The notes under the pieces are model-generated. The model had not been told where the DNA came from, ran no database searches, and was given only the letters and a program-made list of their open reading frames with translations. From Microbacterium hominis NBRC 15708 (GTDB lineage Bacteria; Actinomycetota; Actinomycetes; Actinomycetales; Microbacteriaceae), in contig NZ_BCWI01000005.1 of NCBI RefSeq assembly GCF_001592125.1, forward strand, positions 62,001 through 126,000: DNA of 64,000 nt, read 5' to 3'. Shown piece after piece: positions 1 through 64,000 of the stretch. The stretch's first letter is position 1. Each line of letters opens with the position of its first letter. The translations under genes and the position numbers were made by a program.

Positions 1-38
1 CTCGCACCCTCGGGCCGTCCGTCACGGTCGTCGACCAT
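1..38 (-). CDS. 5' end of an unidentified gene running off the left edge
   Basis: An ATG at 38 on the minus strand is preceded by a strong purine-rich ribosome binding site (GAGGAGGAGGACACC just upstream) and opens a frame without stops to the window edge. Only 12 complete codons are visible (MVDDRDGRPEGA). Nothing can be said about function. The ribosome binding site is the main evidence; it could also be a chance match. Confidence 0.45.
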   Translation of the reverse strand, partial: MVDDRDGRPEGA

Positions 39-144
39 GGTGTCCTCCTCCTCGCCGAGCCCACGTCGTGGCTGAGATCACTGTGCCGCCCGCCCGGCCG
101 GCGGGCCAGGGCCTTGACGGCGCGGTCGGGCCCGCAGTAGGCCC

Positions 145-459
145 TCAGCCGGCGCGGCGCTCGGCGAGCAGGGACCGGTGCTCGGGGTGGGCGTCGAACC
201 AGTCGGAGACGTACCAGCAGACCGGGCTGATCGCGCGATCGCCGCGGGCGGCGACCTCGGCGACGGCGCGGGCGACGACCTCGCCGGCGTAGCCGTGGCC
301 GCGGAAGGTCGGGACGGTGTACGCCCGCGTCATCGCGACCGTGCGGCCGTCGTCGCGGTAGTCGAGCACGCTCACGATCTGCTCGCCGTCGCGCAGGACG
401 TACCGCGACTGCTCCGCCTCGTTCGTGAAGGACAGGTCGTCGCGTGTCTCTCCGGTCAT
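145..459 (-). CDS. Short GNAT-family N-acetyltransferase
   Basis: A 104-residue protein of the short GNAT type (COG2388-like). The acetyl-CoA pyrophosphate-binding loop is visible as RGHGYAG at residues 53-59, followed by the helix that normally packs on the cofactor. A conserved Cys in SPVCWYV lies near residue 81. Short GNATs of this kind transfer an acetyl group from acetyl-CoA to an amine, but the substrate is unknown. Leaderless transcription is likely: TAGCGT at 466-471 is 6 bases from the ATG. The next gene upstream is on the same strand but separated by 46 bases. Confidence 0.85.
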   Translation of the reverse strand: MTGETRDDLSFTNEAEQSRYVLRDGEQIVSVLDYRDDGRTVAMTRAYTVPTFRGHGYAGEVVARAVAEVAARGDRAISPVCWYVSDWFDAHPEHRSLLAERRAG

Positions 460-505
460 GCCTCTACGCTACGCCGCGCCGCCGTGACGGGGGCCGGGTG
501 CGTCG

Positions 506-1081
506 CTATCGCCGCGGAGCCTCCGGCAGCGAGCGCACCCACGCGTCGACCTCGCGCTGCCCGCGCAGCCGGACGACGGGATCGCCCGCCGCGATGCGCG
601 CCTCCATCCGCCGGGTCATCGTCGGATGGGTGGTCCACGCCCAGCGGATGATGTTGTCCTCCGGCGCCCACTTCAGCCAGGTCCGCGGGCGCTCGCGGTT
701 GCCGTGCCAGAGCTCTTCGCGAAGGATGCCGCGGCGCAGCGTGCGCCGGATCACCCGCGCCATCACGACCGGCCGCGAGTGGTCCACCCAGACCACGGCG
801 TCGGCGCCGCCCGGGGTGCCGGGCTCCATCAGGTCGCCCAGGCGCGAGTTCCAGTTGCCGTCCGCGACCCACCCCTCCGGGTGCGCCGCGAGGAACGCCC
901 GCACGCGGTCCTGGGCCTCGTCGAGGTCGCGGTACGTCCACCCCTCGTCCCAGAACACCGCGTCGAGCTCGAGCCGGGCGAGCCCCATCCGCGCGGCCAC
1001 GACCTCCGCGAGCCGGGACTTGCCCGACCCCGAGGTGCCGACGACACGGATGCGATGGGGAGGGGACGCGCGCACGATCAT
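506..1081 (-). CDS. P-loop ATPase of the adenylate-kinase/topology-modulation type
   Basis: A 191-residue soluble protein with a Walker A motif GTSGSGKS at residues 15-22, a paired Asp in the strand ELDAVFWD, and an Arg-rich stretch (RVIRRTLRRG) that could act as a lid. This matches small nucleoside-kinase-like proteins annotated as AAA ATPase or DNA topology modulation protein (FlaR-like). The phosphoryl acceptor is unknown. An in-frame ATG at 1093 would add four residues. I chose 1081 because TATGAC ends 7 bases before it, as at other leaderless starts here. Confidence 0.75.
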   Translation of the reverse strand: MIVRASPPHRIRVVGTSGSGKSRLAEVVAARMGLARLELDAVFWDEGWTYRDLDEAQDRVRAFLAAHPEGWVADGNWNSRLGDLMEPGTPGGADAVVWVDHSRPVVMARVIRRTLRRGILREELWHGNRERPRTWLKWAPEDNIIRWAWTTHPTMTRRMEARIAAGDPVVRLRGQREVDAWVRSLPEAPRR

Positions 1082-1128
1082 GCACTCTGTCATATTCCGT
1101 CATCTTGCGGCGGCGGCATCCGTGCGGT

Positions 1129-1158
1129 TTGACACATCCGGACACCGTTCGTCATAAT
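1129..1158 (+). promoter_or_regulatory. Near-consensus sigma-70-type promoter for the leaderless Cys leader peptide
   Basis: A perfect -35 hexamer TTGACA (1129-1134), an 18-base spacer and CATAAT (1153-1158). The -10 ends 7 bases before the ATG at 1166, so the predicted transcript starts at or next to the A of that ATG. It is the closest match to a housekeeping promoter that I found in the window. Confidence 0.8.
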
Positions 1159-1165
1159 CAGGCGC

Positions 1166-1264
1166 ATGACTGACAACGCACGCACTCTGTCCGCCCTGGA
1201 GGCGAACGGACATGCCGGCATCATGATGCCGCGCGTTGCCATGTGTTGCCGAATGTGCCACTGA
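1166..1264 (+). CDS. Cys-rich leader peptide (32 aa), probably leaderless
   Basis: An ATG-started reading frame of 32 codons that ends in CCRMCH and a stop, with three Cys in the last six residues. A near-consensus promoter places the transcript start at its first base. The next gene is a winged-helix regulator whose start lies 218 bases after the peptide's stop codon. Short peptides ending in clustered Cys codons are known in actinobacteria as cysteine-sensing attenuators: ribosomes stall when charged tRNA-Cys is scarce. I infer the same role here. There is no Cys-specific downstream gene to confirm it, and codon-level conservation could not be checked. Confidence 0.65.
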   Translation: MTDNARTLSALEANGHAGIMMPRVAMCCRMCH

Positions 1265-1376
1265 CGGTGAACCCCGCCGGGTGCGCCCGCCGACGCTGAC
1301 CCACACTCTCAGCCGGCGCCACCCCCCGAGCACCGCACCGCGCACAACGCGGATGCCGGCTGTCTCGCACAGGCCC

Positions 1377-1396
1377 TCGCATCGGATCCGATGCGA
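1377..1396. promoter_or_regulatory. Perfect 20-bp palindrome between leader peptide and regulator
   Basis: TCGCATCGGATCCGATGCGA is self-complementary over all 20 bases. It lies 86 bases before the start of the winged-helix gene. It could be an operator for a dimeric repressor, perhaps autoregulation by the downstream protein, or a hairpin acting as part of an attenuator. Confidence 0.55.
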
Positions 1397-1481
1397 CATC
1401 TTCCTCCGGGCCCCTCGCAACACACACTCGAACCCGCTTCTCGGCCCTGCGCCCGGGTTCCGCCTCCGAAGGACATCTCCC

Positions 1482-2222
1482 GTGTCGAACTCCGCTCTCC
1501 TCGCCTCGCCCGCCCCCGTCCGTCACCTCCGCGCCGTCCCCGACGTCGCCGCCCGCCCTGCCGCTCCCGCTCCCGCCGCTCCGGCGACGGCCGCACCGCC
1601 GACCGGCAGCGTTCCCGTCGGCACCGCTCCGCGCGGGTTCGCGCTGTACGTCGGCATCGACGAGGCGAAGGCCGCCGCCGCCGGCGTGTCGCTGTCGACG
1701 CTCGTCGAGGCCCTGCGGCGCACGCTCGGCGAACTCGCCCCGCACGCCGAGACGTACGCGACCGTCGCCCTGGCCCCGGCCGGCGCGGGCGGCCGTGACG
1801 TCGACGTCGTCCGCCTCGCCCTGCACGAGCCCAGCGCCGTCGCGCGCACGAAGCAGGAGGAGCCGGAGGACGACCACGTCCCCGGCGGCGTCACGATCGA
1901 CATCTCGCGTCGGCGCGTGCACATCGAGGGCGAGGCGGCGCAGCTGACGTTCAAGGAGTTCGAGCTGCTGCAGTACCTCGTGCTGCGCGAGGGGCGCACG
2001 ATCGAGCGGGCCGAGCTCGTCTCGTCGCTGTGGAGCCACGCCGACGCCGAGGAGGCCCCCGGCGAGCGCACCATCGACGTGCACGTGCGACGGCTGCGCT
2101 CCAAGCTCGGCCGCTACGAGGACATCGTGCGAACCGTCCGCGGCATCGGCTACCGCTTCGACCGCCACGCCGACGTCGTCATCCGCTACGGCCACGGCAC
2201 CCCCTCGCCCGACCGCTTCTGA
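1482..2222 (+). CDS. Winged-helix (OmpR-type) transcriptional regulator without a receiver domain
   Basis: A 246-residue protein. Residues 137-228 form an OmpR/PhoB-type winged helix, with the recognition helix and wing visible in RTIDVHVRRLRSKLG (196-210) and GIGYRFDRH. The usual phosphoacceptor receiver is missing. Instead there is an Ala/Pro-rich start (1-50) and a compact alpha/beta segment (51-120, FALYVGIDEAKAAA) that I do not recognise. The GTG start at 1482 was chosen because GAAGGA lies 8 bases upstream and the protein upstream of it is low-complexity. The gene follows the Cys-rich leader peptide on the same strand, so cysteine- or sulfur-responsive control is likely; its targets are unknown. 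Confidence 0.8.
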   Translation: MSNSALLASPAPVRHLRAVPDVAARPAAPAPAAPATAAPPTGSVPVGTAPRGFALYVGIDEAKAAAAGVSLSTLVEALRRTLGELAPHAETYATVALAPAGAGGRDVDVVRLALHEPSAVARTKQEEPEDDHVPGGVTIDISRRRVHIEGEAAQLTFKEFELLQYLVLREGRTIERAELVSSLWSHADAEEAPGERTIDVHVRRLRSKLGRYEDIVRTVRGIGYRFDRHADVVIRYGHGTPSPDRF

Positions 2223-2286
2223 GCCACGGCGCGTCCGGCGCGTCCGACCGCCCGCGGTGTCGGAGGTGGTGACGTAGGGTGTGCGC

Positions 2287-3255
2287 ATGACGACGCGGGA
2301 GAGGATGCCGGTGCGCCCGGCACCGGTGCGCACCCGTGACCCGCGACCCGCCTCGCCGCGCCCCGTCGAAACCGAGTACCGCCCGCGCCTGCCGATCGAT
2401 GCGGCGCGAGCGATCCGGCATCAGCAGCGCGGCGCGCACGATCCGTCGCAGCGGGAGCACGAGGGGGTCATCTGGCGCGCGACCCGCACGCCCGAGGGCG
2501 TCGCGACGCTCGCGCTGCGCATCGAACGCACCCGCGTGCGCGCCGCCGCGTGGGGACCGGGAGCCGCGTGGGCGCTCGCGCAGGTGCCGGCACTGTGCGG
2601 CGCCGATGACGACCCCGCCGGCTTCGAGGCGCACCACCATCCGGTCGTCGCCGAGACCCACCGCCGGCACGACGACCTGCGCCTCGGCCGCACCGATCTC
2701 GTCTTCGACGCGCTCGTCAGCGCGATCTTCGAGCAGAAGGTCACGGGCCTGCAGGCCTTCGGCGCCTGGCGGATGATCCTGACCTGGTGCGGCGAGCGCG
2801 CGCCCGGTCCCACGCCGCTGCCGATGTTCGCCCCGCCCGCCGACTGGCATCGCATCCCCAGCTGGACCTGGCATCGCGCGGGGCTCGAGCCGGCGCAGTC
2901 GCGGACGATCGTCGAGGCCGCCGCCCGGCGCGCGTCGATCGAGCGGGTCGCGACGGATGCGGCATCCGCCGATGCACCTCTCACCGCTCTGCGCGGGATC
3001 GGTCCGTGGACGAGCGCGGAGGCGCGCATCCGCGCCTTCGGCGACGCGGATGCCGTCAGCGTCGGCGACTATCATCTCGCCCACCAGGTCGGTTACGCGT
3101 TGACGGGACGCCGCGTCGACGACGACGGGATGCTGGAGCTGCTCGAGCCCTGGCGCGGGCACCGGCAGCGGGTCATCCGCCTGCTCGGGCTCAGCGGCCG
3201 GTTCGAGCCGCGGCGGGGTCCGCGCCTCGCGCCGGAGGACCATCGCGCGCGGTGA
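2287..3255 (+). CDS. DNA-3-methyladenine glycosylase, AlkA-like
   Basis: A 322-residue base-excision repair enzyme. The helix-hairpin-helix is at GIGPW (237-241) and the catalytic Asp of the HhH-GPD superfamily is D261 in VSVGDYHL. The upstream part carries the AlkA-like fold (LVFDALVSAIFEQKVTG). It would excise alkylated purines by hydrolysing the N-glycosidic bond. The start at 2287 (ATG) is preferred over the GTG at 2281 because TAGGGT (2275-2280) ends exactly 6 bases before it. The first ~40 residues are Pro/Arg-rich and not part of the fold. Confidence 0.88.
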   Translation: MTTRERMPVRPAPVRTRDPRPASPRPVETEYRPRLPIDAARAIRHQQRGAHDPSQREHEGVIWRATRTPEGVATLALRIERTRVRAAAWGPGAAWALAQVPALCGADDDPAGFEAHHHPVVAETHRRHDDLRLGRTDLVFDALVSAIFEQKVTGLQAFGAWRMILTWCGERAPGPTPLPMFAPPADWHRIPSWTWHRAGLEPAQSRTIVEAAARRASIERVATDAASADAPLTALRGIGPWTSAEARIRAFGDADAVSVGDYHLAHQVGYALTGRRVDDDGMLELLEPWRGHRQRVIRLLGLSGRFEPRRGPRLAPEDHRAR

Positions 3256-3286
3256 CGCGGTGACGGCGATCTCCTAGGCTGACGGC

Positions 3287-3505
3287 ATGACGCACAGAGG
3301 CTGGCCGCGCGGTCGCATCGGATGGCTGGTCGGCACGCTCGTTCTGCTGGCGGCCGGCGTGGTGTTCGGGCTGATCCTGCAGAACGTCTGGCTGGGACTG
3401 CTGCTGGCCATCATCGTCTCCATCGGCTGGCTCCTCGCCTACGAGTCATGGCGCGGTCGCACCCCGCGGCTCGACGATCCCTGGGACGACGGCGCGCAGC
3501 TCTGA
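3287..3505 (+). CDS. Small membrane protein, two transmembrane segments
   Basis: A 72-residue protein with two hydrophobic helices (about residues 12-30 and 33-51) and a charged C-terminus ending DDPWDDGAQL. The start has a likely leaderless promoter: TAGGCT (3275-3280) ends 6 bases before the ATG. No family is recognised. It is transcribed in the same direction as the siderophore operon that follows, but the iron-controlled promoter lies after it, so it is not part of that operon. Confidence 0.65.
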   Translation: MTHRGWPRGRIGWLVGTLVLLAAGVVFGLILQNVWLGLLLAIIVSIGWLLAYESWRGRTPRLDDPWDDGAQL

Positions 3506-3514
3506 CCCCCTCCT

Positions 3515-3544
3515 TTGGCGGTGTCGACGCCCATCCGGCATAGT
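3515..3544 (+). promoter_or_regulatory. Promoter of the siderophore uptake operon
   Basis: TTGGCG (3515-3520), an 18-base spacer and CATAGT (3539-3544) predict a start near 3551. That places the transcript start inside the DtxR/IdeR box that follows, the normal arrangement for iron repression. Confidence 0.55.
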
Positions 3545-3549
3545 AGAGA

Positions 3550-3568
3550 TTAGGTATGCCTAACCTAT
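3550..3568. promoter_or_regulatory. DtxR/IdeR iron box
   Basis: TTAGGTATGCCTAACCTAT matches the 19-bp DtxR/IdeR consensus (TTAGGTTAGGCTAACCTAA) at most positions, including both outer arms. Fe(II)-loaded DtxR would bind here and block the siderophore operon; low iron would release it. Confidence 0.88.
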
Positions 3569-3611
3569 CTCGCGACGACGGTCGCGTCACACCGCAACCG
3601 AGGAGTTCCCT

Positions 3612-4601
3612 ATGACCCTGCGCCGTTTCGCGGCCGCCGTGCCGCTGGCCCTGGCATCCCTGCTCGTCCTGTCCGCCTGCGCCGGCACCTCCACCGCGCC
3701 CGCGTCGTCCGCCGCGGCCGCCGCCGACTACTACCCCGTGACGGTCACCGACCTCGGCGGCAACGAGGTCACGATCGAGAGCGCGAACAGCGTCGCGATC
3801 ACCGACAACCGCCTCTTCCAGCTCGCCGCCGACTGGGATCTGCCGATCACGGTCGCGCCGCGCGATCTCATGAGCCCGAACAACCCGCTGAAGGACGACG
3901 AGGACATCCTCAACATCGGCACGCACGGCGAGCCGGACTACGAGCAGATCGTCGCGGCCGGCCCCGACCTCGTCATCACGGGCTACCGCTTCGGAGGCGA
4001 GGAGACCGCGAAGGGCGTCCGCGACGCGGCCCCCGACGCGGCGATCGTCGACACCGACACCCCCGCCGGGATGTCGGCCGACGAGTACCTCGTGAAGAGC
4101 GTCACGCTCATGGGCGAGATCTTCGACCGCAAGAACGAGGCCGCCGCGCTGATCGCGCAATTCCACGACGCCGTCGCCGCCGCCACGGCCGCCTACGACC
4201 CGGCCACGACGGTGATGGGGCTGATCACGACGGGCGGCGAGATCAACTACTCCAACCCGACGGACGGGCGCGGCGCGAGCATCTTCTTCAGCCTGCTCGG
4301 GCTGACGCCCGCCCTGGATGCCGCGGGCACGCAGACCGACAAGGGCGACACCCTCTCGCTCGAGGCGCTGGCCGCCGCCGACGCCGACGTGTTCCTCGTG
4401 CTGGACCGCGACGCCGCCGTCGGCGACGGGGAGGTCACCCCGGCGCTCGATCTCATCACGGGCTCGACCGCACTGGCGAACGTCGCCGCGGTGAAGGATC
4501 GCGCGATCTACATCCTCCCGTCCGACTACTACCTGACCGAGGACGTCTTCGCCTACATCTCGGTCCTCAACGGCCTCACGACGCTCTTCGAGAGCCGCTG
4601 A
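3612..4601 (+). CDS. Siderophore-binding lipoprotein of an iron ABC transporter (FatB/CeuA type)
   Basis: A 329-residue substrate-binding protein. The signal peptide ends in a lipobox LSAC with the lipidated Cys at 23. The rest is a cluster-8 (FepB/FatB/CeuA) binding protein, with motifs VTVTDLGGNEVTIE near the mature start and a C-terminal half carrying TDGRGASIFFSLLG. It would capture a ferric siderophore at the outer face of the membrane. The ATG at 3612 has a GAGGAG site 6 bases upstream. It opens a five-gene operon behind a DtxR box. No siderophore synthetase is in the window, so uptake of an exogenous or distantly encoded siderophore is possible. Confidence 0.9.
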   Translation: MTLRRFAAAVPLALASLLVLSACAGTSTAPASSAAAAADYYPVTVTDLGGNEVTIESANSVAITDNRLFQLAADWDLPITVAPRDLMSPNNPLKDDEDILNIGTHGEPDYEQIVAAGPDLVITGYRFGGEETAKGVRDAAPDAAIVDTDTPAGMSADEYLVKSVTLMGEIFDRKNEAAALIAQFHDAVAAATAAYDPATTVMGLITTGGEINYSNPTDGRGASIFFSLLGLTPALDAAGTQTDKGDTLSLEALAAADADVFLVLDRDAAVGDGEVTPALDLITGSTALANVAAVKDRAIYILPSDYYLTEDVFAYISVLNGLTTLFESR

Positions 4602-4690
4602 CGCCCCCACAGGTCGCCGCCGCGACCCCCGGCATCCCGCACGGCGGGCCGGGAGGCCGTGGCGGCGGCCACCGCTCGGAGCCGCCTCCC

Positions 4691-5716
4691 ATGCCCGATC
4701 CCACCGCCCTGCGTCGCGTGACGAACGTCGACGCGCTCGCCACCCGGCGAGCACCCGTGCGGAGCCGGCGCCGGCGCGCCGTGACCCTCGCCGCGGGCGT
4801 CGCCGCCACGGCGGTGCTGCTGGGCGTCTCCCTCTTCGTCGGCGTCGCCGACATCACCGACCCCACCGGCGCCGACTTCCTGTGGATCACCCGCGTCCCG
4901 CGCACCGCGTCGCTCATGCTGGCGGGGGCGAGCATGGCGATGGCGGGACTCGTCATGCAGCTCATGACCCAGAACCGCTTCGTCGAGCCGACCACCGTCG
5001 GCACGACGGAGTGGGCCGGCCTCGGACTCCTGCTCGCCGCAGTGCTGGCGCCGTCGGCGGGAGTCGTGGCGAAGATGCTCGCCGCGATCGCGTGCGCGTT
5101 CGTGGGCACCCTCGTCTTCTTCGCGTTCCTGCGGCGCGTGTCGCTGAAGTCCTCCCTCATCGTCCCCATCGTCGGCATCATGTTCGGCGCCGTGATCAGC
5201 GCCGTCACGGCGTTCATCGCCATCCGCGCGGGGCTGCTGCAGATGCTCGGCGGATGGTTCCTGGGCCGCTTCACCGGCGTCGAGGCCGGTCGCTACGAGC
5301 TGCTGTGGATCGTCGTCGCCGTCGCCGCGGTCGTCGCGTTCACGGCCGACCGCTTCACCGTCGCCGGGCTCGGCAAGGAGGTGGCCACGAACGTCGGGCT
5401 GCACTACGAGCGCGTGGTGCTCATCGGCGTCGGGCTCGTCGCCATCACGACCGGCGTCGTCACCGTCGTGATCGGGATGCTCCCCTTCCTCGGCCTCATC
5501 GTGCCGAACCTGGTCTCGATGATCCGCGGCGACGACCTCCGCGAGAACCTGCCGTGGGTGTTCCTCGCGGGAATCTGGGTGGTGACGGTGTGCGACATCA
5601 TCGGTCGCATCGTCATCATGCCCTTCGAGATGCCCGTCTCCCTCGTGCTCGGCGTGATCGGGCCGGTGGTGTTCATCGGGATGCTGCTGCGCACCCGGAG
5701 GACCGATGCTCGCTGA
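4691..5716 (+). CDS. FecCD-family siderophore permease, first subunit
   Basis: A 341-residue integral membrane protein of the BtuC/FecCD family, with about nine hydrophobic segments after a basic N-terminus (SRRRRAVT). The family signature ASMAMAGLVMQLMTQNR and the cytoplasmic coupling region (GMLPFLGLIVPNLVSMIRGD) are present. It would pair with the next gene to form the translocation channel. It starts 89 bases after the binding protein and overlaps the next gene by 11 bases. The start has only a weak purine run (CGGAG, 9 bases away). Confidence 0.9.
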   Translation: MPDPTALRRVTNVDALATRRAPVRSRRRRAVTLAAGVAATAVLLGVSLFVGVADITDPTGADFLWITRVPRTASLMLAGASMAMAGLVMQLMTQNRFVEPTTVGTTEWAGLGLLLAAVLAPSAGVVAKMLAAIACAFVGTLVFFAFLRRVSLKSSLIVPIVGIMFGAVISAVTAFIAIRAGLLQMLGGWFLGRFTGVEAGRYELLWIVVAVAAVVAFTADRFTVAGLGKEVATNVGLHYERVVLIGVGLVAITTGVVTVVIGMLPFLGLIVPNLVSMIRGDDLRENLPWVFLAGIWVVTVCDIIGRIVIMPFEMPVSLVLGVIGPVVFIGMLLRTRRTDAR

Positions 5717-6758
5717 CCGCGCCACCGGCCGTGCCACCGCATCCGCCCCCGCCGCGCCCCGCGCCGTCGGCGCCTACGCGAGCGCCGCGCGGCGCTCGCG
5801 CGCGCACCTGCGGACCGCCGCCCTCGTCGCCGTCGCCCTCGCGCTCACGGTGCTGCTGCTGACGTGGGACAACCGGTTCGAGCCGTTCAGCGATCGTTGG
5901 TGGCGGGTGACGTCGATGCGGACCACGACCGTCGTCGTGATCGCCCTCGTGACGTTCTGCCAGGCCCACGCCACCGTCGCGTTCCAGACGGTGACGAACA
6001 ACCGCATCCTCACCCCCTCGATCATGGGGTTCGAGTCGATGTACGTGCTCATCCAGACCGCCGTCGTCTTCGTGTTCGGGACCACGTCGGTGTCGGGCCT
6101 GTCCCCGACCTGGCGCTTCGTGCTGCAGTCGGCGGCGATGGTGCTGTTCGCCGTGCTGCTGTACTCGTGGCTGCTGTCGGGACGCTTCGGCAACCTGCAC
6201 GTCATGCTGCTCGTGGGCATCGTCCTCGGCACGGCCATGAGCTCGCTGTCGACCTTCCTGCAGCAGCTGCTCGATCCCAGCACCTTCGACGTGCTGCGCG
6301 CACGCCTGTTCGGCAGCATCGGCAACGCGGACACGGGGCTGCTGTGGCTCGTGGTCCCGATCTGCGCCGTCGCCGGAGGGGCGGTGCTCCTGCTGTCCCG
6401 GCGGCTCGACGTGCTCGCGCTCGGCGGCGACATCAGCACGGGTCTGGGCATCCGCCACCGGCGCCAGGTGATGCTCATGCTCACCCTGGTGGCGGTGCTG
6501 ATGGCGATGAGCACGTCGCTGGTCGGGCCCATGACGTTCCTCGGCTTCCTCTCGGCGACGCTGGCCTACGCCGTCGCCGACACCCACGAGCACCGCCGGG
6601 TGCTGCCGACCGCGTGGCTGGTCGGCTACGTCATCCTGACCGGCGCCTACTTCCTGCTGCGCCACGTCTTCTCGCTCGTGGACAGCGTGACCATCGTCGT
6701 CGAGCTCATCGGCGGCATCCTGTTCCTGCTCGTCGTCTTCCGGAAGGGGCGCCTGTGA
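5706..6758 (+). CDS. FecCD-family siderophore permease, second subunit
   Basis: A 350-residue second permease, less similar to the FecCD consensus in its N-terminal third but with the same membrane topology and the coupling region VGPMTFLGFLSATLAYAV. It has a GGAGG site just before the ATG, which lies inside the end of the first permease gene, so translational coupling is expected. Two different permease genes point to a heterodimeric channel, as in CeuBC/FatCD-type importers. Confidence 0.9.
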   Translation: MLADRATGRATASAPAAPRAVGAYASAARRSRAHLRTAALVAVALALTVLLLTWDNRFEPFSDRWWRVTSMRTTTVVVIALVTFCQAHATVAFQTVTNNRILTPSIMGFESMYVLIQTAVVFVFGTTSVSGLSPTWRFVLQSAAMVLFAVLLYSWLLSGRFGNLHVMLLVGIVLGTAMSSLSTFLQQLLDPSTFDVLRARLFGSIGNADTGLLWLVVPICAVAGGAVLLLSRRLDVLALGGDISTGLGIRHRRQVMLMLTLVAVLMAMSTSLVGPMTFLGFLSATLAYAVADTHEHRRVLPTAWLVGYVILTGAYFLLRHVFSLVDSVTIVVELIGGILFLLVVFRKGRL

Positions 6759-7522
6759 TCCGTCTGGACGGTGTCGTGAAGGACTACGGAGCCACCCGCA
6801 TCGGCCCCGTCTCGCTCGAACTGCCCGCGGGCGGGATCATCTCCCTCGTCGGGCCCAACGGCGCGGGCAAGTCCACGCTGCTCACGATGATGGGCCGCCT
6901 CTCGACGCCCGACACGGGGACGATCACGATCGGCGGCGTCGACGTGCACCGCACGGCGTCGAGAGAGGTCGCGCGCATCGTGTCGATCCTGCGGCAGGAG
7001 AACCATTTCGTCACGCGGCTGACCGTGCGCCAGCTCGTCGGATTCGGGCGGTTCCCACACAGCGGCGGCCGGCTGACCGCCGGCGACGAGGAGAAGATCT
7101 CCGAGGCGATCGACCTCCTCGATCTCGCCCCGCTCGAGCAGCGGTTCCTCGATCAGCTCTCCGGGGGCCAGCGCCAGCGCGCGTACGTCGCCATGGTGCT
7201 CGCGCAGGACACGCGCTACGTGCTGCTGGACGAACCGCTCAACAACCTCGACGCCGAGCACTCCGTGCGGATGATGATGCAGCTGCGTCACGCCGCCGAC
7301 GCCCTCGGGACGACCATCGTGATCGTCCTGCACGACATCAACTTCGCCGCCGCCTACAGCGATCGCATCGTCGCGATGGACGACGGCGCGATCGTGGTGC
7401 ACGGCACCCCCGACGAGATCATCCGGGACGATGTCCTCAGCCGCGTCTTCCGCACCCCCGTCACCGTCCTCGACGGTCCGACGGGACGATTCGCCGTCTA
7501 CCACCGTCCGCCCGTCCACTGA
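6755..7522 (+). CDS. ATP-binding subunit of the siderophore importer
   Basis: A 255-residue ABC ATPase. Walker A GPNGAGKS, Q-loop near ILRQENHF, signature LSGGQRQR and Walker B YVLLDEPLNNLD are all intact, and the H-loop is VLHDINFA. This is the FepC/CeuD type. The GTG start at 6755 overlaps the permease stop by four bases (GTGA), and the alternative of an upstream start is excluded by the permease frame. It powers import by the two preceding permeases. Confidence 0.92.
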   Translation: MIRLDGVVKDYGATRIGPVSLELPAGGIISLVGPNGAGKSTLLTMMGRLSTPDTGTITIGGVDVHRTASREVARIVSILRQENHFVTRLTVRQLVGFGRFPHSGGRLTAGDEEKISEAIDLLDLAPLEQRFLDQLSGGQRQRAYVAMVLAQDTRYVLLDEPLNNLDAEHSVRMMMQLRHAADALGTTIVIVLHDINFAAAYSDRIVAMDDGAIVVHGTPDEIIRDDVLSRVFRTPVTVLDGPTGRFAVYHRPPVH

Positions 7523-7531
7523 GGAGCCCGC

Positions 7532-8347
7532 ATGACCGCCACCCCCGCCTTCCGCCTCGAGCGTCGCCCCCTGGAGCTGCGGTTCCGCCGCGCGCATCTG
7601 ACCGCGCGTCAGTGGCTGACCCCCGCCTACGTGCGCGTGCGCGTCTCCGGCGCGGACCTGCGCGGATTCGACTCCCCGGGCGCCGACGACCACCTCCGCC
7701 TCTTCTTCCCCGACGCGCCGCCGGCGTCCCTCGAGGAGCTGCGGGCGGCGCCGAGCCGCGAGTACACCCCGCTCGCGTGGGATGCCGAGGAGGGATGGCT
7801 CGACATCGAGTTCGCGCTGCACGGTGCGGAAAACGGTGCTGACAACGGTGCTGACGGCGGCGACAACGGCGTGGCCGCCGCGTGGGCGCGCGACGCGGAA
7901 CCGGGCGCCGCGATCGGCGTGGGCGGCCCCCGCGGTTCGATGGTGCTCACCGGCCGGCCCGACGGCTGGCTCCTCGCCGGCGACGAGACGGCGGTGCCCG
8001 CGATGCGCCGCTTCGCGCACCTCATGGACGCCGACGCCGTCGGGCGCATCCTCGTCGAGACGTCCGACGAGGCGCACGAGCTGCCGATCTCGGCGCCGCC
8101 CGGGGTGATCGTCGAGCAGGTGCATCGCGGCGGCACGGCCGCCGGCGTCGCGCTCGCGCACCGGCTCGACGCGCTCGGGGCCGCCGACCGGCCGGCCGGC
8201 GACGTCTTCGGCTTCGTCGCCGCCGAGCAGGGGATCGTCCGCCCCGGGCGGGCGCTGCTCGTCGAGCGCTGGGGCCTGCCCGCAGACCGCATCGTCGTGA
8301 AGGGCTACTGGAAGCGCGGCGAGAGCGAGTACCACGCACCCCACTGA
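7532..8347 (+). CDS. Siderophore-interacting protein (flavin ferric reductase)
   Basis: A 271-residue SIP-family protein. The FAD-binding motif SREYTPL, the NAD(P)H-domain motif GDETAVPA and the C-terminal VKGYWKRGES signature are visible. It would reduce ferric siderophore in the cytoplasm so that iron is released. It follows the ATPase by 9 bases and ends the iron operon. An Asn/Gly/Asp-rich insertion (residues about 99-112, NGADNGADGGDNG) is a short tandem repeat not expected in the family; it lies in a loop between the two domains' core strands and is probably tolerated. Confidence 0.92.
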   Translation: MTATPAFRLERRPLELRFRRAHLTARQWLTPAYVRVRVSGADLRGFDSPGADDHLRLFFPDAPPASLEELRAAPSREYTPLAWDAEEGWLDIEFALHGAENGADNGADGGDNGVAAAWARDAEPGAAIGVGGPRGSMVLTGRPDGWLLAGDETAVPAMRRFAHLMDADAVGRILVETSDEAHELPISAPPGVIVEQVHRGGTAAGVALAHRLDALGAADRPAGDVFGFVAAEQGIVRPGRALLVERWGLPADRIVVKGYWKRGESEYHAPH

Positions 8348-8383
8348 GCCGTCGACCGCCGCCCCGCCCCCTAACATGGGCGC

Positions 8384-9076
8384 ATGATCGTGCGCTCCCG
8401 CCTCCTCGCCTTCGGGTATCGCGCCGTCGCGGCGCTCGTCATCGTCGTCGGCATCGCGCGGGTGTCGGGACTGTGGACCGCGTCGCCGACCTGGACGTCG
8501 TTCCTGTACTACACGGTGCTCAGCAACGTGCTGTGCCTGGCCTGGATGATCCTGTCGGCCGTCGTGACGCTGCGCGACGCGCAGCGCGAGGGCTGGACCG
8601 GAGCCTCGACGCCCTCCGCGCGCTGGGCGGCGGCGGTCATGGAGGCGATCACCGTCACGATGCTGATCTACCTCTTCGTGCTCGCCCCGTCGCTGTTCAC
8701 CCAGCCGGGCGCCTATCAGCCGTTCACCCTGACCGACAACCTCGTGCACATCATCACGCCCGTCCTCGTCATCGTCGACTGGCTCCTGTTCGTCCCCAAG
8801 GGGCGACTGCGCGGCTACGACCCCCTGCTGTGGGCGCTCATCCCCTACGCCTACCTCGTGTTCGCGTTCGGCTACAGCGCCCTCGGCGGCCGCTTCGCGG
8901 GCGGCACGACGGTGCCCTACCCGTTCATGGACGTGTCCACGCACGGCGTGGGCGGCGTCGCGGTGTGGATCGTCGGCCTCACGGTCGCGCTCGTCGCCGT
9001 CGGCTATCTCTTCCTCGGGCTGGACCGGCTGCTCGCGCGCGTCGGGCCCGCCGCGGAGGCGGAGCCCGCCCGCTGA
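8384..9076 (+). CDS. Pr6Pr-family membrane protein
   Basis: A 230-residue protein with six predicted transmembrane segments and the features of the Pr6Pr (predicted six-pass, FAR-17a/AIG1-like) family, including TVLSNVLCLAW and the conserved His in DNLVHIITPVLVIVDWLLF. The function in bacteria is unknown. A TAACAT element (8372-8377) ends 6 bases before the ATG, so it has its own leaderless promoter and is not an extension of the iron operon. It converges with the aldo/keto reductase, leaving 12 bases between the two genes. Confidence 0.85.
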   Translation: MIVRSRLLAFGYRAVAALVIVVGIARVSGLWTASPTWTSFLYYTVLSNVLCLAWMILSAVVTLRDAQREGWTGASTPSARWAAAVMEAITVTMLIYLFVLAPSLFTQPGAYQPFTLTDNLVHIITPVLVIVDWLLFVPKGRLRGYDPLLWALIPYAYLVFAFGYSALGGRFAGGTTVPYPFMDVSTHGVGGVAVWIVGLTVALVAVGYLFLGLDRLLARVGPAAEAEPAR

Positions 9077-9088
9077 GCGACGACGCGC

Positions 9089-9919
9089 CTACATCTCCTC
9101 GTGGGTCTCGGGGTCGCCGTCCCACAGCCGGCCGCGTTCGAGCCCGCTGATCGCGCGGATCTCGGCATCCGTGAGCGTGAAGTCGAACACATCGGCGTTC
9201 TCCACCTGCCGCGCCGGAGTCGCGGACTTGGGGATCGGCGTCGACCCGAGCTGCGTGTGCCAGCGCAGCACGGCCTGGGTCGGGCTCACGCCGTGCGCGG
9301 CCGCGACGTCGGCGACGACCTGCTCGCTCAGCAGCTCGCTGCGCCGCGCCAGGGGGCTCCAGCTCTCCGTGCGGATGCCGTGGGCGGCGTGGAAGGCGCG
9401 GAGGGCGTCCTGGGGGAAGTAGGGGTGCATCTCCACTTGGTTCACGGCCGGCGTCACGCCCGTCTCGTCGATGAGCCGCGTGAGCATCGCCGCGGTGAAG
9501 TTCGACACACCGATCGAGCCGACCTTCCCGTCGCGGCGGAGGTCGATCATCGCGCGGAAGGTCTCGACGTAGCGATCGACGCTGGGGTTCGGCCAGTGGA
9601 TGAGGTAGAGGTCGATGCGGTCGAGACCGAGACGCTCGAGCGACCCGTGCGCGCTGCGGACGGTCTCCTCGTAGCCGTGCTCGCGGCCCGGCACCTTCGT
9701 CGTGACGATGAGCTCGTCGCGGATGCCGCTGCGGCGCACGGCCTCGCCCACCTCGACCTCGTTCTGGTAGTTCACGGCCGAGTCGAGCAGGCGGTAGCCG
9801 GCTCCGATCGCCGCCTCGATCGCCGCGACGCCGTCGTCGCCGCGCAGCGTGTAAGTGCCGAAGCCGAGCTCCGGGAAGGCGGTGCCGTCGTTCAGGGAGA
9901 CCGTGGGGATCGTGACCAT
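9089..9919 (-). CDS. Aldo/keto reductase
   Basis: A 276-residue NADPH-dependent oxidoreductase of the AKR superfamily. The catalytic tetrad is D46, Y51, K75 and H108 (DSAVNYQNE, TTKVPG, LIHWPNP); the C-terminal cofactor-binding motif is PIPKSATPARQVEN. It would reduce aldehydes or ketones such as 2,5-diketo-D-gluconate-type substrates; the exact substrate is not deducible. TAGCGT (9926-9931) ends 6 bases before the ATG. It lies 29 bases after the HAD phosphatase gene on the same strand. Confidence 0.92.
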   Translation of the reverse strand: MVTIPTVSLNDGTAFPELGFGTYTLRGDDGVAAIEAAIGAGYRLLDSAVNYQNEVEVGEAVRRSGIRDELIVTTKVPGREHGYEETVRSAHGSLERLGLDRIDLYLIHWPNPSVDRYVETFRAMIDLRRDGKVGSIGVSNFTAAMLTRLIDETGVTPAVNQVEMHPYFPQDALRAFHAAHGIRTESWSPLARRSELLSEQVVADVAAAHGVSPTQAVLRWHTQLGSTPIPKSATPARQVENADVFDFTLTDAEIRAISGLERGRLWDGDPETHEEM

Positions 9920-9948
9920 GACCCCACGCTACGCCCCGCGGCGGACCG

Positions 9949-10761
9949 TCAGTCGCCGAGCAGCCGCGCGATCACGGTCAGCACGCCGGCCTGCGCGTTC
10001 GACGGCGCGCGGAAGCGCGCAACGGCGGCGACCTCGGGATGCGCGTCCGCCATCGCATACGACCAGTCGGCGGCCCGCAGCAGCTCGAGATCGTTCAGGT
10101 AGTCGCCGAAGGCGGCCGTCTGCGCCGACGTCACGCCCAACGCGTCCTGCAGCGCGCGCAGCGCGACGCCCTTGTTGACGGTCGGGTTCATGATGTCGAC
10201 CCAGTGCTGACCGGAGACGACCACCTGATGGGTCGCGGCGAGGTCGGCGAAGGCGGGCGCCGTGTGCCGTTCCCCGCCGTCGACGTCGAAGATCGCCAGC
10301 TTGAGGATCTGATCGTCGACCGCGAGCAGGTCGGGAACGACCTCCAGCCGGGCGTAGTACTTGTCCACCTCGGCGAGGAACGCCTCGTCCGTGTCCTCGA
10401 CGTAGGCCGAGCGCTTTCCGCACAGCACCAGCCCGGCCCGCAGGGCTCCGGAGGCGACCAGCGACCGCACGCGCACCACGACCTCGGCCGCGACCGACGG
10501 GTCGACGGCGTCGGAGCTGACCTCGACGTCGCCGCGGACGACGTACGCGCCGTTCTCGGCGATGTAGTCGAGCTCTGCGTCGACACCGGCGAACGTACGC
10601 TGCAGCGTCGCGAGCTGCCGTCCGCTCGCGGGAGCGAAGGCGATGCCCCGATCGCGGAGGCGCTCGAGCAGGGGCCACAGGCCCTCCGGCACCGAGCCGT
10701 CGGGCAGCAGCAGCGTGCCGTCCATGTCGACGGCGATGAGACGGATGTCGGCGGAGGTCAC
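9949..10761 (-). CDS. Cof-type HAD phosphatase
   Basis: A 270-residue HAD-superfamily hydrolase of the Cof/C2B-cap type. The nucleophile and acid/base Asp are D12 and D14 in AVDMDGTLL; motif II is ASGRQL and motif III/IV is NKGVALRALQ followed by FGDYLNDLELL. It probably dephosphorylates sugar phosphates or cofactor phosphates. I chose the GTG at 10761 because AGAGGA lies upstream at good spacing; an in-frame GTG at 10779 would add six residues without homology value. Confidence 0.88.
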   Translation of the reverse strand: MTSADIRLIAVDMDGTLLLPDGSVPEGLWPLLERLRDRGIAFAPASGRQLATLQRTFAGVDAELDYIAENGAYVVRGDVEVSSDAVDPSVAAEVVVRVRSLVASGALRAGLVLCGKRSAYVEDTDEAFLAEVDKYYARLEVVPDLLAVDDQILKLAIFDVDGGERHTAPAFADLAATHQVVVSGQHWVDIMNPTVNKGVALRALQDALGVTSAQTAAFGDYLNDLELLRAADWSYAMADAHPEVAAVARFRAPSNAQAGVLTVIARLLGD

Positions 10762-10882
10762 GCCTCCATCCTCTCCCACCGGCCCCGCCGCGCGTCGCGC
10801 GCCGCGACCGGGGGATAACCCGAAACGGAACCGGGGGACCGCTCCCCTGCGCCCGCGGTCGGCCGCGCCCTAGCGTGGAGTC

Positions 10883-12211
10883 ATGCCCCACACCGATCAT
10901 GCCGGCGCCCGTCCCGCGCCACCGGCGACCGTGCCCGAGGCGACGCCCACGCGTCGGATCGGCCTGCTCGCCCACCTGGGCGCCATCGCGCAGCTCGCCG
11001 CGATGGGCCTCGCCGGCACCGCCGTCTTCACCGTCCTCCTCCTGCTGCTGAGCCTCGGGCTGGGCCTGCTGCCCGCCCTCGGCATCGGCGCGGTCTTCCT
11101 CGTCGCCTTCGTCTACGCGATGTGGGCCACCGCCTGGCTCGAGTACGCCCGCGTCGACGGGCTCTACTCGTTCGGCCTGCCCGCCCTCCCCCTCCGACAC
11201 AGCGGCCGTCCCGGGTTCGGCGGCTGGCTGCGTTCGCTGTGGCGTCAGTTCACCGACGGACCCATGTGGCGCGGCATCGCCTCGGCGGCGATCTCCACGA
11301 TCCTCGGTCTCGTGGTGCTGCCGATCGTCGGCGCCCTCGCCTCCAGCGTCGCCGTGCTGTTCACCCCGCTGGTCGGCGGCGACAGCGTGCGCGTGCCGAG
11401 CACCGACGTGCACATCGGCAGCGAGTGGGCCGTGTTGGTCGGCGTCGTCGGCATCCTCGCCGGCCTCGCCCTCCTGGTCGGCGCCGCCCTCCTGCACGGC
11501 GTGCTCACCCGCGCCGTCCTCGTGCCCAGCCGCGAGGCCGTGCTCCTCGAACAGGCCCGCACGGCCGGCACCCAGCGCGAGAGCGCCGTGCGCGCCGGCG
11601 AGGTCGAGCGCACCCGCATCGAGCGCGACCTCCACGACGGCGTGCAGCCCCGGCTCGTGTCCGTCGGGATGACGCTGGGCCTGGCCCAGCAGAAGATCGA
11701 CTCCGACCCTGCCTCCGCGAAAGCCCTGATCGACGAGGCGCACACCTCGACCAAGGCCGCCATCACCGAGCTGCGCCAGCTGGCCCGCGGCATCCATGCG
11801 TCGGTGCTGGACGACCGCGGGCTGGATGCCGCGCTGAGCGCGCTCGCCGCGCGTTCGCACGTGCCGGTGAGCCTCGACGTGCGCCTCCCCGCCCCCGCGG
11901 CCGGCCGCTGCAGCCGCACCGCCGAGGCGGCCGTCTACTTCGCGATCGCCGAGTCGCTCACCAACGCGGCCAAGCACTCGCGCGGCAGCGAGGTGCGTGT
12001 CACGGTGCGTCTGCGCGACGCCGTCGACGGCGCGGCGCCGATGCTCTGGGCGCGCGTCGAGGACAACGGCGTCGGCGGAGCCCAGGTGCTCCCCGGCGGC
12101 GGGCTGGACGGCATCGCCCACCGCATCGCCGCGGCCGGCGGCATGAGCCGGCTCGACAGTCCCCACGGCGGCCCGACGGCGCTGGAGGTGAGCGTCCCGT
12201 GCGCATCCTGA
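10883..12211 (+). CDS. Membrane sensor histidine kinase (NarL/LiaS class)
   Basis: A 442-residue kinase. Residues 30-220 hold four hydrophobic segments matching the actinobacterial histidine-kinase sensor domain (PF13796 type). The HisKA_3 box ERDLHDGVQPRL carries the phosphorylated His at H251. The ATPase N-box (AESLTNAAKHS) and G-box (VEDNGVGG) are intact. It probably senses a membrane or envelope signal and phosphorylates the regulator encoded next, whose start overlaps its stop by 13 bases. TAGCGT (10871-10876) ends 6 bases before the ATG. Confidence 0.92.
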   Translation: MPHTDHAGARPAPPATVPEATPTRRIGLLAHLGAIAQLAAMGLAGTAVFTVLLLLLSLGLGLLPALGIGAVFLVAFVYAMWATAWLEYARVDGLYSFGLPALPLRHSGRPGFGGWLRSLWRQFTDGPMWRGIASAAISTILGLVVLPIVGALASSVAVLFTPLVGGDSVRVPSTDVHIGSEWAVLVGVVGILAGLALLVGAALLHGVLTRAVLVPSREAVLLEQARTAGTQRESAVRAGEVERTRIERDLHDGVQPRLVSVGMTLGLAQQKIDSDPASAKALIDEAHTSTKAAITELRQLARGIHASVLDDRGLDAALSALAARSHVPVSLDVRLPAPAAGRCSRTAEAAVYFAIAESLTNAAKHSRGSEVRVTVRLRDAVDGAAPMLWARVEDNGVGGAQVLPGGGLDGIAHRIAAAGGMSRLDSPHGGPTALEVSVPCAS

Positions 12212-12855
12212 TCTGCGAGGACTCCGCGCTCCTGCGCGAGGGACTGGTACGGCTGCTCGACGACGCCGGACACGAGGTCGTCGCAGCCCTGCCCGACGCC
12301 GGCGACCTCGTCGCCACGGTCGAGGCGACCGCGCCCGAGCTCTGCATCCTCGACGTCCGCCTCCCCCCGACCTTCACCGACGAGGGCATCCGCGCCGCGG
12401 TGCACCTGCGCCGCACCCGCCCCGACCTGGCGGTGCTGGTCCTCAGCCAGTACGTCGAGGAGCGGTACGCCGGCGAGCTCATCACCGAGCAGTCGGGCTC
12501 GCTCGGCTACCTGCTGAAGGACCGCGTCGCCGACGTCTCAGACTTCCTCGACGCGGTCGCGCGGATCGGCGCCGGGGCGACCGTGCTCGACCCGGAGGTC
12601 GTCGCCCAGCTGCTGACCCGTCGCGGTCGCGACGTGCGCATGGAACGCCTCACCGACCGTGAGCGCACCGTGCTGGCGCTCATCGCCGAAGGCAAGAGCA
12701 ACCAGGCGATCGCCCAGACGCTGTTCGTCAGCGAGGCGAGCGTCGAGAAGCACATCACCTCCCTGTTCCAGAAGCTCGATCTGGAGCAGGACGAGCACGG
12801 CAACCGCCGCGTGCTCGCCGCCCTCATCCACTGGGAGAACGGAACCGCCCGATGA
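12199..12855 (+). CDS. LuxR/NarL-type response regulator
   Basis: A 218-residue regulator. The receiver has the acidic pair E7/D8, phosphoacceptor D52 (LCILDVRLPP) and the Lys in GYLLKDR. The C-terminal LuxR-type helix-turn-helix is LTDRERTVLALIAEGKSN. The GTG at 12199 overlaps the kinase gene, so coupled translation is expected. Its likely first target is its own operon, which includes the DUF4097 gene. Confidence 0.93.
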   Translation: MRILICEDSALLREGLVRLLDDAGHEVVAALPDAGDLVATVEATAPELCILDVRLPPTFTDEGIRAAVHLRRTRPDLAVLVLSQYVEERYAGELITEQSGSLGYLLKDRVADVSDFLDAVARIGAGATVLDPEVVAQLLTRRGRDVRMERLTDRERTVLALIAEGKSNQAIAQTLFVSEASVEKHITSLFQKLDLEQDEHGNRRVLAALIHWENGTAR

Positions 12856-13709
12856 CCACCCTCACCCCGCCTCCCGTCCCGCCGTCCCTTCCGGCCCCGC
12901 CCCAGCCGCCCGCGCAGCCGCCCGCGACCACACGCTCGGCCTCCCGGGTCGTCGCGATCCTGACGATCGCCCTCGGCGGCGCGCTGATCCTCGGCGCGCT
13001 CGGCACGGCCGCACTCGGCGCGCTCGGCTCCGCCACGCGCGGTGCCGGCGGCACGCTGACGGCGGATGCCGCCGGCATCCGTTCGCTCGACGTCGACGTC
13101 GCCGCGGCCGACCTCACGATCGTCTACGGCGGCGACGAGGTCACCCTCGACGTCGACGGCGCGGCCTCCGACTGGCGCCTGCGCCGGGACGGAGGCAGCC
13201 TCGTGGTCGAGACGCAGCGCGCGTGGTGGAGCGGCATCCGCCCCTTCGCCGAGAGCGACACGGCCGTGCTGACCCTCCCGCGCGCCCTCGAACGCAGCGC
13301 GCTCGACGCCGACATCTCCTTGAGCGCCGGCGCGCTGCGCGCCCAGGGCACGTACGGCGAGCTCGACCTCACGGTGAGCGCCGGGTCGATGACCGTGTCG
13401 GGTGGGGCGTCCGCGCTGGAGGCGGACGTGTCCGCGGGGCGGCTGGTGATCGACCTCGACCGCGTGCAGACGGCCGACTTCACCCTCAGCGCCGGCTCCG
13501 TGGAGGGCAGTCTCACGGGGTCCGCGCCGCGCGCGCTGACGGCGGAGCTGAGCGCGGGACGCCTCGCGCTGGTGCTGCCGGACGACACCTACGCGGTGTC
13601 CACCGATGCGTCGGCGGGCGACGTCGAGAACCGACTCCGCGTCGATCCGGCCTCGCCGCACCGCATCACGATCAGCGTCGCGGCCGGCTTCGCGTCGCTG
13701 CGCTCGTGA
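12852..13709 (+). CDS. DUF4097 membrane-anchored beta-strand-repeat protein (LiaG-like)
   Basis: A 285-residue protein: a Pro-rich cytoplasmic start (1-27), one transmembrane helix (about 33-60), and an external region of repeating short beta strands (VSAGSMTVSGGAS, VSAGRLVIDL, LSAGSVEGSL) typical of DUF4097. The family is found beside two-component systems in Gram-positive bacteria and related to LiaG. It overlaps the response regulator by four bases (ATGA), so the three genes form one signalling operon. A role in envelope sensing or feedback to the kinase is inferred. Confidence 0.85.
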   Translation: MTTLTPPPVPPSLPAPPQPPAQPPATTRSASRVVAILTIALGGALILGALGTAALGALGSATRGAGGTLTADAAGIRSLDVDVAAADLTIVYGGDEVTLDVDGAASDWRLRRDGGSLVVETQRAWWSGIRPFAESDTAVLTLPRALERSALDADISLSAGALRAQGTYGELDLTVSAGSMTVSGGASALEADVSAGRLVIDLDRVQTADFTLSAGSVEGSLTGSAPRALTAELSAGRLALVLPDDTYAVSTDASAGDVENRLRVDPASPHRITISVAAGFASLRS

Positions 13710-14007
13710 GTCGTCGCCGCCGTAGCTGACAGGACGGTATGCGAACGGTATGCACTCGTCGGGCTCCCTCGGCTCCGTGACCGAACCGTTATACGGTGAA
13801 GTCATCGCCGGAACCCGAATACGACTCCATGATCCGGGGGTCGGCGACGCAGGACTCTCCCCCTGCGAATGTGGTGCAACGGATTGCAGGGCCGGTCGTC
13901 CGCTCGGACGGCCGGCCCACCGTCGTTCTCGGGCACCGGCGCGGGCCGTGTCTTTCTCACAGGACACACGACTGCGCACCCTCCCCCGCGGGCGCTAGCG
14001 TAAGGGC
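13710..14007 (+). promoter_or_regulatory. 298-base intergenic region before pgi with repeats and alternative hairpins
   Basis: No gene is visible. It holds a direct repeat ACGGTATGC twice 14 bases apart (near 13733 and 13745), an inverted repeat ACCGT-TAT-ACGGT (13785-13797), and overlapping pairing options: GGGGG (13836-13840) with CCCCC (13859-13863), or CCCTGC (13861-13866) with GCAGGG (13886-13891). A strong GC hairpin follows at 13889-13918. TAGCGT (13996-14001) is 6 bases before the pgi start, so pgi is probably leaderless and the structured part would be a separate RNA or the tail of the preceding operon. Confidence 0.5.
13889..13918 (+). terminator. GC-rich hairpin, possible terminator of the two-component operon
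   Basis: A 13-bp stem with one G-U pair (GGGCCGGTCGTCC, loop GCTC, GGACGGCCGGCCC). It lies 180 bases after the DUF4097 stop. There is no run of T afterwards, so intrinsic termination would be inefficient by the standard rule; actinobacterial terminators often lack the T-run. Confidence 0.5.
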
Positions 14008-15687
14008 GTGAGCACTCCCATCGACGCCACCCGCACTCCCGCCTGGGCCGCCCTCTCCGACCGCGCCGCGAGCTTCGCGCCCGATCTGCGGGCCTGGTTC
14101 GCCGACGACCCGACGCGCGTCGAACGCCTGACCTTCGACGCCGCCGACCTGCACGTCGACCTCTCCAAGAACCTGCTGGACGACGGCATCCTGGCGTCGC
14201 TCCTCGCCCTCGCCGACGACGTGCACCTCGCCGACCGCCTCGCGGCGATGTTCCGCGGCGAGCACATCAACACGACCGAAGACCGTGCCGTGCTGCACAC
14301 GGCGCTGCGCCGTCCCGCCGGCGCGACACCCGAGCTCGTCGTCGACGGACAGGACGTGGATGCCGACGTGCAGGCCGTCCTGGAGGCGATGACCGCGTTC
14401 GCCGACCGCGTGCGGTCGGGGGCATGGAAGGGCGTCACCGGAAAGAAGGTGACGCACGTCGTCAACATCGGCATCGGCGGCAGCGACCTCGGCCCCGCGA
14501 TGATCTCCACGGCGCTGGAGCCGTATGCGACCGCCGGCATCCAGGCGCGCTTCGTCTCGAACATCGACCCGTTCGACCTCGCCCACAAGACGAAGGACCT
14601 CGACCCCGAGACGACGCTGTTCATCGTCGCGTCGAAGACCTTCACCACGCTGGAGACCCTCACCAACGCACGACTCGCGCGCGACTGGCTGTGGGCGGGC
14701 CTGACCGCCGCCGGCGCGATTGACGGGTCGGACGCGCAGAAGCAGGATGCCGTCGCCCACCACTTCGTCGCGGTCTCCACCGCGCTCGACAAGGTCGCGG
14801 CCTTCGGCATCGACCCGGCCAACGCCTTCGGGTTCTGGGACTGGGTCGGCGGCCGCTACTCGGTGGACTCCGCCATCGGCCTCTCACTGATGGTGGAGCT
14901 GGGCCCCGACGCGTTCCGCGAGCTGCTCGCGGGCTTCCACGCGATCGACGAGCACGTGCGGACGACCCCGTTCGAGCGGAACGTCCCGGTGCTGATGGGC
15001 CTGCTCAACGTCTGGTATACGAACTTCCTCGGCGCCCAGTCGCACGCCGTGCTCCCCTACGCCCAGCAGCTCAGCCGCTTCGCGGCGTACCTGCAGCAGC
15101 TGACGATGGAATCCAACGGCAAGAGCGTCCGCTGGGACGGCTCTCCCGTCACGAGCGACACGGGCGAGATCTTCTGGGGCGAGCCGGGGACCAACGGCCA
15201 GCACGCCTTCTACCAGCTGATCCACCAGGGCACGCGCCTCATCCCGGCCGACTTCATCGCCTTCGTGAACCCCGCCTACGACCTCAGCGACGGCGGCCGC
15301 GACGTGCACGGCCTGTTCCTGGCGAACTTCCTCGCGCAGACCAAGGCGCTCGCCTTCGGCAAGACGGCCGAGGAGGTCGAGGCCGAGGGTACGACCGGCG
15401 CCCTGGTCGCGGCGCGCACCTTCCCCGGCAACCGTCCGACGACGTCGATCTTCGCGCCCGCGCTCACGCCGCGGGTGCTGGGCGAGCTGGTCGCCCTGTA
15501 CGAGCACATCACGTTCACGCAGGGCGTCGTCTGGGGCATCAACTCCTTCGACCAGTGGGGCGTCGAGCTCGGCAAGCAGCTGGCCCTGCAGATCGCCCCC
15601 GCGATCGAGGGCGACGAGGCCGCGACCGCCGCGCAGGACGCCTCGACCCAGGCGCTGCTGTCCTACTACCGCTCCCACCGCAGCTGA
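14008..15687 (+). CDS. pgi: Glucose-6-phosphate isomerase
   Basis: A 559-residue enzyme of full length that interconverts glucose-6-phosphate and fructose-6-phosphate in glycolysis and gluconeogenesis. The sugar-phosphate binding segment [11 protein letters not shown], the catalytic Glu in [10 protein letters not shown] (E392) and the catalytic Lys in GVELGKQLA (K523) are present. The GTG start is supported by TAGCGT ending 6 bases before it. It stands alone, convergent with the XRE regulator across a palindromic repeat. Confidence 0.97.
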
Positions 15688-15706
15688 CTCCCGCATCCGT
15701 GCATCC

Positions 15707-15775
15707 GCGAGAAACCATCGCCGCGTCGAGAAACACGCGCCGGCGTGGTTTCTCGCGGGGGTGGTGATTTCTCGC
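15707..15775. repeat. Four-heptamer palindromic repeat, copy A
   Basis: Four copies of a heptamer, two as GAGAAAC (15709, 15728) and two inverted as GTTTCTC/ATTTCTC (15748, 15767). The start-to-start intervals are 19, 20 and 19 bases. The inner pair can form a strong hairpin (GAGAAACACGC with GCGTGGTTTCTC). It sits between the convergent ends of pgi and the XRE regulator. The same heptamers at the same intervals recur at 17978-18042. Confidence 0.85.
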
Positions 15776-15777
15776 CG

Positions 15778-16329
15778 TCAGGCGAGGTGCGTGTGGAAGC
15801 GTTCGCCGGCGGCGCTGAAGATGCTCAGCACCTCGGCGGGGCCTTCCGCGGTCGCGCTGAGGGAGTGCGGCAGACGGGTGTCGAACTCGGCCGCCTCCCC
15901 GACGGCGATGGTGTGCTCCGTGCCGTCGAGGGCGAGCCGCACGCGACCGCTCAGCACGTACAGCCACTCGTAACCGTCGTGGATGCGCGGCGCCGGGGCG
16001 GCCGCCGACGGCGGGTAGACGATCTTCAGCGCCTGCACGGCGGAGCTCTCCCGCGTGAGCGGTGCGATGACCATGCCGTCGCGGCGCTCGACGGCGCGGT
16101 GCACGCGCGGGTCGGCGGTGCGGGCCGGCAGCAGATCGTCGATGCGGATGCCGAGCTGACGCGTCAGCGGCAGCAGCAGCTCGAGCGAGGCCTGCCGCTT
16201 GCCGGACTCCAGACGCGAGAGCGTGCTGACCGAGACGCCGCTCGGGCCGGCGAGGTCGTCCAGCGTCCAGCCGCGAGCCCGCCGCGCGGCCCGCAGACGC
16301 GCACCGACCTGATCGAGCCCCGTTTCCAT
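15778..16329 (-). CDS. XRE-family regulator with C-terminal cupin
   Basis: A 183-residue regulator: helix-turn-helix of the Cro/CI type at residues about 8-62 (LDDLAGPSGVSVSTLSRLES) and a small cupin at about 105-175 (HDGYEWLYVLSGRVRL, with a second strand set near GEAAEFDTRLPHS). Such proteins repress neighbouring genes and sense a small ligand through the cupin. It is divergent from the oxidoreductase-methyltransferase gene with 65 bases between them, which makes that gene its likely target. Confidence 0.9.
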   Translation of the reverse strand: METGLDQVGARLRAARRARGWTLDDLAGPSGVSVSTLSRLESGKRQASLELLLPLTRQLGIRIDDLLPARTADPRVHRAVERRDGMVIAPLTRESSAVQALKIVYPPSAAAPAPRIHDGYEWLYVLSGRVRLALDGTEHTIAVGEAAEFDTRLPHSLSATAEGPAEVLSIFSAAGERFHTHLA

Positions 16330-16339
16330 GCGCCGATCT

Positions 16340-16363
16340 TGCCATTACCGCAAATCAGATTGC
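16340..16363. promoter_or_regulatory. TTGC/GCAA repeats in the divergent XRE/oxidoreductase promoter
   Basis: TTGC (16340), GCAA (16350) and TTGC (16360) recur at 10-base intervals, the last two forming GCAA-ATCAGA-TTGC. One-turn spacing between half-sites in the middle of a divergent promoter fits an operator for the XRE-cupin protein. On the other side, CAGAGT (16383-16388) is 6 bases before the oxidoreductase start. Confidence 0.45.
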
Positions 16364-16394
16364 AACAGCGGCATCCCTCGCGCAGAGTGGAGCC

Positions 16395-17948
16395 ATGCAG
16401 GAACGGGAATGGGATGCCGTGGTCATCGGCGGCGGGGCCGCCGGGCTGAGCGCGGCGCAGATGCTGGGGCGCGCCCGGCGCCGGACGCTCGTCATCGACG
16501 GCGGCGCGCCGCGCAACGCCGCCGCGGAGCACATGCACGCCGTGCTCGGGCACGACGGCATCGCGCCGGCAGAGCTGCTCGCCCGCGGGCGCGACGAGGT
16601 GGCCCGGTACGGCGTGCGGGTCGAGGCCGGCGAGGTCGGGGCGGTCCGCGACGAGGGCGCGACGCTGCGGATCACGCGCGTCGACGGCACGGTCGACCTC
16701 GCCCGTGCGCTCGTCATCGCGACCGGCGTGCGCGATGTCCTGCCGCCGGTCGACGGCATCGCCGCGCTGTGGGGCCGCAGCGTCCTGCACTGTCCGTACT
16801 GCCACGGCTACGAGGTGGCCGATGCCCGCCTGGGCGTGCTGGCGACGTCGGCACAGAGCCTGCACCAGATCGAGCTCGTCCGGCAGTGGAGCGCCGACCT
16901 CACGGCGTTCACGGCGGCGATCGAACCGCTCGACGAGACCGTCCGGGCGCGCCTGCGCGCCCGCGGCATCCGCATCGTCGACGCCCCGGTCACCGGCGTG
17001 CGGAGCGAGGACGGGACGCTGCGAGCGGTGCAGGATGCCGCGGGCGGCAGCCACGGGATCGACGCCCTGTTCGTCGCGCCGGCACCCGTGGTCGACGTCG
17101 CCTTCGCCGACGCGCTGGGCCTCGCCCGCGCCGATCTGCCGGGCTCACCGCTCGCGGTCGACGTGCTGGGGGCGACCTCGCACCCCCGCGTGTGGGCCGC
17201 CGGCAACGTCGTGGCACCCTACGGCAACGTGCCCGTCGCCCTGGCGGCCGGGTCGATGGCCGGAGCGGGTGTCAACGCCGCCCTCGCGGCGGAGGACGCC
17301 GACCTCGCCGTCGCAGCGCGCGCCCGGCAGCGCGCCGCCGACTGGGAGCAGCGCTACGCGGAGCGCGACCGCATCTGGTCGGGCCGGGTCAACGCGGCCG
17401 TCGCCGCCGTCGCGGGTGGTCTCGAGGTCGGCACCGCTCTCGAGATCGGTTGCGGCGAGGGCGCGGATGCCGTGTGGCTCGCGGAGCGCGGCTGGCGCGT
17501 GACGGCGGTCGACCTCTCCCCCACCGCGATCCGTCGCGGCGCCGCCGCGGCGGCCGAGCGCGGACTGGGCGGCCGGATCGCGTTCTTCGTCGGCAGTGGC
17601 GCCGATGCCGCCCCGGCCGGCACGTTCGACCTCGTCAGCGCCGGCTTCCTGCACTCGTGGGAGGAGGACTTCCCGCGGATCGCGCTCCTGCGGGCGGCGG
17701 CCGACCGCGTCGCCGTCGGCGGCCACCTCCTCGTCGTCTCGCACGCCGCCGCGCCGCCCTGGTCCACCGGTCACGGCGACGGCCACGCGCCACGACTGCT
17801 GCCGCCCGCCGAGGAGCTGGAGCTGCTCGCGCTCGACCCCGACGCGTGGGAGCGCGTGATCGTCGACATCCGCGATCGCGAGGTGACCGGCCCCGAGGGC
17901 GAGCAGGCGGTGCTGAAGGACGGCATCCTGCTGCTGCGCCGCCGCTGA
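16395..17948 (+). CDS. Fusion of thioredoxin-reductase-like flavoprotein and SAM methyltransferase
   Basis: A 517-residue two-domain protein. Residues 1-300 are a thioredoxin-reductase-like FAD/NAD(P)H enzyme: FAD-binding GGGAAGLSAA near the start and a redox pair C133-x-x-C136 in CPYCHGYE. Residues about 320-517 are a class I methyltransferase with the SAM-binding GCGEG (352-356) and an acidic end of strand 2 (VTAVDLSP). The combination suggests coupled disulfide reduction and methylation of a thiol, metalloid or electrophile. It is controlled divergently by an XRE-cupin regulator. The substrate is unknown. Confidence 0.88.
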   Translation: MQEREWDAVVIGGGAAGLSAAQMLGRARRRTLVIDGGAPRNAAAEHMHAVLGHDGIAPAELLARGRDEVARYGVRVEAGEVGAVRDEGATLRITRVDGTVDLARALVIATGVRDVLPPVDGIAALWGRSVLHCPYCHGYEVADARLGVLATSAQSLHQIELVRQWSADLTAFTAAIEPLDETVRARLRARGIRIVDAPVTGVRSEDGTLRAVQDAAGGSHGIDALFVAPAPVVDVAFADALGLARADLPGSPLAVDVLGATSHPRVWAAGNVVAPYGNVPVALAAGSMAGAGVNAALAAEDADLAVAARARQRAADWEQRYAERDRIWSGRVNAAVAAVAGGLEVGTALEIGCGEGADAVWLAERGWRVTAVDLSPTAIRRGAAAAAERGLGGRIAFFVGSGADAAPAGTFDLVSAGFLHSWEEDFPRIALLRAAADRVAVGGHLLVVSHAAAPPWSTGHGDGHAPRLLPPAEELELLALDPDAWERVIVDIRDREVTGPEGEQAVLKDGILLLRRR

Positions 17949-17975
17949 CCGCCCCGACGGACGCGGCTCGCGCCG

Positions 17976-18044
17976 ACGAGAAACCGGATCCGGCGCGAGA
18001 AACACCCCGCCACGCGGTTTCTCGCGGTGGTTATGGTTTCTCGG
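17976..18044. repeat. Four-heptamer palindromic repeat, copy B
   Basis: GAGAAAC at 17978 and 17997, GTTTCTC at 18017 and 18036: the same heptamers at the same 19, 20 and 19-base intervals as copy A, although the spacers differ in sequence. It lies between convergent gene ends and runs into the last codons of the YdeI gene, where it encodes the C-terminal EKP. With copy A it brackets the regulator/oxidoreductase pair. Confidence 0.85.
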
Positions 18045-18672
18045 CGCCAGCAGCGGCGGCGGCGGCGCGGCGCTGCCAGGCGGGCGGCGTGCCGTAGCGC
18101 TGCGGTGGGATGAGGCGGCCTTCCGCGCAGTCCGCCACGAGCGCGGCGAGGCGGTCGGCGCGGGTCTGGGCGCGTTTGGCGCCGCGCACCCAGTGCGCGC
18201 AGACGCGGCGGTAGCCGTCGGTGGCGGCATCCCAGAACGCCTGCGCCGCCGGGACGGCGGCGAGGGCACGCAGCTCGACCTCGTCGAGCTCGTCGCGCGT
18301 CTCGTAGGAGTAGACGGCACTGCGGTCGGGGCGGCGCCGCTCGAACGCCGCCAGGCCGGCGGGGTGCATGCGCCCTTCCGCGGTCAGCCGTTCCACGTGG
18401 GCGATGTTGACGGCGCTCCACGTCGAGGAGGCCGTGCGGGGCGTCCACCGCTGGATGCGCGCGTCGTCGTCGAGGCGACGGCTGGTCGAGTCGATCCAGC
18501 CGAAGCAGAGCGCCTCGGGGACCGCGTCCTCCCAGCGCAGCCCCTGCTCGGGATGCCCCTTGCGGCGGCGCACCATCCACAGCTCGGTGGCCGTGGCGTG
18601 GTGCTGCTCGAGCCAGGCCCGGAAGGCCGCGGCATCCGCGAAGAAGACCGCCTCGGGACCGGCATCGCTCAT
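18031..18672 (-). CDS. YdeI/OmpD-associated family protein
   Basis: A 213-residue soluble protein with the family hallmarks: an N-terminal FRAWLEQHHATATELWM segment, the conserved EALCFGWIDS and the later RWTPRT and TADGRM-like region (TAEGRMHPAGLAAFE). Members bear a resemblance to bacteriocin-protection proteins but have no established activity. TAGCGT (18679-18684) ends 6 bases before the ATG. The Ala-rich C-terminus overlaps repeat copy B. Confidence 0.88.
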   Translation of the reverse strand: MSDAGPEAVFFADAAAFRAWLEQHHATATELWMVRRRKGHPEQGLRWEDAVPEALCFGWIDSTSRRLDDDARIQRWTPRTASSTWSAVNIAHVERLTAEGRMHPAGLAAFERRRPDRSAVYSYETRDELDEVELRALAAVPAAQAFWDAATDGYRRVCAHWVRGAKRAQTRADRLAALVADCAEGRLIPPQRYGTPPAWQRRAAAAAAGAEKP

Positions 18673-18784
18673 GCCGCGACGCTATCAGCGCCGTGAGACA
18701 CCGGCCAGAGATCGCTCTGCCGACGGATGCCGGATAGACCCCGCGGCCGACGACGCCGACGACGGCGGCGCGAAGACTGGAGGC

Positions 18785-19513
18785 ATGAACACTCCCGTGC
18801 TGTCTGCGACCGGCCTCCTCAAGCGCTACGGCGATCTCACCGCGCTCGCGGGCGTCGACGTCGAGATCGCCGCCGGCGAGGCCGTCGCCGTGATGGGCGC
18901 GTCGGGGTCGGGCAAGACCACGCTGCTGCACTGTCTCGCGGCGATCATCCCCCCGGATGCCGGTTCGGTGCGCCTCGGCATCCCGGACGCCGCCCCCGTC
19001 GAGCTCGTCGGCATGACGGAGAACCAGCGGTCGGCGGTGCGACGCGCGCACCTCGGCTTCGTCTTCCAGGAGCACCTGCTGCTGCCCGAGCTGACGGCGG
19101 TCGAGAACGCCGCGCTTCCGCTCCTGCTGCAGGGCCGGCCACGCGCGGCGGCCGAGGCGCACGCCGCCGCCTGGCTCGGGACGCTCGGGCTGGCGGGCAT
19201 GGAGCAGCGCCGCATCGGTCAGCTCTCGGGCGGCCAGGCGCAGCGGGTCGCGATCGCGCGGGCGCAGGTGACCGGTGCGCCGATCGTGTTCGCCGACGAG
19301 CCCACCGGAGCGCTCGATTCCCGGACCTCCGGCGAGGTCATGACCGCACTGCTGCACGCGACCACCGGCCAGGGGCGCAGCCTGGTCGTCGTGACCCACG
19401 ACCCGGGCGTCGCGGCCCGCTGCGATCGCACGCTGCACATGATCGACGGACGCATCACGAGCCCGGCGGCCGCCGCGGACCGCACGCCCGCCCCGGACGG
19501 GAGCGTCGCATGA
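18785..19513 (+). CDS. ABC transporter ATP-binding protein (MacB/LolD type)
   Basis: A 242-residue ATPase with Walker A GASGSGKT, signature LSGGQAQR, Walker B IVFADEPTGALD (the A/G-L-D after the Pro-Thr is typical of the LolD/MacB class) and H-loop VVTHD. It would energise the FtsX-like permease whose gene overlaps its end by four bases. A GGAGG site precedes the ATG. Substrates of this class include lipoproteins, peptides and antibiotics; none can be assigned here. Confidence 0.92.
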   Translation: MNTPVLSATGLLKRYGDLTALAGVDVEIAAGEAVAVMGASGSGKTTLLHCLAAIIPPDAGSVRLGIPDAAPVELVGMTENQRSAVRRAHLGFVFQEHLLLPELTAVENAALPLLLQGRPRAAAEAHAAAWLGTLGLAGMEQRRIGQLSGGQAQRVAIARAQVTGAPIVFADEPTGALDSRTSGEVMTALLHATTGQGRSLVVVTHDPGVAARCDRTLHMIDGRITSPAAAADRTPAPDGSVA

Positions 19514-20862
19514 GCCTCGCCGGAACGCTCCGCCTGACCGCGATGCTGGCCCGCCCGGCGCGCCAGGGGCGCGCGGCGCTCGCGCTGCCCGTGGTCGCGT
19601 TCGCCGTGACCACCGCGCTGCTGCTGGTCGTCGCCGGCGGCGTGCGCATGTTCTTCACCGACCCGCGGGCCGCCGGTGACATGGAGATCCTCTATCGCGT
19701 GCTCAGCGCGCTCGCCCTCGTGCTGCTGACCGTGCCGATCGCGACCCTCGGCGCGGCGGCGGCACGACTGTCGGCGCGCCGGCGCAACGACCGGCTCGCG
19801 ACGTTGCGACTGCTGGGCGCGAGCGTCGGCGAGGTGAGCGCGATGACGGTGCTGGAGGCCGCCGGCACGGCGATGGCCGGCGGCATCCTGGGGGTCGGAC
19901 TGTACGCGGCCCTGCTGCCCGCGGTGGGCCTGCTGCCGTTCTTCGGCGGTCCGGTCGGCGCGGGCGCGCTGTGGACGGGCGCGGCCATCATCGTCGCGGC
20001 GGTCGCCGGCGTCGTGGTCATCGCGACGGCGAGCGCCGCGCTGAGCCTGCGCAGGGTGCAGCTGACCCCCCTCGGGGTGGCGCGGCGGACCGATCCGCCG
20101 CGGCGGCGCACCGCGGCGCTCGTCTTCGGCATCCTGGGACTCATCGCCGTGGCGACCGTGGTGTCGAACATCACGGCGATCGCGCAGGTGTGGGGAGCCG
20201 CCGTGGGCCTCATCGTGCTGGTGGGCCTGTTCGGGGCGGCGCTGCTGGTGGTGAACGTCGTCGGGACGCCGCTGATCGCGGCCCGCGGCCGCGGCCTGGC
20301 GCGCACGACCTCCTCCCCCGCGCGGCTCATCGCCGGGCGGGAGCTGTCGGCGCACGCCGCCTCGGCCTGGCGTCGCGTGTCGGGAATCGCGATGATCGCG
20401 TTCATCGCGGTGGTGGGCGGGGCGGGCGCGAGTCTGGTGATGCTCGCCGGCGACGACGGCGGGACGGGTGCCCAGGCGGTTGTCTTCGCCGACATGCGCA
20501 CCGGCGTGCTGGTGACGCTCGCGATCGGCTTCGCCCTGCTCGCCTGCTCGGTGGGCGTCACGCAGGCCGCCTCCGTGCTGGAGGATCGCGAGCTGATCGT
20601 GGGGCTGGATCGCCTCGGCATGCCGGAGAGGGATCTCCGCCGCGCCCGGGCCCTCACGGTGATGGTGCCGCTGCGGTGGGCGGCGGTGGGCGGCGCGCTC
20701 GTCGGAGCGGCACTGGCGCTGCCGATCGTGGGACTCACGGTGCTGGTGGCACCGGCCTCGCTCGCGGTGATCGCGGGCACGTTCGTGGCCGGCATCCTGC
20801 TGGTGCGTCTGTCGCTCGTCGCGACGCGGCCCCTCGTCACCGCGATCCGCCGCGGCGTCTGA
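19510..20862 (+). CDS. FtsX-like ABC permease
   Basis: A 450-residue membrane protein with about ten hydrophobic segments and two FtsX-like repeats. RRRNDRLATLRLLGASVGEVSAMTVLEA-type sequence in residues 85-120 is the cytoplasmic coupling region, repeated near LGMPERDLRRARALTVMV. It lacks the large external domain of MacB. It forms an exporter with the preceding ATPase. Such pairs in actinobacteria are often linked to drug or peptide resistance. Confidence 0.88.
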   Translation: MSLAGTLRLTAMLARPARQGRAALALPVVAFAVTTALLLVVAGGVRMFFTDPRAAGDMEILYRVLSALALVLLTVPIATLGAAAARLSARRRNDRLATLRLLGASVGEVSAMTVLEAAGTAMAGGILGVGLYAALLPAVGLLPFFGGPVGAGALWTGAAIIVAAVAGVVVIATASAALSLRRVQLTPLGVARRTDPPRRRTAALVFGILGLIAVATVVSNITAIAQVWGAAVGLIVLVGLFGAALLVVNVVGTPLIAARGRGLARTTSSPARLIAGRELSAHAASAWRRVSGIAMIAFIAVVGGAGASLVMLAGDDGGTGAQAVVFADMRTGVLVTLAIGFALLACSVGVTQAASVLEDRELIVGLDRLGMPERDLRRARALTVMVPLRWAAVGGALVGAALALPIVGLTVLVAPASLAVIAGTFVAGILLVRLSLVATRPLVTAIRRGV

Positions 20863-20890
20863 GGCGTCGGCGTCGGCGGCCCGGACGGGC

Positions 20891-21613
20891 TCAGGCGAGC
20901 CGGGGCCGGTTCCACTGCCCCGGCTCGTCGAACTCCGCGTAGCGCACGTCGACGCCGTCGGGGCCGAGGGATGCCGCGCACACCAGCAGCGACAGGGTCG
21001 GATAGCCGAACGGTCGGTTGTCCCGCACGATCGCGCGGTCGTCGGTGGGGCCGACCCCGCTCGTGCGCTCGAGCGTGTCGAGCCAGGGCTCCCACCAGCG
21101 CTCGTCCACGGCGGCGGGCTCGGCGAAAGCGTCGCGCCAGGCGGCGATGCGCGCCGTCGCCTCGTCGTCGATGTCGTCGTGCGCGATCATGTGGATGCCG
21201 GGCGTCAGACCGACGCGGCGCAGGTCGGTGCCGTCCCACATCGTCACCGTCACGCCGGCCCGGGTCACCTCGACGAGGTTGAACCCCTGCGCGTGCGGCG
21301 GCGCGATCGGGCCCTCCCCCGCGACGGCGTCGAGGACGATGCGTCCCCGCGACCGTGGCGGCTCCGCCTGCCCGGCGCCGTCGGCGGGCAGCACGTCGGC
21401 GCGGTTGAGGATCACCGCGACCCGTCCGGCCCCGGCATCCGCCGCCAGCCAGGCGCCGCCCGCGCGCCGGTCGCGCACCCCCGTGACGTCGGGGAGCTCG
21501 GGCCACCACGGCCCGAGCGGGTCCCACGAGCGGGCGGGGTCCTCGTCGCGCACGGCGAGCAGCCGCACGGGCGCTGCGGGGTCGGCCGGGACGTGGACGA
21601 TGACGGTGCACAC
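20891..21613 (-). CDS. NRDE-family protein (Ntn-hydrolase-like)
   Basis: A 240-residue protein of the NRDE/TANGO2 family. The GTG at 21613 gives a protein beginning MCTVIVHV, placing the conserved Cys at position 2, as in Ntn-type hydrolases where it becomes the N-terminal nucleophile. Other family marks are the NRDE-like AVRDEDPARS and NRADVL. Family members have been linked to haem handling and to acylated-amino-acid hydrolysis; the bacterial role is unsettled. It is divergent from coaBC with 63 bases between. Confidence 0.82.
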   Translation of the reverse strand: MCTVIVHVPADPAAPVRLLAVRDEDPARSWDPLGPWWPELPDVTGVRDRRAGGAWLAADAGAGRVAVILNRADVLPADGAGQAEPPRSRGRIVLDAVAGEGPIAPPHAQGFNLVEVTRAGVTVTMWDGTDLRRVGLTPGIHMIAHDDIDDEATARIAAWRDAFAEPAAVDERWWEPWLDTLERTSGVGPTDDRAIVRDNRPFGYPTLSLLVCAASLGPDGVDVRYAEFDEPGQWNRPRLA

Positions 21614-21676
21614 GGTGCTCGTGACCTCTCCGTCCGCTCCTCGTGCCCGCGCCGGCGGGCGTGGGAGGATCGGACC

Positions 21677-22882
21677 ATGTTCGTTGTCGTGGGCGTGACG
21701 GGCGGCATCGCCGCGTACAAGACGGTGCACCTCGTGCGCGCCCTCGTGACCAACGGGCACGAGGTGCACGTTGTTCCCACGGCGGACTCGCTGCGCTTCG
21801 TCGGGACGACCACGTGGGAGGCCGTCAGCAGGAATCCTGTCACGACCAGCGTGCACGACGACGTCTCCCGCGTGCGCCACGTGGCCCTCGGCACCTCCGC
21901 CGACCTCGTCGTCATCGCCCCGGCGACCGCCAACACGCTCGCCAAGATGGCCGCGGGGATCGCCGACGACCTGCTCGGGGTCACCCTGCTCGCCACGACC
22001 GCCCCGGTCGTCGTGGCCCCCGCGATGCACACGGCCATGTGGGAGCACGCGGCCACCCAGGCCAACATCGCGACACTGCGCTCGCGCGGCGTGCACGTTG
22101 TGGACCCCGCCGACGGCCCGCTCACGGGCGGCGACAGCGGCCCCGGGCGGATGCGCGAGCCGGAGGAGATCGTCGCGGCCGCGCTGGCCGTCGCCGCCGG
22201 GCACCCGGCCGACCTCGCCGGACGGCGCATCGCCGTCTCTACCGGCGGCACGCGCGAGCCGATCGACCCCGTGCGCTTCCTCGGCAACCGCTCCAGCGGA
22301 CGTCAGGGCGCCGAGCTCGCCGTTGCCGCGGCCGCGCGCGGGGCCGAGGTGACGCTCGTGGCGGCGCACGTGGACGAGGGCGTGCTGACCGCGGCATCCC
22401 GCCACCCCCGCATCGCGGTGGTCCGCGTGGGGACGACCGCCGAGCTGCAGGCCGCGATGACGGATGCCGCGGCCACCGCCGACGTCGTCGCGATGGTCGC
22501 CGCGGTCGCCGATTTCCGCGTCGCGGAGGTGTCGCACCACAAGCTCCGCAAGGAGGACGGCGCACCGCGGCTGGATCTCGTGCCGAACCCCGACATCCTC
22601 GCGGGATTGGTCGCGGCGCGGCGGCCGGGCCAGATCGTCATCGGGTTCGCGGCCGAGACGGCGGCCGACGACACCGAGCTGCTCGCGCGCGGGCGCCGCA
22701 AGCGGGAGCGCAAGGGCGTCGACCTGCTCGCCGTCAACCGCGTCGACTGGGAGCACGGGTTCGAGGCGACCGAGAACCGTGTGCTCCTGCTGGATGCCGC
22801 GGGTGCGGTGGTCGCGGAGGCCGCGGGCTCCAAGCACGCCGTCGCCGACGCGATCTGGGACGCCGTCGCCGTCGTGCGCTGA
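21677..22882 (+). CDS. coaBC: Bifunctional phosphopantothenoylcysteine decarboxylase/phosphopantothenate-cysteine ligase
   Basis: A 401-residue coenzyme A biosynthesis enzyme. Residues 1-180 are the FMN-dependent CoaC decarboxylase (VTGGIAAYKTVHLVRAL, catalytic His in RHVALGTSAD, PAMHTAMW and the flap GDSGPGRM). Residues about 185-401 are the CoaB ligase (STGGTREPIDPVRFLGNRSSG, nucleotide part MVAAVADF, VNRVD and EN). It joins cysteine to 4'-phosphopantothenate and then decarboxylates the product. A dispersed palindrome follows the gene. Confidence 0.95.
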   Translation: MFVVVGVTGGIAAYKTVHLVRALVTNGHEVHVVPTADSLRFVGTTTWEAVSRNPVTTSVHDDVSRVRHVALGTSADLVVIAPATANTLAKMAAGIADDLLGVTLLATTAPVVVAPAMHTAMWEHAATQANIATLRSRGVHVVDPADGPLTGGDSGPGRMREPEEIVAAALAVAAGHPADLAGRRIAVSTGGTREPIDPVRFLGNRSSGRQGAELAVAAAARGAEVTLVAAHVDEGVLTAASRHPRIAVVRVGTTAELQAAMTDAAATADVVAMVAAVADFRVAEVSHHKLRKEDGAPRLDLVPNPDILAGLVAARRPGQIVIGFAAETAADDTELLARGRRKRERKGVDLLAVNRVDWEHGFEATENRVLLLDAAGAVVAEAAGSKHAVADAIWDAVAVVR

Positions 22883-22893
22883 GCGGCTCGCCG

Positions 22894-22977
22894 CGTTTCG
22901 ACTCGTCGCTGCGCTCCTCGCTCAACGACCGGGGTTCCTCTTCCCCGGTCGTTGAGCGAGCGTAGCGAGTCGAAACG
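22894..22977. repeat. Dispersed palindromic repeat (Microbacteriaceae REP-like)
   Basis: An 84-base imperfect palindrome. Its arms begin CGTTTCGACTCG and end CGAGTCGAAACG, with the central part CTCAACGACCGGGG paired with CCCCGGTCGTTGAG around an 8-base loop. Sequences of this kind are scattered through genomes of the family, usually between convergent genes; here it separates coaBC and the PTS gene. It could also act as a transcription terminator for both. Confidence 0.85.
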
Positions 22978-23002
22978 CAGAGCGCAGCGAGTCGAAACGC
23001 AG
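22959..23002 (+). repeat. Tandem 22-base duplication of the palindrome's end
   Basis: The 22 bases from 22959 to 22980 are repeated at 22981-23002 with a single T-to-C change. A further AGCGC begins a third unit. The unit contains the arm AGCGAGTCGAAACG, so the tandem copies extend the REP-like palindrome on one side. Confidence 0.8.
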
Positions 23003-23013
23003 AGCGCCTGCGG

Positions 23014-25119
23014 TCAGGCCTTCTTCTGCACGTCCAGCAGCGGCGATCCGTGGGTCACGGGGCCCAGGGCCACCGGGTCGACGGTGTCGAACGAGTCGCC
23101 GTTGAGGACGATCACCGGCGTGATCAGCGGGTAGCCCGCCTTCTCGATCACGGCGCGGTCGAAGGTGACGAGCGGGGTGCCGGTCTCGACACGATCGCCG
23201 TTCTTGACCTTCACGTCGAAGCCCTCGCCCTTCAGGTTGACGGTGTCGATGCCGACGTGGATGAGCACCTCGGTGCCGTTGTCCAGCTGCAGGCCGAAGG
23301 CGTGTCCGGTCGGCTGGGCGGCCACCACCGTGCCGGCACCGGGCGCGTAGACCGTGTCACCGGTCGGCTCGATCGCCACGCCCGGTCCCATCACACCGCC
23401 GGCGAAGACGGGGTCGGGAACCTGGTCGAGGGCGACGACGGTCCCGTCCAGCGGCGCGGCCACCTGGACGAGCTCGCCCACGGCCGCAGGCCGCTCGGCG
23501 ACGGCGGTCGCCGTCGTGGCCGCTGCCGTCTCGCCCGCGACGCCGACGAGCTCCGCACCGCCGGCGACGGCCGGGATGCTGTCGCGAGCGGCGCCCGGGG
23601 CGACCGCTCCCGCACCGGCCGTGGCCGTCGCGACGGCCGCGTCGGCCGGCTCGGGGTTCTTGTAGCCCGAGATCATGACCAGCACCATCGCGACCACGAA
23701 CGCGCCCGCGACGGCGATGAGGTAGAGGCCGATCGGGTTGAAGGCGGGGATCGTCAGCAGCGACGTGAAGACGAACGCCTGCGTCGTGATGCCGTGGGGA
23801 AGGCCCAGCAGCAGCGATCCGATGCCGATGATCAGACCACCCGTGAGGCAGCCGACCAGCATGCGCGGATAGATCCGCTTGTACCGCAGATGGATGCCGT
23901 ACAGCGACGGCTCGGAGATGCCGCCCAGCAGGCCCGCCGCCAGGGCGCCGGTCGCCGTCTGCCGCATCTGCTTGTCCTTCTCACGCCAGGCCAGCACCAG
24001 CACGCCGGCGGTCGCGCCGAAGCACGCGAAGTTCCACGCGCCCATGGGGCCCTGGATGAAGTCGTAGCCGAGCGTCTGGATGTTCAGGAGCATGATCGCG
24101 TTGATCGGCCAGTGCAGGCCCAACGGCACCATGAAGGGGTAGGCCAGCGGGATGACGATCGCGAAGATGAACGGCGAGAAGGAGTTGATGGCGCTGAGGG
24201 CGTTCGCCAGCGCGGCACCGGCGTACACGCCGATCGGGCCGATGAGGAACGCCGTGAGCGGGATCATCACGAGCATCGCGATGAAGGGCACGAAGATCAG
24301 CTGGATGTTCTCGGGGATGACCTTCTTCAGCCCCTTGTAGACGAGGCCGAGCACCGCGGCCATGAGCAGCGGCGGGAACACCTGGGAGCTGTAGTCGAAG
24401 ATGGTCAGCGGCATCCCGAACACCTGCACCGTGGTGATGTCGGAGCCCAGGAACGTCGTCTGCACGGCATCCTCGGTCTTCCCGAGCGCCGTGAAGCCGG
24501 GGAGCATGACGACGGCCATGATCGCGAAGCCGACCCACGGGTCGGCGCCGATCTTCTGCGACGCGTTGTAGGCGACCATCAGGGGCAGGAAGATGAACAC
24601 GCACTGCCACATGAGGTTGACGAAGGCCCACGACGGCGGCAGCACCACGCCGGGCGCGTTCCACGCGGGGATCCAGCCGAGCGTCGCCGCGAGGGCCATG
24701 AACGTGATGAACAGCGACGCGCCGAGCAGGGCGCCGAGGATCGGACGGAACGAGTCCGAGAGGAACTCGAAGAGGGTGTCGAGCCACGCGTTCGTGCCGC
24801 GCGGTCCCTTCGCGCGCTCGCGCGCCTTGATGTCGGCGTCGCTCTCCGCGCTGGCGGGGGCGCCGCCGCCGGCCATGACGGGCAGCGCCATGATCTCGTT
24901 GTAGACGGTCTGCACGCCGCCGCCGATCACGACCTGGAAGCGGTCGCCGGCCTGCGGGACCGCTCCGAGCACGCCGGGGATGGCCTCGACGGCGGTCTTG
25001 TCGGCCTTGTCGCCGTCGTTGAGCTGGAAGCGCAGCCGTGTGGCGCAGTGCGTGAGACTCGCGATGTTCCCGGGCCCGCCGACGGCGTCGACGATCTCGG
25101 ATGCCGAATTGGATGCCAT
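23014..25119 (-). CDS. PTS beta-glucoside-type permease, fused EIIBCA
   Basis: A 701-residue fused sugar permease. Residues 1-85 are EIIB with the phosphorylated Cys25 (SLTHCATRLRF). Residues about 110-480 are EIIC with some ten hydrophobic segments and the GGISEPSLYGI motif. After an Ala-rich linker (490-540), residues 545-701 are EIIA of the glucose superfamily, with His in GHAFGLQL and the phosphorylated H621 (LIHVGIDT). It imports and phosphorylates a beta-glucoside, sucrose or trehalose type sugar. The ATG has AGAGG 8 bases upstream. No phospho-glycosidase or antiterminator gene is adjacent, so the sugar is unassigned. Confidence 0.92.
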   Translation of the reverse strand: MASNSASEIVDAVGGPGNIASLTHCATRLRFQLNDGDKADKTAVEAIPGVLGAVPQAGDRFQVVIGGGVQTVYNEIMALPVMAGGGAPASAESDADIKARERAKGPRGTNAWLDTLFEFLSDSFRPILGALLGASLFITFMALAATLGWIPAWNAPGVVLPPSWAFVNLMWQCVFIFLPLMVAYNASQKIGADPWVGFAIMAVVMLPGFTALGKTEDAVQTTFLGSDITTVQVFGMPLTIFDYSSQVFPPLLMAAVLGLVYKGLKKVIPENIQLIFVPFIAMLVMIPLTAFLIGPIGVYAGAALANALSAINSFSPFIFAIVIPLAYPFMVPLGLHWPINAIMLLNIQTLGYDFIQGPMGAWNFACFGATAGVLVLAWREKDKQMRQTATGALAAGLLGGISEPSLYGIHLRYKRIYPRMLVGCLTGGLIIGIGSLLLGLPHGITTQAFVFTSLLTIPAFNPIGLYLIAVAGAFVVAMVLVMISGYKNPEPADAAVATATAGAGAVAPGAARDSIPAVAGGAELVGVAGETAAATTATAVAERPAAVGELVQVAAPLDGTVVALDQVPDPVFAGGVMGPGVAIEPTGDTVYAPGAGTVVAAQPTGHAFGLQLDNGTEVLIHVGIDTVNLKGEGFDVKVKNGDRVETGTPLVTFDRAVIEKAGYPLITPVIVLNGDSFDTVDPVALGPVTHGSPLLDVQKKA

Positions 25120-25398
25120 GTTTTCGCCTCTTTTTCGTTGTGCGACGTCCTGTCGATGACGATCTGTCGCAGGCGACTCTATATCGCCGTCAGGACGGCG
25201 GACAGGCCCCGGACCGTGGCAATCGGGGCCCCTCGATCCGCTCCGCGCCCGGCATCCCCGTTCAGGTTTCACTCAGGTTCCGTGCCGGGGACGTCCAGAA
25301 AACGTTGTGAAGCTGTGACCTTCGTGTCCACCCGAGGACGCGCATCGCCCCTTCACCCGCCCCGGGGCGATTCTGATCCACCGGAAGCTGCTCTCTTT

Positions 25399-26322
25399 AT
25401 GCCCCGTCTGCCCCACCGTCCCGTGACGTCCGCCCTCCTCGGCCTCGGCCTCGTGATCGGCGCCGCCACGACCACCGCGGGGGCCGTTCCGGCCTTCGCC
25501 GTGAGCACCGCCCCGGCCGCGACCAGCGGCTCCGTCGTCGCCGAGTCCACCTCCGCGCCGCTCAGCGCCATCACGGCGGGCGGCATCACCGCCCTCGCCA
25601 AGGCCCAGGCCGCCGTCGCCGGCGCCGCGAAGGTCTCCATGGACATCACGGCCTCCGGCCTTGACGTCGGCCGCACCGACATCGTGATCGACACCACGAA
25701 GCTCAGCGCGCTCGTCGACAAGCTGCAGGCGCTCGAGGTGACGCCGGCGATGATGATCCCGTCGCTGACCGCGGATGCCACCGCCGAGACCGAGGCCGTG
25801 CGCACTCAGACCGCCGACCTGCGCTCCGCCCTCGACGCCGCCAAGCAGCGCAAGGCCGAAGCGGATGCCGCCGCGAAGGCCGCCGCCGAGGCCGCCGCGG
25901 CTCAGGCCGCCGCCGAGGCGGCCGCCGCCGCACAGGCGCAGGCGGAGGCGGAAGCCGCCGCCGCCGCGAAGGCGTCGTCGGCATCGGCGTCCGTCCCCTC
26001 GGTCGACGTGAACGTCGACCCCGCCTCGGCACAGGGCATCGCCCGCTCCATGGCGGCTGCCAGCTACGGCTGGGGCGACGACCAGTTCGCGTGCCTCGTG
26101 TCGCTGTGGAACAAGGAGTCGGGCTGGCGCGTGAACGCCGCCAACAGCAGTGGCGCGTACGGCATCCCGCAGGCCCTGCCCGGAAGCAAGATGGCCTCGG
26201 CGGGCGCGGACTGGGAGACGAACCCGGCGACGCAGATCGCCTGGGGCCTCGGCTACATCTCCGGCCGCTACGGCACCCCGTGCGGCGCGTGGGACCACTC
26301 CGAGTCGGTCGGCTGGTACTGA
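25399..26322 (+). CDS. Secreted cell-wall lytic protein with lysozyme-like C-terminal domain
   Basis: A 307-residue exported protein. A signal peptide (about 1-34) is followed by a mature region, an Ala/Glu/Lys-rich coiled coil (about 130-195, many AEAAAAAQA units) and a C-terminal lytic-transglycosylase-like domain (about 215-307) with the catalytic Glu in LWNKESGWRV and the later NSSGAYGIPQA. It would cleave peptidoglycan in the wall. The 279-base region upstream shows two TCAGGTT repeats at 11 bases and no recognisable riboswitch. A strong terminator follows at 26340. Confidence 0.88.
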   Translation: MPRLPHRPVTSALLGLGLVIGAATTTAGAVPAFAVSTAPAATSGSVVAESTSAPLSAITAGGITALAKAQAAVAGAAKVSMDITASGLDVGRTDIVIDTTKLSALVDKLQALEVTPAMMIPSLTADATAETEAVRTQTADLRSALDAAKQRKAEADAAAKAAAEAAAAQAAAEAAAAAQAQAEAEAAAAAKASSASASVPSVDVNVDPASAQGIARSMAAASYGWGDDQFACLVSLWNKESGWRVNAANSSGAYGIPQALPGSKMASAGADWETNPATQIAWGLGYISGRYGTPCGAWDHSESVGWY

Positions 26323-26339
26323 CCGCTCCCCCATGCCCC

Positions 26340-26375
26340 GAGAACGGCCCGGACGAATCCGTCCGGGCCGTTCTC
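26340..26375 (+). terminator. Rho-independent-type terminator after the lytic protein gene
   Basis: GAGAACGGCCCGGAC pairs perfectly with GTCCGGGCCGTTCTC; with the inner G-C pair the stem is 16 bp with a 4-base loop. It is 17 bases after the stop codon. The following TAGGGT (26382-26387) begins the promoter of the NUDIX gene. Confidence 0.85.
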
Positions 26376-26393
26376 CCGTTCTAGGGTGGGCGC

Positions 26394-26933
26394 ATGACGT
26401 GGCAGACGCGCGCTTCGCGCACCGTGTACGAGAACCGCTGGATCCGCGTCGACGAGCACGACGTCCTGGGCCCCCACGGCGAGGGCATCTACGGCGTCGT
26501 CGAGATGCAGCATCCCGCGGTGTTCGTCGTGGCGCTCGACGACGACGACCGCGTCTGCCTGATCTCGCTCGAGCGCTACACCACCGGCCCGTCGTGGGAG
26601 GTGCCCGCGGGCGGTTCCGACGGCGAGGACCCCCTCGTCGCGGCGCGGCGGGAGCTGGCCGAGGAGACCGGGATGACGGCGCGCGAGTGGACGCCGCTCG
26701 GACGGATGAACGCCCTCAACGGCATCGCGCGTGCGCCCGAGTTCGTCTTCCTCGCCCTCGGCATCGAACGGGCGACGGATGCCGCCGCGACCCAGCACGA
26801 GGAGGGCATCGACGCGGTGCGCTGGGTGCCGTTCGCCGACGCCCTGCGGATGGTGCGGGACGGCGAGATCACCGACGGCGAGACGGTCGCGGCGCTCGCC
26901 TACGCCGGCATCCACCTGGGCCGATTCGCCTGA
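26394..26933 (+). CDS. NUDIX hydrolase, ADP-ribose pyrophosphatase-like
   Basis: A 179-residue NUDIX enzyme that would hydrolyse nucleoside diphosphate-sugars such as ADP-ribose. The NUDIX helix is RRELAEETGM, preceded by PAGGSDGED. Against the usual box (G, five residues, E, seven, REU) the loop before the Glu seems one residue short, so the first Gly is replaced in register by Ala. The metal-binding REXXEE core is intact, so activity is plausible. TAGGGT ends 6 bases before the ATG. Confidence 0.88.
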   Translation: MTWQTRASRTVYENRWIRVDEHDVLGPHGEGIYGVVEMQHPAVFVVALDDDDRVCLISLERYTTGPSWEVPAGGSDGEDPLVAARRELAEETGMTAREWTPLGRMNALNGIARAPEFVFLALGIERATDAAATQHEEGIDAVRWVPFADALRMVRDGEITDGETVAALAYAGIHLGRFA

Positions 26934-26954
26934 GCGTGCGGGGACCGATCGGGC

Positions 26955-27077
26955 TCAGCCCTGGCGTCCCTTGAAACGCGGGGTGAGCTTGTTGATGACG
27001 TAGACCCGCCCGCGGCGGCGGACGACCTGTGCGCCCGGCTGCGCCTTGAGGGACTTGAGGGATGCGCGAACCTTCAC
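26955..27077 (-). CDS. rpmJ: 50S ribosomal protein L36, Cys-free (zinc-independent) paralogue
   Basis: A 40-residue protein, [14 protein letters not shown] then the basic stretch [13 protein letters not shown] and ending TPRFKGRQG. This is the L36 fold, but the four zinc-binding Cys/His of the ordinary L36 are absent, as in the C-minus (YkgO-type) paralogues that replace the zinc protein when zinc is scarce. The GTG start has AAGGAG 6 bases upstream. A Zur-like box sits directly in its promoter and is shared with the divergent CobW-like gene, so both should respond to zinc shortage. Confidence 0.93.
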
Positions 27078-27086
27078 GATGACTCC

Positions 27087-27109
27087 TTATTGAGAATACT
27101 TATCAATAA
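27087..27109. promoter_or_regulatory. Zur-like zinc box between L36 and the CobW-like gene
   Basis: A 23-bp inverted repeat with perfect arms TTATTGA and TCAATAA. Its core TGAGAATACTTATCA matches the actinobacterial Zur consensus TGAAAATGATTTTCA at 11 of 15 positions. It sits in the middle of the divergent promoter of two genes expected to belong to a zinc-starvation regulon. Confidence 0.8.
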
Positions 27110-27157
27110 AACGCTAGAGTGGTGCGACCCGTCCGTCAACCCGAGAGCAGGATCGTC

Positions 27158-28225
27158 GTGCCCCCCTCCCCCCTGATCGTCGCCGGACTGTGCACACCCG
27201 AGCGCCGCCGCTACGCCGCCGGGCTCGCCCACGCCAGCGGTCGCGGCCTGCTGCGGGTCAGCGCGAGCAGGGGCGGGACGGCGTCGGAACCCGACGGCCC
27301 CATCGCCGTGCCGCTGCTGCGCGACCGGCGCGAGATCGAGCGCGTCGTCATCGATGCCGACATCGACGTCGACGTGCTGCACCTGGACCTCGTCACGCGT
27401 GCGGAGCCCGCGCCGATCGTGTGCGTCGTCGACGCCCGGCACCTGCTGGCGGATCTGCGCGATCCCAGCCCGCTCCGCGACGCGGCGCCCGGCGGAGGAG
27501 GCGACGCCGACACCGGCGCACGGGCGCGTCGCGCAGTCACGCTCCTGGAGGCCGCGACGCTCATCAGCTTCGTGCACTGGGAGCGGGTCGAGACCGCCGA
27601 GCTGTCGCTGCTCATGGCGCTGGCCTCGCACCTGGCGCCGCGGGCGCGCGTCCGCCTGTCGCGCGGCCCCGCCGAGGACCTTCCGGCGCTGGCGCACGGG
27701 CACCCGGACGGCGTCGGCGAGGCCCCGCTGCCGGAGCGCGCGGGCTGGGTGATGGCACTCAACGACGAGCACGACCCGTACATGACCGATCCGCGCGTGA
27801 CGACCCTCCGGTACGAGCGCCTGCGCCCGTTCCATCCGTCGCGGCTCGCCGCTGCGCTCGACGAGCTCGACACCGGTCGCCTCGGCCTGCTCGTGCGCTC
27901 GGCGGGCTTCTGCCGGCTCGCGACCCGCGCGGGCATCCTCGCCCGGTGGGAACAGGTCGGCTCGGCGATGTGGATCGACCCCCAGGACGCGGGCGAGCAC
28001 GCGGCCCTCACCGCCCAGGACCTCGCTCTCACGGGACTGGATCTCGTCGCGGATGCCGTCGCGCGCACCCTCGACGGTGCGCTCCTGACGGATCGCGAGC
28101 TCGAGGCCGGTCCGGCCGCCTGGGCGCGGTTCGACGACCCGTTGCCCGCCTGGCCGGTGTGGGCCGACGACGCGCGTCCCGATGCCCCGCGCGACCCCCG
28201 CTCCGACGCGAGCGGGCCGATGTAG
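27158..28225 (+). CDS. CobW-like protein with degenerate GTPase domain
   Basis: A 355-residue protein. The C-terminal half is CobW_C-like: RPFHPSRLAAALDEL, LVRSAGFCRLATR and GSAMWIDP correspond to the family's conserved RPFHP, SKGFFWLATR and metal-domain strands. In the N-terminal half the position of Walker A is VAGLCTPERRRYA, without GxxxxGKT, so GTP binding as in normal COG0523 zinc chaperones is unlikely. The start at 27158 is supported by GCAGGA 6 bases upstream; a longer GTG start at 27119 exists. Its Zur-like box suggests a zinc-starvation role, perhaps as a non-catalytic metallochaperone or partner. Confidence 0.75.
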   Translation: MPPSPLIVAGLCTPERRRYAAGLAHASGRGLLRVSASRGGTASEPDGPIAVPLLRDRREIERVVIDADIDVDVLHLDLVTRAEPAPIVCVVDARHLLADLRDPSPLRDAAPGGGGDADTGARARRAVTLLEAATLISFVHWERVETAELSLLMALASHLAPRARVRLSRGPAEDLPALAHGHPDGVGEAPLPERAGWVMALNDEHDPYMTDPRVTTLRYERLRPFHPSRLAAALDELDTGRLGLLVRSAGFCRLATRAGILARWEQVGSAMWIDPQDAGEHAALTAQDLALTGLDLVADAVARTLDGALLTDRELEAGPAAWARFDDPLPAWPVWADDARPDAPRDPRSDASGPM

Positions 28226-28313
28226 CCCTTCACGGCGAACCCGTCAACCCTCTGCCGTGCTCACGGCGGCGCTCCTAACGTCGAGATCAGTGGTCCAGAG
28301 AAGGGAAGACATC

Positions 28314-28484
28314 ATGGGTCTCGACGACAAGATCAAGAACGCGGCCGAGGACCTCGGCGGCAAGGTCAAGGAAGGCGTCGGCAAGCTGACGAACAACGAG
28401 CGCCTCGAGGCCGAGGGCGAGGCCGACCAGGCCAAGGCCCACGTCAAGAAGGCCGGCGAGGACGTCAAGGACGCGTTCAAGTAA
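28314..28484 (+). CDS. CsbD-family stress protein
   Basis: A 56-residue acidic/basic hydrophilic protein with the CsbD pattern (DKIKNAAEDLGGKVKEGVGK and a later GEADQAKAHVKKAGEDVKD). CsbD proteins are abundant general-stress proteins of unknown action. AAGGGA lies 7 bases before the ATG. A TAACGT element near 28276 could be its -10, giving a short untranslated leader. A strong hairpin terminator follows at 28498. Confidence 0.92.
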   Translation: MGLDDKIKNAAEDLGGKVKEGVGKLTNNERLEAEGEADQAKAHVKKAGEDVKDAFK

Positions 28485-28497
28485 GCCCCCGCTCGCG

Positions 28498-28525
28498 ACG
28501 CCCCCACCCCTCGCGGTGGGGGCGT
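28498..28525 (+). terminator. Terminator after csbD-like gene
   Basis: A perfect 11-bp stem ACGCCCCCACC / GGTGGGGGCGT with a 6-base loop, starting 13 bases after the stop codon and followed by CGTTCTG. Confidence 0.85.
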
Positions 28526-28587
28526 CGTTCTGCGTCGACCGGTCCGCCGCCCTAGAGTGGGACGACGATATCCGAGGTGGAACGACC

Positions 28588-29016
28588 ATGTCCGAGAACA
28601 TCGAGCCCTTCTTCACGGTGATCGCGATCGCCTTCGAGATGATCGGCGCCCTCGCGATGGTCGTGGGCTTCGTGATCGCCGTCGTCCTGGCGTGGCGCTC
28701 GCTGCGGCGCACGGGCGAGGGACACGCGGCGTACCTGGTGCTGCGCAACACGCTGGGCGCGGCCATCCTCCTCGGTCTCGAGGTGCTCGTGGCCGCGGAC
28801 CTCATCCGCACCATCACCTCGAAGCCGTCGATCGAGGATGCCGTGATCCTCGGGCTCATCGTCGTCATCCGGACGGTGCTGTCCATGTCGATCCAGATCG
28901 AGATCGAGGGGACGCTCCCGTGGCGACGCGCCCTGTTGACCAGCGGCGGCCAGGTGCTGGCGCGGACCATCTCCCGCGAGCGCCAGGATCGGCGCCCCGA
29001 GACCCCGGCTACCTAG
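28588..29016 (+). CDS. DUF1622 membrane protein
   Basis: A 142-residue protein with three hydrophobic segments (about 12-35, 55-72, 82-100) and the DUF1622 features: LRNTLGAAILLGLEVLVAADLIRTI followed by a cytoplasmic EIEGTLPWRR. Function unknown. TAGAGT (28553-28558) would give an untranslated leader of about 22 bases. It converges with the DUF2834 gene, and the two stop codons overlap. Confidence 0.85.
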   Translation: MSENIEPFFTVIAIAFEMIGALAMVVGFVIAVVLAWRSLRRTGEGHAAYLVLRNTLGAAILLGLEVLVAADLIRTITSKPSIEDAVILGLIVVIRTVLSMSIQIEIEGTLPWRRALLTSGGQVLARTISRERQDRRPETPAT

Positions 29017-29377
29017 ACGCGTCCCGGTCCGACTCCGACCGCCCCACCTCCCGGCGGACGGCGAGGGTCCGCTCCCGCATCGCGAGGAACAGCGGGAACA
29101 CGAAGGCGAACGCCGTCACCAGCGACGCCACGACGTACAGCCACGGGCGGCGCATGCCCAGGCGGCGCCCCTCGACGATGATCAGGATGCTGCCGGCCAC
29201 GGCCGCGACCATCAGATCGACGCCGATCGAGCCGACCGCGGGGCCGGATTGCACGAGGTCCAGCACGTAGTTGCGCATCAGCACGACCGACCAGACGTTG
29301 AGGGCGAACGTGCCGACCAGCCCGACGACCGCGAGCGCGAGGTAGGTGAGGGCGAGGGCGGACCGCCGGGGCGTCAT
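29009..29377 (-). CDS. DUF2834-like membrane protein
   Basis: A 122-residue protein with three hydrophobic segments and a polar C-terminus (RRPWLYVVASLVTAFAFVFP precedes the last helix). It resembles DUF2834 proteins (predicted multi-pass, unknown function) in the spacing of its helices. The ATG at 29377 is preferred over upstream starts because the extra residues are not conserved in type and CAGACT lies 6 bases before it. It overlaps the end of DUF1622 by eight bases. Confidence 0.65.
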   Translation of the reverse strand: MTPRRSALALTYLALAVVGLVGTFALNVWSVVLMRNYVLDLVQSGPAVGSIGVDLMVAAVAGSILIIVEGRRLGMRRPWLYVVASLVTAFAFVFPLFLAMRERTLAVRREVGRSESDRDASR

Positions 29378-29432
29378 GGACACAGTCTGGACCGCGGAGC
29401 GCTCCGGCGCAGCCGGCACGTCCGCGGCATCC

Positions 29433-31013
29433 TCACTCGGACACCGTCACCAGCACGCGATGCCATCCCGTCGAGCCGTTCGGCGCGATGGGCGCCCGCT
29501 CCTGGACCTGCAGCTCACCGTTCTTGTTCCAGGCGCGCACCGCGATGTAGTGCGTGCCCGCCGTGGCATCCCACTCGTGCATCCACTGCACCCAGCTGTC
29601 GTCGTTGACGGGCGTGGACATCTTGGCGGGGATCCAGCCGGTGTCGTCGATGTTCACCTCGACGCGCCCGACCCCGACCGGCTGCGCCCACGCCATGCCG
29701 GCGACCGCGACGGTGCCGGGCGCGACCGGCGTGTCGATCTTCGGCACGTCGACCCGGGAGGAGAGCTTGATCGGCGCTTCGGCGCTGTAGCCGCGCGGCG
29801 TCCAGTACGCCTCGTCGGCGGCGAAGGTCGTGACCTTCAGCTCGGTGAGCCACTTCGTCGCCGACACGTAGCCGTAGAGGCCGGGCACGATCATCCGCAC
29901 GGGGAAGCCGTGCTCGGCCGGAAGCGGCTCGCCGTTCATCGCGACGGCCAGGATCGCGTCCAGGCCGTCGTCGGTGAGGGCGGACAGCGGCGTGCTCGCG
30001 GTGTAGCCGTCGGTGCTGCGGGAGAGCACCATGTCGGCGCCGGCCTGGGGACCGGCCATCCGGAGGATGTCGCGCACCGGCACCCCGAGCCAGGTGGCGT
30101 TTCCGAGCAGCCCGCCGCCCACCTCGTTCGACACGCAGGTCAGGGTGATGCCGTACTCGTCGAGCCCCATCGCGACGAGCTCGTCGAAGCTCAGCTCGAC
30201 GCGGCGGTCGACCATGCCGTCCACGACGAGTCGCCAGGTGGCCGGATCGATGGTCGGCACCGTCAGGGCCGTGTCGACGCGGTAGAAGTCGGCGTTCGGC
30301 GTGAACAGCGGCGACAGGCCGGGCACGTCGAGCTCGGCGCCCGCGGGGATGGTCAGCGCCCGTCGGGGTGCGGGCAGTTTGAGAGCGTCGCGGATCGCGT
30401 CCACCGACGAGGTCGCCGCGGTGACGACGCGTGCCGCGACGCCGACGATCACCGCCGAGACGCCGGCGACGCCGGCGAGGCGGAAGAACCCGCGACGGCC
30501 GAGGGCCTGCTCCGACGGTGCGCCGTCGTCGGGGGCGCCGGACTCCCCGGCGGCCGCGCCACGCCAGCGCCGGAGGCGCCGGCCGAGCAGCACGAGGACG
30601 ACGGATGCCGCGACCGTGCCGATCACCGGCGGAACGAACGACAGCGGCGTGACCCCCGTCCGCGAGACGACCGCGGCCGTGGAGAGCACTCCGGCGATGA
30701 CGACGATCACGACGCCCAGCGGAGCGCGCAGGTACTCGAGCACCCCGCCGATCGCGGAGGCGATGACGACGGCGAGGCCGAGCCCCGCGAGCAGGGCGAT
30801 CTTGTCGTTCGCGCCGAAGGTCGCGATCGCGAACTCCTTGAACGGCTGCGGCACGATGTCGATCACGAACCCGCCGACCGCGAGGATCGGGCTGGCGGTG
30901 CGCGCGAGCAGGAGGGCGAGCAGCTCCGCGACACCGAGGAAAACGGCGCCGCTCACCAGACCCGCGAGGGCTGCCAGGGCGAGAGACCTCACACGGCCGT
31001 TGCGTGTCGTCAC
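29433..31013 (-). CDS. Membrane-anchored molybdopterin oxidoreductase (sulfite-oxidase family)
   Basis: A 526-residue protein. Residues 1-200 contain four or five transmembrane helices, then a twin-Arg-like RRGFFRLAG segment precedes a further hydrophobic helix. Residues about 250-420 are the molybdopterin-binding SUOX/YedY fold, with the Mo-ligating Cys in ITLTCVSNEVGG; residues 420-526 are the Mo-co oxidoreductase dimerisation domain. It could oxidise sulfite or reduce sulfoxides at the outer face of the membrane. The N-terminal membrane region is longer than in YedY. Confidence 0.92.
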   Translation of the reverse strand: MTTRNGRVRSLALAALAGLVSGAVFLGVAELLALLLARTASPILAVGGFVIDIVPQPFKEFAIATFGANDKIALLAGLGLAVVIASAIGGVLEYLRAPLGVVIVVIAGVLSTAAVVSRTGVTPLSFVPPVIGTVAASVVLVLLGRRLRRWRGAAAGESGAPDDGAPSEQALGRRGFFRLAGVAGVSAVIVGVAARVVTAATSSVDAIRDALKLPAPRRALTIPAGAELDVPGLSPLFTPNADFYRVDTALTVPTIDPATWRLVVDGMVDRRVELSFDELVAMGLDEYGITLTCVSNEVGGGLLGNATWLGVPVRDILRMAGPQAGADMVLSRSTDGYTASTPLSALTDDGLDAILAVAMNGEPLPAEHGFPVRMIVPGLYGYVSATKWLTELKVTTFAADEAYWTPRGYSAEAPIKLSSRVDVPKIDTPVAPGTVAVAGMAWAQPVGVGRVEVNIDDTGWIPAKMSTPVNDDSWVQWMHEWDATAGTHYIAVRAWNKNGELQVQERAPIAPNGSTGWHRVLVTVSE

Positions 31014-31093
31014 AGTGATCTCCTGCCGCCGGGGTCGGGGTTACGCGTGTTGTTCGTCACCGACGCCGGATCGGATGGGAGGGGCGTCCGCTC

Positions 31094-31317
31094 TCAGCGG
31101 GAGAGGTCCACGTGGACGCCGTTCTCCTCCAGCGCGTGCACGAGCTCCGCCACTCCCACGAAGTGCTGCGAGACCATGCCGACACGGCGCGCTGCCGCGA
31201 CATGGCCGGGCGAATCGTCGGTGAACAGCACGGCGTCGGGGCCGTCAGCCGAGGGTCGAAATGACGGACGACGCCGTCGAGATCGAACAGCCGGAGACGG
31301 CAGTTCGAGAGCCGCAT
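31094..31317 (-). pseudogene. Degraded HAD-family hydrolase (internal deletion and frameshift)
   Basis: An ATG at 31317 opens with a HAD motif I (RLFDLDGVVRHFD). About 20 codons later the frame changes. In the other frame the end of a HAD IA enzyme follows (VLFTDDSPGHVAAARRVGM, then HFVGVAELVHALEENGV), with motif III/IV intact, ending at 31094. The middle of the protein, including motifs for the cap, is missing: about 75 codons where 190-220 would be normal. This is a relic of a phosphatase rather than a working gene. Confidence 0.75.
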
Positions 31318-31343
31318 GCGACTTTCGTATGAAGTCACGAAAA

Positions 31344-31373
31344 GGTAACGGAAACCCCTTGTGGGCCGTTACC
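31344..31373. promoter_or_regulatory. Inverted repeat overlapping the -35 of the small RNA promoter
   Basis: GGTAACGG and CCGTTACC, perfect 8-bp arms 14 bases apart, overlap TTGTGG (31359-31364), the likely -35 of the small RNA. A repressor bound here would block the promoter. The repeat could instead be a hairpin ending upstream transcription. Confidence 0.5.
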
Positions 31374-31392
31374 TGGTCGTTATAGAGCGCTC

Positions 31393-31500
31393 GCACGGTA
31401 GTTGTTTTGCTGTGGCAGCTACCGGCATGTGATTGCAGGACACTCTTGGTGCAAGGGACAAGGGCCGGTCGGAAGCCTCTCCGACCGGCCCTTACTCTTG
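31393..31500 (+). ncRNA. Candidate small RNA with three hairpins and an intrinsic terminator
   Basis: A likely promoter TTGTGG (31359-31364), 16 bases, TATAGA (31381-31386) predicts a start near 31393. The following ~100 bases fold into three successive hairpins: 31396-31424 (CGGTAGTTG with CAGCTACCG), 31433-31454 (TTGCA with TGCAA) and a 14-bp GC-rich stem at 31460-31493 followed by ACTCTTG. The last is a terminator. There is no plausible reading frame. It does not match the 4.5S, 6C or common riboswitch patterns that I know. Confidence 0.6.
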
Positions 31501-31534
31501 CGCGTCTTCCTCCCCAGCCCAGCCGCCTGTGCAG

Positions 31535-31543
31535 TTATCCACA
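31535..31543 (+). promoter_or_regulatory. Perfect DnaA-box 9-mer upstream of the HNH gene
   Basis: TTATCCACA is the consensus DnaA box. It is isolated, 62 bases before the start of the DUF222-HNH gene. One copy does not make an origin; it may be a target or regulatory site associated with this gene family. Confidence 0.6.
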
Positions 31544-31604
31544 AACGGATTCTGACCAGCCCTTTTCCCGCTCCGATGTCGGAGGTCCGCGGGAGAATCG
31601 AGGC

Positions 31605-32984
31605 ATGGAAGACACCGATCCGCTCACGCCGCCGGACGACCGCGCGCGCCTGAACGCGATCCTCGACGGCCTTCTCGACGGGCGCCGCCGCATCGCCGCG
31701 CTACAGGCCGAGGAAGCCGAGCTGCTCCATGCCGCCCAGGAGTTCGCGCTCGCGCGACACGACGCCTTCGCGGCCGATCGCGATGCGCCGGACGACCTCC
31801 CGCTGCGTTCGGTGGCGGCCGAGATCGGCGCCGCGACCCTCCAGTCCGACCGCACGGTGCAGGCGCGGATGGGCGACGCCGCCACCCTGGTCGCGCGCTT
31901 CCCGGCGACTCTCGCCGCCCTGCGCGCGGGCCTGATCAGCCGCGCGCACGCGGCCGTCATCGTGGATGCCGGGGGTGCGATCCCCACGGACGACGCGCGC
32001 GACGCGTACGAGAGCGCGGTACTCGCCGTCGCCGAGCGCGAGACGGTCGGCCGACTGCGTCCCGTCGCGCGACGTCTCGCCGATCTCGCTCATCCCGTCC
32101 CCCTCGACGAACGTCACCGCACGGCTCGCCGCGATCGTCGCGTCTGGGTCGCCGACCGCGATGACGGCATGGCCGAGCTCGGCCTCACCGGTCCCGCGCA
32201 CCTGATCCACGGCGCGTTCGACCGGCTCACGCAACTCGCGCGCGCCGTCACCGACGCCCGCCGTCGCCCGCCCGCCGTCGATCCGGTGGGCGCCACGACC
32301 GCGCTCGCGGCCGCCGACACGACTCGACCCACGACCGACGGCGAACCGCTCGACGCCCTCTTCCCCGCGGACGACGGCGCGTCCCCCGACACGCGACGCC
32401 TCGACGAGGTGCGCTGCGACGTCGCGCTCGACCTGCTGCTGAGCGGGCACGCCACGAGCGAGGCGAGCAACGCGTCCCTGCCCGAGAGCGCGTCGATCCG
32501 CGCGCGGATCCAGGTCACGATCCCCCTCCTCACCCTCGTCGGCGCCGATGACCGACCCGCCGATCTGGCCGGGTACGGCCCCGTGGATGCCGACACCGCT
32601 CGGCGCCTGGCCGAGACCGCACCCGGGTGGGACCGACTGTTCACCGCCCCGACCGGCGGGACCGTTCTCGCCGTCGACCGCTACCGCCCGAGCAACGAGC
32701 AGCGCCGCCTCCTCCGGGCACGCGACGAGCACTGCCGCTTCCCCGGATGCCGCCAGCCCACCCCACGCTGCGACATCGACCATACGATCGCCCGAGAGCA
32801 CGACGGTCCGACGACGGTGGCGAACCTCGCCCACCTGTGCCGTCGCCACCACACCCTCAAACACCATTCCGCATGGCGGGTCCGGCAGCGGCCGGACGGC
32901 AGCCTCCAATGGACCAGCCCGGCCGGGCGCACCTACGACGATCGCCCCGCGCGCTCGCTCGCCTTCGAGCCCGCGCCGTTCTGA
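31605..32984 (+). CDS. DUF222/HNH endonuclease (13E12-repeat family)
   Basis: A 459-residue protein. Residues about 20-320 are the DUF222 region (13E12-repeat family), typical of actinobacteria. The C-terminal HNH nuclease has paired Cys in CRFPGC, the catalytic DHT in CDIDHTIAREHDGPT and the closing LCRRHHTLKHH. The family occurs in many copies in actinobacterial genomes and may be mobile; its target is unknown. GAGAAT ends 6 bases before the ATG. It lies directly after the small RNA and DnaA box. Confidence 0.93.
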   Translation: MEDTDPLTPPDDRARLNAILDGLLDGRRRIAALQAEEAELLHAAQEFALARHDAFAADRDAPDDLPLRSVAAEIGAATLQSDRTVQARMGDAATLVARFPATLAALRAGLISRAHAAVIVDAGGAIPTDDARDAYESAVLAVAERETVGRLRPVARRLADLAHPVPLDERHRTARRDRRVWVADRDDGMAELGLTGPAHLIHGAFDRLTQLARAVTDARRRPPAVDPVGATTALAAADTTRPTTDGEPLDALFPADDGASPDTRRLDEVRCDVALDLLLSGHATSEASNASLPESASIRARIQVTIPLLTLVGADDRPADLAGYGPVDADTARRLAETAPGWDRLFTAPTGGTVLAVDRYRPSNEQRRLLRARDEHCRFPGCRQPTPRCDIDHTIAREHDGPTTVANLAHLCRRHHTLKHHSAWRVRQRPDGSLQWTSPAGRTYDDRPARSLAFEPAPF

Positions 32985-33064
32985 CGCACCCGCCACCCGC
33001 CCGAGCCCGCCCGAGCCCGCCCCGCCGACACAGCCCGCCCGCGCGCCCGTGATGGAATGGCACC

Positions 33065-33385
33065 ATGACCGACACCGCGATCTCGCTCACCCTCGACGGC
33101 ACACCCGACCTGCCGAGCGCGATCCTGCAGGCGCTCTACCGCATCACCGGGCGTTCCACGGTCGAGCTCCGGCGCAGCATCCAGGGCCGGCAGCCGCTGT
33201 TCACCGCCGCCCTCTTCGGCAACGCCCACATCGACGTGGTCCCCCGTCTGGAGAAGACGATCGACTACCTCACCGACCTCGGACTGCCGTTCACGCTCCA
33301 CGAACACGTCGACGGAGACCGCGACGAGATCGACCTCGCCACCCTCCATGCCATCCTCGGCGGCGCTGACGGCCAGTTCGCCTGA
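33065..33385 (+). CDS. Hypothetical protein, 106 aa
   Basis: A soluble alpha/beta protein with no signal peptide or membrane segment. I do not recognise a family. Visible features are a basic RRSIQGRQPL segment and a HIDVVPRLEKTIDYLTDLGLPF helix-strand unit near residues 55-78. TGGAAT (33053-33058) is 6 bases before the ATG, supporting the start. It is convergent with the DUF2207 gene, 21 bases away. Confidence 0.7.
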   Translation: MTDTAISLTLDGTPDLPSAILQALYRITGRSTVELRRSIQGRQPLFTAALFGNAHIDVVPRLEKTIDYLTDLGLPFTLHEHVDGDRDEIDLATLHAILGGADGQFA

Positions 33386-33406
33386 CCGCCGCGGCGAGCG
33401 ACCGGC

Positions 33407-35257
33407 TCAGACGCCGCCGCCCCCGCCGCCTCCTCCGCCCCCACCGGCCGAGCCTCCGCCGCCCGATCCTCCCGACGTCGATGACGACGACATCGCCGCA
33501 CTGGAGAGCGAGCCGATGCCCGACGAGAACGCCGACGCATCGAAAGCCCCCGAGCCGTAGTACCAGTACGGACCCGTCGCGCCGACAGCCGTGTAGAGCA
33601 CCGCGAGCTGCGCCGACCACTCCTTCTCCTGACCGAACACGACGGCGTAGGGCAGCAGCTTCTCGTACAGCACCAGCTTCTGTCGCGGGTCGTCCACGTC
33701 CACCGGCGCCCGTTCCGCGCCGGAGGGCGACTGCAGCGTGCGGATGCGATCGGCCTCGGCCCAGCGGATGAACTCCTCGAGCCCCTTGAGGTGATCGCGC
33801 GTCTCGGCGCCCAGCGCGGTCAGCGGCTTGCGGGAGCACATCGCGATCACGACGACCGCGATCGCGACGCTGACTCCCAGCACCGTCCACGGCACGGCGG
33901 GCTGCACGTACGAGCCCAGCGCCACGAAACCGAGGCCCATCGCGGCCCCCGCACCGACGACCGCCAGCAGGATCGGAAGCCAGCGCGCCCGCGCGGGCAC
34001 CTGTCGACGCAGCCCTCGGGCGCCGAGCTCGGCCTCCGCCGCGGCGAGGATCTTCTGGGCCACCTTCGACAGGCGGGTGTCCTGCGTGCCGAACCGGTAT
34101 TGCTCCCCCGGCACGCCGTCCGGGAACAGTCCGTCGAGGAGCATCCTGCCGTCGCCGTCCGCCTTCGACGGGTCGACGAGCTCCGCCGCCAGCTTGTCCT
34201 TGCCGAACCAGCCGCCGTCCGTGTCGAGGATCCGGATCGAGCCGCGCACGGCCTGCTCCAGCACCTCGGCGGGGATCGCCTTCGACGTCTCGCCGAGCAG
34301 CACCGCGCTCTCCAGCGCATCGACGATCTTGGGCGGGTCGTACTCGGCGATGATCGTCGGCCGCCCCGGCTCGTCCGCGAGCTGCCGGCGTCGCGCCCGC
34401 ACGCCCAGCACGCCGCCGGCGACGGCGAGGAGCCCGGCCACCGCCTGCCCCCACCCGAACGGCGACGCCAGGTAGCCGGTGTCGTAGGTCGAGAAGGTGC
34501 CGTCCGTGAAGCCGACCGCCATCGTCAGGGTCTCGTACGGCTGCACGGCGTCCGCGACCGCCGTCACGATCGTGCCACCGCCGGCATCCGGCGACGCGGC
34601 GATCGACGCACACGGCGTCGAGGAGTTCTGCACCCCCTGATAGCAGGCCATTCGGCCCGTGAGTGCGGGAGCGAGCTCGGACCCCAGGTGCAGCCGCGCC
34701 GTCACGGTGCCGAACACCTGCGGCCAGTCGACGCCGTTGACGTCCCAGTAGAACTCCAGACCGGAGTCCGGGAAGACCCACGTGACGTTCTCGAGCGTGT
34801 AGGTCAGCACGAACGTCTGCGTCCCGCGCAGGAACCCGTCCGCGCGCGACACGATCGAGAAGGCGCCGTCCTCGCTGTCGATCTCGCTCGGGCGCGGCGC
34901 GCCGTTCTCGTCGGTCACGGACACGAGTTCCGGGTGCAGCGGCTGCCCGTTGTAGGTGGTCGGCAGCGACCGACGGATGCCGTGGTTCTGATCGGCATCC
35001 GGGAACTGCGCGACCAGCGTCTCGACCACCTCGAGGCGGCTCGTCCCGTCGTCGGCGCGGGTCAGCGTGTAGTCCGCGGTCATCGACGAGAACGAGAAAT
35101 CATCGGCGCTCGTCGGGCGCAGGGCGGGCGCGGATGCCGCGAGCGGACCCGCCGCGGAGGTCGCCGACGCCGGCGCCGCCGGACCCACGAGCAGCAGCGC
35201 CGCGAGAGCCGATCCGATCCCGACGAGCAGCGCCCGTCCGCGTCGCCGATGCCCCAT
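33407..35257 (-). CDS. DUF2207 membrane protein with Gly-rich tail
   Basis: A 616-residue exported membrane protein. A signal peptide (about 1-30) precedes the DUF2207 external domain (about 50-280), then a transmembrane helix, a cytoplasmic alpha/beta part, two further helices near 430-470, and a C-terminus of Ser/Gly with a final run of Gly. DUF2207 proteins are common in actinobacteria; function unknown. I chose ATG 35257 because TAGGGT (35265-35270) is 7 bases upstream; a GTG at 35266 would overlap that element. Confidence 0.88.
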   Translation of the reverse strand: MGHRRRGRALLVGIGSALAALLLVGPAAPASATSAAGPLAASAPALRPTSADDFSFSSMTADYTLTRADDGTSRLEVVETLVAQFPDADQNHGIRRSLPTTYNGQPLHPELVSVTDENGAPRPSEIDSEDGAFSIVSRADGFLRGTQTFVLTYTLENVTWVFPDSGLEFYWDVNGVDWPQVFGTVTARLHLGSELAPALTGRMACYQGVQNSSTPCASIAASPDAGGGTIVTAVADAVQPYETLTMAVGFTDGTFSTYDTGYLASPFGWGQAVAGLLAVAGGVLGVRARRRQLADEPGRPTIIAEYDPPKIVDALESAVLLGETSKAIPAEVLEQAVRGSIRILDTDGGWFGKDKLAAELVDPSKADGDGRMLLDGLFPDGVPGEQYRFGTQDTRLSKVAQKILAAAEAELGARGLRRQVPARARWLPILLAVVGAGAAMGLGFVALGSYVQPAVPWTVLGVSVAIAVVVIAMCSRKPLTALGAETRDHLKGLEEFIRWAEADRIRTLQSPSGAERAPVDVDDPRQKLVLYEKLLPYAVVFGQEKEWSAQLAVLYTAVGATGPYWYYGSGAFDASAFSSGIGSLSSAAMSSSSTSGGSGGGGSAGGGGGGGGGGGV

Positions 35258-35307
35258 GCGCTCCACCCTAGGCGGCGGTGCCCGGCCCGCGCACTACAGT
35301 GGACGCC

Positions 35308-35736
35308 ATGACCGACCGCCGCCTCGCCGTCGCCGCGTGGGAGAGCCTCTTCCGCGCGCAGCACGAAGTGCTCCGCGAGATCAGCGATGACTTCGGCGAG
35401 GACGATCTGACGCAGGCCGAGTACGACGTGCTGCTCACCGTGGTGCGCGGCGACGACAACGCCGCCCGGCTGCGCGACGTCACCGCGAACATGCTGATCA
35501 GCCAGCCGAGTGTCTCCCGTCTCGTCGACCGGATGGTCGCGCGCGATCTCATCAGCAAGTGCACCGATCCGCACGACGGGCGGGGCGCCATCGTCCGGGC
35601 GACCGACAAGGGCGTCTCCGCGTTCCGCCGCGTCGCGACGGTCCACGGCCGCTCCATCGCCGAGCGGATGTCGGTGCTCAGCGACGCCGAGCTCGAGCAG
35701 CTCCAGCGGCTCACGAGCAAACTGCGCGGCGCCTAG
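35308..35736 (+). CDS. MarR-family transcriptional regulator
   Basis: A 142-residue winged-helix regulator. The recognition helix lies in LISQPSVSRLVDRMVARDL and the wing follows (HDGRGAIVRATDKG). MarR proteins bind as dimers to an inverted repeat and release DNA on binding aromatic ligands or oxidants. TACAGT (35295-35300) ends 7 bases before the ATG. The adjacent ABC-2 exporter lies convergent downstream, so a regulatory link cannot be inferred from orientation. Confidence 0.92.
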   Translation: MTDRRLAVAAWESLFRAQHEVLREISDDFGEDDLTQAEYDVLLTVVRGDDNAARLRDVTANMLISQPSVSRLVDRMVARDLISKCTDPHDGRGAIVRATDKGVSAFRRVATVHGRSIAERMSVLSDAELEQLQRLTSKLRGA

Positions 35737-35778
35737 GGCTCAGAGGGATCAGGGGGGCTCAGGGGGCCCAGGTGCGGC

Positions 35779-36513
35779 TCAGGGGGTGCGCCGCCGCAGG
35801 GTGAGGGCGGCGAGCGCGAGGCACAGTACCGCGACCCCGGCGACCACGAGCACCGGCGCCCACAGGTCCCATCCGTCGTCGCCCGCGCTCACGGCGGCGA
35901 CGGCGTCGATCGCGTAGCTCAGCGGCAGCACGTCGCTGACGGCGCGCAGCACGTCGGGCATCTGATCGCGCGGCAGGAAGAGGCCGCCCAGCAGCAGCTG
36001 CGGGAAGACGAGCACGGGCATGAACTGCACGGCCTGGAACTCCGTGCGCGCGAACGCGCTGGCGAGCAGGCCGAACGCCGTCCCCATCAGGGCGTCCACC
36101 ACCGCGACCACGCCGAGCTGCCAGATTTCGCCGTCCACCTCCAGCCCGCACACCACGACCGCGAAGGCGACCGTGACGACGGCCTGCACGAGCGCCACGA
36201 GCCCGAAGGCGAGCGCGTAGCCGAGGATGACGTCGGCTTTGGCGATCGGCGTCGTCATCAACCGTTCCAGCGTGCCGCCGCGACGCTCGCGCAGCGTCGT
36301 GATCGAGGTGACCAGGAACATCACGAGGAACGGGAAGACCGCCAGGATGCCGCCGCCGAACTGCGCGAAGACCCCCTCCCGGTCGGAGAAGATCCAGGCG
36401 AACAGCCCCACGAGCAGCGCCGGGGCGGCCAGCATGAGCACGATCGAGCGGGGATCGTGGCGCAGCTGGCGCAGGACGCGCACCGTCGTCGCGCCCACAC
36501 GGCGCGCGTTCAC
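35779..36513 (-). CDS. ABC-2 type permease
   Basis: A 244-residue membrane protein with six transmembrane segments and the ABC-2 signature TLRERRGGTLERLMTTPI in the first cytoplasmic loop, plus PQLLLGGLFLPRDQMP near the end. It forms an exporter with the ATPase encoded before it. The GTG start overlaps the ATPase stop by four bases. Its 3' end overlaps an imperfect repeat of GGCTCAG units. Confidence 0.9.
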   Translation of the reverse strand: MNARRVGATTVRVLRQLRHDPRSIVLMLAAPALLVGLFAWIFSDREGVFAQFGGGILAVFPFLVMFLVTSITTLRERRGGTLERLMTTPIAKADVILGYALAFGLVALVQAVVTVAFAVVVCGLEVDGEIWQLGVVAVVDALMGTAFGLLASAFARTEFQAVQFMPVLVFPQLLLGGLFLPRDQMPDVLRAVSDVLPLSYAIDAVAAVSAGDDGWDLWAPVLVVAGVAVLCLALAALTLRRRTP

Positions 36514-37277
36514 GGCATCCCCCCGTCGCCCGCCGCGCGCACGAGCGCGAGGAACGCCGCGTCGGGATCGGTGGTCCCGGTCGCCGCGAGGAACCGCTCC
36601 GGCGTGGAGTGCGCCAGCACCCGCCCCTCCCGCAGCAGCACGATCTCGTCGCAGCGCAACGCCTCGTCCATCACGTGGCTCGACACGAGCAGCGTGGCAC
36701 CGGCATCCGCGAGGGAACGGAAGATGCCCCACAGCGTCTCGCGCAGCAGCGGGTCCAGGCCCACGGTCGGCTCATCGAGCACGAGGAGGTCGGGCGCGCC
36801 GAGCATCGCGACCGCGAGCGAGACGCGTCCGCGCTGGCCTCCCGAAAGGGAGCCCACCAGCCGGCGCTGCTGCGGCCGCAGCCCGACGTCGTCGAGGACG
36901 CGCGAGACGTCGCCGCGCGTCGCACCGAGGACCGCCGCGAAGTACTCCAGGTTCTGGGCGACGGTGAGATCGTCGTAGACCGACGCCCCCTGACTGTCAT
37001 ACGCCACGCGGTGGCGCAGCGGCCGCGATCCGGCCGGCGCGCCGAGCACCGTCACCGTGCCCGCCGCGAGGCGTTGCACCCCGACGATCGCACGCATGAG
37101 CGTCGTCTTGCCGCTGCCGCTCGGCCCGAGCAGCCCCGTGATCCGCCCCGCGGCGATGTCGAGGTCGAGCCCGTCGAACACCGCGTCGCGTCCGCGCCGC
37201 ACCACGAGGCCGCGGACGACCACGGCCGGGGCGGACGCTGCGGCCGGGGCGGACGACACCTCGGGAATGCTCGTCAT
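36510..37277 (-). CDS. ABC transporter ATP-binding protein (drug/polyketide exporter type)
   Basis: A 255-residue ATPase with Walker A GPSGSGKT, Q-loop in AYDSQGASVYDDLTV, signature LSGGQRGR, Walker B LLVLDEPTVGLDP and switch His in LVSSHVMDEA. It is of the CcmA/DrrA class. GATAAT (37284-37289) ends 6 bases before the ATG, a clear leaderless promoter. With the ABC-2 permease it forms a two-gene export operon of unknown substrate. Confidence 0.92.
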   Translation of the reverse strand: MTSIPEVSSAPAAASAPAVVVRGLVVRRGRDAVFDGLDLDIAAGRITGLLGPSGSGKTTLMRAIVGVQRLAAGTVTVLGAPAGSRPLRHRVAYDSQGASVYDDLTVAQNLEYFAAVLGATRGDVSRVLDDVGLRPQQRRLVGSLSGGQRGRVSLAVAMLGAPDLLVLDEPTVGLDPLLRETLWGIFRSLADAGATLLVSSHVMDEALRCDEIVLLREGRVLAHSTPERFLAATGTTDPDAAFLALVRAAGDGGMP

Positions 37278-37293
37278 GGGGGCATTATCCGCC

Positions 37294-37590
37294 TCAGGAG
37301 GCGCGCGCGGGGTTCGTGGCCTTGCCGTCCAGCCACAGCGTGTCGCTCGCATCGCTGTGGGTCGACGCGGTGCCCACGTGGGTCGACGCGATCTTCGGGC
37401 CCTTCGTGATCACGTGCACGAGAGCCATCGCATGCCCGCGGCCGAGGCCGTACTCGTCGGCGAGCCACGCGACGATCTCCCCGGCCTTCGTGCCGGGGCC
37501 GAAGCCCTTCTGCGTCGCCTGCTCCACGAACTGGCGCGGGGTGAGCCCGGTCTTGTCCTCGATGTTGTCGAGATATGCCTGAAACGACAT
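37294..37590 (-). CDS. DUF4287 protein
   Basis: A 98-residue protein. The N-terminal ~75 residues show the DUF4287 pattern: SFQAYLDNIEDKTGL, TPRQFVEQA, and WLADEYGLGRGHAMALVHVI. The function is unknown; the fold suggests a small helical protein. The start has AAGGGAAACGG upstream. It lies between the export operon and the DUF2804 gene with a short gap each side. Confidence 0.85.
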   Translation of the reverse strand: MSFQAYLDNIEDKTGLTPRQFVEQATQKGFGPGTKAGEIVAWLADEYGLGRGHAMALVHVITKGPKIASTHVGTASTHSDASDTLWLDGKATNPARAS

Positions 37591-37630
37591 CCGTTTCCCT
37601 TCCGGCGGTGCCTCCGCCTCGTGTTCAGCT

Positions 37631-38674
37631 CTACCAGCGATTGCGGACATCCTCGGCGAAGCCCTCGATGCCGTCGAAGTCGATGACCCCGCCCTCCACG
37701 GCGACGCGTCCCGACCACCGGCCGAAGCACTGGTCGGTGCGCGAGGCGACGACCCCGAGGCTGGTCGCCGACCGCTTGTCGAACGCGGGCTCGAACACCG
37801 CGTCGAGACCGCCGCCGCGCACCCGCCACGGACGCAGCGGCGTGGCGAGGTCGTAGTCCCAGGCGACGGGGACGGAGATCTTGTGCAGCACGCCGTCGAC
37901 GACCACGCCGTTCTCGGTCGCCCCCGTCCCATCGGTCCAGCGCCCGCCCACCTGGATGCCGAACGTCCGGCCGTCGGCGAGCAGACCCGACCCGGCGCCC
38001 CAGTTCCACGCGACGTCGTACGGCCAGCGGCCCCGCCCGTGATCCAGGACCGCCCACGATCCGGCCGGCACGTCGTGATCGATCCCGTCGAGGGTGAGCG
38101 TGCCGGATGCCGGCAGCGCGACGTCCTTCACGGTGTACTGGAAGCGCCGGGACGACCACGGCACCACGACGGCGAGCAGGTCATGGCCGGGCGGGCGGGT
38201 CACGGTGATGTCGAACGACGCGGCGGGGATCTCCGCGTGCAGCCGCCAGAGCTGCCCGCGCTCGGCGGGCGTGATGGTCGCCGCGAGGTCGCGATGACGG
38301 GCGATCGTGATGCCCGTGCCGAGCGAGCCGGGCAGCGACACCTCGCGCGAGGGCAGGACGGTGGCGTTGCGGGACCACGTGCGTCCGGTGGCACGGTCGC
38401 GGATCCACACTTCGTGCACCGCGGCGTAGTCGAGCGACGACACGGTCAGCGACACGATGTGCGTGGGCGTGATGACGTTCCAGTACTCCCACCGCTTGTT
38501 GCGACCCCACGATCGCACGAACCGGCCGCGCCCCCGGCCGATGCCGTCGGTGTCGACGAGGGGCCTTCGGCTGAACCCGATCGCGGCCGGGTTCAGCCGG
38601 CCGTCGGGGCGCGTGAGGGAGACGGGTGCGGTGAGCTCGCGCTCGTGCGCGGCGGGGAGGTCGGGCATCGGCAT
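37631..38674 (-). CDS. DUF2804 protein
   Basis: A 347-residue soluble protein belonging to DUF2804, a family of beta-rich proteins in bacteria and protists. Recognisable blocks are RRPLVDTDGIGRGRG, WNVITPTHIVSLTVSSLDY, and WAVLDHGRGRWPY, the last including a conserved Asp-His pair. A hydrolase or lipid-binding role has been suggested for the wider superfamily on structural grounds; none can be assigned here. No signal peptide. Confidence 0.85.
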   Translation of the reverse strand: MPMPDLPAAHERELTAPVSLTRPDGRLNPAAIGFSRRPLVDTDGIGRGRGRFVRSWGRNKRWEYWNVITPTHIVSLTVSSLDYAAVHEVWIRDRATGRTWSRNATVLPSREVSLPGSLGTGITIARHRDLAATITPAERGQLWRLHAEIPAASFDITVTRPPGHDLLAVVVPWSSRRFQYTVKDVALPASGTLTLDGIDHDVPAGSWAVLDHGRGRWPYDVAWNWGAGSGLLADGRTFGIQVGGRWTDGTGATENGVVVDGVLHKISVPVAWDYDLATPLRPWRVRGGGLDAVFEPAFDKRSATSLGVVASRTDQCFGRWSGRVAVEGGVIDFDGIEGFAEDVRNRW

Positions 38675-38784
38675 CCTTGCTGACGTTCCGGGTCGGGTGC
38701 TTCGACACTAGCGCTGTCGACGCGAACCGCCCCGGTCCGAGGCGGACGCGGGGCGGTTCGGGCGGTGGCGCAGGGCGCCGACGG

Positions 38785-39240
38785 TCACGGCTCGACGGGC
38801 TGCGGCTCCTGTGCCGACGCGTGGGCCTGGATCGTGGGCGCGCCGCCGTCGGCGACGACCTGGACCTTGCGCGGCTTGGCCTTCTCGCTCACGGGGATCG
38901 TCACGGTGAGCACGCCGTTGCTGTAGGTCGCGGCGATGCCGTCGGTGTCGATGCCCTGGCCGAGGTTGAGCTGGCGCAGGAAGCTCGCGGTCTCGCGCTC
39001 GCGCGTGATCCACTTCACTCCCTCGCCCTCGGTGAGGGTGCGCTCGGCGCGGATCGTCAGCAGCTGGCCGTCCACGTCGATGTCGACCGAGCCCGGATCG
39101 ATGCCCGGCAGGTCGGCGCTCAGCACGTAGTGGTCGCCGTCGCGGTAGAGGTCCATCGGCATCCGGCGCGGTCCGCGGCGCGTGTCGAAGAGGCCCGACG
39201 CGATGCGGTCGAGGTCACGGAACGGGTCATACGTGGCCAT
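38785..39240 (-). CDS. hsp20: Hsp20/alpha-crystallin small heat-shock protein
   Basis: A 151-residue chaperone. The alpha-crystallin domain (about 28-125) has the strands YVLSADLPGIDPGSVDIDV, LLTIRAER and the signature GVLTVTIPV; the C-terminal tail is Pro-rich. It binds unfolding proteins without ATP. Its promoter carries a HAIR element (HspR) and a CIRCE element (HrcA) side by side, so it is expected to be repressed by both and released by heat. The ATG has GGAGAG 7 bases upstream. Confidence 0.95.
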   Translation of the reverse strand: MATYDPFRDLDRIASGLFDTRRGPRRMPMDLYRDGDHYVLSADLPGIDPGSVDIDVDGQLLTIRAERTLTEGEGVKWITRERETASFLRQLNLGQGIDTDGIAATYSNGVLTVTIPVSEKAKPRKVQVVADGGAPTIQAHASAQEPQPVEP

Positions 39241-39280
39241 TGTTCTCTCCTGTTCGTGTATGGCTCTGTGAGTTCTGAAA

Positions 39281-39301
39281 GTTGAGCCTCATCGACTCAA
39301 C
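39281..39301. promoter_or_regulatory. HAIR element (HspR operator)
   Basis: GTTGAGC, 7 bases, ACTCAAC. This matches the HAIR consensus CTTGAGT-N7-ACTCAAG with only the outer bases changed. It covers the predicted transcript start of the hsp20 gene. Confidence 0.85.
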
Positions 39302-39311
39302 TAACTTCAGA

Positions 39312-39338
39312 TTAGCACTCACCCCAGGAGAGTGCCAA
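39312..39338. promoter_or_regulatory. CIRCE element (HrcA operator) within the hsp20 promoter
   Basis: TTAGCACTC, 9 bases, GAGTGCCAA: a CIRCE inverted repeat with one mismatch in the second arm. On the minus strand TTGGCA (39333-39338), 18 bases, TAATCT (39309-39314) is a good promoter, so HrcA would cover both -35 and -10. Confidence 0.88.
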
Positions 39339-39378
39339 CGGTTCACGCACAGCGAACGATGGTGCTGCGAGCCGGTGC

Positions 39379-40878
39379 TCAGCACTCCACGACGTTGACG
39401 GCGAGACCGCCCTCGCTCGTCTCCTTGTACTTCGTCGACATGTCGATGCCGGTCTGGCGCATCGTCTCCACGACGGCGTCCAGCGGCACGTAGTGGGTGC
39501 CGTCGCCGCGCAGCGCGAGACGCGCCGCCGTCACGGCGGTGGAGGCCGCGATGGCGTTGCGCTCGATGCAGGGGATCTGGACGAGCCCGCCGACGGGGTC
39601 GCAGGTGAGGCCCAGATGATGCTCCATCGCGATCTCCGCGGCGTTCTCGATCTGACGGTTCGTCCCGCCCATCACGGCCGTCAGCCCGCCGGCCGCCATC
39701 GCGCACGCCGAGCCGACCTCGGCCTGGCATCCGCCCTCCGCACCCGAGATCGACGCGTTCGCCTTGAACAGCGAGCCCAGCGCCGTCGCCGTCAGCAGAA
39801 ACCGACGGATGCCGCGGCGCCGGTTCGCCTCGGCGAGCGCCTCGGCCGAGGCCACGACCGCCTCCGGCGCGGGATCGGTCTCGCCGTGCAGGCCGAGCAG
39901 CGCCGAGCCGACCAGCTCCCCGTACGGGGTGACGGCGTTCGCGGCGCCGATCCCCGAGTCGGCGAGGAAGCGCCACCAGTACATCGCGACGGCGGGCAGG
40001 ATGCCGGCCGCACCGTTGGTCGGCGCCGTCACGACCCGTCCGCCCGCGGCGTTCTCCTCGTTGACGGCGAGGGCGAACGCGCCCAGCCATTCCCCGGGCA
40101 GCTCCCGCCCCGACGCGGCGACCTCCTCCAGCTGCGCCCGGATCGCTCCGGCGCGCCGCTTCACCTTGAGCATGCCGGGGAGCACGCCCTCGGCGTGCAG
40201 CCCCGCGTCGACGCACGCGGCCATCGCGTCCCAGATCGCGTCGAGGCCGGCGGCGACCTCCTCCTCTGATTGCAGCGCCTCCTCGTTGCGTCGGGCGACC
40301 TCCGCGATCGTCAGACCGTACTCGTCGCAGACGTCCAGCAGCTGCGCCGCCGTGGAGAAGGGCAGGGGCGAGGATGCCGCGGACACGGCCGCCTCCTCGC
40401 CCTCGCGGCGGATGAACCCGCCGCCGATCGAGTAATAGGTGTCCTCGCACACCGCCGCTCCCGCGGCATCCCGCGCGACCAGCGTCATCGCGTTCGGGTG
40501 ACCGGGAAGGCGCGTGCGCGGCGCGAGCACGATGTCGGCGCGCGCGAACGCGACGGCGAGACGTCCGTCGAGCAGCAGGTCCGCCCCGTCCGTCCATCCC
40601 GACCACGCGCCGCGCACGAGAGCCGGATCGACCGTCTCGGGCTCGTGCCCCTGCAGCCCCGCCACGACGGCGTCGGGTGTGCCGTGACCGATGCCGGTGG
40701 CGCCGAGGGAGCCGTACAGCGCGCACTCGACCCGGACGATCCCGGCTCCCGTCGCGGCGGCGCGATCGGCCGCGCGGCGCGCGAAGTCGCGGGCCGCGCG
40801 CAGCGGACCCACCGTGTGGGAGCTCGAGGGGCCCACCCCGATGGAGAACAACTCGAACGCCGAGACGTACGCACTCAC
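39379..40878 (-). CDS. sdaA: L-serine ammonia-lyase, iron-sulfur type
   Basis: A 499-residue single-chain enzyme that deaminates L-serine to pyruvate. The beta domain begins FSIGVGPSSSHTVGP; the alpha domain has APTNGAAG and the Fe-S ligands C384, C426 and C437, whose intervals of 42 and 11 match the cluster Cys of characterised type-2 enzymes. It ends in Cys (C499), the tail-in-mouth residue that ligates the cluster in the resting enzyme. A segment of about 35 residues after VVTAPTNG lengthens it beyond the usual ~460. TAGGCT (40885-40890) ends 6 bases before the GTG. It is divergent from the amylosucrase gene. Confidence 0.94.
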   Translation of the reverse strand: MSAYVSAFELFSIGVGPSSSHTVGPLRAARDFARRAADRAAATGAGIVRVECALYGSLGATGIGHGTPDAVVAGLQGHEPETVDPALVRGAWSGWTDGADLLLDGRLAVAFARADIVLAPRTRLPGHPNAMTLVARDAAGAAVCEDTYYSIGGGFIRREGEEAAVSAASSPLPFSTAAQLLDVCDEYGLTIAEVARRNEEALQSEEEVAAGLDAIWDAMAACVDAGLHAEGVLPGMLKVKRRAGAIRAQLEEVAASGRELPGEWLGAFALAVNEENAAGGRVVTAPTNGAAGILPAVAMYWWRFLADSGIGAANAVTPYGELVGSALLGLHGETDPAPEAVVASAEALAEANRRRGIRRFLLTATALGSLFKANASISGAEGGCQAEVGSACAMAAGGLTAVMGGTNRQIENAAEIAMEHHLGLTCDPVGGLVQIPCIERNAIAASTAVTAARLALRGDGTHYVPLDAVVETMRQTGIDMSTKYKETSEGGLAVNVVEC

Positions 40879-40925
40879 GCTCCGAGCCTACGCGCCGGTT
40901 ACGCTGAGAACTCGGAGGGGGCACC

Positions 40926-42815
40926 ATGACCGCACTGACGAGGCCGGAGGTCGACCTCCGCGCCGCGCTCGAGGCCTGCGAGGGCGCCGGACGCGTCGAC
41001 GAGGGGTTCCTCTCCCGCGTCGATGCCCAGTTCCCCCGCCTGCACGAGCTCTTCACCCGTCTGTACGGCGATCGCGCCGACGGCCAGGAGCAGCTCGCGG
41101 CGACCGTGGCCGCGGCATCCGCGTCGTGGAACGCACGCCCGCTCGACCTGAAGGTGCGCGACGCGCAGCGCGAGACCGACCCCGAGTGGTTCCAGTCCGA
41201 GCGGATGCTGGGCGGCGTCTGCTACGTCGACCGCTACGCCGGCAACCTCGCCGGCATCCGCGACCAGATCCCGTACTTCCGCGAGCTGGGACTGACCTAT
41301 CTGCACCTCATGCCGCTGTTCGACGCCCCCGACGGCGACAACGACGGCGGCTACGCGGTCTCGAGCTACCGGCGCGTCAACCCGAGCCTGGGCACGATGC
41401 AGCAGCTCACCGAGCTGGCGGCCGATCTGCGGCTGGCGGGCATCTCGCTCGTGCTGGACTTCATCTTCAACCACACCAGCGACGAGCACGAGTGGGCACG
41501 CAAGGCCGTCGCCGGCGACCCCGAGTACGCCGACTTCTACCTGATCTTCCCCGACCGTGAGATGCCCGACGCGTACGAGCGCACGACGCGGGAGATCTTC
41601 CCCGACGACCACCGTGGCTCGTTCGTGCCGCTGGAGGACGGCCGCTGGATCTGGTCGACGTTCTACCACTACCAGTGGGACCTCAACTACGCGAACCCCG
41701 CCGTCTTCCGGGCGATGGCGGGTGAGATGCTCTTCCTCGCGAACCAGGGCGTCGAGGTGCTGCGCATGGACGCCGTCGCCTTCATCTGGAAGCGGCTCGG
41801 CACCTCGTGCGAGTCGCTGCCCGAAGCGCACCTGCTGCTGCAGGCGTTCAACGCGGTGCTGGCGATGGCCGCTCCGGGCATGGTGTTCAAGTCGGAGGCG
41901 ATCGTCCACCCCGACGAGGTCGTCAGCTACATCTCGCCCGACGAGTGCGAGCTGTCGTACAACCCGCTGCAGATGGCGCTGACGTGGGAGGCGCTGGCCA
42001 CCCGCGACGGACGGCTGCTGCAGCAGGCGCTGGATCGCCGCCACGCCCTGGCGCCGGGCACGGCGTGGGTGAACTACGTGCGCAGCCACGACGACATCGG
42101 GTGGACCTTCGCCGACGAGGATGCCGCGGAGCTCGGCATCGACGGCTACGCGCACCGGCAGTTCCTCAACCGCTTCTACACCGGACGCCACGAGGGCACC
42201 TTCGCGCGCGGCGTCGCCTTCCAGGAGAACCCCGCCACGGGGGATGCCCGGGTGACCGGGACCACCGCGTCGCTCGCGGGCATCGAGGCGGGCGATCCCG
42301 GTGGCGAGGACCGGGTCATCCTCGCCCACGCCCTGGCGCTGTCGACCGGCGGCATCCCGCTGCTGTATCTCGGCGACGAGGTCGCGCAGCTCAACGACTA
42401 CACCTACGCCGACGACCCGGTGCGCCACGGCGACACCCGGTGGGTGCACCGCGGCAACCGTCCCCGCGACGCGTACGCCCACCGCGGCGACGACACCACG
42501 GCCGCCGGCCGCGTCTTCCACCGCCTCACGAAGCTCATCTCCGTGCGCCGGCAGTCGCCGGAGCTCGCCGGCAACGCCCTCCTCCCCTTCCACACCCCGC
42601 ACGCCGCCGTCGTCGGCTACCAACGGCCGGGCCCCGAGACGCGCATGCTGGTGCTGGCGAACGTGGGGGATGCCGAGGTCACCATCGACCCGCTGACCCT
42701 GTCGGGTTTCGAACGGACCGCGTTCGACCCGGTGCACGACGTCGAGGTCGACCTCGACGAGGGCGTCGCCCTCCGCCCCCACGGCTTCGTGTGGCTGCGG
42801 GTCCGCCCCGTCTGA
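40926..42815 (+). CDS. Amylosucrase (GH13)
   Basis: A 629-residue enzyme closely resembling Neisseria amylosucrase along its whole length: the N-terminal helical region, then GGVCYVDRYAGNLAGI, DFIFNHTSDEHEWA and WTTF-like STFYHYQWDLNYANP. The nucleophile is D282 (VLRMDAVAF), acid/base E324 (FKSEAIVHP) and the third Asp D389 (RSHDDIGW), in step with D286, E328 and D393 of the Neisseria enzyme. It would use sucrose to build alpha-1,4-glucan, or isomerise sucrose, releasing fructose. There is no signal peptide, so it is cytoplasmic. The ATG has a CGGAGGGGG site. Confidence 0.93.
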   Translation: MTALTRPEVDLRAALEACEGAGRVDEGFLSRVDAQFPRLHELFTRLYGDRADGQEQLAATVAAASASWNARPLDLKVRDAQRETDPEWFQSERMLGGVCYVDRYAGNLAGIRDQIPYFRELGLTYLHLMPLFDAPDGDNDGGYAVSSYRRVNPSLGTMQQLTELAADLRLAGISLVLDFIFNHTSDEHEWARKAVAGDPEYADFYLIFPDREMPDAYERTTREIFPDDHRGSFVPLEDGRWIWSTFYHYQWDLNYANPAVFRAMAGEMLFLANQGVEVLRMDAVAFIWKRLGTSCESLPEAHLLLQAFNAVLAMAAPGMVFKSEAIVHPDEVVSYISPDECELSYNPLQMALTWEALATRDGRLLQQALDRRHALAPGTAWVNYVRSHDDIGWTFADEDAAELGIDGYAHRQFLNRFYTGRHEGTFARGVAFQENPATGDARVTGTTASLAGIEAGDPGGEDRVILAHALALSTGGIPLLYLGDEVAQLNDYTYADDPVRHGDTRWVHRGNRPRDAYAHRGDDTTAAGRVFHRLTKLISVRRQSPELAGNALLPFHTPHAAVVGYQRPGPETRMLVLANVGDAEVTIDPLTLSGFERTAFDPVHDVEVDLDEGVALRPHGFVWLRVRPV

Positions 42816-42824
42816 GGCGTCAGC

Positions 42825-43355
42825 TCACGCGCCGAGCAGGCCGCCGCGCGGGCGGAACACCCCGGCGCGGGCCAGCGCGAGGTATAGCAGGCAGCCCAGG
42901 CACAGGCCGAAGGCGGCGTTGAGGAAGGCTGCGATGAACGCGGCGGCCGCCGCGATCGGCAGCGCCCACGCGACGCCGGCGACGTGCAGCACGAGCCCGA
43001 CCGTCACGACGATGAAACCGACGACCTGCGCGAACCGCGGCGGACGCGGGTCTTCGAGGTCGACCGGCGGCCGCAGGCGCGGCCGGATCGCGACCCGGTA
43101 CAGCGCGCCCCACGGCGCGGTGCGGGGAGCCGCGAAGCCCCACACGAACAGCAGGTCGACGACCAGCAGGAGCAGGAACGCCGGATCGGTGACGCGCTCC
43201 CCGGGCGTCGTCGCCGTCGTGGCCGTGGAGGAGCCGACGAGGGCGAGGAAGGTGCCGACCAGAAGCAGGGCGGCGGTGACGGATGCCGCGAACCGCGGGC
43301 CGCGCGGATCGATGCCGGCGGGGCGTGCGGTGGACGGGGCGGAGGAGGTGGTCAC
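42825..43355 (-). CDS. DUF4395 membrane protein
   Basis: A 176-residue protein with four hydrophobic segments. The DUF4395 marks are the GIDPRGPRFAASVTA start and the FGLCLGCLLYLALARAGV end with two Cys. DUF4395 proteins are often encoded near thioredoxins or rhodaneses; here no such neighbour is adjacent. I chose the GTG at 43355 because TACCGT (43362-43367) ends 6 bases before it; a GTG at 43361 would start inside that spacing. Confidence 0.85.
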   Translation of the reverse strand: MTTSSAPSTARPAGIDPRGPRFAASVTAALLLVGTFLALVGSSTATTATTPGERVTDPAFLLLLVVDLLFVWGFAAPRTAPWGALYRVAIRPRLRPPVDLEDPRPPRFAQVVGFIVVTVGLVLHVAGVAWALPIAAAAAFIAAFLNAAFGLCLGCLLYLALARAGVFRPRGGLLGA

Positions 43356-43439
43356 CCTCACACGGTAGGCGCGATGGCGGCGTACGGGGCCGTCGCCGTC
43401 ACAGTTCTTCATGCACGAGCATCGTCATCGACGGCGTCG

Positions 43440-43477
43440 ACGAAGAAGGCCCGCGGCATGCCGCGGGCCTTCTTCGT
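43440..43477. terminator. Perfect palindrome ending the tRNA-Arg transcript
   Basis: A 38-base perfect palindrome (arm ACGAAGAAGGCCCGCGGCA). It begins 18 bases after the tRNA 3' end on the minus strand and lies before the DUF4395 gene. Very strong hairpin; the T-rich part of the arm (TTCTTCGT) supplies some U residues. Confidence 0.85.
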
Positions 43478-43495
43478 TACTGTCTCAACACAGTG

Positions 43496-43568
43496 TGCGC
43501 CCGAAGGGACTCGAACCCCTAACCTTCTGATCCGTAGTCAGATGCTCTATCCATTGAGCTACGGGCGC
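43496..43568 (-). tRNA. tRNA-Arg (anticodon ACG)
   Basis: A complete cloverleaf on the minus strand: 7-bp acceptor stem GCGCCCG/CGGGCGC, D arm with TAGCTCAATGGATAGAGCA, anticodon stem TCTGA/TCAGA with loop CTACGGA (anticodon ACG), and T arm with GGTTCGAGTCC. CCA is not encoded (CAC follows). A34 would be edited to inosine, so it reads CGU, CGC and CGA. No integrase or repeated tRNA end is nearby, so there is no sign of an inserted element. Confidence 0.97.
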
Positions 43569-43607
43569 AGTTTCAGCACCTCGTCGAGGGCCGAGGACCA
43601 GCTTAGC

Positions 43608-44288
43608 CTACGCGCCGGGATGTGACGAATCGAGGCCGACGTCGAGCTCGTCCAGGCCGGGCCTCCCCGCGCCCGAGCGCTCCGCGATCTCCGCCGGCTC
43701 CACGCCGGCGGCGCGCTGCTTCTGCTGCGCGGCGACGCTGCGGCGGTGGGCGCGCAGTTTCGGCAGGTCGACGAGCCGCAGCGCCTGCATGCGGGCGTTG
43801 CGCATGCGGTCGTAGTCGGGGTCGAGGTCGGGGCGGGCGGCCTCGATGCGCAACGTCCGGTCGATGTTGCTCGCGACCTCCGCCCATGCGGCATCCCGCG
43901 CGTCGATCACGAGCTTGCGCAGCTCCTCCTCGTCGTCGGCGCGCACCCGCAGCTCGTGCGCGACGTGCAGCGACTGCTTCTGCCGCCGGCGCAGGTTGCG
44001 CACGTCGCGACTGCGATAGTCGTGCGTGCCGTCGGAGTCGGTGTGGCGCCCGCGCGCCGCGCGGCGCTCGCGCTCCGTGCGTGCCGCGTCGTCCTCGGCC
44101 TCCGCGGCGAGGGCCTCCAGCGCCGCCTTCGCCTCCGGGAGGTAACGGTCGAGGTCGAAGTCCTCGCCGTCTGCGAGGATGTGCACGAGGATGGTGTTCT
44201 TCAGGCTCAGACGCGTCGCGGCGGACGCGATGTACAGCCCCTCCGCGACGACGTCACGGGTGCGTACGCGCTTGCTGCTGGCTGCCAC
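43608..44288 (-). CDS. Conserved hypothetical coiled-coil protein
   Basis: A 226-residue hydrophilic protein rich in Arg, Glu and Ala, predicted almost entirely helical, with an N-terminal segment (DVVAEGLYIASAATRLSLKN) that recurs in actinobacterial proteins of unknown function and is sometimes labelled asparagine synthase without support. No catalytic motif is visible. The GTG at 44288 has GAGGGGG 4 bases upstream. It stands 39 bases from the tRNA on the same strand. Confidence 0.75.
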   Translation of the reverse strand: MAASSKRVRTRDVVAEGLYIASAATRLSLKNTILVHILADGEDFDLDRYLPEAKAALEALAAEAEDDAARTERERRAARGRHTDSDGTHDYRSRDVRNLRRRQKQSLHVAHELRVRADDEEELRKLVIDARDAAWAEVASNIDRTLRIEAARPDLDPDYDRMRNARMQALRLVDLPKLRAHRRSVAAQQKQRAAGVEPAEIAERSGAGRPGLDELDVGLDSSHPGA

Positions 44289-44359
44289 GGCACCCCCTCA
44301 CCCTCGATCCTACGGAACCGGCTCCGCGGGGGTCGAGGCGGGCGCCGTGGGTTCCCGCC

Positions 44360-44743
44360 TCACGCCGGACGGGAGTAGCGGTCGCCGCTGAAACCGATGA
44401 CGAAGTAGCCGATCGGCGCGATCACCCACAGCAGCACGAACGAGAAGAAGCCGCCGTGCCCGAAGCCGCGTCCGATGCGCAGCGCGACGATGATCGAGAA
44501 CACGATGTTGACGAGCGGGACGATCGCGAGCAGTCCCCACCACGCGGAGAAGCCCGCGATCTTGACCTGGATGAACCAGTTCACGATGGGGATCAGGGCG
44601 AGGATGCCGGGATACCCGGCCTTGCTGAACACCTTCCACATCGCCACCGCGAGCAGCACGTAGTAGGTGAGGAAGAGCGCGAGCCCCGTCCCCTGCCCGA
44701 AGAAGGACTGCCACTGGTCGAGGGTGCCTGCGCTGGTCATCAC
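44360..44743 (-). CDS. DUF5684 membrane protein
   Basis: A 127-residue protein with four hydrophobic segments. The pattern VFSKAGYPGILALIPIVNWFIQVKI and WWGLLAIVPLVNIVFSI is that of DUF5684, related to the membrane part of signal-peptidase-like proteins; no catalytic Ser/Lys pair is present. The GTG at 44743 is preferred to the ATG that follows it because TAGCAT (44750-44755) ends 6 bases before it. Confidence 0.85.
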   Translation of the reverse strand: MMTSAGTLDQWQSFFGQGTGLALFLTYYVLLAVAMWKVFSKAGYPGILALIPIVNWFIQVKIAGFSAWWGLLAIVPLVNIVFSIIVALRIGRGFGHGGFFSFVLLWVIAPIGYFVIGFSGDRYSRPA

Positions 44744-44862
44744 GGCGCCATGCTAGGGCATCGCCCGCCGACGCATTCGTAAGCGCGACCGACGCGCCGC
44801 ATAGAAAGCGCATAGCGAGCCCGTCTGTCATGGGAATCCGGACACACACGTCAGGAGTTCCC

Positions 44863-45474
44863 ATGGCCCCCTTCGCCGCCGTCGCCCTCGATCTCGTCGC
44901 GATCGCCCTGCTCGCCTTCGCCGTCTACTACCCGCGCCATCGGCGCCGCGACCTCGCGGTCGCCTTCGTGGGGGTGAACGTCGGGGTGCTCGCCGTCTCG
45001 ATGGTCCTCACCGACACGGCCGTGGGGGCGGGGCTCGGGCTCGGCCTGTTCGGCGTACTCTCGATCATCCGTCTGCGCTCGCGCGAGATCGAGCAGAGCG
45101 AGATGTCGTACTACCTCGCGGCGCTCGCGATCGGCCTCATCGCCGGTCTGAGCTCGTCGGTGACGTGGCTGAGCATCGGCCTGATCGCACTCGTGGTGGG
45201 CGTCATCGCGGTCGTCGACAGCCCCGCGCTGCTGCGCCGCTCGCGCGAGCAGCAGCTCGTGCTCGACCGCGCCTACATCGACGAGGCCGAGCTGCACCGG
45301 GCCGTCGCCCAGCTGCTGGGCACCCCCGCGCACCGCATCACCACCCGCAGCATCGACCTCGTCGCCGACACCACCGTCGTGGACGTGCGGTACTCGGCTC
45401 CGCGACCGGGCAGCGCACCGTCGCGGCATCCCGAGACGCTGGAGACCATCGGCACGCCGGGGCTGGGACGATGA
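44863..45474 (+). CDS. DUF4956 membrane protein, probable partner of the VTC enzyme
   Basis: A 203-residue protein. Four transmembrane helices occupy residues 1-135, with the DUF4956 hallmark GLFGVLSIIRLRSREIEQSEMSYYLAALAIG in the middle; a soluble tail follows. It overlaps the VTC gene by four bases. In yeast, polyphosphate made by VTC4 is fed through a membrane subunit; DUF4956 may fill that part in bacteria, but this is inference from its constant pairing with VTC proteins. AGGAG lies 6 bases before the ATG. Two GCATAG repeats 11 bases apart lie upstream (44799, 44810). Confidence 0.85.
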   Translation: MAPFAAVALDLVAIALLAFAVYYPRHRRRDLAVAFVGVNVGVLAVSMVLTDTAVGAGLGLGLFGVLSIIRLRSREIEQSEMSYYLAALAIGLIAGLSSSVTWLSIGLIALVVGVIAVVDSPALLRRSREQQLVLDRAYIDEAELHRAVAQLLGTPAHRITTRSIDLVADTTVVDVRYSAPRPGSAPSRHPETLETIGTPGLGR

Positions 45475-46295
45475 GCCCGCTCACCGCCCTGCAGCCGCTG
45501 CAGCACCTCGACACCGTCGATCTGACCGCGCTGAACGCGGAGGCCGCACTGCAGACCCGCGTGGACAGGAAGTACCTCCTCCCCCTCCGCGCACTCCCGG
45601 AGGTGCTGGCCGCGCTCCCCGCGGGCGCCCAGGTGCTGGAGGTGGCGGGCGAGCGGTCGCTGCGCTACGCCTCCCAGTACTTCGACACCCCGGCGCTGGA
45701 CAGCTACTACGGCGCCGTCCACGGCCGCCGCCGCCGTTTCAAGGTGCGCTCGCGCACCTACCTCGACTCGGGCGGATCGTTCCTCGAGGTGAAGACCCGG
45801 GGAGCGCGCGCCGCCACCGTGAAGGATCGCGTCCCCGTCGCGGTCCGCGCCGCCGACGACGTCCTCGACGACGACGCCGTCTCGTACGCGACCGACCTGC
45901 TCGCCGACGCGGGCATCCCCGACGCCGAACGGCTGGCGACGGCGCTCGTGCCGGTGCTCGTCACCCGCTACCGGCGCACGACGATCCTCCTGCCCGGCAC
46001 CGACCGCCACGACCCGTCGCGGGCGACCATCGACACCGACCTCGCCTGGCTGACGCGGCTCGACGGCGACGGACGGATGCTGCGGCTGCCGGCATCCGTG
46101 GTCGTCGAGACCAAGTCGGGCCAGCGCGCGGGGGCCCTGGACCGCGCGCTGTGGCGCCACGGACACCGCCCCGCGACGGTGTCGAAGTACGGCACCGGTA
46201 TGGCCGCGCTGTACCGCGACCTGCCCGCCCATCGCTGGAACCGCGTTCTCACGCGGCACTTCTCCGCCGCGACGGTCAGCACCGTCGCCGCGTGA
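45471..46295 (+). CDS. VTC-domain polyphosphate polymerase-like protein
   Basis: A 274-residue protein with the VTC (CYTH-related triphosphate tunnel) domain. Basic residues that line the tunnel in VTC4 are visible: TRVDRKYLLP (K34), YGAVHGRRRRFKVRSRTYL, EVKTRG, and the closing VVVETKSG. It would polymerise phosphate from ATP or handle polyphosphate. Its start overlaps the DUF4956 stop (ATGA), and the lipoprotein gene follows 38 bases later, making one operon. Confidence 0.87.
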   Translation: MSPLTALQPLQHLDTVDLTALNAEAALQTRVDRKYLLPLRALPEVLAALPAGAQVLEVAGERSLRYASQYFDTPALDSYYGAVHGRRRRFKVRSRTYLDSGGSFLEVKTRGARAATVKDRVPVAVRAADDVLDDDAVSYATDLLADAGIPDAERLATALVPVLVTRYRRTTILLPGTDRHDPSRATIDTDLAWLTRLDGDGRMLRLPASVVVETKSGQRAGALDRALWRHGHRPATVSKYGTGMAALYRDLPAHRWNRVLTRHFSAATVSTVAA

Positions 46296-46333
46296 GCCCC
46301 GCTCCTCCACTCCCCCGTCGAAAGGACGACATC

Positions 46334-48166
46334 ATGAACGACACACCCACCGCCCGCACGCCCCGCACCCCTCGCGGCCGGCTCTGGCTGCTCGCCGCCC
46401 CCGCACTGGCGGTCAGCCTCGTGCTGGCAGGATGCGCCGCCACGGCGACGTCCTCGCCGACACCCAGCGCCACCGCGTCCGCCTCCACCGTGGAGACGGC
46501 GTCCACGCTCTCCAGCGCGATCACCGGCGCCACCGATGCCACCCAGACGGCCGCCGACGTGCTCGCCGGCAACCAGGAGACCCACGACAAGGCCGACGAC
46601 GACGCGTACGACGCGGCGACGGCGACCACGATCACCCTGTCCGGATCATCCGCGACCGTCTCCGGGGAGGGCGCCGCCGTCAGCGGGGCGACCGTGCAGA
46701 TCACCGCTCCCGGGACGTACGTGCTCTCCGGCTCGTACAGCGGCCAGATCGTCGTCGACTCGACGGTCGACGGACAGGTGCGCCTCGTGCTCGACGGGGC
46801 CCAGATCGCCACGACGGCGGGCGCCGCGATCGACGTTCAGGCGGCCGACGAGGCGGTCGTGATCCTCGCGGACGGCACGACGAACAGCCTCTCCGACGCG
46901 TCGAGCTACGCCGACGGGGCCCACAACGCGGCCCTCTACAGCGCCGCCGACCTCACGATCACGGGCACCGGCTCGCTGACGGTGACCGGCAACGGCAACG
47001 ACGGCATCGCCTCGACGGACGGCCTGGTGATCCAGTCGGGCACCGTCGCGGTGACGGCCGTCGACGACGGCATCCGCGGCAAGGACTACGTCGTCGTCCG
47101 CGGCGGCGCCATCACGGTGTCCGCCGGCGGCGACGGCCTGAAGAGCGACAACACGGAGGATGCCGCCCGCGGCTACGTCTACCTCGCCGATGGCACCACG
47201 ACGATCACGAGCGGCGACGACGGCATCGACGCCGCCACCGACGTCGTCACCACCGGCGGCACCCTGTCGATCACGGCGGGCGGCGGCTCCGGCGGCGACG
47301 CCGACGGCGGCGCGAAGGGCATCTCCGCGGGCGTCATCGCCGTGCTCGAGGGCGGGACGGTGCAGGTGGATGCCGCCGACGACGCGGTCAACACGAACGC
47401 GTACGCGCACCTCGGCGGCGCGGCCGTCACCCTCTCCTCGGGCGACGACGGCGTGCACGCCGACCTGCAGCTCGTCGTCTCGGCGGGAACGACCACGGTC
47501 GCCCGGGCGTACGAGGGATTCGAGGCGGCGCAGATCACGGTCTCGGGCGGCGACACGTCCGTGACCTCGAGCGACGACGGCCTCAACGTCTCCGAGCCGG
47601 ATGCCGGCGGAGGGGCGCAGACCCTCGTGATCACCGGCGGCACGCTCCTGGTGGACGCGCAGGGCGACGGCCTGGACGTCAACTCCGGCACGCTGACGAT
47701 GTCGGGCGGCACGGTCGTGGTGAACGGCCCGACCGCGAACGACAACGGCGCGCTCGACGTCGACAACGGCATGACGATCTCGGGCGGCGTCTTCCTCGCC
47801 GCCGGCTCGTCGGGCATGGCGATGGCACCGTCCGCCGACTCGGCGCAGGCCTCCGTGCAGTTCACGACGAGCGGGACCATCGCGGCCGGCACGGTCCTGT
47901 CGGTGGTGGACTCGTCGGGAACGGTGCTCGCGACCTTCACGACCACGAAGCAGACGCAGAGCCTCGTCTACTCCGACGCCGCCCTCGTCAACGGCCAGAC
48001 CTACACCCTTACCTCCGGCGGCACCGCGGGCACCGCGCTGCTGGGCGGGCTCACCAGCGGCGGCAGCTCCGGCGGCACGACGGTGGGCTCGGCGGTGGCC
48101 GGCGAGCAGACGTCCTCGGAGATGGGCCCCGGCGGCGGCATGGGCGGCGGCGGCCAGCGTCCGTGA
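46334..48166 (+). CDS. Cthe_2159-type beta-helix lipoprotein
   Basis: A 610-residue exported lipoprotein. The signal peptide ends VLAGC (Cys lipidated, about residue 35). The mature part is a long right-handed beta helix of repeats of the form GDDGI/GDGLD with GG-TV strands (SGDDGIDAATD, AGGDGLKSDN, DDGLNVSEPD), matching the calcium- and carbohydrate-binding family of Cthe_2159. The C-terminus is Gly/Ser/Met-rich. Many surface Asp could bind Ca. Its place in an operon with DUF4956 and VTC suggests a surface partner of that system. Confidence 0.88.
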   Translation: MNDTPTARTPRTPRGRLWLLAAPALAVSLVLAGCAATATSSPTPSATASASTVETASTLSSAITGATDATQTAADVLAGNQETHDKADDDAYDAATATTITLSGSSATVSGEGAAVSGATVQITAPGTYVLSGSYSGQIVVDSTVDGQVRLVLDGAQIATTAGAAIDVQAADEAVVILADGTTNSLSDASSYADGAHNAALYSAADLTITGTGSLTVTGNGNDGIASTDGLVIQSGTVAVTAVDDGIRGKDYVVVRGGAITVSAGGDGLKSDNTEDAARGYVYLADGTTTITSGDDGIDAATDVVTTGGTLSITAGGGSGGDADGGAKGISAGVIAVLEGGTVQVDAADDAVNTNAYAHLGGAAVTLSSGDDGVHADLQLVVSAGTTTVARAYEGFEAAQITVSGGDTSVTSSDDGLNVSEPDAGGGAQTLVITGGTLLVDAQGDGLDVNSGTLTMSGGTVVVNGPTANDNGALDVDNGMTISGGVFLAAGSSGMAMAPSADSAQASVQFTTSGTIAAGTVLSVVDSSGTVLATFTTTKQTQSLVYSDAALVNGQTYTLTSGGTAGTALLGGLTSGGSSGGTTVGSAVAGEQTSSEMGPGGGMGGGGQRP

Positions 48167-48275
48167 CCTGACCGATAGCACGTGTCCGAGGGCCGGACAA
48201 GCCCCTCGTGGCGGCCCCGCCGGGGCGCCTACCGTGGAACGGACACTGTACGAGCTGGACGAGGGGAGTCACATC

Positions 48276-48476
48276 ATGGGATTCATCGACGACGCGAAGA
48301 CCGCCGCGGAGACGGCCGGCCGCAAGCTCAAGGAAGGCTTCGAGGACACCGTCGACCGCGTCGAGGACAAGATCGACGAGGTCAAGGCGGATGCCGAGGT
48401 CAAGAAGGCCGAGGCCGAGCGCGACTCGGTGCACAAGCGCAACGAAGTGAAGGAAGAGCTCCGCGGAGACGCGTGA
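48276..48476 (+). CDS. CsbD/YtxH-like small hydrophilic protein
   Basis: A 66-residue, highly charged helical protein (DDAKTAAETAGRKLKEGF, then KIDEVKADAEVKKAEAER) in the style of CsbD/YtxH stress proteins. It is the second such protein in the window, after 28314. A TACCGT element near 48229 gives a leader of about 40 bases, and GAGGGGAG lies before the ATG. A very strong palindrome follows at 48487. Confidence 0.82.
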   Translation: MGFIDDAKTAAETAGRKLKEGFEDTVDRVEDKIDEVKADAEVKKAEAERDSVHKRNEVKEELRGDA

Positions 48477-48486
48477 GACCCGCCGC

Positions 48487-48526
48487 ACGACGAGGGGCCC
48501 CGGAGATCTCCGGGGCCCCTCGTCGT
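48487..48526. terminator. Perfect 40-base palindrome between convergent genes
   Basis: Each arm is 20 bases (ACGACGAGGGGCCCCGGAGA and its complement) with no unpaired bases in the DNA. It starts 10 bases after the stop of the small stress protein and 7 bases from the end of the aldose epimerase gene. It would end transcription from both sides. Confidence 0.88.
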
Positions 48527-48533
48527 CGTGGTG

Positions 48534-49517
48534 TCAGCGCGCGAACCCGGCGATCCGCCACGACGCCGCGGCGGTGGCGCCCGGCTCGATGACGACGAGT
48601 CCGGCGTCGTAGTCGTAGCGCTCGGCGTTGAAGGCATCCGGCGCGCACGTCATGGGCTCGACCGCGAGTCCGGCCCGGTTCCCCGCGGGCGCGCTGCCGT
48701 CGGCGAGCGGCGGGAGATCGGCGGTGTGGATCTGCACCCACGGGCACGCCGCATCCCAGACCATCTCGACCCCGGTGCCCGACGGGTCGGTCAGGCGCAC
48801 GACCGCGGCGCCGTCGGTGCGCTGCAGACCGGTGAAGGCGTGGTCGATCTCCACGTCGCCGAGCGTGCGCTCCGCACGCCAGTCGAACCGCGGCGACCCC
48901 GTGACGTCGGCCAGCCCGATCGGCGCGAGCTGCGCGTCGGTGACCTCCAGCACCTGGCCGGCGGGCAGGTCGAGCGTCCACTCGTCGAGCCGCGCGGGGC
49001 CTGCGACGAGATAGGGGTGCGGGCCGGTGCCGAACGGCGCGGCATCCGCGCTCCGGTTCGTCGCGGCGACGGTCTGCGTGAGGCCGTCGGCGGAGAGGCG
49101 GTAGGTGGTCTCGACGTGCAACCGCCACGGGTAGCCGGCCTGCGGCACGATCTCGGTGGCGAGCGTCACCTCGTCCTCGCTCTGCGCCACGACGTCGAAG
49201 TCGAGCCAGACCGCGAGGCCGTGCAGGGCGTTGGGGCGGCCGGGATCGCTCAGCGCGAGCCGGTGCGTGTGCCCCGCGAAGGTGTACACCCCGTCGACCA
49301 CGCGGTTGGGCCACGGAGCGAGGGTGGCGCCGCGGTAGGCCGGACGCACCTCGTCGGCGGCGAAGGGGACGACGAGGTCGCGCCCGTCCAGGGTGAGGGC
49401 GCGCAGCGACGCGCCGACACTGGCGATGTGCGCTTCGTACGATCCGGAACGGAGGGTGACGTCGGTGCCCGAGGCGGGGACGGACGTCGCAGACAGGTGT
49501 GCAGGTGACAGTGGCAT
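48534..49517 (-). CDS. Aldose 1-epimerase family protein
   Basis: A 327-residue galactose-mutarotase-like protein. The conserved APWPNRVVDGVYTFAG, the catalytic His in GTGPHPYL and the second His-containing segment NALHGLAVW are present; the Glu late in the chain is in LAVEPMTCAPDAFN. It would interconvert anomers of a hexose, or act on a phosphorylated sugar (YeaD-like). I chose ATG 49517, since TACGAT (49525-49530) is 7 bases upstream; an ATG at 49526 would start within the -10. Confidence 0.9.
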   Translation of the reverse strand: MPLSPAHLSATSVPASGTDVTLRSGSYEAHIASVGASLRALTLDGRDLVVPFAADEVRPAYRGATLAPWPNRVVDGVYTFAGHTHRLALSDPGRPNALHGLAVWLDFDVVAQSEDEVTLATEIVPQAGYPWRLHVETTYRLSADGLTQTVAATNRSADAAPFGTGPHPYLVAGPARLDEWTLDLPAGQVLEVTDAQLAPIGLADVTGSPRFDWRAERTLGDVEIDHAFTGLQRTDGAAVVRLTDPSGTGVEMVWDAACPWVQIHTADLPPLADGSAPAGNRAGLAVEPMTCAPDAFNAERYDYDAGLVVIEPGATAAASWRIAGFAR

Positions 49518-49533
49518 CGTCAACATCGTAGTG

Positions 49534-50367
49534 TCAGGGCCGGTCGCCGATCGCGACCGGCCGGCCGGGGGTATTCGACCACTGGCTCCACGAGCCGGGA
49601 TACAGCGCCGCGTCGTGGCCGGCGACCCGCAGCGCCAGCACGGCGTGCGCCGCGGTCACCCCCGAGCCGCAGTAGACCCCCACCGGCAGGCCGTCGAGAT
49701 CGGCGTACGCCGCGCGCAGCGCCTCGGCCGGACGGAAGCGTCCGTCGGGGTCGAGGTTCGCGGTCGTCGGCGCGTTGCGCGCCCCCGGGATGTGCCCGGC
49801 GGCGGGATCGAGGGGCTCGACGTCGCCGCGATACCGTTCGGGGGCGCGCGCGTCGAGCAGCACGCCGTCGCGGGCGAGGGCGGCCGCGTCGTCGATGTCG
49901 AGCCGTCGGCGTCGCCCCGGGCGCACGGTCGCCGTGCCGGCCGGGCGCGTCACGACGCCGGTCTGGAGGGCGCCGCCGGAGCGCGTCCAGGCGCCGAGGC
50001 CGCCGTCGAGCACACGCGCGGCGATCCCGGCGTCGGTCAGCATCCACCAGGCGCGCGCCGCGGCGAAGGAGTTCCAGTCGTCGTAGACGACGACCTCGTC
50101 GCCGTCATCGATGCCCCACCGTCGCACGGCGCGCTGGAACGCGGCCGCGGACGGGAGCGGATGGCGCCCCTCCCCCGGATCGCCGTGGGCGGCGAGCTCG
50201 TCGTCGAGGCTGACGTACACGGCTCCCGGGAGGTGGCCGGCCGCGTAGGCGGCGCTGCCGTCGGGAGCATCGAGCCGATAGCGGATGTCAAGGAGGACGG
50301 GCGGCGTCGGCGAGGACAGCTCGACGGCGAGGGCGCTCGCGTCGACGAGGGGCGTCGGGGATGTCAT
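49534..50367 (-). CDS. Sulfurtransferase (thiosulfate/3-mercaptopyruvate type)
   Basis: A 277-residue two-rhodanese-domain enzyme. The N-terminal domain (1-125) lacks the nucleophile, and the C-terminal domain has it at C233 in VYCGSGVTAAH; the loop CGSGVTA is the type seen in 3-mercaptopyruvate sulfurtransferases such as SseA. It would pass sulfane sulfur to cyanide, thiols or acceptor proteins. TAACGT (50375-50380) is 7 bases before the ATG. It is one of several sulfur genes in the window. Confidence 0.93.
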   Translation of the reverse strand: MTSPTPLVDASALAVELSSPTPPVLLDIRYRLDAPDGSAAYAAGHLPGAVYVSLDDELAAHGDPGEGRHPLPSAAAFQRAVRRWGIDDGDEVVVYDDWNSFAAARAWWMLTDAGIAARVLDGGLGAWTRSGGALQTGVVTRPAGTATVRPGRRRRLDIDDAAALARDGVLLDARAPERYRGDVEPLDPAAGHIPGARNAPTTANLDPDGRFRPAEALRAAYADLDGLPVGVYCGSGVTAAHAVLALRVAGHDAALYPGSWSQWSNTPGRPVAIGDRP

Positions 50368-50395
50368 GGCTCCGACGTTACGCCCGACACGCACA

Positions 50396-50427
50396 CGGGC
50401 GGATGCCGGAGGCCCGGCATCCGCCCG
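50396..50427 (-). terminator. Terminator after the GH43 gene
   Basis: A perfect 14-bp stem (CGGGCGGATGCCGG / CCGGCATCCGCCCG) with loop AGGC, beginning 23 bases after the stop of the GH43 gene on the minus strand. No T-run follows. Confidence 0.75.
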
Positions 50428-50450
50428 CGATCAAGCGAACCGACCGTCGA

Positions 50451-53099
50451 TCAGTTCAGGCGACGCCTCCGCAGCACGACCGCACCACCGGCGGCCATGA
50501 GCAGCAGTCCCACGAGGACGCCCGCGACGAGACCGTCGGGGGTGCCGCCCGTCGCGGGCAGGGTGGACCCGCCCGCCGTCGTCGCCGTCGGTGTCGGCGT
50601 CGGCGTGCCCGACCCGGTGCCGGGGTCGGTCCCCGCCGCGGCGAGCACGGTGATGGCAGCCGAGGCCACGACCTCGCCGTCGACCCGCACCTGGATGGTG
50701 TGGGATCCCGGCTCGAGGTCGGACGGAACGGTGACCTGTGCCGAGAAGGCGCCGTCGACGACATCCGCCTGCGCCAGCGCGCGATAGGTGCTGGCGATGC
50801 CGACCTCGACGCGGTCCACCGCGAAGTCGCTGCCGGTCACGGTGAGCGCCTCACCGGCGCGCACCTCGGTCGCGCTCAGCGCGATCGAGGGGTCCGTCTG
50901 CCCGGGCTCGTCGGACACGGGGGCGAACTCCCAGCTGTCGACCTCGAACAGGCCGTCCTCGACCTCGGCACCCTCGGGCTGCGCGAACACGAAGAACACG
51001 TCGCGCGTCCCCTCGGCACCGGTGACGGCGGCCGACACGGTCGTCCACTCGCCGGCGGTGCCCGTCACGGGGATCTCCGCGACGACCGGTCCGTCGACGT
51101 TGTCGAGACGCACCTGGATCGACGCGCCCTCCACGAGCGGCTTCACCCGCGCGGAGACCGACTTCGCACCGTCGCCGAAGGCGACCTGCGACAGCGCCGC
51201 GAAGTCACCGTCGTCGAGGCTCGACAGCGCCATGTTGCCGCTGCCGTTGTGCTCGGGGAACTCCACCGATGCCTCCGTCGTCGGCACCGTCTTCACACCG
51301 AGCTGCCACGCGAGCGTCTCGGCCTCGAACGCGCGGTACGGGTCGAAGTCCTCGATCTGCGCGACACCCTGACGCGTGCCGACGATCGGCTTGATCGTCC
51401 CGTCGGCGTTGAAGTCGAGCTTGTCGATGTGCACCGAACGGTAGCCCTGCGTCTGGCCGGGGGTGCCGAGCGCCTGCGCCCACGCCGCCCCGCGCGTCTG
51501 CGCGTGGTAGGTGAAGTAGGTCTCGCCCTTGTAGGTGAACATGTCGGAGTGGTTGTTGCCGCCGTTGCCCGCCCCGAAGAACGCGCTCTGGTTCTGGAAG
51601 GCCACGCCCGCGTACTTCGCGGACGGCAGGTCCATCGGGTCGTCGGTCATCATGTAGGCGATGCCGCCGCGCGACGGGTACTGGCCCGCAACCTCGTTGA
51701 CCTGGAAGTTCGACGAGTACGAGTAGTAGTACTTGCCGTCGCGCTTGAACATCGACGAGGCCTCGAACATGCCGGGGCCGTCGATCTCGACGGGGTCGCC
51801 GTCGAGGGTGACCATGTCATCCTTCAGCTTCACGACGCGGGTCGACTTGGGGTTCTGCGGCCCCTGGACGTTGCTGCCCGATCCGATCTGCGAGTTGCCG
51901 CCGAAGTACAGGTAGGCCTGGCCGTCGTCGTCGATGAAGATCTCCGGGTCGAACAGCCACATGCCGGCGGGGAAGCCGCCGCTGTTGATGTAGTCGCGCG
52001 AGACCGTGTCGGGGATGATCTTCTTGCCGAGCGGGTCGGTCCACGGCCCGAGCGGCGAGCCGCCCACGACCACCGCGGTGCCCGTGCCGTTGTCGCAGAA
52101 GTACAGGTAGACCTTGCCGTCCTTCTCGATCGCCGCGGGCGCCCAGGAGTTGCGCGACCAGGGAGCGGCCGATCCGGCCCCGGCGATGGGAACGGCGCCG
52201 TGGTCGACCCAGTTGACCATGTCGGTCGTCGACATGACGTTCAGCGTCGTGATGGCGCCGTAGCCGTTGGACTGGGTGGGCAGACCGTTGGCGTCCTTGC
52301 TGTTCGCCTCGTACTGCTGGGTGTCATTGGTCGAGTAGATGTAGAGGCGACCGTTGTAGACGAGGTGGTGCGGGTCGGCGCCGAACTTCTGCCCGACGAT
52401 CGGGTTGTGGTCGCCGACGGGCTTGGTCTGCACCTTCTCCAGCGAGGTGAACGCCGGCCCCGCGGGGGCGTCGGCCGTCTTCACCAACGACACGTCGTCG
52501 AGGAGGAAGTCCTGCAGGGCGGCAGAGCCCCAGGGCGTCTCAACGAACAGCCAGGCCATGTCGGCGTGCTTCGCCTCGGCGACGAAGTCGGCCGTGTACG
52601 TGCCCCATTCGCCCTTCGTGAAGGTCTGTCCCCGGTCGTCGCAGCCGTTGAAGTTCGACGGGCAGAACGTGAAGTTGAACCGCTGTGTGGCGGGGCCGTC
52701 GGTGTACTTGATCTTGCCCGTGAGGCGATAGGAGGCCCCCGGCTGCAGCTTTCCCGTCACGCTGGCGAAGGGACCGGACTGCGTCGCGGTGCGACCCGTG
52801 ACCTTCAGCGCGTGCGCGCCGCTGGCGGCGTCGTCGCTCAGTGCGAGCGTGCCGCCCTGGACGGTGGTCCAGCCGGTGAAGCCCTCGACGAAGCGACCGT
52901 CGGGCAGGAGGTTGCCCGGCACGGCGGGACTCTCCGTGGCCGCGGCGAAGACGTTGACGGCGGGCACCGGCGTCGCCGCCGCGGCGGCGGGGGCCGCCGC
53001 GAGGGCGGAGAGCACGAGGGCTCCGATGCCGGCGAGCGCGCCGGCCCGCCGCATCATCGACCGATGCTCGGCGGCGGGCGGTTTCGTGGGTTGACTCAC
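50451..53099 (-). CDS. Sortase-anchored GH43-family glycosidase with CBM domains
   Basis: An 882-residue secreted enzyme. Signal peptide about 1-50; a CBM4/9-like domain (about 60-190, NLLPDGRFVEGFTGW); GH43 five-blade propeller (about 205-560, GADPHHLVYNGRLYIYST with the catalytic-type Asp, and MWLFDPEIFIDDDGQAYL); a CBM6-like beta domain (about 580-720); an Ig-like domain; a Thr/Pro linker; LPATG, a hydrophobic helix and RRRR. It would cut arabinoxylan or a related glycan at the cell surface. The start is decided by AAAGGAG at 8 bases before GTG 53099; longer frames lack this. Confidence 0.92.
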   Translation of the reverse strand: MSQPTKPPAAEHRSMMRRAGALAGIGALVLSALAAAPAAAAATPVPAVNVFAAATESPAVPGNLLPDGRFVEGFTGWTTVQGGTLALSDDAASGAHALKVTGRTATQSGPFASVTGKLQPGASYRLTGKIKYTDGPATQRFNFTFCPSNFNGCDDRGQTFTKGEWGTYTADFVAEAKHADMAWLFVETPWGSAALQDFLLDDVSLVKTADAPAGPAFTSLEKVQTKPVGDHNPIVGQKFGADPHHLVYNGRLYIYSTNDTQQYEANSKDANGLPTQSNGYGAITTLNVMSTTDMVNWVDHGAVPIAGAGSAAPWSRNSWAPAAIEKDGKVYLYFCDNGTGTAVVVGGSPLGPWTDPLGKKIIPDTVSRDYINSGGFPAGMWLFDPEIFIDDDGQAYLYFGGNSQIGSGSNVQGPQNPKSTRVVKLKDDMVTLDGDPVEIDGPGMFEASSMFKRDGKYYYSYSSNFQVNEVAGQYPSRGGIAYMMTDDPMDLPSAKYAGVAFQNQSAFFGAGNGGNNHSDMFTYKGETYFTYHAQTRGAAWAQALGTPGQTQGYRSVHIDKLDFNADGTIKPIVGTRQGVAQIEDFDPYRAFEAETLAWQLGVKTVPTTEASVEFPEHNGSGNMALSSLDDGDFAALSQVAFGDGAKSVSARVKPLVEGASIQVRLDNVDGPVVAEIPVTGTAGEWTTVSAAVTGAEGTRDVFFVFAQPEGAEVEDGLFEVDSWEFAPVSDEPGQTDPSIALSATEVRAGEALTVTGSDFAVDRVEVGIASTYRALAQADVVDGAFSAQVTVPSDLEPGSHTIQVRVDGEVVASAAITVLAAAGTDPGTGSGTPTPTPTATTAGGSTLPATGGTPDGLVAGVLVGLLLMAAGGAVVLRRRRLN

Positions 53100-53521
53100 G
53101 TCGATGACTCCTTTGATCTGTGACTGCGGTGCGCCCATCGCAGGAGCCTGGCGTTCAGCGCGACCACGCGGTGCGAGGTGTACACTTTCGCCGTTCCGGA
53201 CCGAGGCGGCATCGCCGCCCCTGCACAGTCAGGAACACTCCGACGACTCCTCGGACGGCGGGTGCACGTGAACGTGCGCGGTCGAACGTGCCGGCATGCA
53301 CGATCGACCGGACCCCGTCCGGGGAGTCGTCCGGTCCGTGCGGAGACGGGTGCGCTCGGGTGAGCGACACTGCCCCCGACATCCCGTTTCAGATGGAACA
53401 TTCGTGATGTTACCGCTACCACTGGCGCTCGGCAACGTTTTCGACGACCGTTTCGATGGTTATCGATAACAGACGGCGGTCGCGACTGGACGCACGCCGA
53501 CCCCGGGTGCATACTTTCAGT
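53100..53521. promoter_or_regulatory. 422-base divergent region between GH43 and MFS genes
   Basis: No gene is visible. It contains a perfect 12-bp palindrome GTTATCGATAAC (53459-53470), an AACAT-TCGTG-ATGTT inverted repeat (53397-53411), and TGTTACCGCTACCA (53408-53421) with the central CG and arms of a LacI-family operator. These lie 290-370 bases from the GH43 start, so the GH43 transcript may have a long leader, or its promoter is closer. The MFS gene's -10 and operator are at the right edge. Confidence 0.5.
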
Positions 53522-53524
53522 ATG
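53510..53524. promoter_or_regulatory. Operator overlapping the MFS start codon
   Basis: CATACT-TTC-AGTATG is a perfect inverted repeat. Its left arm is the likely -10 (CATACT, 6 bases before the ATG) and its right arm contains the start codon at 53522. A bound dimer would block both RNA polymerase and the first codon. Confidence 0.65.
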
Positions 53525-55141
53525 ACTGAAGGTGTGCGGGAACCGGCCCCCTCCCGGCGGGAATGGATGGGGCTTGCGGTGCTCGCGGCCGGCCTCGGGA
53601 TGATCGTGCTCGACGGCACCATCGTCGGTGTGGCCCTGCCCGACATCATCCGGGATCTGCACCTCGACCTGACGGACGCGCAATGGGTGTCGAGCCTGTA
53701 TGCCGTGCTGCTGGCCGCGCTCCTGCTGTCGACCGGCAAGCTCGCCGACCGCTTCGGGCGCAAGCTCCTGTTCCTCGTCGGCATCGTCGTCTTCGTGAGC
53801 GGCAGCGTGTGGGCGGCGGCATCCGCCACCGGGGGCGCCCTCATCGGGGCCCGAGCGGTGCAGGCCGTGGGTGCCGCGTTCATCATGCCCGCGACCCTGT
53901 CGACGGTGAACGCCGTCTTCCGCGGCCGGTACCGCGCCGCCGCCTTCGGGGTCTGGGGCGCCGTGATCTCCGGCGCCGCCGCGATCGGCCCGCTCGTCGG
54001 CGGCGCCCTCACGCAGTACGCCTCCTGGCAGTGGGTGTTCCTGGTGAACCTGCCGCTCGGGGCCCTCATCCTCGCACTCGCCGTGTGGGCGGTGCCCGAG
54101 ACGCGCGGCTCCGGCTTCCGCCGCGGCGCCGACGTCGACGGGGCCCTCCTGTCGGCGATCGGTTTCGGCGCGCTCGTGTTCGCCGTGATCGAGGGACCCG
54201 ACCTCGGGTGGTGGACGCCGAAAGCCGACCTCACCCTCGGCTCGTGGACCTGGCCGGCGTCCGCACCGATCTCGGTCGTGCCGATCTGCCTGGCGGTCGC
54301 GGCCGTCGCGCTGACCCTCTTCGTCTTCTGGGAGCGGCACCGCGAGCGGGTGCAGCGCGACGCCCTGCTCGATCTGCACCTGTTCTCTCTGCGCACCTTC
54401 TCCTGGGGCAACGTGACCGCGGCCATGGTCGCGGTCGGCGAGTTCGCGATCATCTTCGTGCTGCCGCTGTACCTCACGGCCGCACTCGGCCTGTCGATCA
54501 TGCAGACCGGTCTCGTGCTGGCCGCCATGGCGTTCGGCGCCTTCGCCTCGGGCGCGGCGGCCCGCCACCTCGCGGCGCGCTTCGGCTCCCCCGGCACGGT
54601 GCTGATCGGCCTCGGGCTGGAGGTGGTCGGCGTCCTCGTCCTCGCCGCCCTCGCGAGCGCCACCACCCCGGGCTGGCTCATCGCCCTGCCGCTGGTCGTC
54701 TACGGCCTCGGACTCGGCCTCGCCTCGGCGCAGCTGACCGGCACCGTGCTGCGCGACGTCCCCGTGGAGATCAGCGGCCAGGGCTCGGCCACCCAGTCGA
54801 CCGTACGTCAGATCGGCACGGCGCTCGGCACGGCGTTCGCCGGCGCCGCCCTGTCGATCTCGCTCGCCGTGACCCTGCCCGGCGCGCTGTCGGATGCCGG
54901 GATCACCGGCACCGCGGCCACCGAGCTCGCCGATGCGACGCGCACCTCGGCCGGCACGCTCATCTCGCAGCTGCGCGCGCAGGGCGCCTCCAGCATGCTC
55001 GGCGCGCAGACGGATGCCGCCGTGCAGGCGCTCTCGGCGGGATTCGCCGACGCGACGCGCTGGTCGCTGCTGGTGGCGTCGGCCTTCCTGCTGCTGGGCC
55101 TGGTCGGGGCCGCCCGCCTGCGCACCTTCGCCCGCCGCTAG
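53522..55141 (+). CDS. MFS drug exporter, DHA2 (EmrB/QacA) type
   Basis: A 539-residue transporter with about 14 transmembrane segments. Motif A is in LADRFGRKLLFLVG, motif C-like GAVISGAAAIGPLVGGALT, and the first helix carries LDGTIVGVALPDI. It would export hydrophobic or cationic compounds using the proton gradient. Transcription is probably leaderless from CATACT at 53510, under an operator that covers the start codon. The downstream epimerase begins 10 bases after the stop with its own TAGGCT. Confidence 0.93.
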   Translation: MTEGVREPAPSRREWMGLAVLAAGLGMIVLDGTIVGVALPDIIRDLHLDLTDAQWVSSLYAVLLAALLLSTGKLADRFGRKLLFLVGIVVFVSGSVWAAASATGGALIGARAVQAVGAAFIMPATLSTVNAVFRGRYRAAAFGVWGAVISGAAAIGPLVGGALTQYASWQWVFLVNLPLGALILALAVWAVPETRGSGFRRGADVDGALLSAIGFGALVFAVIEGPDLGWWTPKADLTLGSWTWPASAPISVVPICLAVAAVALTLFVFWERHRERVQRDALLDLHLFSLRTFSWGNVTAAMVAVGEFAIIFVLPLYLTAALGLSIMQTGLVLAAMAFGAFASGAAARHLAARFGSPGTVLIGLGLEVVGVLVLAALASATTPGWLIALPLVVYGLGLGLASAQLTGTVLRDVPVEISGQGSATQSTVRQIGTALGTAFAGAALSISLAVTLPGALSDAGITGTAATELADATRTSAGTLISQLRAQGASSMLGAQTDAAVQALSAGFADATRWSLLVASAFLLLGLVGAARLRTFARR

Positions 55142-55151
55142 GCTCGGGCCC

Positions 55152-55997
55152 ATGCGTATCGCCGTGACCGGAGCATCCGGAAAGCTGGGAACCGTGGTCG
55201 TCAACGAGCTCCGGGAGGCGGGCCACGACGTCGTCGGGCTCGACGTCGTCGGCACGCGCGGCGCCGGCTTCGTGCAGGTCGACCTCACCGACTACGGCCA
55301 GACCGTCGACGCCCTCCAGGGCGTGAACGACCAGCACGACGGCCTCGACGCGGTCGTGCACCTGGCGGCGATCCCGGCGCCCGGCATCCGGTCGGACGTC
55401 GCCACGTTCCACAACAACATCGCCGTCACGTTCAACGTGCTGTGGGCGGCGATCCGCCTCGGCATCACCCGGATCGTGACGGCGTCGAGCGAGACGGTGC
55501 AGGGCCTTCCGTTCGACGTGCCGCCGCCCTACATCCCCGTCGACGAGGCCTACGCCGCCCGCCCCGAGTCGGTCTACTCGCTGGTCAAGCACCTCGAGGA
55601 GACCCTGGAGAAGGAGCTCGTGCGCTGGCACCCCGAGGTGTCGCTCACGGCGCTGCGCTTCTCGAACGTCATGGTCCCCGCCGACTACGCCGAGTTCCCG
55701 TCGTTCGACGCGGATGCCGCCCGACGCAAGTGGAACCTGTGGAGCTACATCGACGCCCGCGACGGCGCCGCCGTCATCGCGCGCGCCCTCGAGGTCGCCC
55801 CCGCCGGGTTCGACCACTTCCTCATCGCCGCCGGCGACACCGTCATGAGCCGCCCCAACGCGGAACTCGTCGCGGAGGTCTTCCCCGACGTCGAGGTGCG
55901 CGGCGAGCTCGGCGTCAACGCGTCGCTGTTCTCGACGGCGAAGGCGCAGCGCCTGCTCGGCTGGACGCCGCGCCACTCCTGGCGCGACGAGCGCTGA
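55152..55997 (+). CDS. NAD-dependent epimerase/dehydratase (extended SDR)
   Basis: A 281-residue short-chain dehydrogenase of the extended type. The NAD-binding VTGASGKLG is at residues 5-13, the acidic D in GLDVVGT selects NAD(H), and the catalytic YxxxK is in SVYSLVKHLEE. It resembles UDP-glucose-4-epimerase-like or uronate dehydrogenases. TAGGCT (55139-55144) begins in the stop codon of the MFS gene and ends 7 bases before this ATG. The substrate is unknown. Confidence 0.9.
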   Translation: MRIAVTGASGKLGTVVVNELREAGHDVVGLDVVGTRGAGFVQVDLTDYGQTVDALQGVNDQHDGLDAVVHLAAIPAPGIRSDVATFHNNIAVTFNVLWAAIRLGITRIVTASSETVQGLPFDVPPPYIPVDEAYAARPESVYSLVKHLEETLEKELVRWHPEVSLTALRFSNVMVPADYAEFPSFDADAARRKWNLWSYIDARDGAAVIARALEVAPAGFDHFLIAAGDTVMSRPNAELVAEVFPDVEVRGELGVNASLFSTAKAQRLLGWTPRHSWRDER

Positions 55998-56007
55998 GGG
56001 CCGCAGA

Positions 56008-56604
56008 TCACGAGGCGGTGACGGCGGTCTTCGCCGGCCGTCCGCGCTTGGGCCGGTCGGACGAGAGCTCCTGCGCGAGCGGCACGGAGGACGGGCCCGA
56101 GAGCCGGTCCTCGACGTGGGCGAGCCAGCGCACCTCGCTCTCGGCCGCGAAGAGCGTCGCCGACAGGGGCAACGCCGCGACCACGGATGCCGGGTCGCCG
56201 ACCTCCACGGCGACATAGCGCGCCGTCAGCTCGTCGAGCCGCCCCTGCGACGCCGCGCGCTGCGCGCGCACCAGCGGGAGCACGTCGACGCCGGGCAGGG
56301 TCGCGGCCAGCGCGAGTTTCAGCGTCAGCTCGTCTCGGGCGCCCTCCACCCGCTCCACGGGGGTGTCGAACCAGTCGCGGACGGCAGCGGAACCGGCATC
56401 CGTGATGCGCCAGTAGACGTGCCCCTCGGCATCGACCTCGTCCTTGGAGACGAGTCCGTCGCGTTCGAGTCGTTCCAGCGTGTTGTAGATCTGGCCGACG
56501 TTCAGCGAGGCCGCCCCGGTGCGACGCGTGAACTCGGCGCGCAACTGGTACCCGTAGCAGGGGCCCTGATCGAGGATCGCCAACAGGCTCTGCCGTACCG
56601 ACAT
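56008..56604 (-). CDS. PadR-family transcriptional regulator
   Basis: A 198-residue regulator with an N-terminal PadR winged helix (SLLAILDQGPCYGYQL, LNVGQIYNTLERLERDGLV) and a C-terminal PadR/Vir-like helical domain. Its promoter -10 (TATACT, 56644-56649) lies in the palindrome-like GTATATGCATAC (56645-56656), which suggests autorepression. Half-sites CATAC/GTATG also occur in the operator over the MFS start at 53510, so the MFS gene may be a second target. Confidence 0.9.
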   Translation of the reverse strand: MSVRQSLLAILDQGPCYGYQLRAEFTRRTGAASLNVGQIYNTLERLERDGLVSKDEVDAEGHVYWRITDAGSAAVRDWFDTPVERVEGARDELTLKLALAATLPGVDVLPLVRAQRAASQGRLDELTARYVAVEVGDPASVVAALPLSATLFAAESEVRWLAHVEDRLSGPSSVPLAQELSSDRPKRGRPAKTAVTAS

Positions 56605-56683
56605 CCGCTCCCCCGCTCCCCCGACCGCCCGATGTGCTTTCTCAGTATATGCATACGCGGAAACCACATGGCCGGCGCCGGCG

Positions 56684-57766
56684 TCACTCCGGCGACCGCC
56701 CCCGCACCGCGAGCGCCGCGAACGTGCCGACGGCCGCGCCGACCAGCGTGTCGACGATCCGCTCGAGAGCGAGCGGGAGCGTCTCGACCGTGCCCGTCGC
56801 CGCACCGATGAGCAGCAGCACGAGCGGGGTGATGAACACGAGCGCGAGCGCGTAGTGGCGCACCACGACCATCTCGATGGCGACCTGCAGCACGCCCAGC
56901 AGCAGGCCGAGCGCCCACACGGGCAGCGGCAGGAAGGCGAGGGCGAGGTAGAGCGCGCCGCCGACGACCGTGCCCACGGTGCGGTGGATGCCGCGCGTCG
57001 TGGCATCCCGCCGTCCCACCGGCAGTCCGACCACGGCGAGGCCGGCGCACACGATCCAGTACGAGCGCGCCGGGTCGACGACCGCGGCGGCCGCCACGCC
57101 CACGACGCCCACGACGACGGCGCGCAGCGTGAGCATGCGGGCGACGCCCGACCAGCGCGGCGGGAACAGGACGCCCAGCGGTCGCGGGCGTTCCCGTCGA
57201 TAGCGCGGCAGGAGCAGCGGCGCCGCCACCACGAGGCACGCGAAGGCCCCCGATGCGGCGACGATCGCGAGGTAGGTCCACGGATCGACGACCCGCGCAC
57301 CGCCGCGGACGGCGGTCACCTGGGCCGACAGCCCGAACACCAGCACGAAGAACACCGGTCCGGGAGGGCCCAGCGAGACCGCGCCCGCCAGCGCCGCGGT
57401 GACCACCGTGGTGACGAGCACTCCGCCGAGCACCGCGAGCACGCCGCCGCCGGCCGCGAGCGTGCCGGCCGCCGCGCACACCCACAGGGCGAGCGCGAGC
57501 AGCGGCGCCACCCGGGCGCGCTCCCGCGGTCGCAGCCACCCGCCGTAGATGACCGCGAACGCGCCGGTCGCCGACAGCAGGGCGAGCTCGGCGTGACCGG
57601 ATGCCGCGAGCACCACGATCGGCACGGCCATCGCGAGCCCCGCCTGCACGGCCAACGGCCAGCGGCGCCCGCGCGCGGGGCCGAACGTCGCCAGGCTCCG
57701 CCCGACGTGCGCGGCCTCCGCGCGCACACGATCGCCGAAGCGGGCGGGCGGGGTGGGCGACGGCAT
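56684..57766 (-). CDS. FUSC-family membrane protein
   Basis: A 360-residue integral membrane protein with two sets of about six hydrophobic segments: a domain at 40-190 and the FUSC_2-like domain at 205-345 (SYWIVCAGLAVVGLPVGRRDATTRGIHRTVGT, PVWALGLLLGVLQ). FUSC proteins are linked to export of aromatic acids. It sits upstream of PadR on the same strand with 79 bases between, which makes it another possible PadR target. GACAAT is 6 bases before its ATG. It is divergent from the alarmone synthetase. Confidence 0.85.
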   Translation of the reverse strand: MPSPTPPARFGDRVRAEAAHVGRSLATFGPARGRRWPLAVQAGLAMAVPIVVLAASGHAELALLSATGAFAVIYGGWLRPRERARVAPLLALALWVCAAAGTLAAGGGVLAVLGGVLVTTVVTAALAGAVSLGPPGPVFFVLVFGLSAQVTAVRGGARVVDPWTYLAIVAASGAFACLVVAAPLLLPRYRRERPRPLGVLFPPRWSGVARMLTLRAVVVGVVGVAAAAVVDPARSYWIVCAGLAVVGLPVGRRDATTRGIHRTVGTVVGGALYLALAFLPLPVWALGLLLGVLQVAIEMVVVRHYALALVFITPLVLLLIGAATGTVETLPLALERIVDTLVGAAVGTFAALAVRGRSPE

Positions 57767-57848
57767 CCCTCCATTGTCCCCCGCCGGTGCGGCCGGGTCC
57801 TCCGAAGCCCACAGCATCCGCCGAGGAGCGCTCGCTACGGTCGGAAGC

Positions 57849-58550
57849 ATGGAAGCGAGTGCGCCGGGCCTGTCCGTGTCGACCGACGAGGGGATCGCGA
57901 CGTTTTCCGCCGCGCAGCTGCGGATGATGCGGGACGAGTTCCAGCGCTTCCTGCTGGAGTACCAGTTCGGGCTCCGCGAGGTCGAGACCAAGCTCGGGAT
58001 CCTCCGCGACGAGTTCCTGCTCATGCACGATTACAACCCGATCGAGCACGTCTCCAGCCGCGTCAAGAGCGCCGACAGCCTGGTCGACAAGATCACCCGC
58101 AAGGGCGTCGAGCCCAGCTTCGACGCGATCCGCGCCGCGATCACCGACATCGCCGGCATCCGGGTGACGACGAGCTTCACGAAGGACGCCTATCGCCTCT
58201 TCGACCTGCTCACCCAGCAGGACGACATCACGGTGCGCGAGGTCAAGGACTACATCGCCCAGCCCAAGACGAACGGGTACAAGAGCCTGCACGTCATCGT
58301 GGAGGTGCCGGTCTTCCTCTCGTCGGGCCGCGTCGACGTCGCCGTGGAGGTGCAGTTCCGCACGATCGCGATGGACTTCTGGGCGAGCCTGGAGCACAAG
58401 ATCTACTACAAGTACGCCGGGGCGGTGCCCGACGGGCTGCTCGTGGAGCTGAAGGAGGCCGCCGAGTCGGCATCCCTCCTCGACGCCCGCATGGAACGGC
58501 TCCACGGCCAGCTGCACGGATCGCCGTCCGGGGCGATCCACGCCGTCTGA
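57849..58550 (+). CDS. Small alarmone synthetase ((p)ppGpp synthetase, RelQ/RelP type)
   Basis: A 233-residue protein with only the synthetase domain of the RelA/SpoT family. Recognised parts are DIAGIRVTTSFTKDAYRL, the loop QPKTNGYKSLHVIVEVP and VEVQFRTIAMDFWASLEHK, followed by a short C-terminal helix as in RelQ. It makes ppGpp/pppGpp from ATP and GDP/GTP and lacks a hydrolase domain. TACGGT (57836-57841) ends 7 bases before the ATG. Confidence 0.93.
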   Translation: MEASAPGLSVSTDEGIATFSAAQLRMMRDEFQRFLLEYQFGLREVETKLGILRDEFLLMHDYNPIEHVSSRVKSADSLVDKITRKGVEPSFDAIRAAITDIAGIRVTTSFTKDAYRLFDLLTQQDDITVREVKDYIAQPKTNGYKSLHVIVEVPVFLSSGRVDVAVEVQFRTIAMDFWASLEHKIYYKYAGAVPDGLLVELKEAAESASLLDARMERLHGQLHGSPSGAIHAV

Positions 58551-58565
58551 GCGCCGCATCGGATG

Positions 58566-58628
58566 CGGAGACGAGCAACGGATGCGGATGGCGAGCGCCC
58601 CCGCATCCGAGTCCGTTGCTGATCTCCG
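58566..58628. terminator. Long interrupted hairpin between convergent genes
   Basis: Nested arms pair in order: CGGAGA with TCTCCG (outer), AGCAACGGA with TCCGTTGCT (middle), each separated by two unpaired bases on both sides, and TGCGG with CCGCA inside. It lies between the ends of the alarmone synthetase and the Gfo/Idh/MocA gene. Confidence 0.7.
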
Positions 58629-58643
58629 ATTCTGCGAACGGGC

Positions 58644-59621
58644 TCAGTCCAGTGCGGCGCGCCAGTCCTCGAGCAGGCGCGCGGTCGTGCGGGTCTGCGA
58701 CCACGGCATCTCGGGCGCCTCGGTGCGCCCCTCGCGAAGCGCCCGCACGGTCGCGTCCGCCTCGGCGGCCATCGGGCTGACGGTGGCGGTGCGGATCGGC
58801 TCGACCGTCCCGTCGGAGCGGCGCAGCACCGCCTCGGCGGTCGAGACGACGCGGCTGCCCCACACGTTCTCGATCTCCAGCTCGCCGGCGGTGCCGCGGA
58901 TCACGGCCCGCCGCGGCAGGTCGGCGGTGATCGCGGTGGCGATGCGCGCCTCGAACGCGCCGAACGCGATCGTCGCGCGCGCCTGCTCGTCGACGGCGCC
59001 GACCACGCCGTCGGCCGCGACGATCACCGGTTCGGCGTCGATCCCCGCCCACGCGGCGAGGCCCACGACGAGGGATGCCGGGTAGCACCCGACATCGAGG
59101 ATCGCCCCGCCCGCCGTCGCGGGATCGAACAGACGCCCGTCGTGCGCGTCGGCGGCGAAGCCGAGGGTCGAGTCCACCGAGACGAGCTCGCCCAGCGTCC
59201 CCGCGGAGACGAGCGCCCGCAGCCGCTCGGGGAACGGACCGAAGCGGTACTTGAACGCCTCCACCACCGGCAGCCCCACCCGGGCCGCGTGCGCGAGCAC
59301 GGCGTCGGTCTCGGCGGCCGTCACCCCCAGGGGCTTCTCGCACAGCACCGCCTTGCCCGCGTCGAGCGCGGCGTGCGCGAGCTCGGCGTGGGTGGTGTGC
59401 ACGGTGCCGATGTAGACGGCATCCACGTCGCCCCGTGCCAGCACCTCGTCGTACGTGCCCGCGACGGGCGCGCCGAACCGGTCGGCGAACTCCCGCGCCC
59501 GGATGCCGTCGCGCGCGCCGACCGCGTGGAGCACGCCGTGCTCGGCGTGCGGCAGCGCCGCCAGGAAGTCGCCCGTGATGACACCGGCGCCCAGGACCGC
59601 CCAGCGTGCTCTCTCGCTCAT
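58644..59621 (-). CDS. Gfo/Idh/MocA-family oxidoreductase
   Basis: A 325-residue NAD(P)-dependent dehydrogenase. The Rossmann motif is AVLGAGVITGDFLAAL at the N-terminus; the family's EKPLG sequence (CEKPLGVTAAE) and the His-containing second domain DVGCYPAS are present. It would oxidise or reduce a sugar or polyol. It follows the cystathionine gene by 7 bases on the same strand, so it is probably co-transcribed with the sulfur genes; the functional link is unclear. Confidence 0.9.
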   Translation of the reverse strand: MSERARWAVLGAGVITGDFLAALPHAEHGVLHAVGARDGIRAREFADRFGAPVAGTYDEVLARGDVDAVYIGTVHTTHAELAHAALDAGKAVLCEKPLGVTAAETDAVLAHAARVGLPVVEAFKYRFGPFPERLRALVSAGTLGELVSVDSTLGFAADAHDGRLFDPATAGGAILDVGCYPASLVVGLAAWAGIDAEPVIVAADGVVGAVDEQARATIAFGAFEARIATAITADLPRRAVIRGTAGELEIENVWGSRVVSTAEAVLRRSDGTVEPIRTATVSPMAAEADATVRALREGRTEAPEMPWSQTRTTARLLEDWRAALD

Positions 59622-59628
59622 GCCTCCA

Positions 59629-60795
59629 TCATGCCCGCAGGGCGCGGTCGAGGTCCTCCAGCAGGTCGGCCTCGTCCTCGATGCCCACCGACAGCCGCAC
59701 GACCTCCACCGGCACCGCGGCCTCGGTGCCGCGCACCGACGCGTGCGTCATGGCGTCGGGGTAGTTCACGAGCGACTCGACGCCGCCCAGCGACTCCGCG
59801 AGCTGGAAGAGCCGCGTCGACTCCGCGAAGCGGCGCGCCGCCTCGCCCGATTCGAGGGCCACCGAGACGATGCCCCCGAAGCCGCTCATCTGCCGCGCCG
59901 CGATCGCGTGGCCGGGGTGGTCGGCCAGGCCGGGATAGTAGACGCGGGCGACCCGGTCGCTCTCGGAGAGGAACTCCGCGACCGCCGCCGCGTTGCGGCT
60001 GTGGCGCTCCATCCGCACCGCGAGCGTCTTGATGCCCCGGGTGGTGAGCCAGGCGTCGAGCGGACCGGAGACGGCCCCGACGGCGAACTGCAGGAAGCCG
60101 ATCTCGGCCGCGAGGGCGTCGTCGCGGTGGGTCTCGGCGAGCACGAGCGCGCCGCCGACGACATCCGAGTGGCCGCCGAGGTACTTGGTCGTCGAGTGCA
60201 CGACCACATCGGCGCCGAGCGCCAACGGCTGCTGCAGCGCGGGGGTCGCGAAGGTGTTGTCGACGACGACGAGCGCGCCCGCGTCGTGGCCGATCCGCGC
60301 GAGCGTCGCGATGTCGGTGATCCGCAGCAGCGGGTTCGACGGCGTCTCGACCCACAGCAGGCGCGGGGCCCGCTCGGCCACGGCCGCGCGGACGGCGTCC
60401 TCGTCGCTCATGTCGACCAGGCGCAGCCGCACACCCCACGGGCCCAGCACCCGCGCGAGCAGCCGGTAGGTGCCGCCGTAGACGTCGTTGCCGAGCAGCA
60501 CCTCGTCGCCCGGGACCAGCACGGCCCGCAGCAGCGCATCCTCGGCGGCGAGTCCCGACGCGAACGAGAACGCGTGGGCGCCGCCCTCGATCGCGGCGAG
60601 CTGGGCCTGCAGGGCGGTACGCGTCGGGTTGCCGCTGCGCCCGTACTCGTAGCCCTGGCGGAGACCGCCGATCCCGTCCTGGGCGAACGTCGTGGAGAAG
60701 TGCACGGGCGGGATGACCGCCCCGGTGCTCTCGTCGGGGTCCTGCCCGGCGTGGACGGCGAGGCTGGCGAAACGGCGGGCGGCGTCGGTGGTCAT
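59629..60795 (-). CDS. Cystathionine gamma-lyase/gamma-synthase
   Basis: A 388-residue PLP enzyme of the Cys/Met metabolism family. The PLP Lys is K204 (VVHSTTKYLGGH), the phosphate cup includes the SFASGLAAEDAL segment, and EYGRSGNPTRTALQ marks the entrance. Its gene overlaps the CBS gene by four bases. Next to CBS, the lyase direction fits best: cystathionine to cysteine, alpha-ketobutyrate and ammonia (reverse transsulfuration). The synthase reaction cannot be excluded by sequence. Confidence 0.9.
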   Translation of the reverse strand: MTTDAARRFASLAVHAGQDPDESTGAVIPPVHFSTTFAQDGIGGLRQGYEYGRSGNPTRTALQAQLAAIEGGAHAFSFASGLAAEDALLRAVLVPGDEVLLGNDVYGGTYRLLARVLGPWGVRLRLVDMSDEDAVRAAVAERAPRLLWVETPSNPLLRITDIATLARIGHDAGALVVVDNTFATPALQQPLALGADVVVHSTTKYLGGHSDVVGGALVLAETHRDDALAAEIGFLQFAVGAVSGPLDAWLTTRGIKTLAVRMERHSRNAAAVAEFLSESDRVARVYYPGLADHPGHAIAARQMSGFGGIVSVALESGEAARRFAESTRLFQLAESLGGVESLVNYPDAMTHASVRGTEAAVPVEVVRLSVGIEDEADLLEDLDRALRA

Positions 60796-61775
60796 GCGGA
60801 TGCTCCTTCGGTGAGGGTGTCGAGAGGGATGCCGCGGGCCGCGAGCCACGCGTCGTCGTAGAGCTTGGTGAGGTAGCCCCGGCCGTGGTCGGGCAGCACG
60901 ACCACCACGACGGCGTCGGCGGGAAGCCCCCGCGCGGTGCGCAGGGCCGCGACGACCGCCATGCCCGACGAGCCCCCGACGAGCAGGCCTTCCTCGCGGG
61001 CGAGCCGGCGGGTCATGGCGAAGCTCTCGGCATCCGAGACCCGCTCGTAGCGGTCGACGACGGACGCGTCGAAGGTGTCGGGGTAGAAGTCCTCGCCCAC
61101 ACCCTCGACGGCGTAGCCGTGGATCGGTCCGCCGGAGTATATCGAGCCCTCGGGGTCGGCGCCGACGACGACGATCTCGCCCGCCGTCGCCTCCTTGAGG
61201 AAGCGGCCGGTGCCGCTGATCGTGCCTCCGGTGCCGATTCCGGCGACGAGGTGGGTGACGCGCCCGTCGGTGTCGCGCCAGATCTCCGGGCCCGTCGTCT
61301 CGTAGTGGGCGCGCGGACCGTTCGGGTTGGCGAACTGGTTGGGCTTGAACGCGCCGGGGATCTCGCGGGCGAGCCGGTCGGAGACGCTGTAGTACGAGTC
61401 GGGATGCTCCGGCGGGACGTTCGTGGGCACCTCCACGACCTCCGCCCCGTAGGCCCGCAGCACCGCGGTCTTCTCCCCCGTGAACTTGTCGGGGACGACG
61501 AAGATCATCCGGTACCCGCGCTGGAGCGCGACGAGGGCGAGACCGACGCCGGTGTTGCCGCTGGTGGGCTCGACGATCGTGCCGCCGGGGCGGAGCAGCC
61601 CGTCGCGCTCGGCCGCGTCGACGATGTTGCGGGCGATGCGGTCCTTGGCGGAGCCGCCCGGGTTGAGGTACTCGACCTTCGCGAGCACCGTCGCCTGCAC
61701 CTCGGCGGCGACGGCGTTCAGACGGACGAGCGGGGTGTTGCCGACGACGTCGGCGATGTGCGAGGCGAAACGCAT
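60792..61775 (-). CDS. Cystathionine beta-synthase/cysteine synthase-like PLP enzyme
   Basis: A 327-residue PLP enzyme of the O-acetylserine/CBS fold. The PLP Lys is K44 in NPGGSAKDRIA, the substrate loop is TSGNTG near residue 70, and the phosphate loop is GIGTGGTISG. There is no C-terminal CBS-pair regulatory domain, so the protein is short for eukaryotic CBS but normal for bacterial forms. Its overlap with the cystathionine gene points to CBS activity (homocysteine plus serine). The region upstream shows no SAM riboswitch. Confidence 0.9.
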   Translation of the reverse strand: MRFASHIADVVGNTPLVRLNAVAAEVQATVLAKVEYLNPGGSAKDRIARNIVDAAERDGLLRPGGTIVEPTSGNTGVGLALVALQRGYRMIFVVPDKFTGEKTAVLRAYGAEVVEVPTNVPPEHPDSYYSVSDRLAREIPGAFKPNQFANPNGPRAHYETTGPEIWRDTDGRVTHLVAGIGTGGTISGTGRFLKEATAGEIVVVGADPEGSIYSGGPIHGYAVEGVGEDFYPDTFDASVVDRYERVSDAESFAMTRRLAREEGLLVGGSSGMAVVAALRTARGLPADAVVVVVLPDHGRGYLTKLYDDAWLAARGIPLDTLTEGASA

Positions 61776-61979
61776 GAGGGGTGTCCTGAGGGTGGTGCCG
61801 CGTGCGCAGAGGGCGCGAGAGGGCGGCGGGCTGTCGGGGTCGTCGAAGGGAGCGCGGAGCGCTCAGCGACAACAACGACAGGTCAGGGCCACGTCAGGAT
61901 GCTAACCCACGGCGAGGGGATGCCGCGAAGTGTTACGCCCGATCCGTCACATTCGTCGCGCCCGCCCTACTCTGTGCTG

Positions 61980-63281
61980 GTGAGCACGCACGACGACACC
62001 GACGACTACGGCTTCGACACCCGCCAGGTGCACGCCGGCGAGGTCGACGAGCGCAACCACGGTGCGCGCATCACCCCGATCTATCTGACGGCGGCCTACC
62101 GCTTCGACTCGTTCGCGCAGGCGGAGGACCGCTTCACGGGTGCGGAGGCGGGCCAGCTGTACTCGCGCAACCTCAACCCGACCCACGAGGTCGCCGAGCG
62201 GCGCATCGCATCGCTGGAGGGCGGCACCGGGGCGATCGTGGTGGGCTCCGGTCAGGCGGCGATCACCGCGCTGCTGCTGGGGCTCGCGGGCGCCGGTGAG
62301 CGGCTGGTGTCGACCGCGAGCATCTACAGCGGCACCCGCATCCTCTTCGACCGCACCTTCGCGCGGCTGGGAGTGACGACCGACTACGTGCGCGACCCGG
62401 CCGACGAGGCCGAGTGGGAGCGTCTGATCACGCCGCAGACGAAGGCGATCTTCGTCGAGACGATCCCCAACCCGAAGAACGACCTCGTCGACGTCGCCGC
62501 CGTCGCCCGCATCGCCCGGCGCCACACGATCCCGCTCATCGTCGACAACACCGTCGCGACGCCCTACCTCATCCGCCCGCTCGAGCACGGCGCCGATGTC
62601 GTCGTGCACTCCTCGACGAAGTTCCTCACCGGGCACGGCGCCGCACTGTCGGGGGTCATCGTCGACGGCGGACGGTTCGACTGGGCGGGCTCGTCGCGCG
62701 CCTACCCGGGCCTCACCGCGCCGATCGCCCCCGGCCGCCCGTCGCTCGTCGACAGCCACGGCGAGCGCGCGCTGGAGGCGTACCTGCGCTTCGGCATCGT
62801 CAACGACCTCGGTGCGGCACTGTCGCCGGTCAACTCCTTCCTGCTGCAGCAGGGCATCGAGACGCTGTCGCTGCGGATGGCGAAGCATCTCGAGAACGCC
62901 GCGGTCGTCGCGAGCTGGCTCGACGCCCACCCCGCGGTGGAGAGCGTCGACTTCGCGGGCCTGGCGTCGAGTCCGTACCATCGCATCGCCCAGGAGCGCT
63001 TCGGTGGTCACGCCGGCTCCGTGTTCGCCTTCACGGTGCGCGGCGGGCGGCCCGCGGCCGAACGGTTCTTCGACCGCCTCCGCCTCATCAGCCGGATGAC
63101 GAACATCGGCGACGTCCGCTCGATGGCGCTGCACCCGGCCACGACGACGCACGTCTCGTTCTCGCCCGAGGAGCGGGCGCGTCTGGGCATCGGCGACGGT
63201 CTCATCCGGCTCTCGATCGGCATCGAGACGGCATCCGATCTCCTCGCGGATCTCGACCGCGCGCTCTCCGCCGCCACCTGA
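61980..63281 (+). CDS. metY: O-acetylhomoserine sulfhydrylase
   Basis: A 433-residue PLP enzyme of the same superfamily as cystathionine gamma-synthase but longer, as usual for MetY. The PLP Lys is K214 (VVHSSTKFLTGHG); the N-terminal TRQVHAGEVDER, RNLNPTHEVAERR and the C-terminal PATTTHVSF are typical. It makes homocysteine directly from O-acetylhomoserine and sulfide. The GTG start at 61980 is 6 bases after TACTCT (61968-61973), a likely leaderless promoter. It is divergent from the CBS gene. Confidence 0.93.
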   Translation: MSTHDDTDDYGFDTRQVHAGEVDERNHGARITPIYLTAAYRFDSFAQAEDRFTGAEAGQLYSRNLNPTHEVAERRIASLEGGTGAIVVGSGQAAITALLLGLAGAGERLVSTASIYSGTRILFDRTFARLGVTTDYVRDPADEAEWERLITPQTKAIFVETIPNPKNDLVDVAAVARIARRHTIPLIVDNTVATPYLIRPLEHGADVVVHSSTKFLTGHGAALSGVIVDGGRFDWAGSSRAYPGLTAPIAPGRPSLVDSHGERALEAYLRFGIVNDLGAALSPVNSFLLQQGIETLSLRMAKHLENAAVVASWLDAHPAVESVDFAGLASSPYHRIAQERFGGHAGSVFAFTVRGGRPAAERFFDRLRLISRMTNIGDVRSMALHPATTTHVSFSPEERARLGIGDGLIRLSIGIETASDLLADLDRALSAAT

Positions 63282-63361
63282 ACACCCGGCCGCGACGCGC
63301 GACATGTCGCCGTGTTGCGCGCAGCGGAGCCCACCCCCGTCGGGGCGCTTACCGTGGATGT

Positions 63362-63979
63362 ATGACCTCGTCGCCCCCCGCACCGATCGACGCACCGTTC
63401 GCGGCTCCCGAGCCCACCGACGCCCGCGACGGCCGAGGCGCCGATCTCGCCGCCGCGGGTTTCGCCTCGTCGCTGTCGGCGGACGAGTTCAAGGCGCTCT
63501 TCCGGGGCCACCCGGGCGGAGTCGCCGTGATCACCGCCGACGCCGGTGACGGGCCGGTCGCCCTCACCGCGACCAGCGTGTCGAGCGTGAGCGCCGAGCC
63601 GCCGCTGCTGATCTTCTCGGTGTCGTCGCAGTCGTCGTCGGCGGCCGTCCTCGCCGCCGCCGAGACGGTCGTGGTCCACCTCCTCGACGCGAACGACCTC
63701 GACCTCGCGCGTCTGGGCGCGACGAGCGGCGTCGACCGCTTCGACGGCTCGCGCCCCTGGTCGCGCCTGGTCACCGGCGAGCCGGTGTACCACGACGTCC
63801 GCGCGTGGGTGCGCTGCGCCGTCATCGAGCGGATGGATGCCGGAGGCTCCACCGTCTTCGCCGCCCACGCCCTGCAGTCGCAGCTCGAGCGCGATGTCGC
63901 CGTCGGCGACCACGGCGACGCGCTGGTGTACCACAACCGCACGTGGCACCGCCTCGGCGACCACTCCCGCCTCTCCTGA
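63362..63979 (+). CDS. Flavin reductase family protein
   Basis: A 205-residue FMN-binding split-barrel protein of the flavin reductase (HpaC/NtaB) family. Residues 1-35 are a variable extension; the domain starts FKALFRGHPGGVAVIT and includes GPVALTATSVSSVSAEPPLLIFSVS and VHLLDANDLDLARLG, with the GEPVYHD and HALQSQLERD parts behind. It would supply reduced flavin to a partner monooxygenase not in the window. TACCGT (63350-63355) is 6 bases before the ATG, and a perfect 12-bp palindrome GCGACATGTCGC lies at 63299-63310. Confidence 0.92.
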   Translation: MTSSPPAPIDAPFAAPEPTDARDGRGADLAAAGFASSLSADEFKALFRGHPGGVAVITADAGDGPVALTATSVSSVSAEPPLLIFSVSSQSSSAAVLAAAETVVVHLLDANDLDLARLGATSGVDRFDGSRPWSRLVTGEPVYHDVRAWVRCAVIERMDAGGSTVFAAHALQSQLERDVAVGDHGDALVYHNRTWHRLGDHSRLS

Positions 63980-64000
63980 CGCCCGGAGGCATCGGCGGCC

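Follow-up and report, generated by a model that had tools for sequence, protein, structure and literature searches.

A conserved VTC-DUF4956 gene pair with an exchangeable surface-protein partner, a candidate polyphosphate synthesis and export module, in Microbacterium hominis

Introduction

Bacterial polyphosphate is attributed to PPK1 and PPK2 in reviews (PMC10657179; PMC6973038). Outside bacteria, the yeast VTC complex (Vtc4 with Vtc1, Vtc2, and Vtc3) fills a vacuolar store that requires basic residues of its membrane helices (PMC9911596). A polyphosphate polymerase is also found among the accessory genes of Gram-positive pel loci, together with CotH and DUF4956 (and DUF4832 in some) (PMC7112168). 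This association of CotH, polymerase, and DUF4956 has been in print since 2020, and its account there, which proposes a regulatory role for CotH, names no function in polyphosphate synthesis or export in the part that describes these genes (PMC7112168). A literature search confined to open-access papers, with preprints and most subscription papers outside its scope, found no paper working out the function of bacterial VTC-DUF4956. A third relative, Cthe_2159 of Clostridium thermocellum, binds cellulose and polygalacturonate (PMC6712302) and has a distant link to fibrillar adhesin domains (PMC9210967).

The locus described here lies in a 64,000-nucleotide stretch of the Microbacterium hominis NBRC 15708 genome (the window). 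It resembles the yeast complex in its tunnel fold, in twelve Vtc4 tunnel residues, and in the conserved basic residues of the membrane partner. Unlike the yeast system, its 274-aa polymerase-type protein shows the VTC domain only, its membrane protein has only DUF4956 above cut-off, and an extra, exchangeable surface protein is present. The core pair is the same as in the pel accessory genes, where it occurs with CotH, whereas the window set is free-standing and occurs with Cthe_2159 (PMC7112168). The window's third protein belongs to the same Pfam family as C. thermocellum Cthe_2159 (PDB 4peu, 4phb) but is longer, carries a lipobox, and is encoded beside VTC and DUF4956; for C. thermocellum, the comparison covers the protein.

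The three-gene locus

The features of the locus are as follows:

44863..45474, + strand: DUF4956 membrane protein gene (203 aa; Pfam PF16316, E 2.9e-55)
45070..45078, + strand: R70-R72 codons of DUF4956 (R70 and R72 invariant; end of modelled helix 3)
45471..45474, + strand: ATGA stop/start overlap of DUF4956 and VTC, 4 bases (from the sequence)
45471..46295, + strand: VTC polyphosphate-polymerase-type tunnel protein gene (274 aa; Pfam PF09359, E 4.3e-26)
46107..46109, + strand: E213 codon of VTC, equivalent of Vtc4 E426 (by mapping; Glu in 129 of 129)
46296..46333, + strand: gap between VTC and the third gene, 38 bases (from the sequence)
46334..48166, + strand: Cthe_2159-type acidic lipoprotein gene, beta-helix family (610 aa; Pfam PF14262, E 1.8e-84)

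All three Pfam matches are well over cut-off, with 92.4 bits against 23 for VTC (PF09359) and 283.6 bits against 25.8 for Cthe_2159. The coordinates, the four-base overlap, and the 38-base gap given in the original prediction are exact. Simple scans of positions 44700-48700, including the gap, found no promoter-like or terminator-like sites. The arrangement recurs in other genomes, where a 4-base overlap of the DUF4956 stop with a putative VTC start is possible in 66 of the 90 pairs that have VTC directly downstream of DUF4956.

The VTC protein

No SPX domain accompanies the VTC domain in the 274-aa protein (Pfam, E up to 0.1). The structures nearest to its model (mean pLDDT 94.4) are those of yeast Vtc4, with a VIA-align Z of 17.0 to 3g3r (rmsd 3.5 over 220 residues, 26% identity), and Vtc4 structures outscore ygiF by 3 Z units. 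The relationship is distant in sequence: phmmer with the window protein alone missed Vtc4 (best E 0.3, to unrelated enzymes), which was recovered only by the profile of the VTC alignment. Equivalents of twelve Vtc4 tunnel residues are present in 129 of 129 VTC proteins (R196, K200, R264, R266, K281, K294, R361, R373, D377, E426, K428, and K458), while Vtc4 K455 is not conserved among them. Any catalytic role of R196, K200, K281, K294, R361, R373, D377, and K428 is putative. K458 has been termed catalytic in Vtc4 (PMC4641920), and the substitutions R264A/R266A/E426N were used to impair yeast VTC (PMC9911596). The protein is of Vtc4 type in both modelled fold and tunnel residues.

The TTM tripolyphosphatases (ygiF, AtTTM3) share the tunnel fold. 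By our own mapping of AtTTM3 and Vtc4 positions, which uses motif spacing, the positions of the hydrolase residues Glu-2 and Glu-171 (PMC4641920) hold Arg and Lys, respectively, in all 129 VTC proteins and Glu in none. The position mapped to Glu-4, and to Vtc4 Thr198, holds Asp or Glu in 128 of 129, although this part of the mapping may be off, as four basic Vtc4 residues are described as replaced by Glu-2, Glu-4, Glu-90, and Glu-171 (PMC4641920) while our spacing sets Thr198 against Glu-4. The full acidic patch of the hydrolases (Glu-2, Glu-4, and Glu-171) is therefore not present.

The DUF4956 membrane protein

DUF4956 is the sole Pfam family above cut-off in the membrane partner, which may still be a remote relative of the VTC-type membrane domain. 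Its AlphaFold2 model (mean pLDDT 86.6) has five long helices (residues 3-26, 29-50, 55-74, 78-96, and 102-118), followed by a soluble beta-alpha-beta-beta domain at the C-terminus, and replaces the four-helix protein first described for this gene. R70 and R72 are both kept in 129 of 129 sequences. As DUF4956 is a family of unknown function, the candidate channel role draws only on these two arginines and the position of the protein.

Comparisons with known structures yielded no relative. The best Foldseek match of the model in the PDB had an E of 0.14, with none at 0.001 or less, and phmmer had no hits in the PDB up to E 10. The best VIA-align match (part of an acyl-CoA dehydrogenase, Z 7.8) is at chance level for helical models. 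This lack of structural or sequence matches in the PDB does not amount to a new fold. A kinship with MgtC, considered because of a motif, received a probability of 0.5% from hhalign against 13 MgtC sequences (13 of 20 fetched loci were usable); this lends it no support, although a more remote kinship may exist.

The Cthe_2159-type lipoprotein

Residues 31-34 of the third protein read LAGC, a lipobox-like motif, and its match to the solved structure of Cthe_2159 (4peu) extends over residues 111-339 (E 4.1e-39). Its mature form is strongly acidic, having 61 acidic residues against 11 basic ones. It would therefore be a poor direct binder of polyphosphate, which weighs against the direct holder of the chain proposed earlier, and bridging cations would be needed.

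Co-occurrence of the genes

Co-occurrence was assessed at two levels, in 150 genomes sampled from the family and in 396 actinobacterial genomes sampled from the phylum. In the family sample, VTC is present in 16 genomes and Cthe_2159 in 15, with 14 in common (Fisher 1e-16). In the phylum sample, VTC is present in 42 and DUF4956 in 44, with 42 in common (Fisher 1e-54); as kin genomes are non-independent, both values are to be read as very small and not as exact odds. DUF4956 was thus found in 42 of 42 VTC genomes, one of them (G373) by a match under the curated cut-off, against 2 of 354 genomes without VTC, one of which (G420) also matches under the cut-off. VTC was found in 21 of the 23 Cthe_2159-bearing actinobacterial genomes. 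The random co-occurrence named as a refuter of the original prediction was not seen. VTC and DUF4956 both match in the same 3 of 14 control genomes as well, and are nearly inseparable. Two exceptions are G107 (98% complete), in which DUF4956 and Cthe_2159 are kept and VTC was not found, and L143, a VTC-CotH pair with no adjoining DUF4956.

A two-gene core with an exchangeable surface slot

The three-gene set is one version of a wider module composed of a VTC-DUF4956 core, present in about ten phyla, and a third, surface slot. Units were counted after omission of VTC matches below 190 aa, DUF4956 matches below 120 aa, and VTC genes lacking DUF4956 within 4.5 kb, which gave 128. Four of these had no partner and less than 3 kb of flank and were then excluded. 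In the remaining 124 assessable units, the slot holds Cthe_2159 in 67, a CotH-like protein in 46, both in 2, and neither in 9. In 115 of the 124, a gene for a surface-type partner is no more than 4 kb away, a count with a slight bias toward partners, as units with a partner were counted at any flank. L165 and L221, on the same contig, were each counted. A quick tree indicates that the slot switched at least 6 times. Cthe_2159 as a constant third part was the first idea and was abandoned once CotH-like partners turned up.

The single operon-like unit of the original prediction is therefore conserved in its core, with a Vtc4-type VTC and a membrane partner with two invariant arginines. Its lipoprotein is not a fixed third part because CotH-like proteins replace it in many loci, and direct polyphosphate binding by the lipoprotein would probably be poor.

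Some loci bear on where the product is handled. In L221, a single natural ORF encodes VTC, a hydrophobic lipoprotein-type segment, and CotH; a lipoprotein-type signal between the two halves fits VTC inside the cell and its partner outside. Among 28 non-actinobacterial loci (L242-L269), all module-bearing and thus without a module-free background, lipoprotein-type inorganic pyrophosphatases directly follow VTC in L243 and L254, and metallophosphoesterases lie near the unit in L246, L247, L249, and L254. The fusion and the two pyrophosphatases suggest that the product is handled outside.

Proposed function and alternatives

A membrane-coupled module for polyphosphate synthesis and export is the best explanation and is held with moderate confidence. 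VTC, a putative polymerase facing the cytoplasm, would lengthen a polyphosphate chain with phosphate taken from ATP, like yeast Vtc4. DUF4956, probably an oligomer with R70 and R72 at its predicted cytoplasmic mouth, would pass the chain through the membrane as it is made, and the surface protein would handle it on the outside. In this genome, the Cthe_2159-type lipoprotein may hold the polymer at the wall through a putative bridge of Ca2+ or other cations; elsewhere, the surface protein is CotH kinase-like. Several observations count against this reading: the Asp or Glu at the position mapped to Thr198 and the lack of conservation of K455, the exceptions G107 and L143, the strong acidity of the lipoprotein, whose studied relative binds cellulose and polygalacturonate, the 9 of 124 units with neither surface partner, and the 6 of 15 large CotH-labelled proteins that Pfam CotH does not match. 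The VTC module is probably not the housekeeping enzyme, since the PPK1 search found that enzyme in 38 of 41 VTC genomes (42 of 58 genomes were covered, namely 41 of 55 with VTC plus G107 without it, and hold no module-free background). The Corynebacterium glutamicum control genome matches VTC, DUF4956, and CotH, and gave no PPK1 match.

VTC could instead be polymerase-like and have another product, putting a short phosphate chain on a membrane acceptor (lipid, glycan, or nucleotide) or cleaving the acceptor, with DUF4956 as anchor, acceptor, or flippase and the surface proteins acting on the product. This appears rather unlikely. The acidic residue at the mapped Glu-4 position (128 of 129) would mark a subtype apart from Vtc4, glycosyltransferases lie near the unit in 9 of 148 loci and phosphodiester glycosidases in 10 of 148 (one representative of each Pfam-identified), and CotH, polyphosphate polymerase, and DUF4956 adjoin Pel exopolysaccharide genes (PMC7112168). 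However, the Arg and Lys at the mapped Glu-2 and Glu-171 positions are found in every VTC protein, and the closest structures are Vtc4, with the 3 Z units over ygiF noted above.

It is improbable that the locus is a surface-adhesion or matrix operon, in which Cthe_2159 and CotH would bind or modify extracellular polysaccharide and the role of VTC and DUF4956 would be to regulate the envelope or give it charge, any polyphosphate staying local and unexported. Such a role leaves unexplained the repeated partner switches around a constant VTC-DUF4956 and the lipoprotein-type pyrophosphatases beside VTC, even though it would suit the polysaccharide binding of Cthe_2159 (PMC6712302), its distant adhesin link (PMC9210967), and the response regulators (17 of 148 loci) and histidine kinases (12 of 148) near the unit. 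A cytosolic or membrane-bound store without export, made by VTC and merely tethered by DUF4956, agrees with the Vtc4-type residues but is very improbable given that PPK1 is already present in nearly all VTC genomes searched and a surface-type partner accompanies most units.

If synthesis and export are correct, about ten bacterial phyla would have a second, membrane-coupled polyphosphate route with a fixed core and a swappable surface protein, DUF4956 would gain a function, and bacteria would have candidate machinery for extracellular polyphosphate. The module would also raise the question of which phosphate donor CotH-type proteins use outside the cell. A more speculative version, itself unlikely, has DUF4956 as the channel through which polyphosphate is exported and the module as a source of high-energy phosphate for the cell exterior, where ATP is scarce. 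The exported chain would be the phosphate donor of CotH-type surface kinases, while acidic beta-helix lipoproteins would use it as calcium-polyphosphate glue or mineral seed, giving one core two interchangeable surface chemistries.

The CotH-like partner proteins

The profile used to label CotH-like proteins was iterated on the loci themselves and could drift, so its labels were checked by Pfam rescans and by a match to a solved CotH structure. The rescan covered the 59 labelled proteins except four, namely one duplicate and three that were fragments or second copies. Pfam CotH matched 40 of 40 proteins in set A6 (E up to 0.001) and only 9 of 15 in set A5, the large proteins from other phyla (E up to 0.1); the A5 profile recovers the solved CotH 5jd9 (E 8.5e-13). 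No common ancestry was found between Cthe_2159 and the C-terminal part of these large proteins (probability 0.4%). Beta_helix matches 8 of the 15 large proteins at E up to 0.1, and among seven scanned singly only L269 is over the Beta_helix cut-off.

The VTC Gene Cluster of Microbacterium hominis

In the window, three genes with strong Pfam matches lie in series and are flanked by two others:

44863-45474, forward strand: DUF4956 membrane protein
45471-46295, forward strand: VTC protein; an ATGA is common to the DUF4956 end and the VTC start
46334-48166, forward strand: Cthe_2159-type lipoprotein, 38 bases after VTC
44360-44743, strand opposite to the trio: DUF5684 gene, upstream of DUF4956
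48276-48476, forward strand, after the lipoprotein: small 66-codon gene with weak YtxH and SAS049 likeness, both below cut-off

The original prediction described the DUF4956/VTC overlap and the 38-base spacing before the lipoprotein just as they are found. The genome holds one gene each for VTC, DUF4956, and Cthe_2159, one CotH gene on a different contig from the trio, and one PPK1 match. Among the matches listed, the closest named relative of the VTC-DUF4956 core is that of Microbacterium sp. RU33B (71% identity over 390 columns). A short gene resembling the 66-codon gene, as judged by eye, is also near the module in locus L075.

Co-occurrence across Genomes

A survey proposed together with the original prediction bears out the association of the three genes, with Fisher values of 1e-54 and 3e-21 in a phylum sample (n = 396 genomes) and 1e-16 in a family sample (n = 150), values that treat genomes as independent when related genomes are not. 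In the family sample, VTC occurs in 16 genomes and DUF4956 in 19, including all 16; 14 of the 15 genomes with Cthe_2159 also have VTC. Thirteen of the 14 have the three genes clustered, the window's genome among them, and the exception (genome G082) carries Cthe_2159 away from the pair. The phylum sample has VTC in 42 genomes and DUF4956 in 44, including all 42. Cthe_2159 occurs in 23 genomes, and VTC is also present in 21 of these; the Cthe_2159 gene does not adjoin VTC in G180 and G262. When the curated cut-off is applied, DUF4956 is found in 42 phylum-sample genomes, 41 with VTC. The 14 control genomes include three with a VTC match, and these are also the three that match DUF4956: Bacteroides ihuae, Corynebacterium glutamicum, and, an archaeon, Methanosarcina acetivorans. 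Among the 14, B. ihuae alone has Cthe_2159, and CotH is found in C. glutamicum, M. acetivorans, and Bacillus subtilis.

A Constant Core and an Exchangeable Surface Protein

A DUF4956 scan with one genome per species retained 80 of 110 confirmed matches as loci. Among the matches listed, Actinomycetota supply the bulk of VTC-DUF4956 pairs; others come from Bacillota, Bacteroidota, Planctomycetota, Verrucomicrobiota, Calditrichota, Chloroflexota, Myxococcota, Pseudomonadota (Pelagibacteraceae), and Marinamargulisbacteria, with phyla assigned from locus titles and many pairs being single metagenome contigs. Of the 58 listed loci with full context on both sides, 31 have VTC with Cthe_2159, 20 VTC with CotH, one VTC with both, and five VTC with neither; the remaining locus pairs DUF4956 with CotH and lacks VTC. 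Pooling full-context scan loci with further locus collections gives at least 128 VTC-DUF4956 units: 67 with Cthe_2159, 46 with CotH, two with both, nine with neither, and four on contigs too short to tell. A core tree requires at least six partner changes and three gene-order changes; it is a quick maximum-likelihood tree of 129 rows in which 37 of 125 inner branches are open and gain is not distinguishable from loss. By these counts and changes, the VTC-DUF4956 core stays fixed and its surface protein can be exchanged. Of the three-gene set originally proposed, the core recurs, and CotH stands where the lipoprotein would be in the 46 units. In 15 large proteins from other phyla, a CotH-like part precedes a region with weak beta-helix matches; kinship of this region with Cthe_2159 was looked for and not found.

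The literature describes similar arrangements. Sections of PMC7112168 describe genes for CotH, DUF4956, DUF4832, and a polyphosphate polymerase next to pel genes of streptococci and clostridia; in bifidobacteria, CotH and DUF4956 accompany the polymerase. A section of PMC2879425 lists, for Clostridium perfringens, VTC genes that have CotH close by. These sections of the two papers give the genes no polyphosphate export function. In Clostridium thermocellum, portions of PMC10503014 and PMC7063780 report a weak convergent-mutation signature in the VTC gene Clo1313_1989 of ethanol-adapted strains; other engineered strains are reported to carry a change immediately upstream of that gene.

The VTC and DUF4956 Proteins

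The VTC model (mean pLDDT 94.4) best matches yeast Vtc4 (3g3r; Z 17.0, rmsd 3.5 over 220 residues), followed by Vtc2 (Z 15.3) and E. coli ygiF (Z 13.7), a common fold that by itself gives no proof of function. Searched alone against the PDB, the window's VTC sequence did not find Vtc4; a profile of 26 VTC proteins did (E 7e-21). Twelve Vtc4 positions are identical in 129 of 129 VTC proteins. An acidic patch distinguishes hydrolases from Vtc4, according to a portion of PMC4641920. By our mapping, the positions of hydrolase Glu-2 and Glu-171 are Arg and Lys in 129/129, which is polymerase-like, and that of Glu-4 is Asp or Glu in 128/129; the Glu-90 equivalent, a rough estimate, was left out. The protein reads as a putative Vtc4-type subtype carrying one hydrolase-like feature.

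The DUF4956 model has five helices, not the four originally predicted, followed by a soluble domain at the C-terminus. All 129 sequences share R70 and R72 and have Glu or Asp at position 80. The basic loops would place the N-terminus out and the C-terminus in, so R70 and R72 would sit at the cytoplasmic mouth. The vacuolar store in yeast VTC requires basic residues of the membrane helices (PMC9911596, in part). Compared with yeast VTC, the predicted Vtc4-type polymerase is encoded with a membrane partner of another kind and with a surface protein that can be exchanged.

Signs of Handling Outside the Cell

A hydrophobic N-terminal segment is present in 62 of 75 Cthe_2159 proteins (54 of these with a lipobox) and 47 of 58 CotH proteins (13 with a lipobox); gene starts were estimated, which makes scores without a segment unreliable. 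A single ORF fuses VTC and CotH with a hydrophobic lipoprotein-type segment in between, although it comes from one metagenome contig and the CotH half may have a separate start. A lipoprotein-type inorganic pyrophosphatase directly follows VTC in L243 and L254. Neighbors of the unit also include calcineurin-like phosphoesterases, which pass the cut-off in L246, L247, L249, and L254 and fall short of it in L248; signals were judged by eye, in loci carrying the module. PPK1 occurs in 38 of 41 VTC genomes searched (absent from G168, G366, and G427), so storage polyphosphate is already catered for there.

Several observations count against membrane-coupled synthesis and export. The lipoprotein is strongly acidic, G107 retains DUF4956 and two Cthe_2159 genes with VTC not found, and L143 has VTC and CotH with DUF4956 not adjoining. 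In L185, DUF4956 is followed by an apparent Cthe_2159 remnant; in L231, the VTC start continues in frame into Cthe_2159, through either decay or misassembly.

Variants and Recurrent Neighbors

Tandem copies occur in L213 (5245-12108), L225, L229, and L233: one Actinomycetaceae MAG carries the DUF4956-VTC-Cthe_2159 module twice, and Actinomyces oris and A. bowdenii double the DUF4956-VTC pair ahead of a single Cthe_2159 gene. Rothia aeria (L227, 10127-15407) has six separate Cthe_2159-type matches in series downstream of DUF4956-VTC. In L231 (8516-10132), L185 (4565-5239), and L070 (8249-10372), DUF4956 is retained and VTC is absent or shortened. The module has a phosphodiester glycosidase (NAGPA) gene as a neighbor in 10 loci and one for a GtrA-type glycosyltransferase in nine (L081, L179, L196, L201, L202, L206, L212, and L215 among them), labels that rest on one or two identified representatives. 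Response regulator genes (17 loci) and histidine kinase genes (12 loci) also recur, as in L067, L079, L081, L084, L141, L145, L150, L195, L218, L219, and L262, which suggests that module expression is under signal control. In L153, L156, L161, and L164, genes near VTC form a small family whose central domain is of an RsgI-like anti-sigma type.
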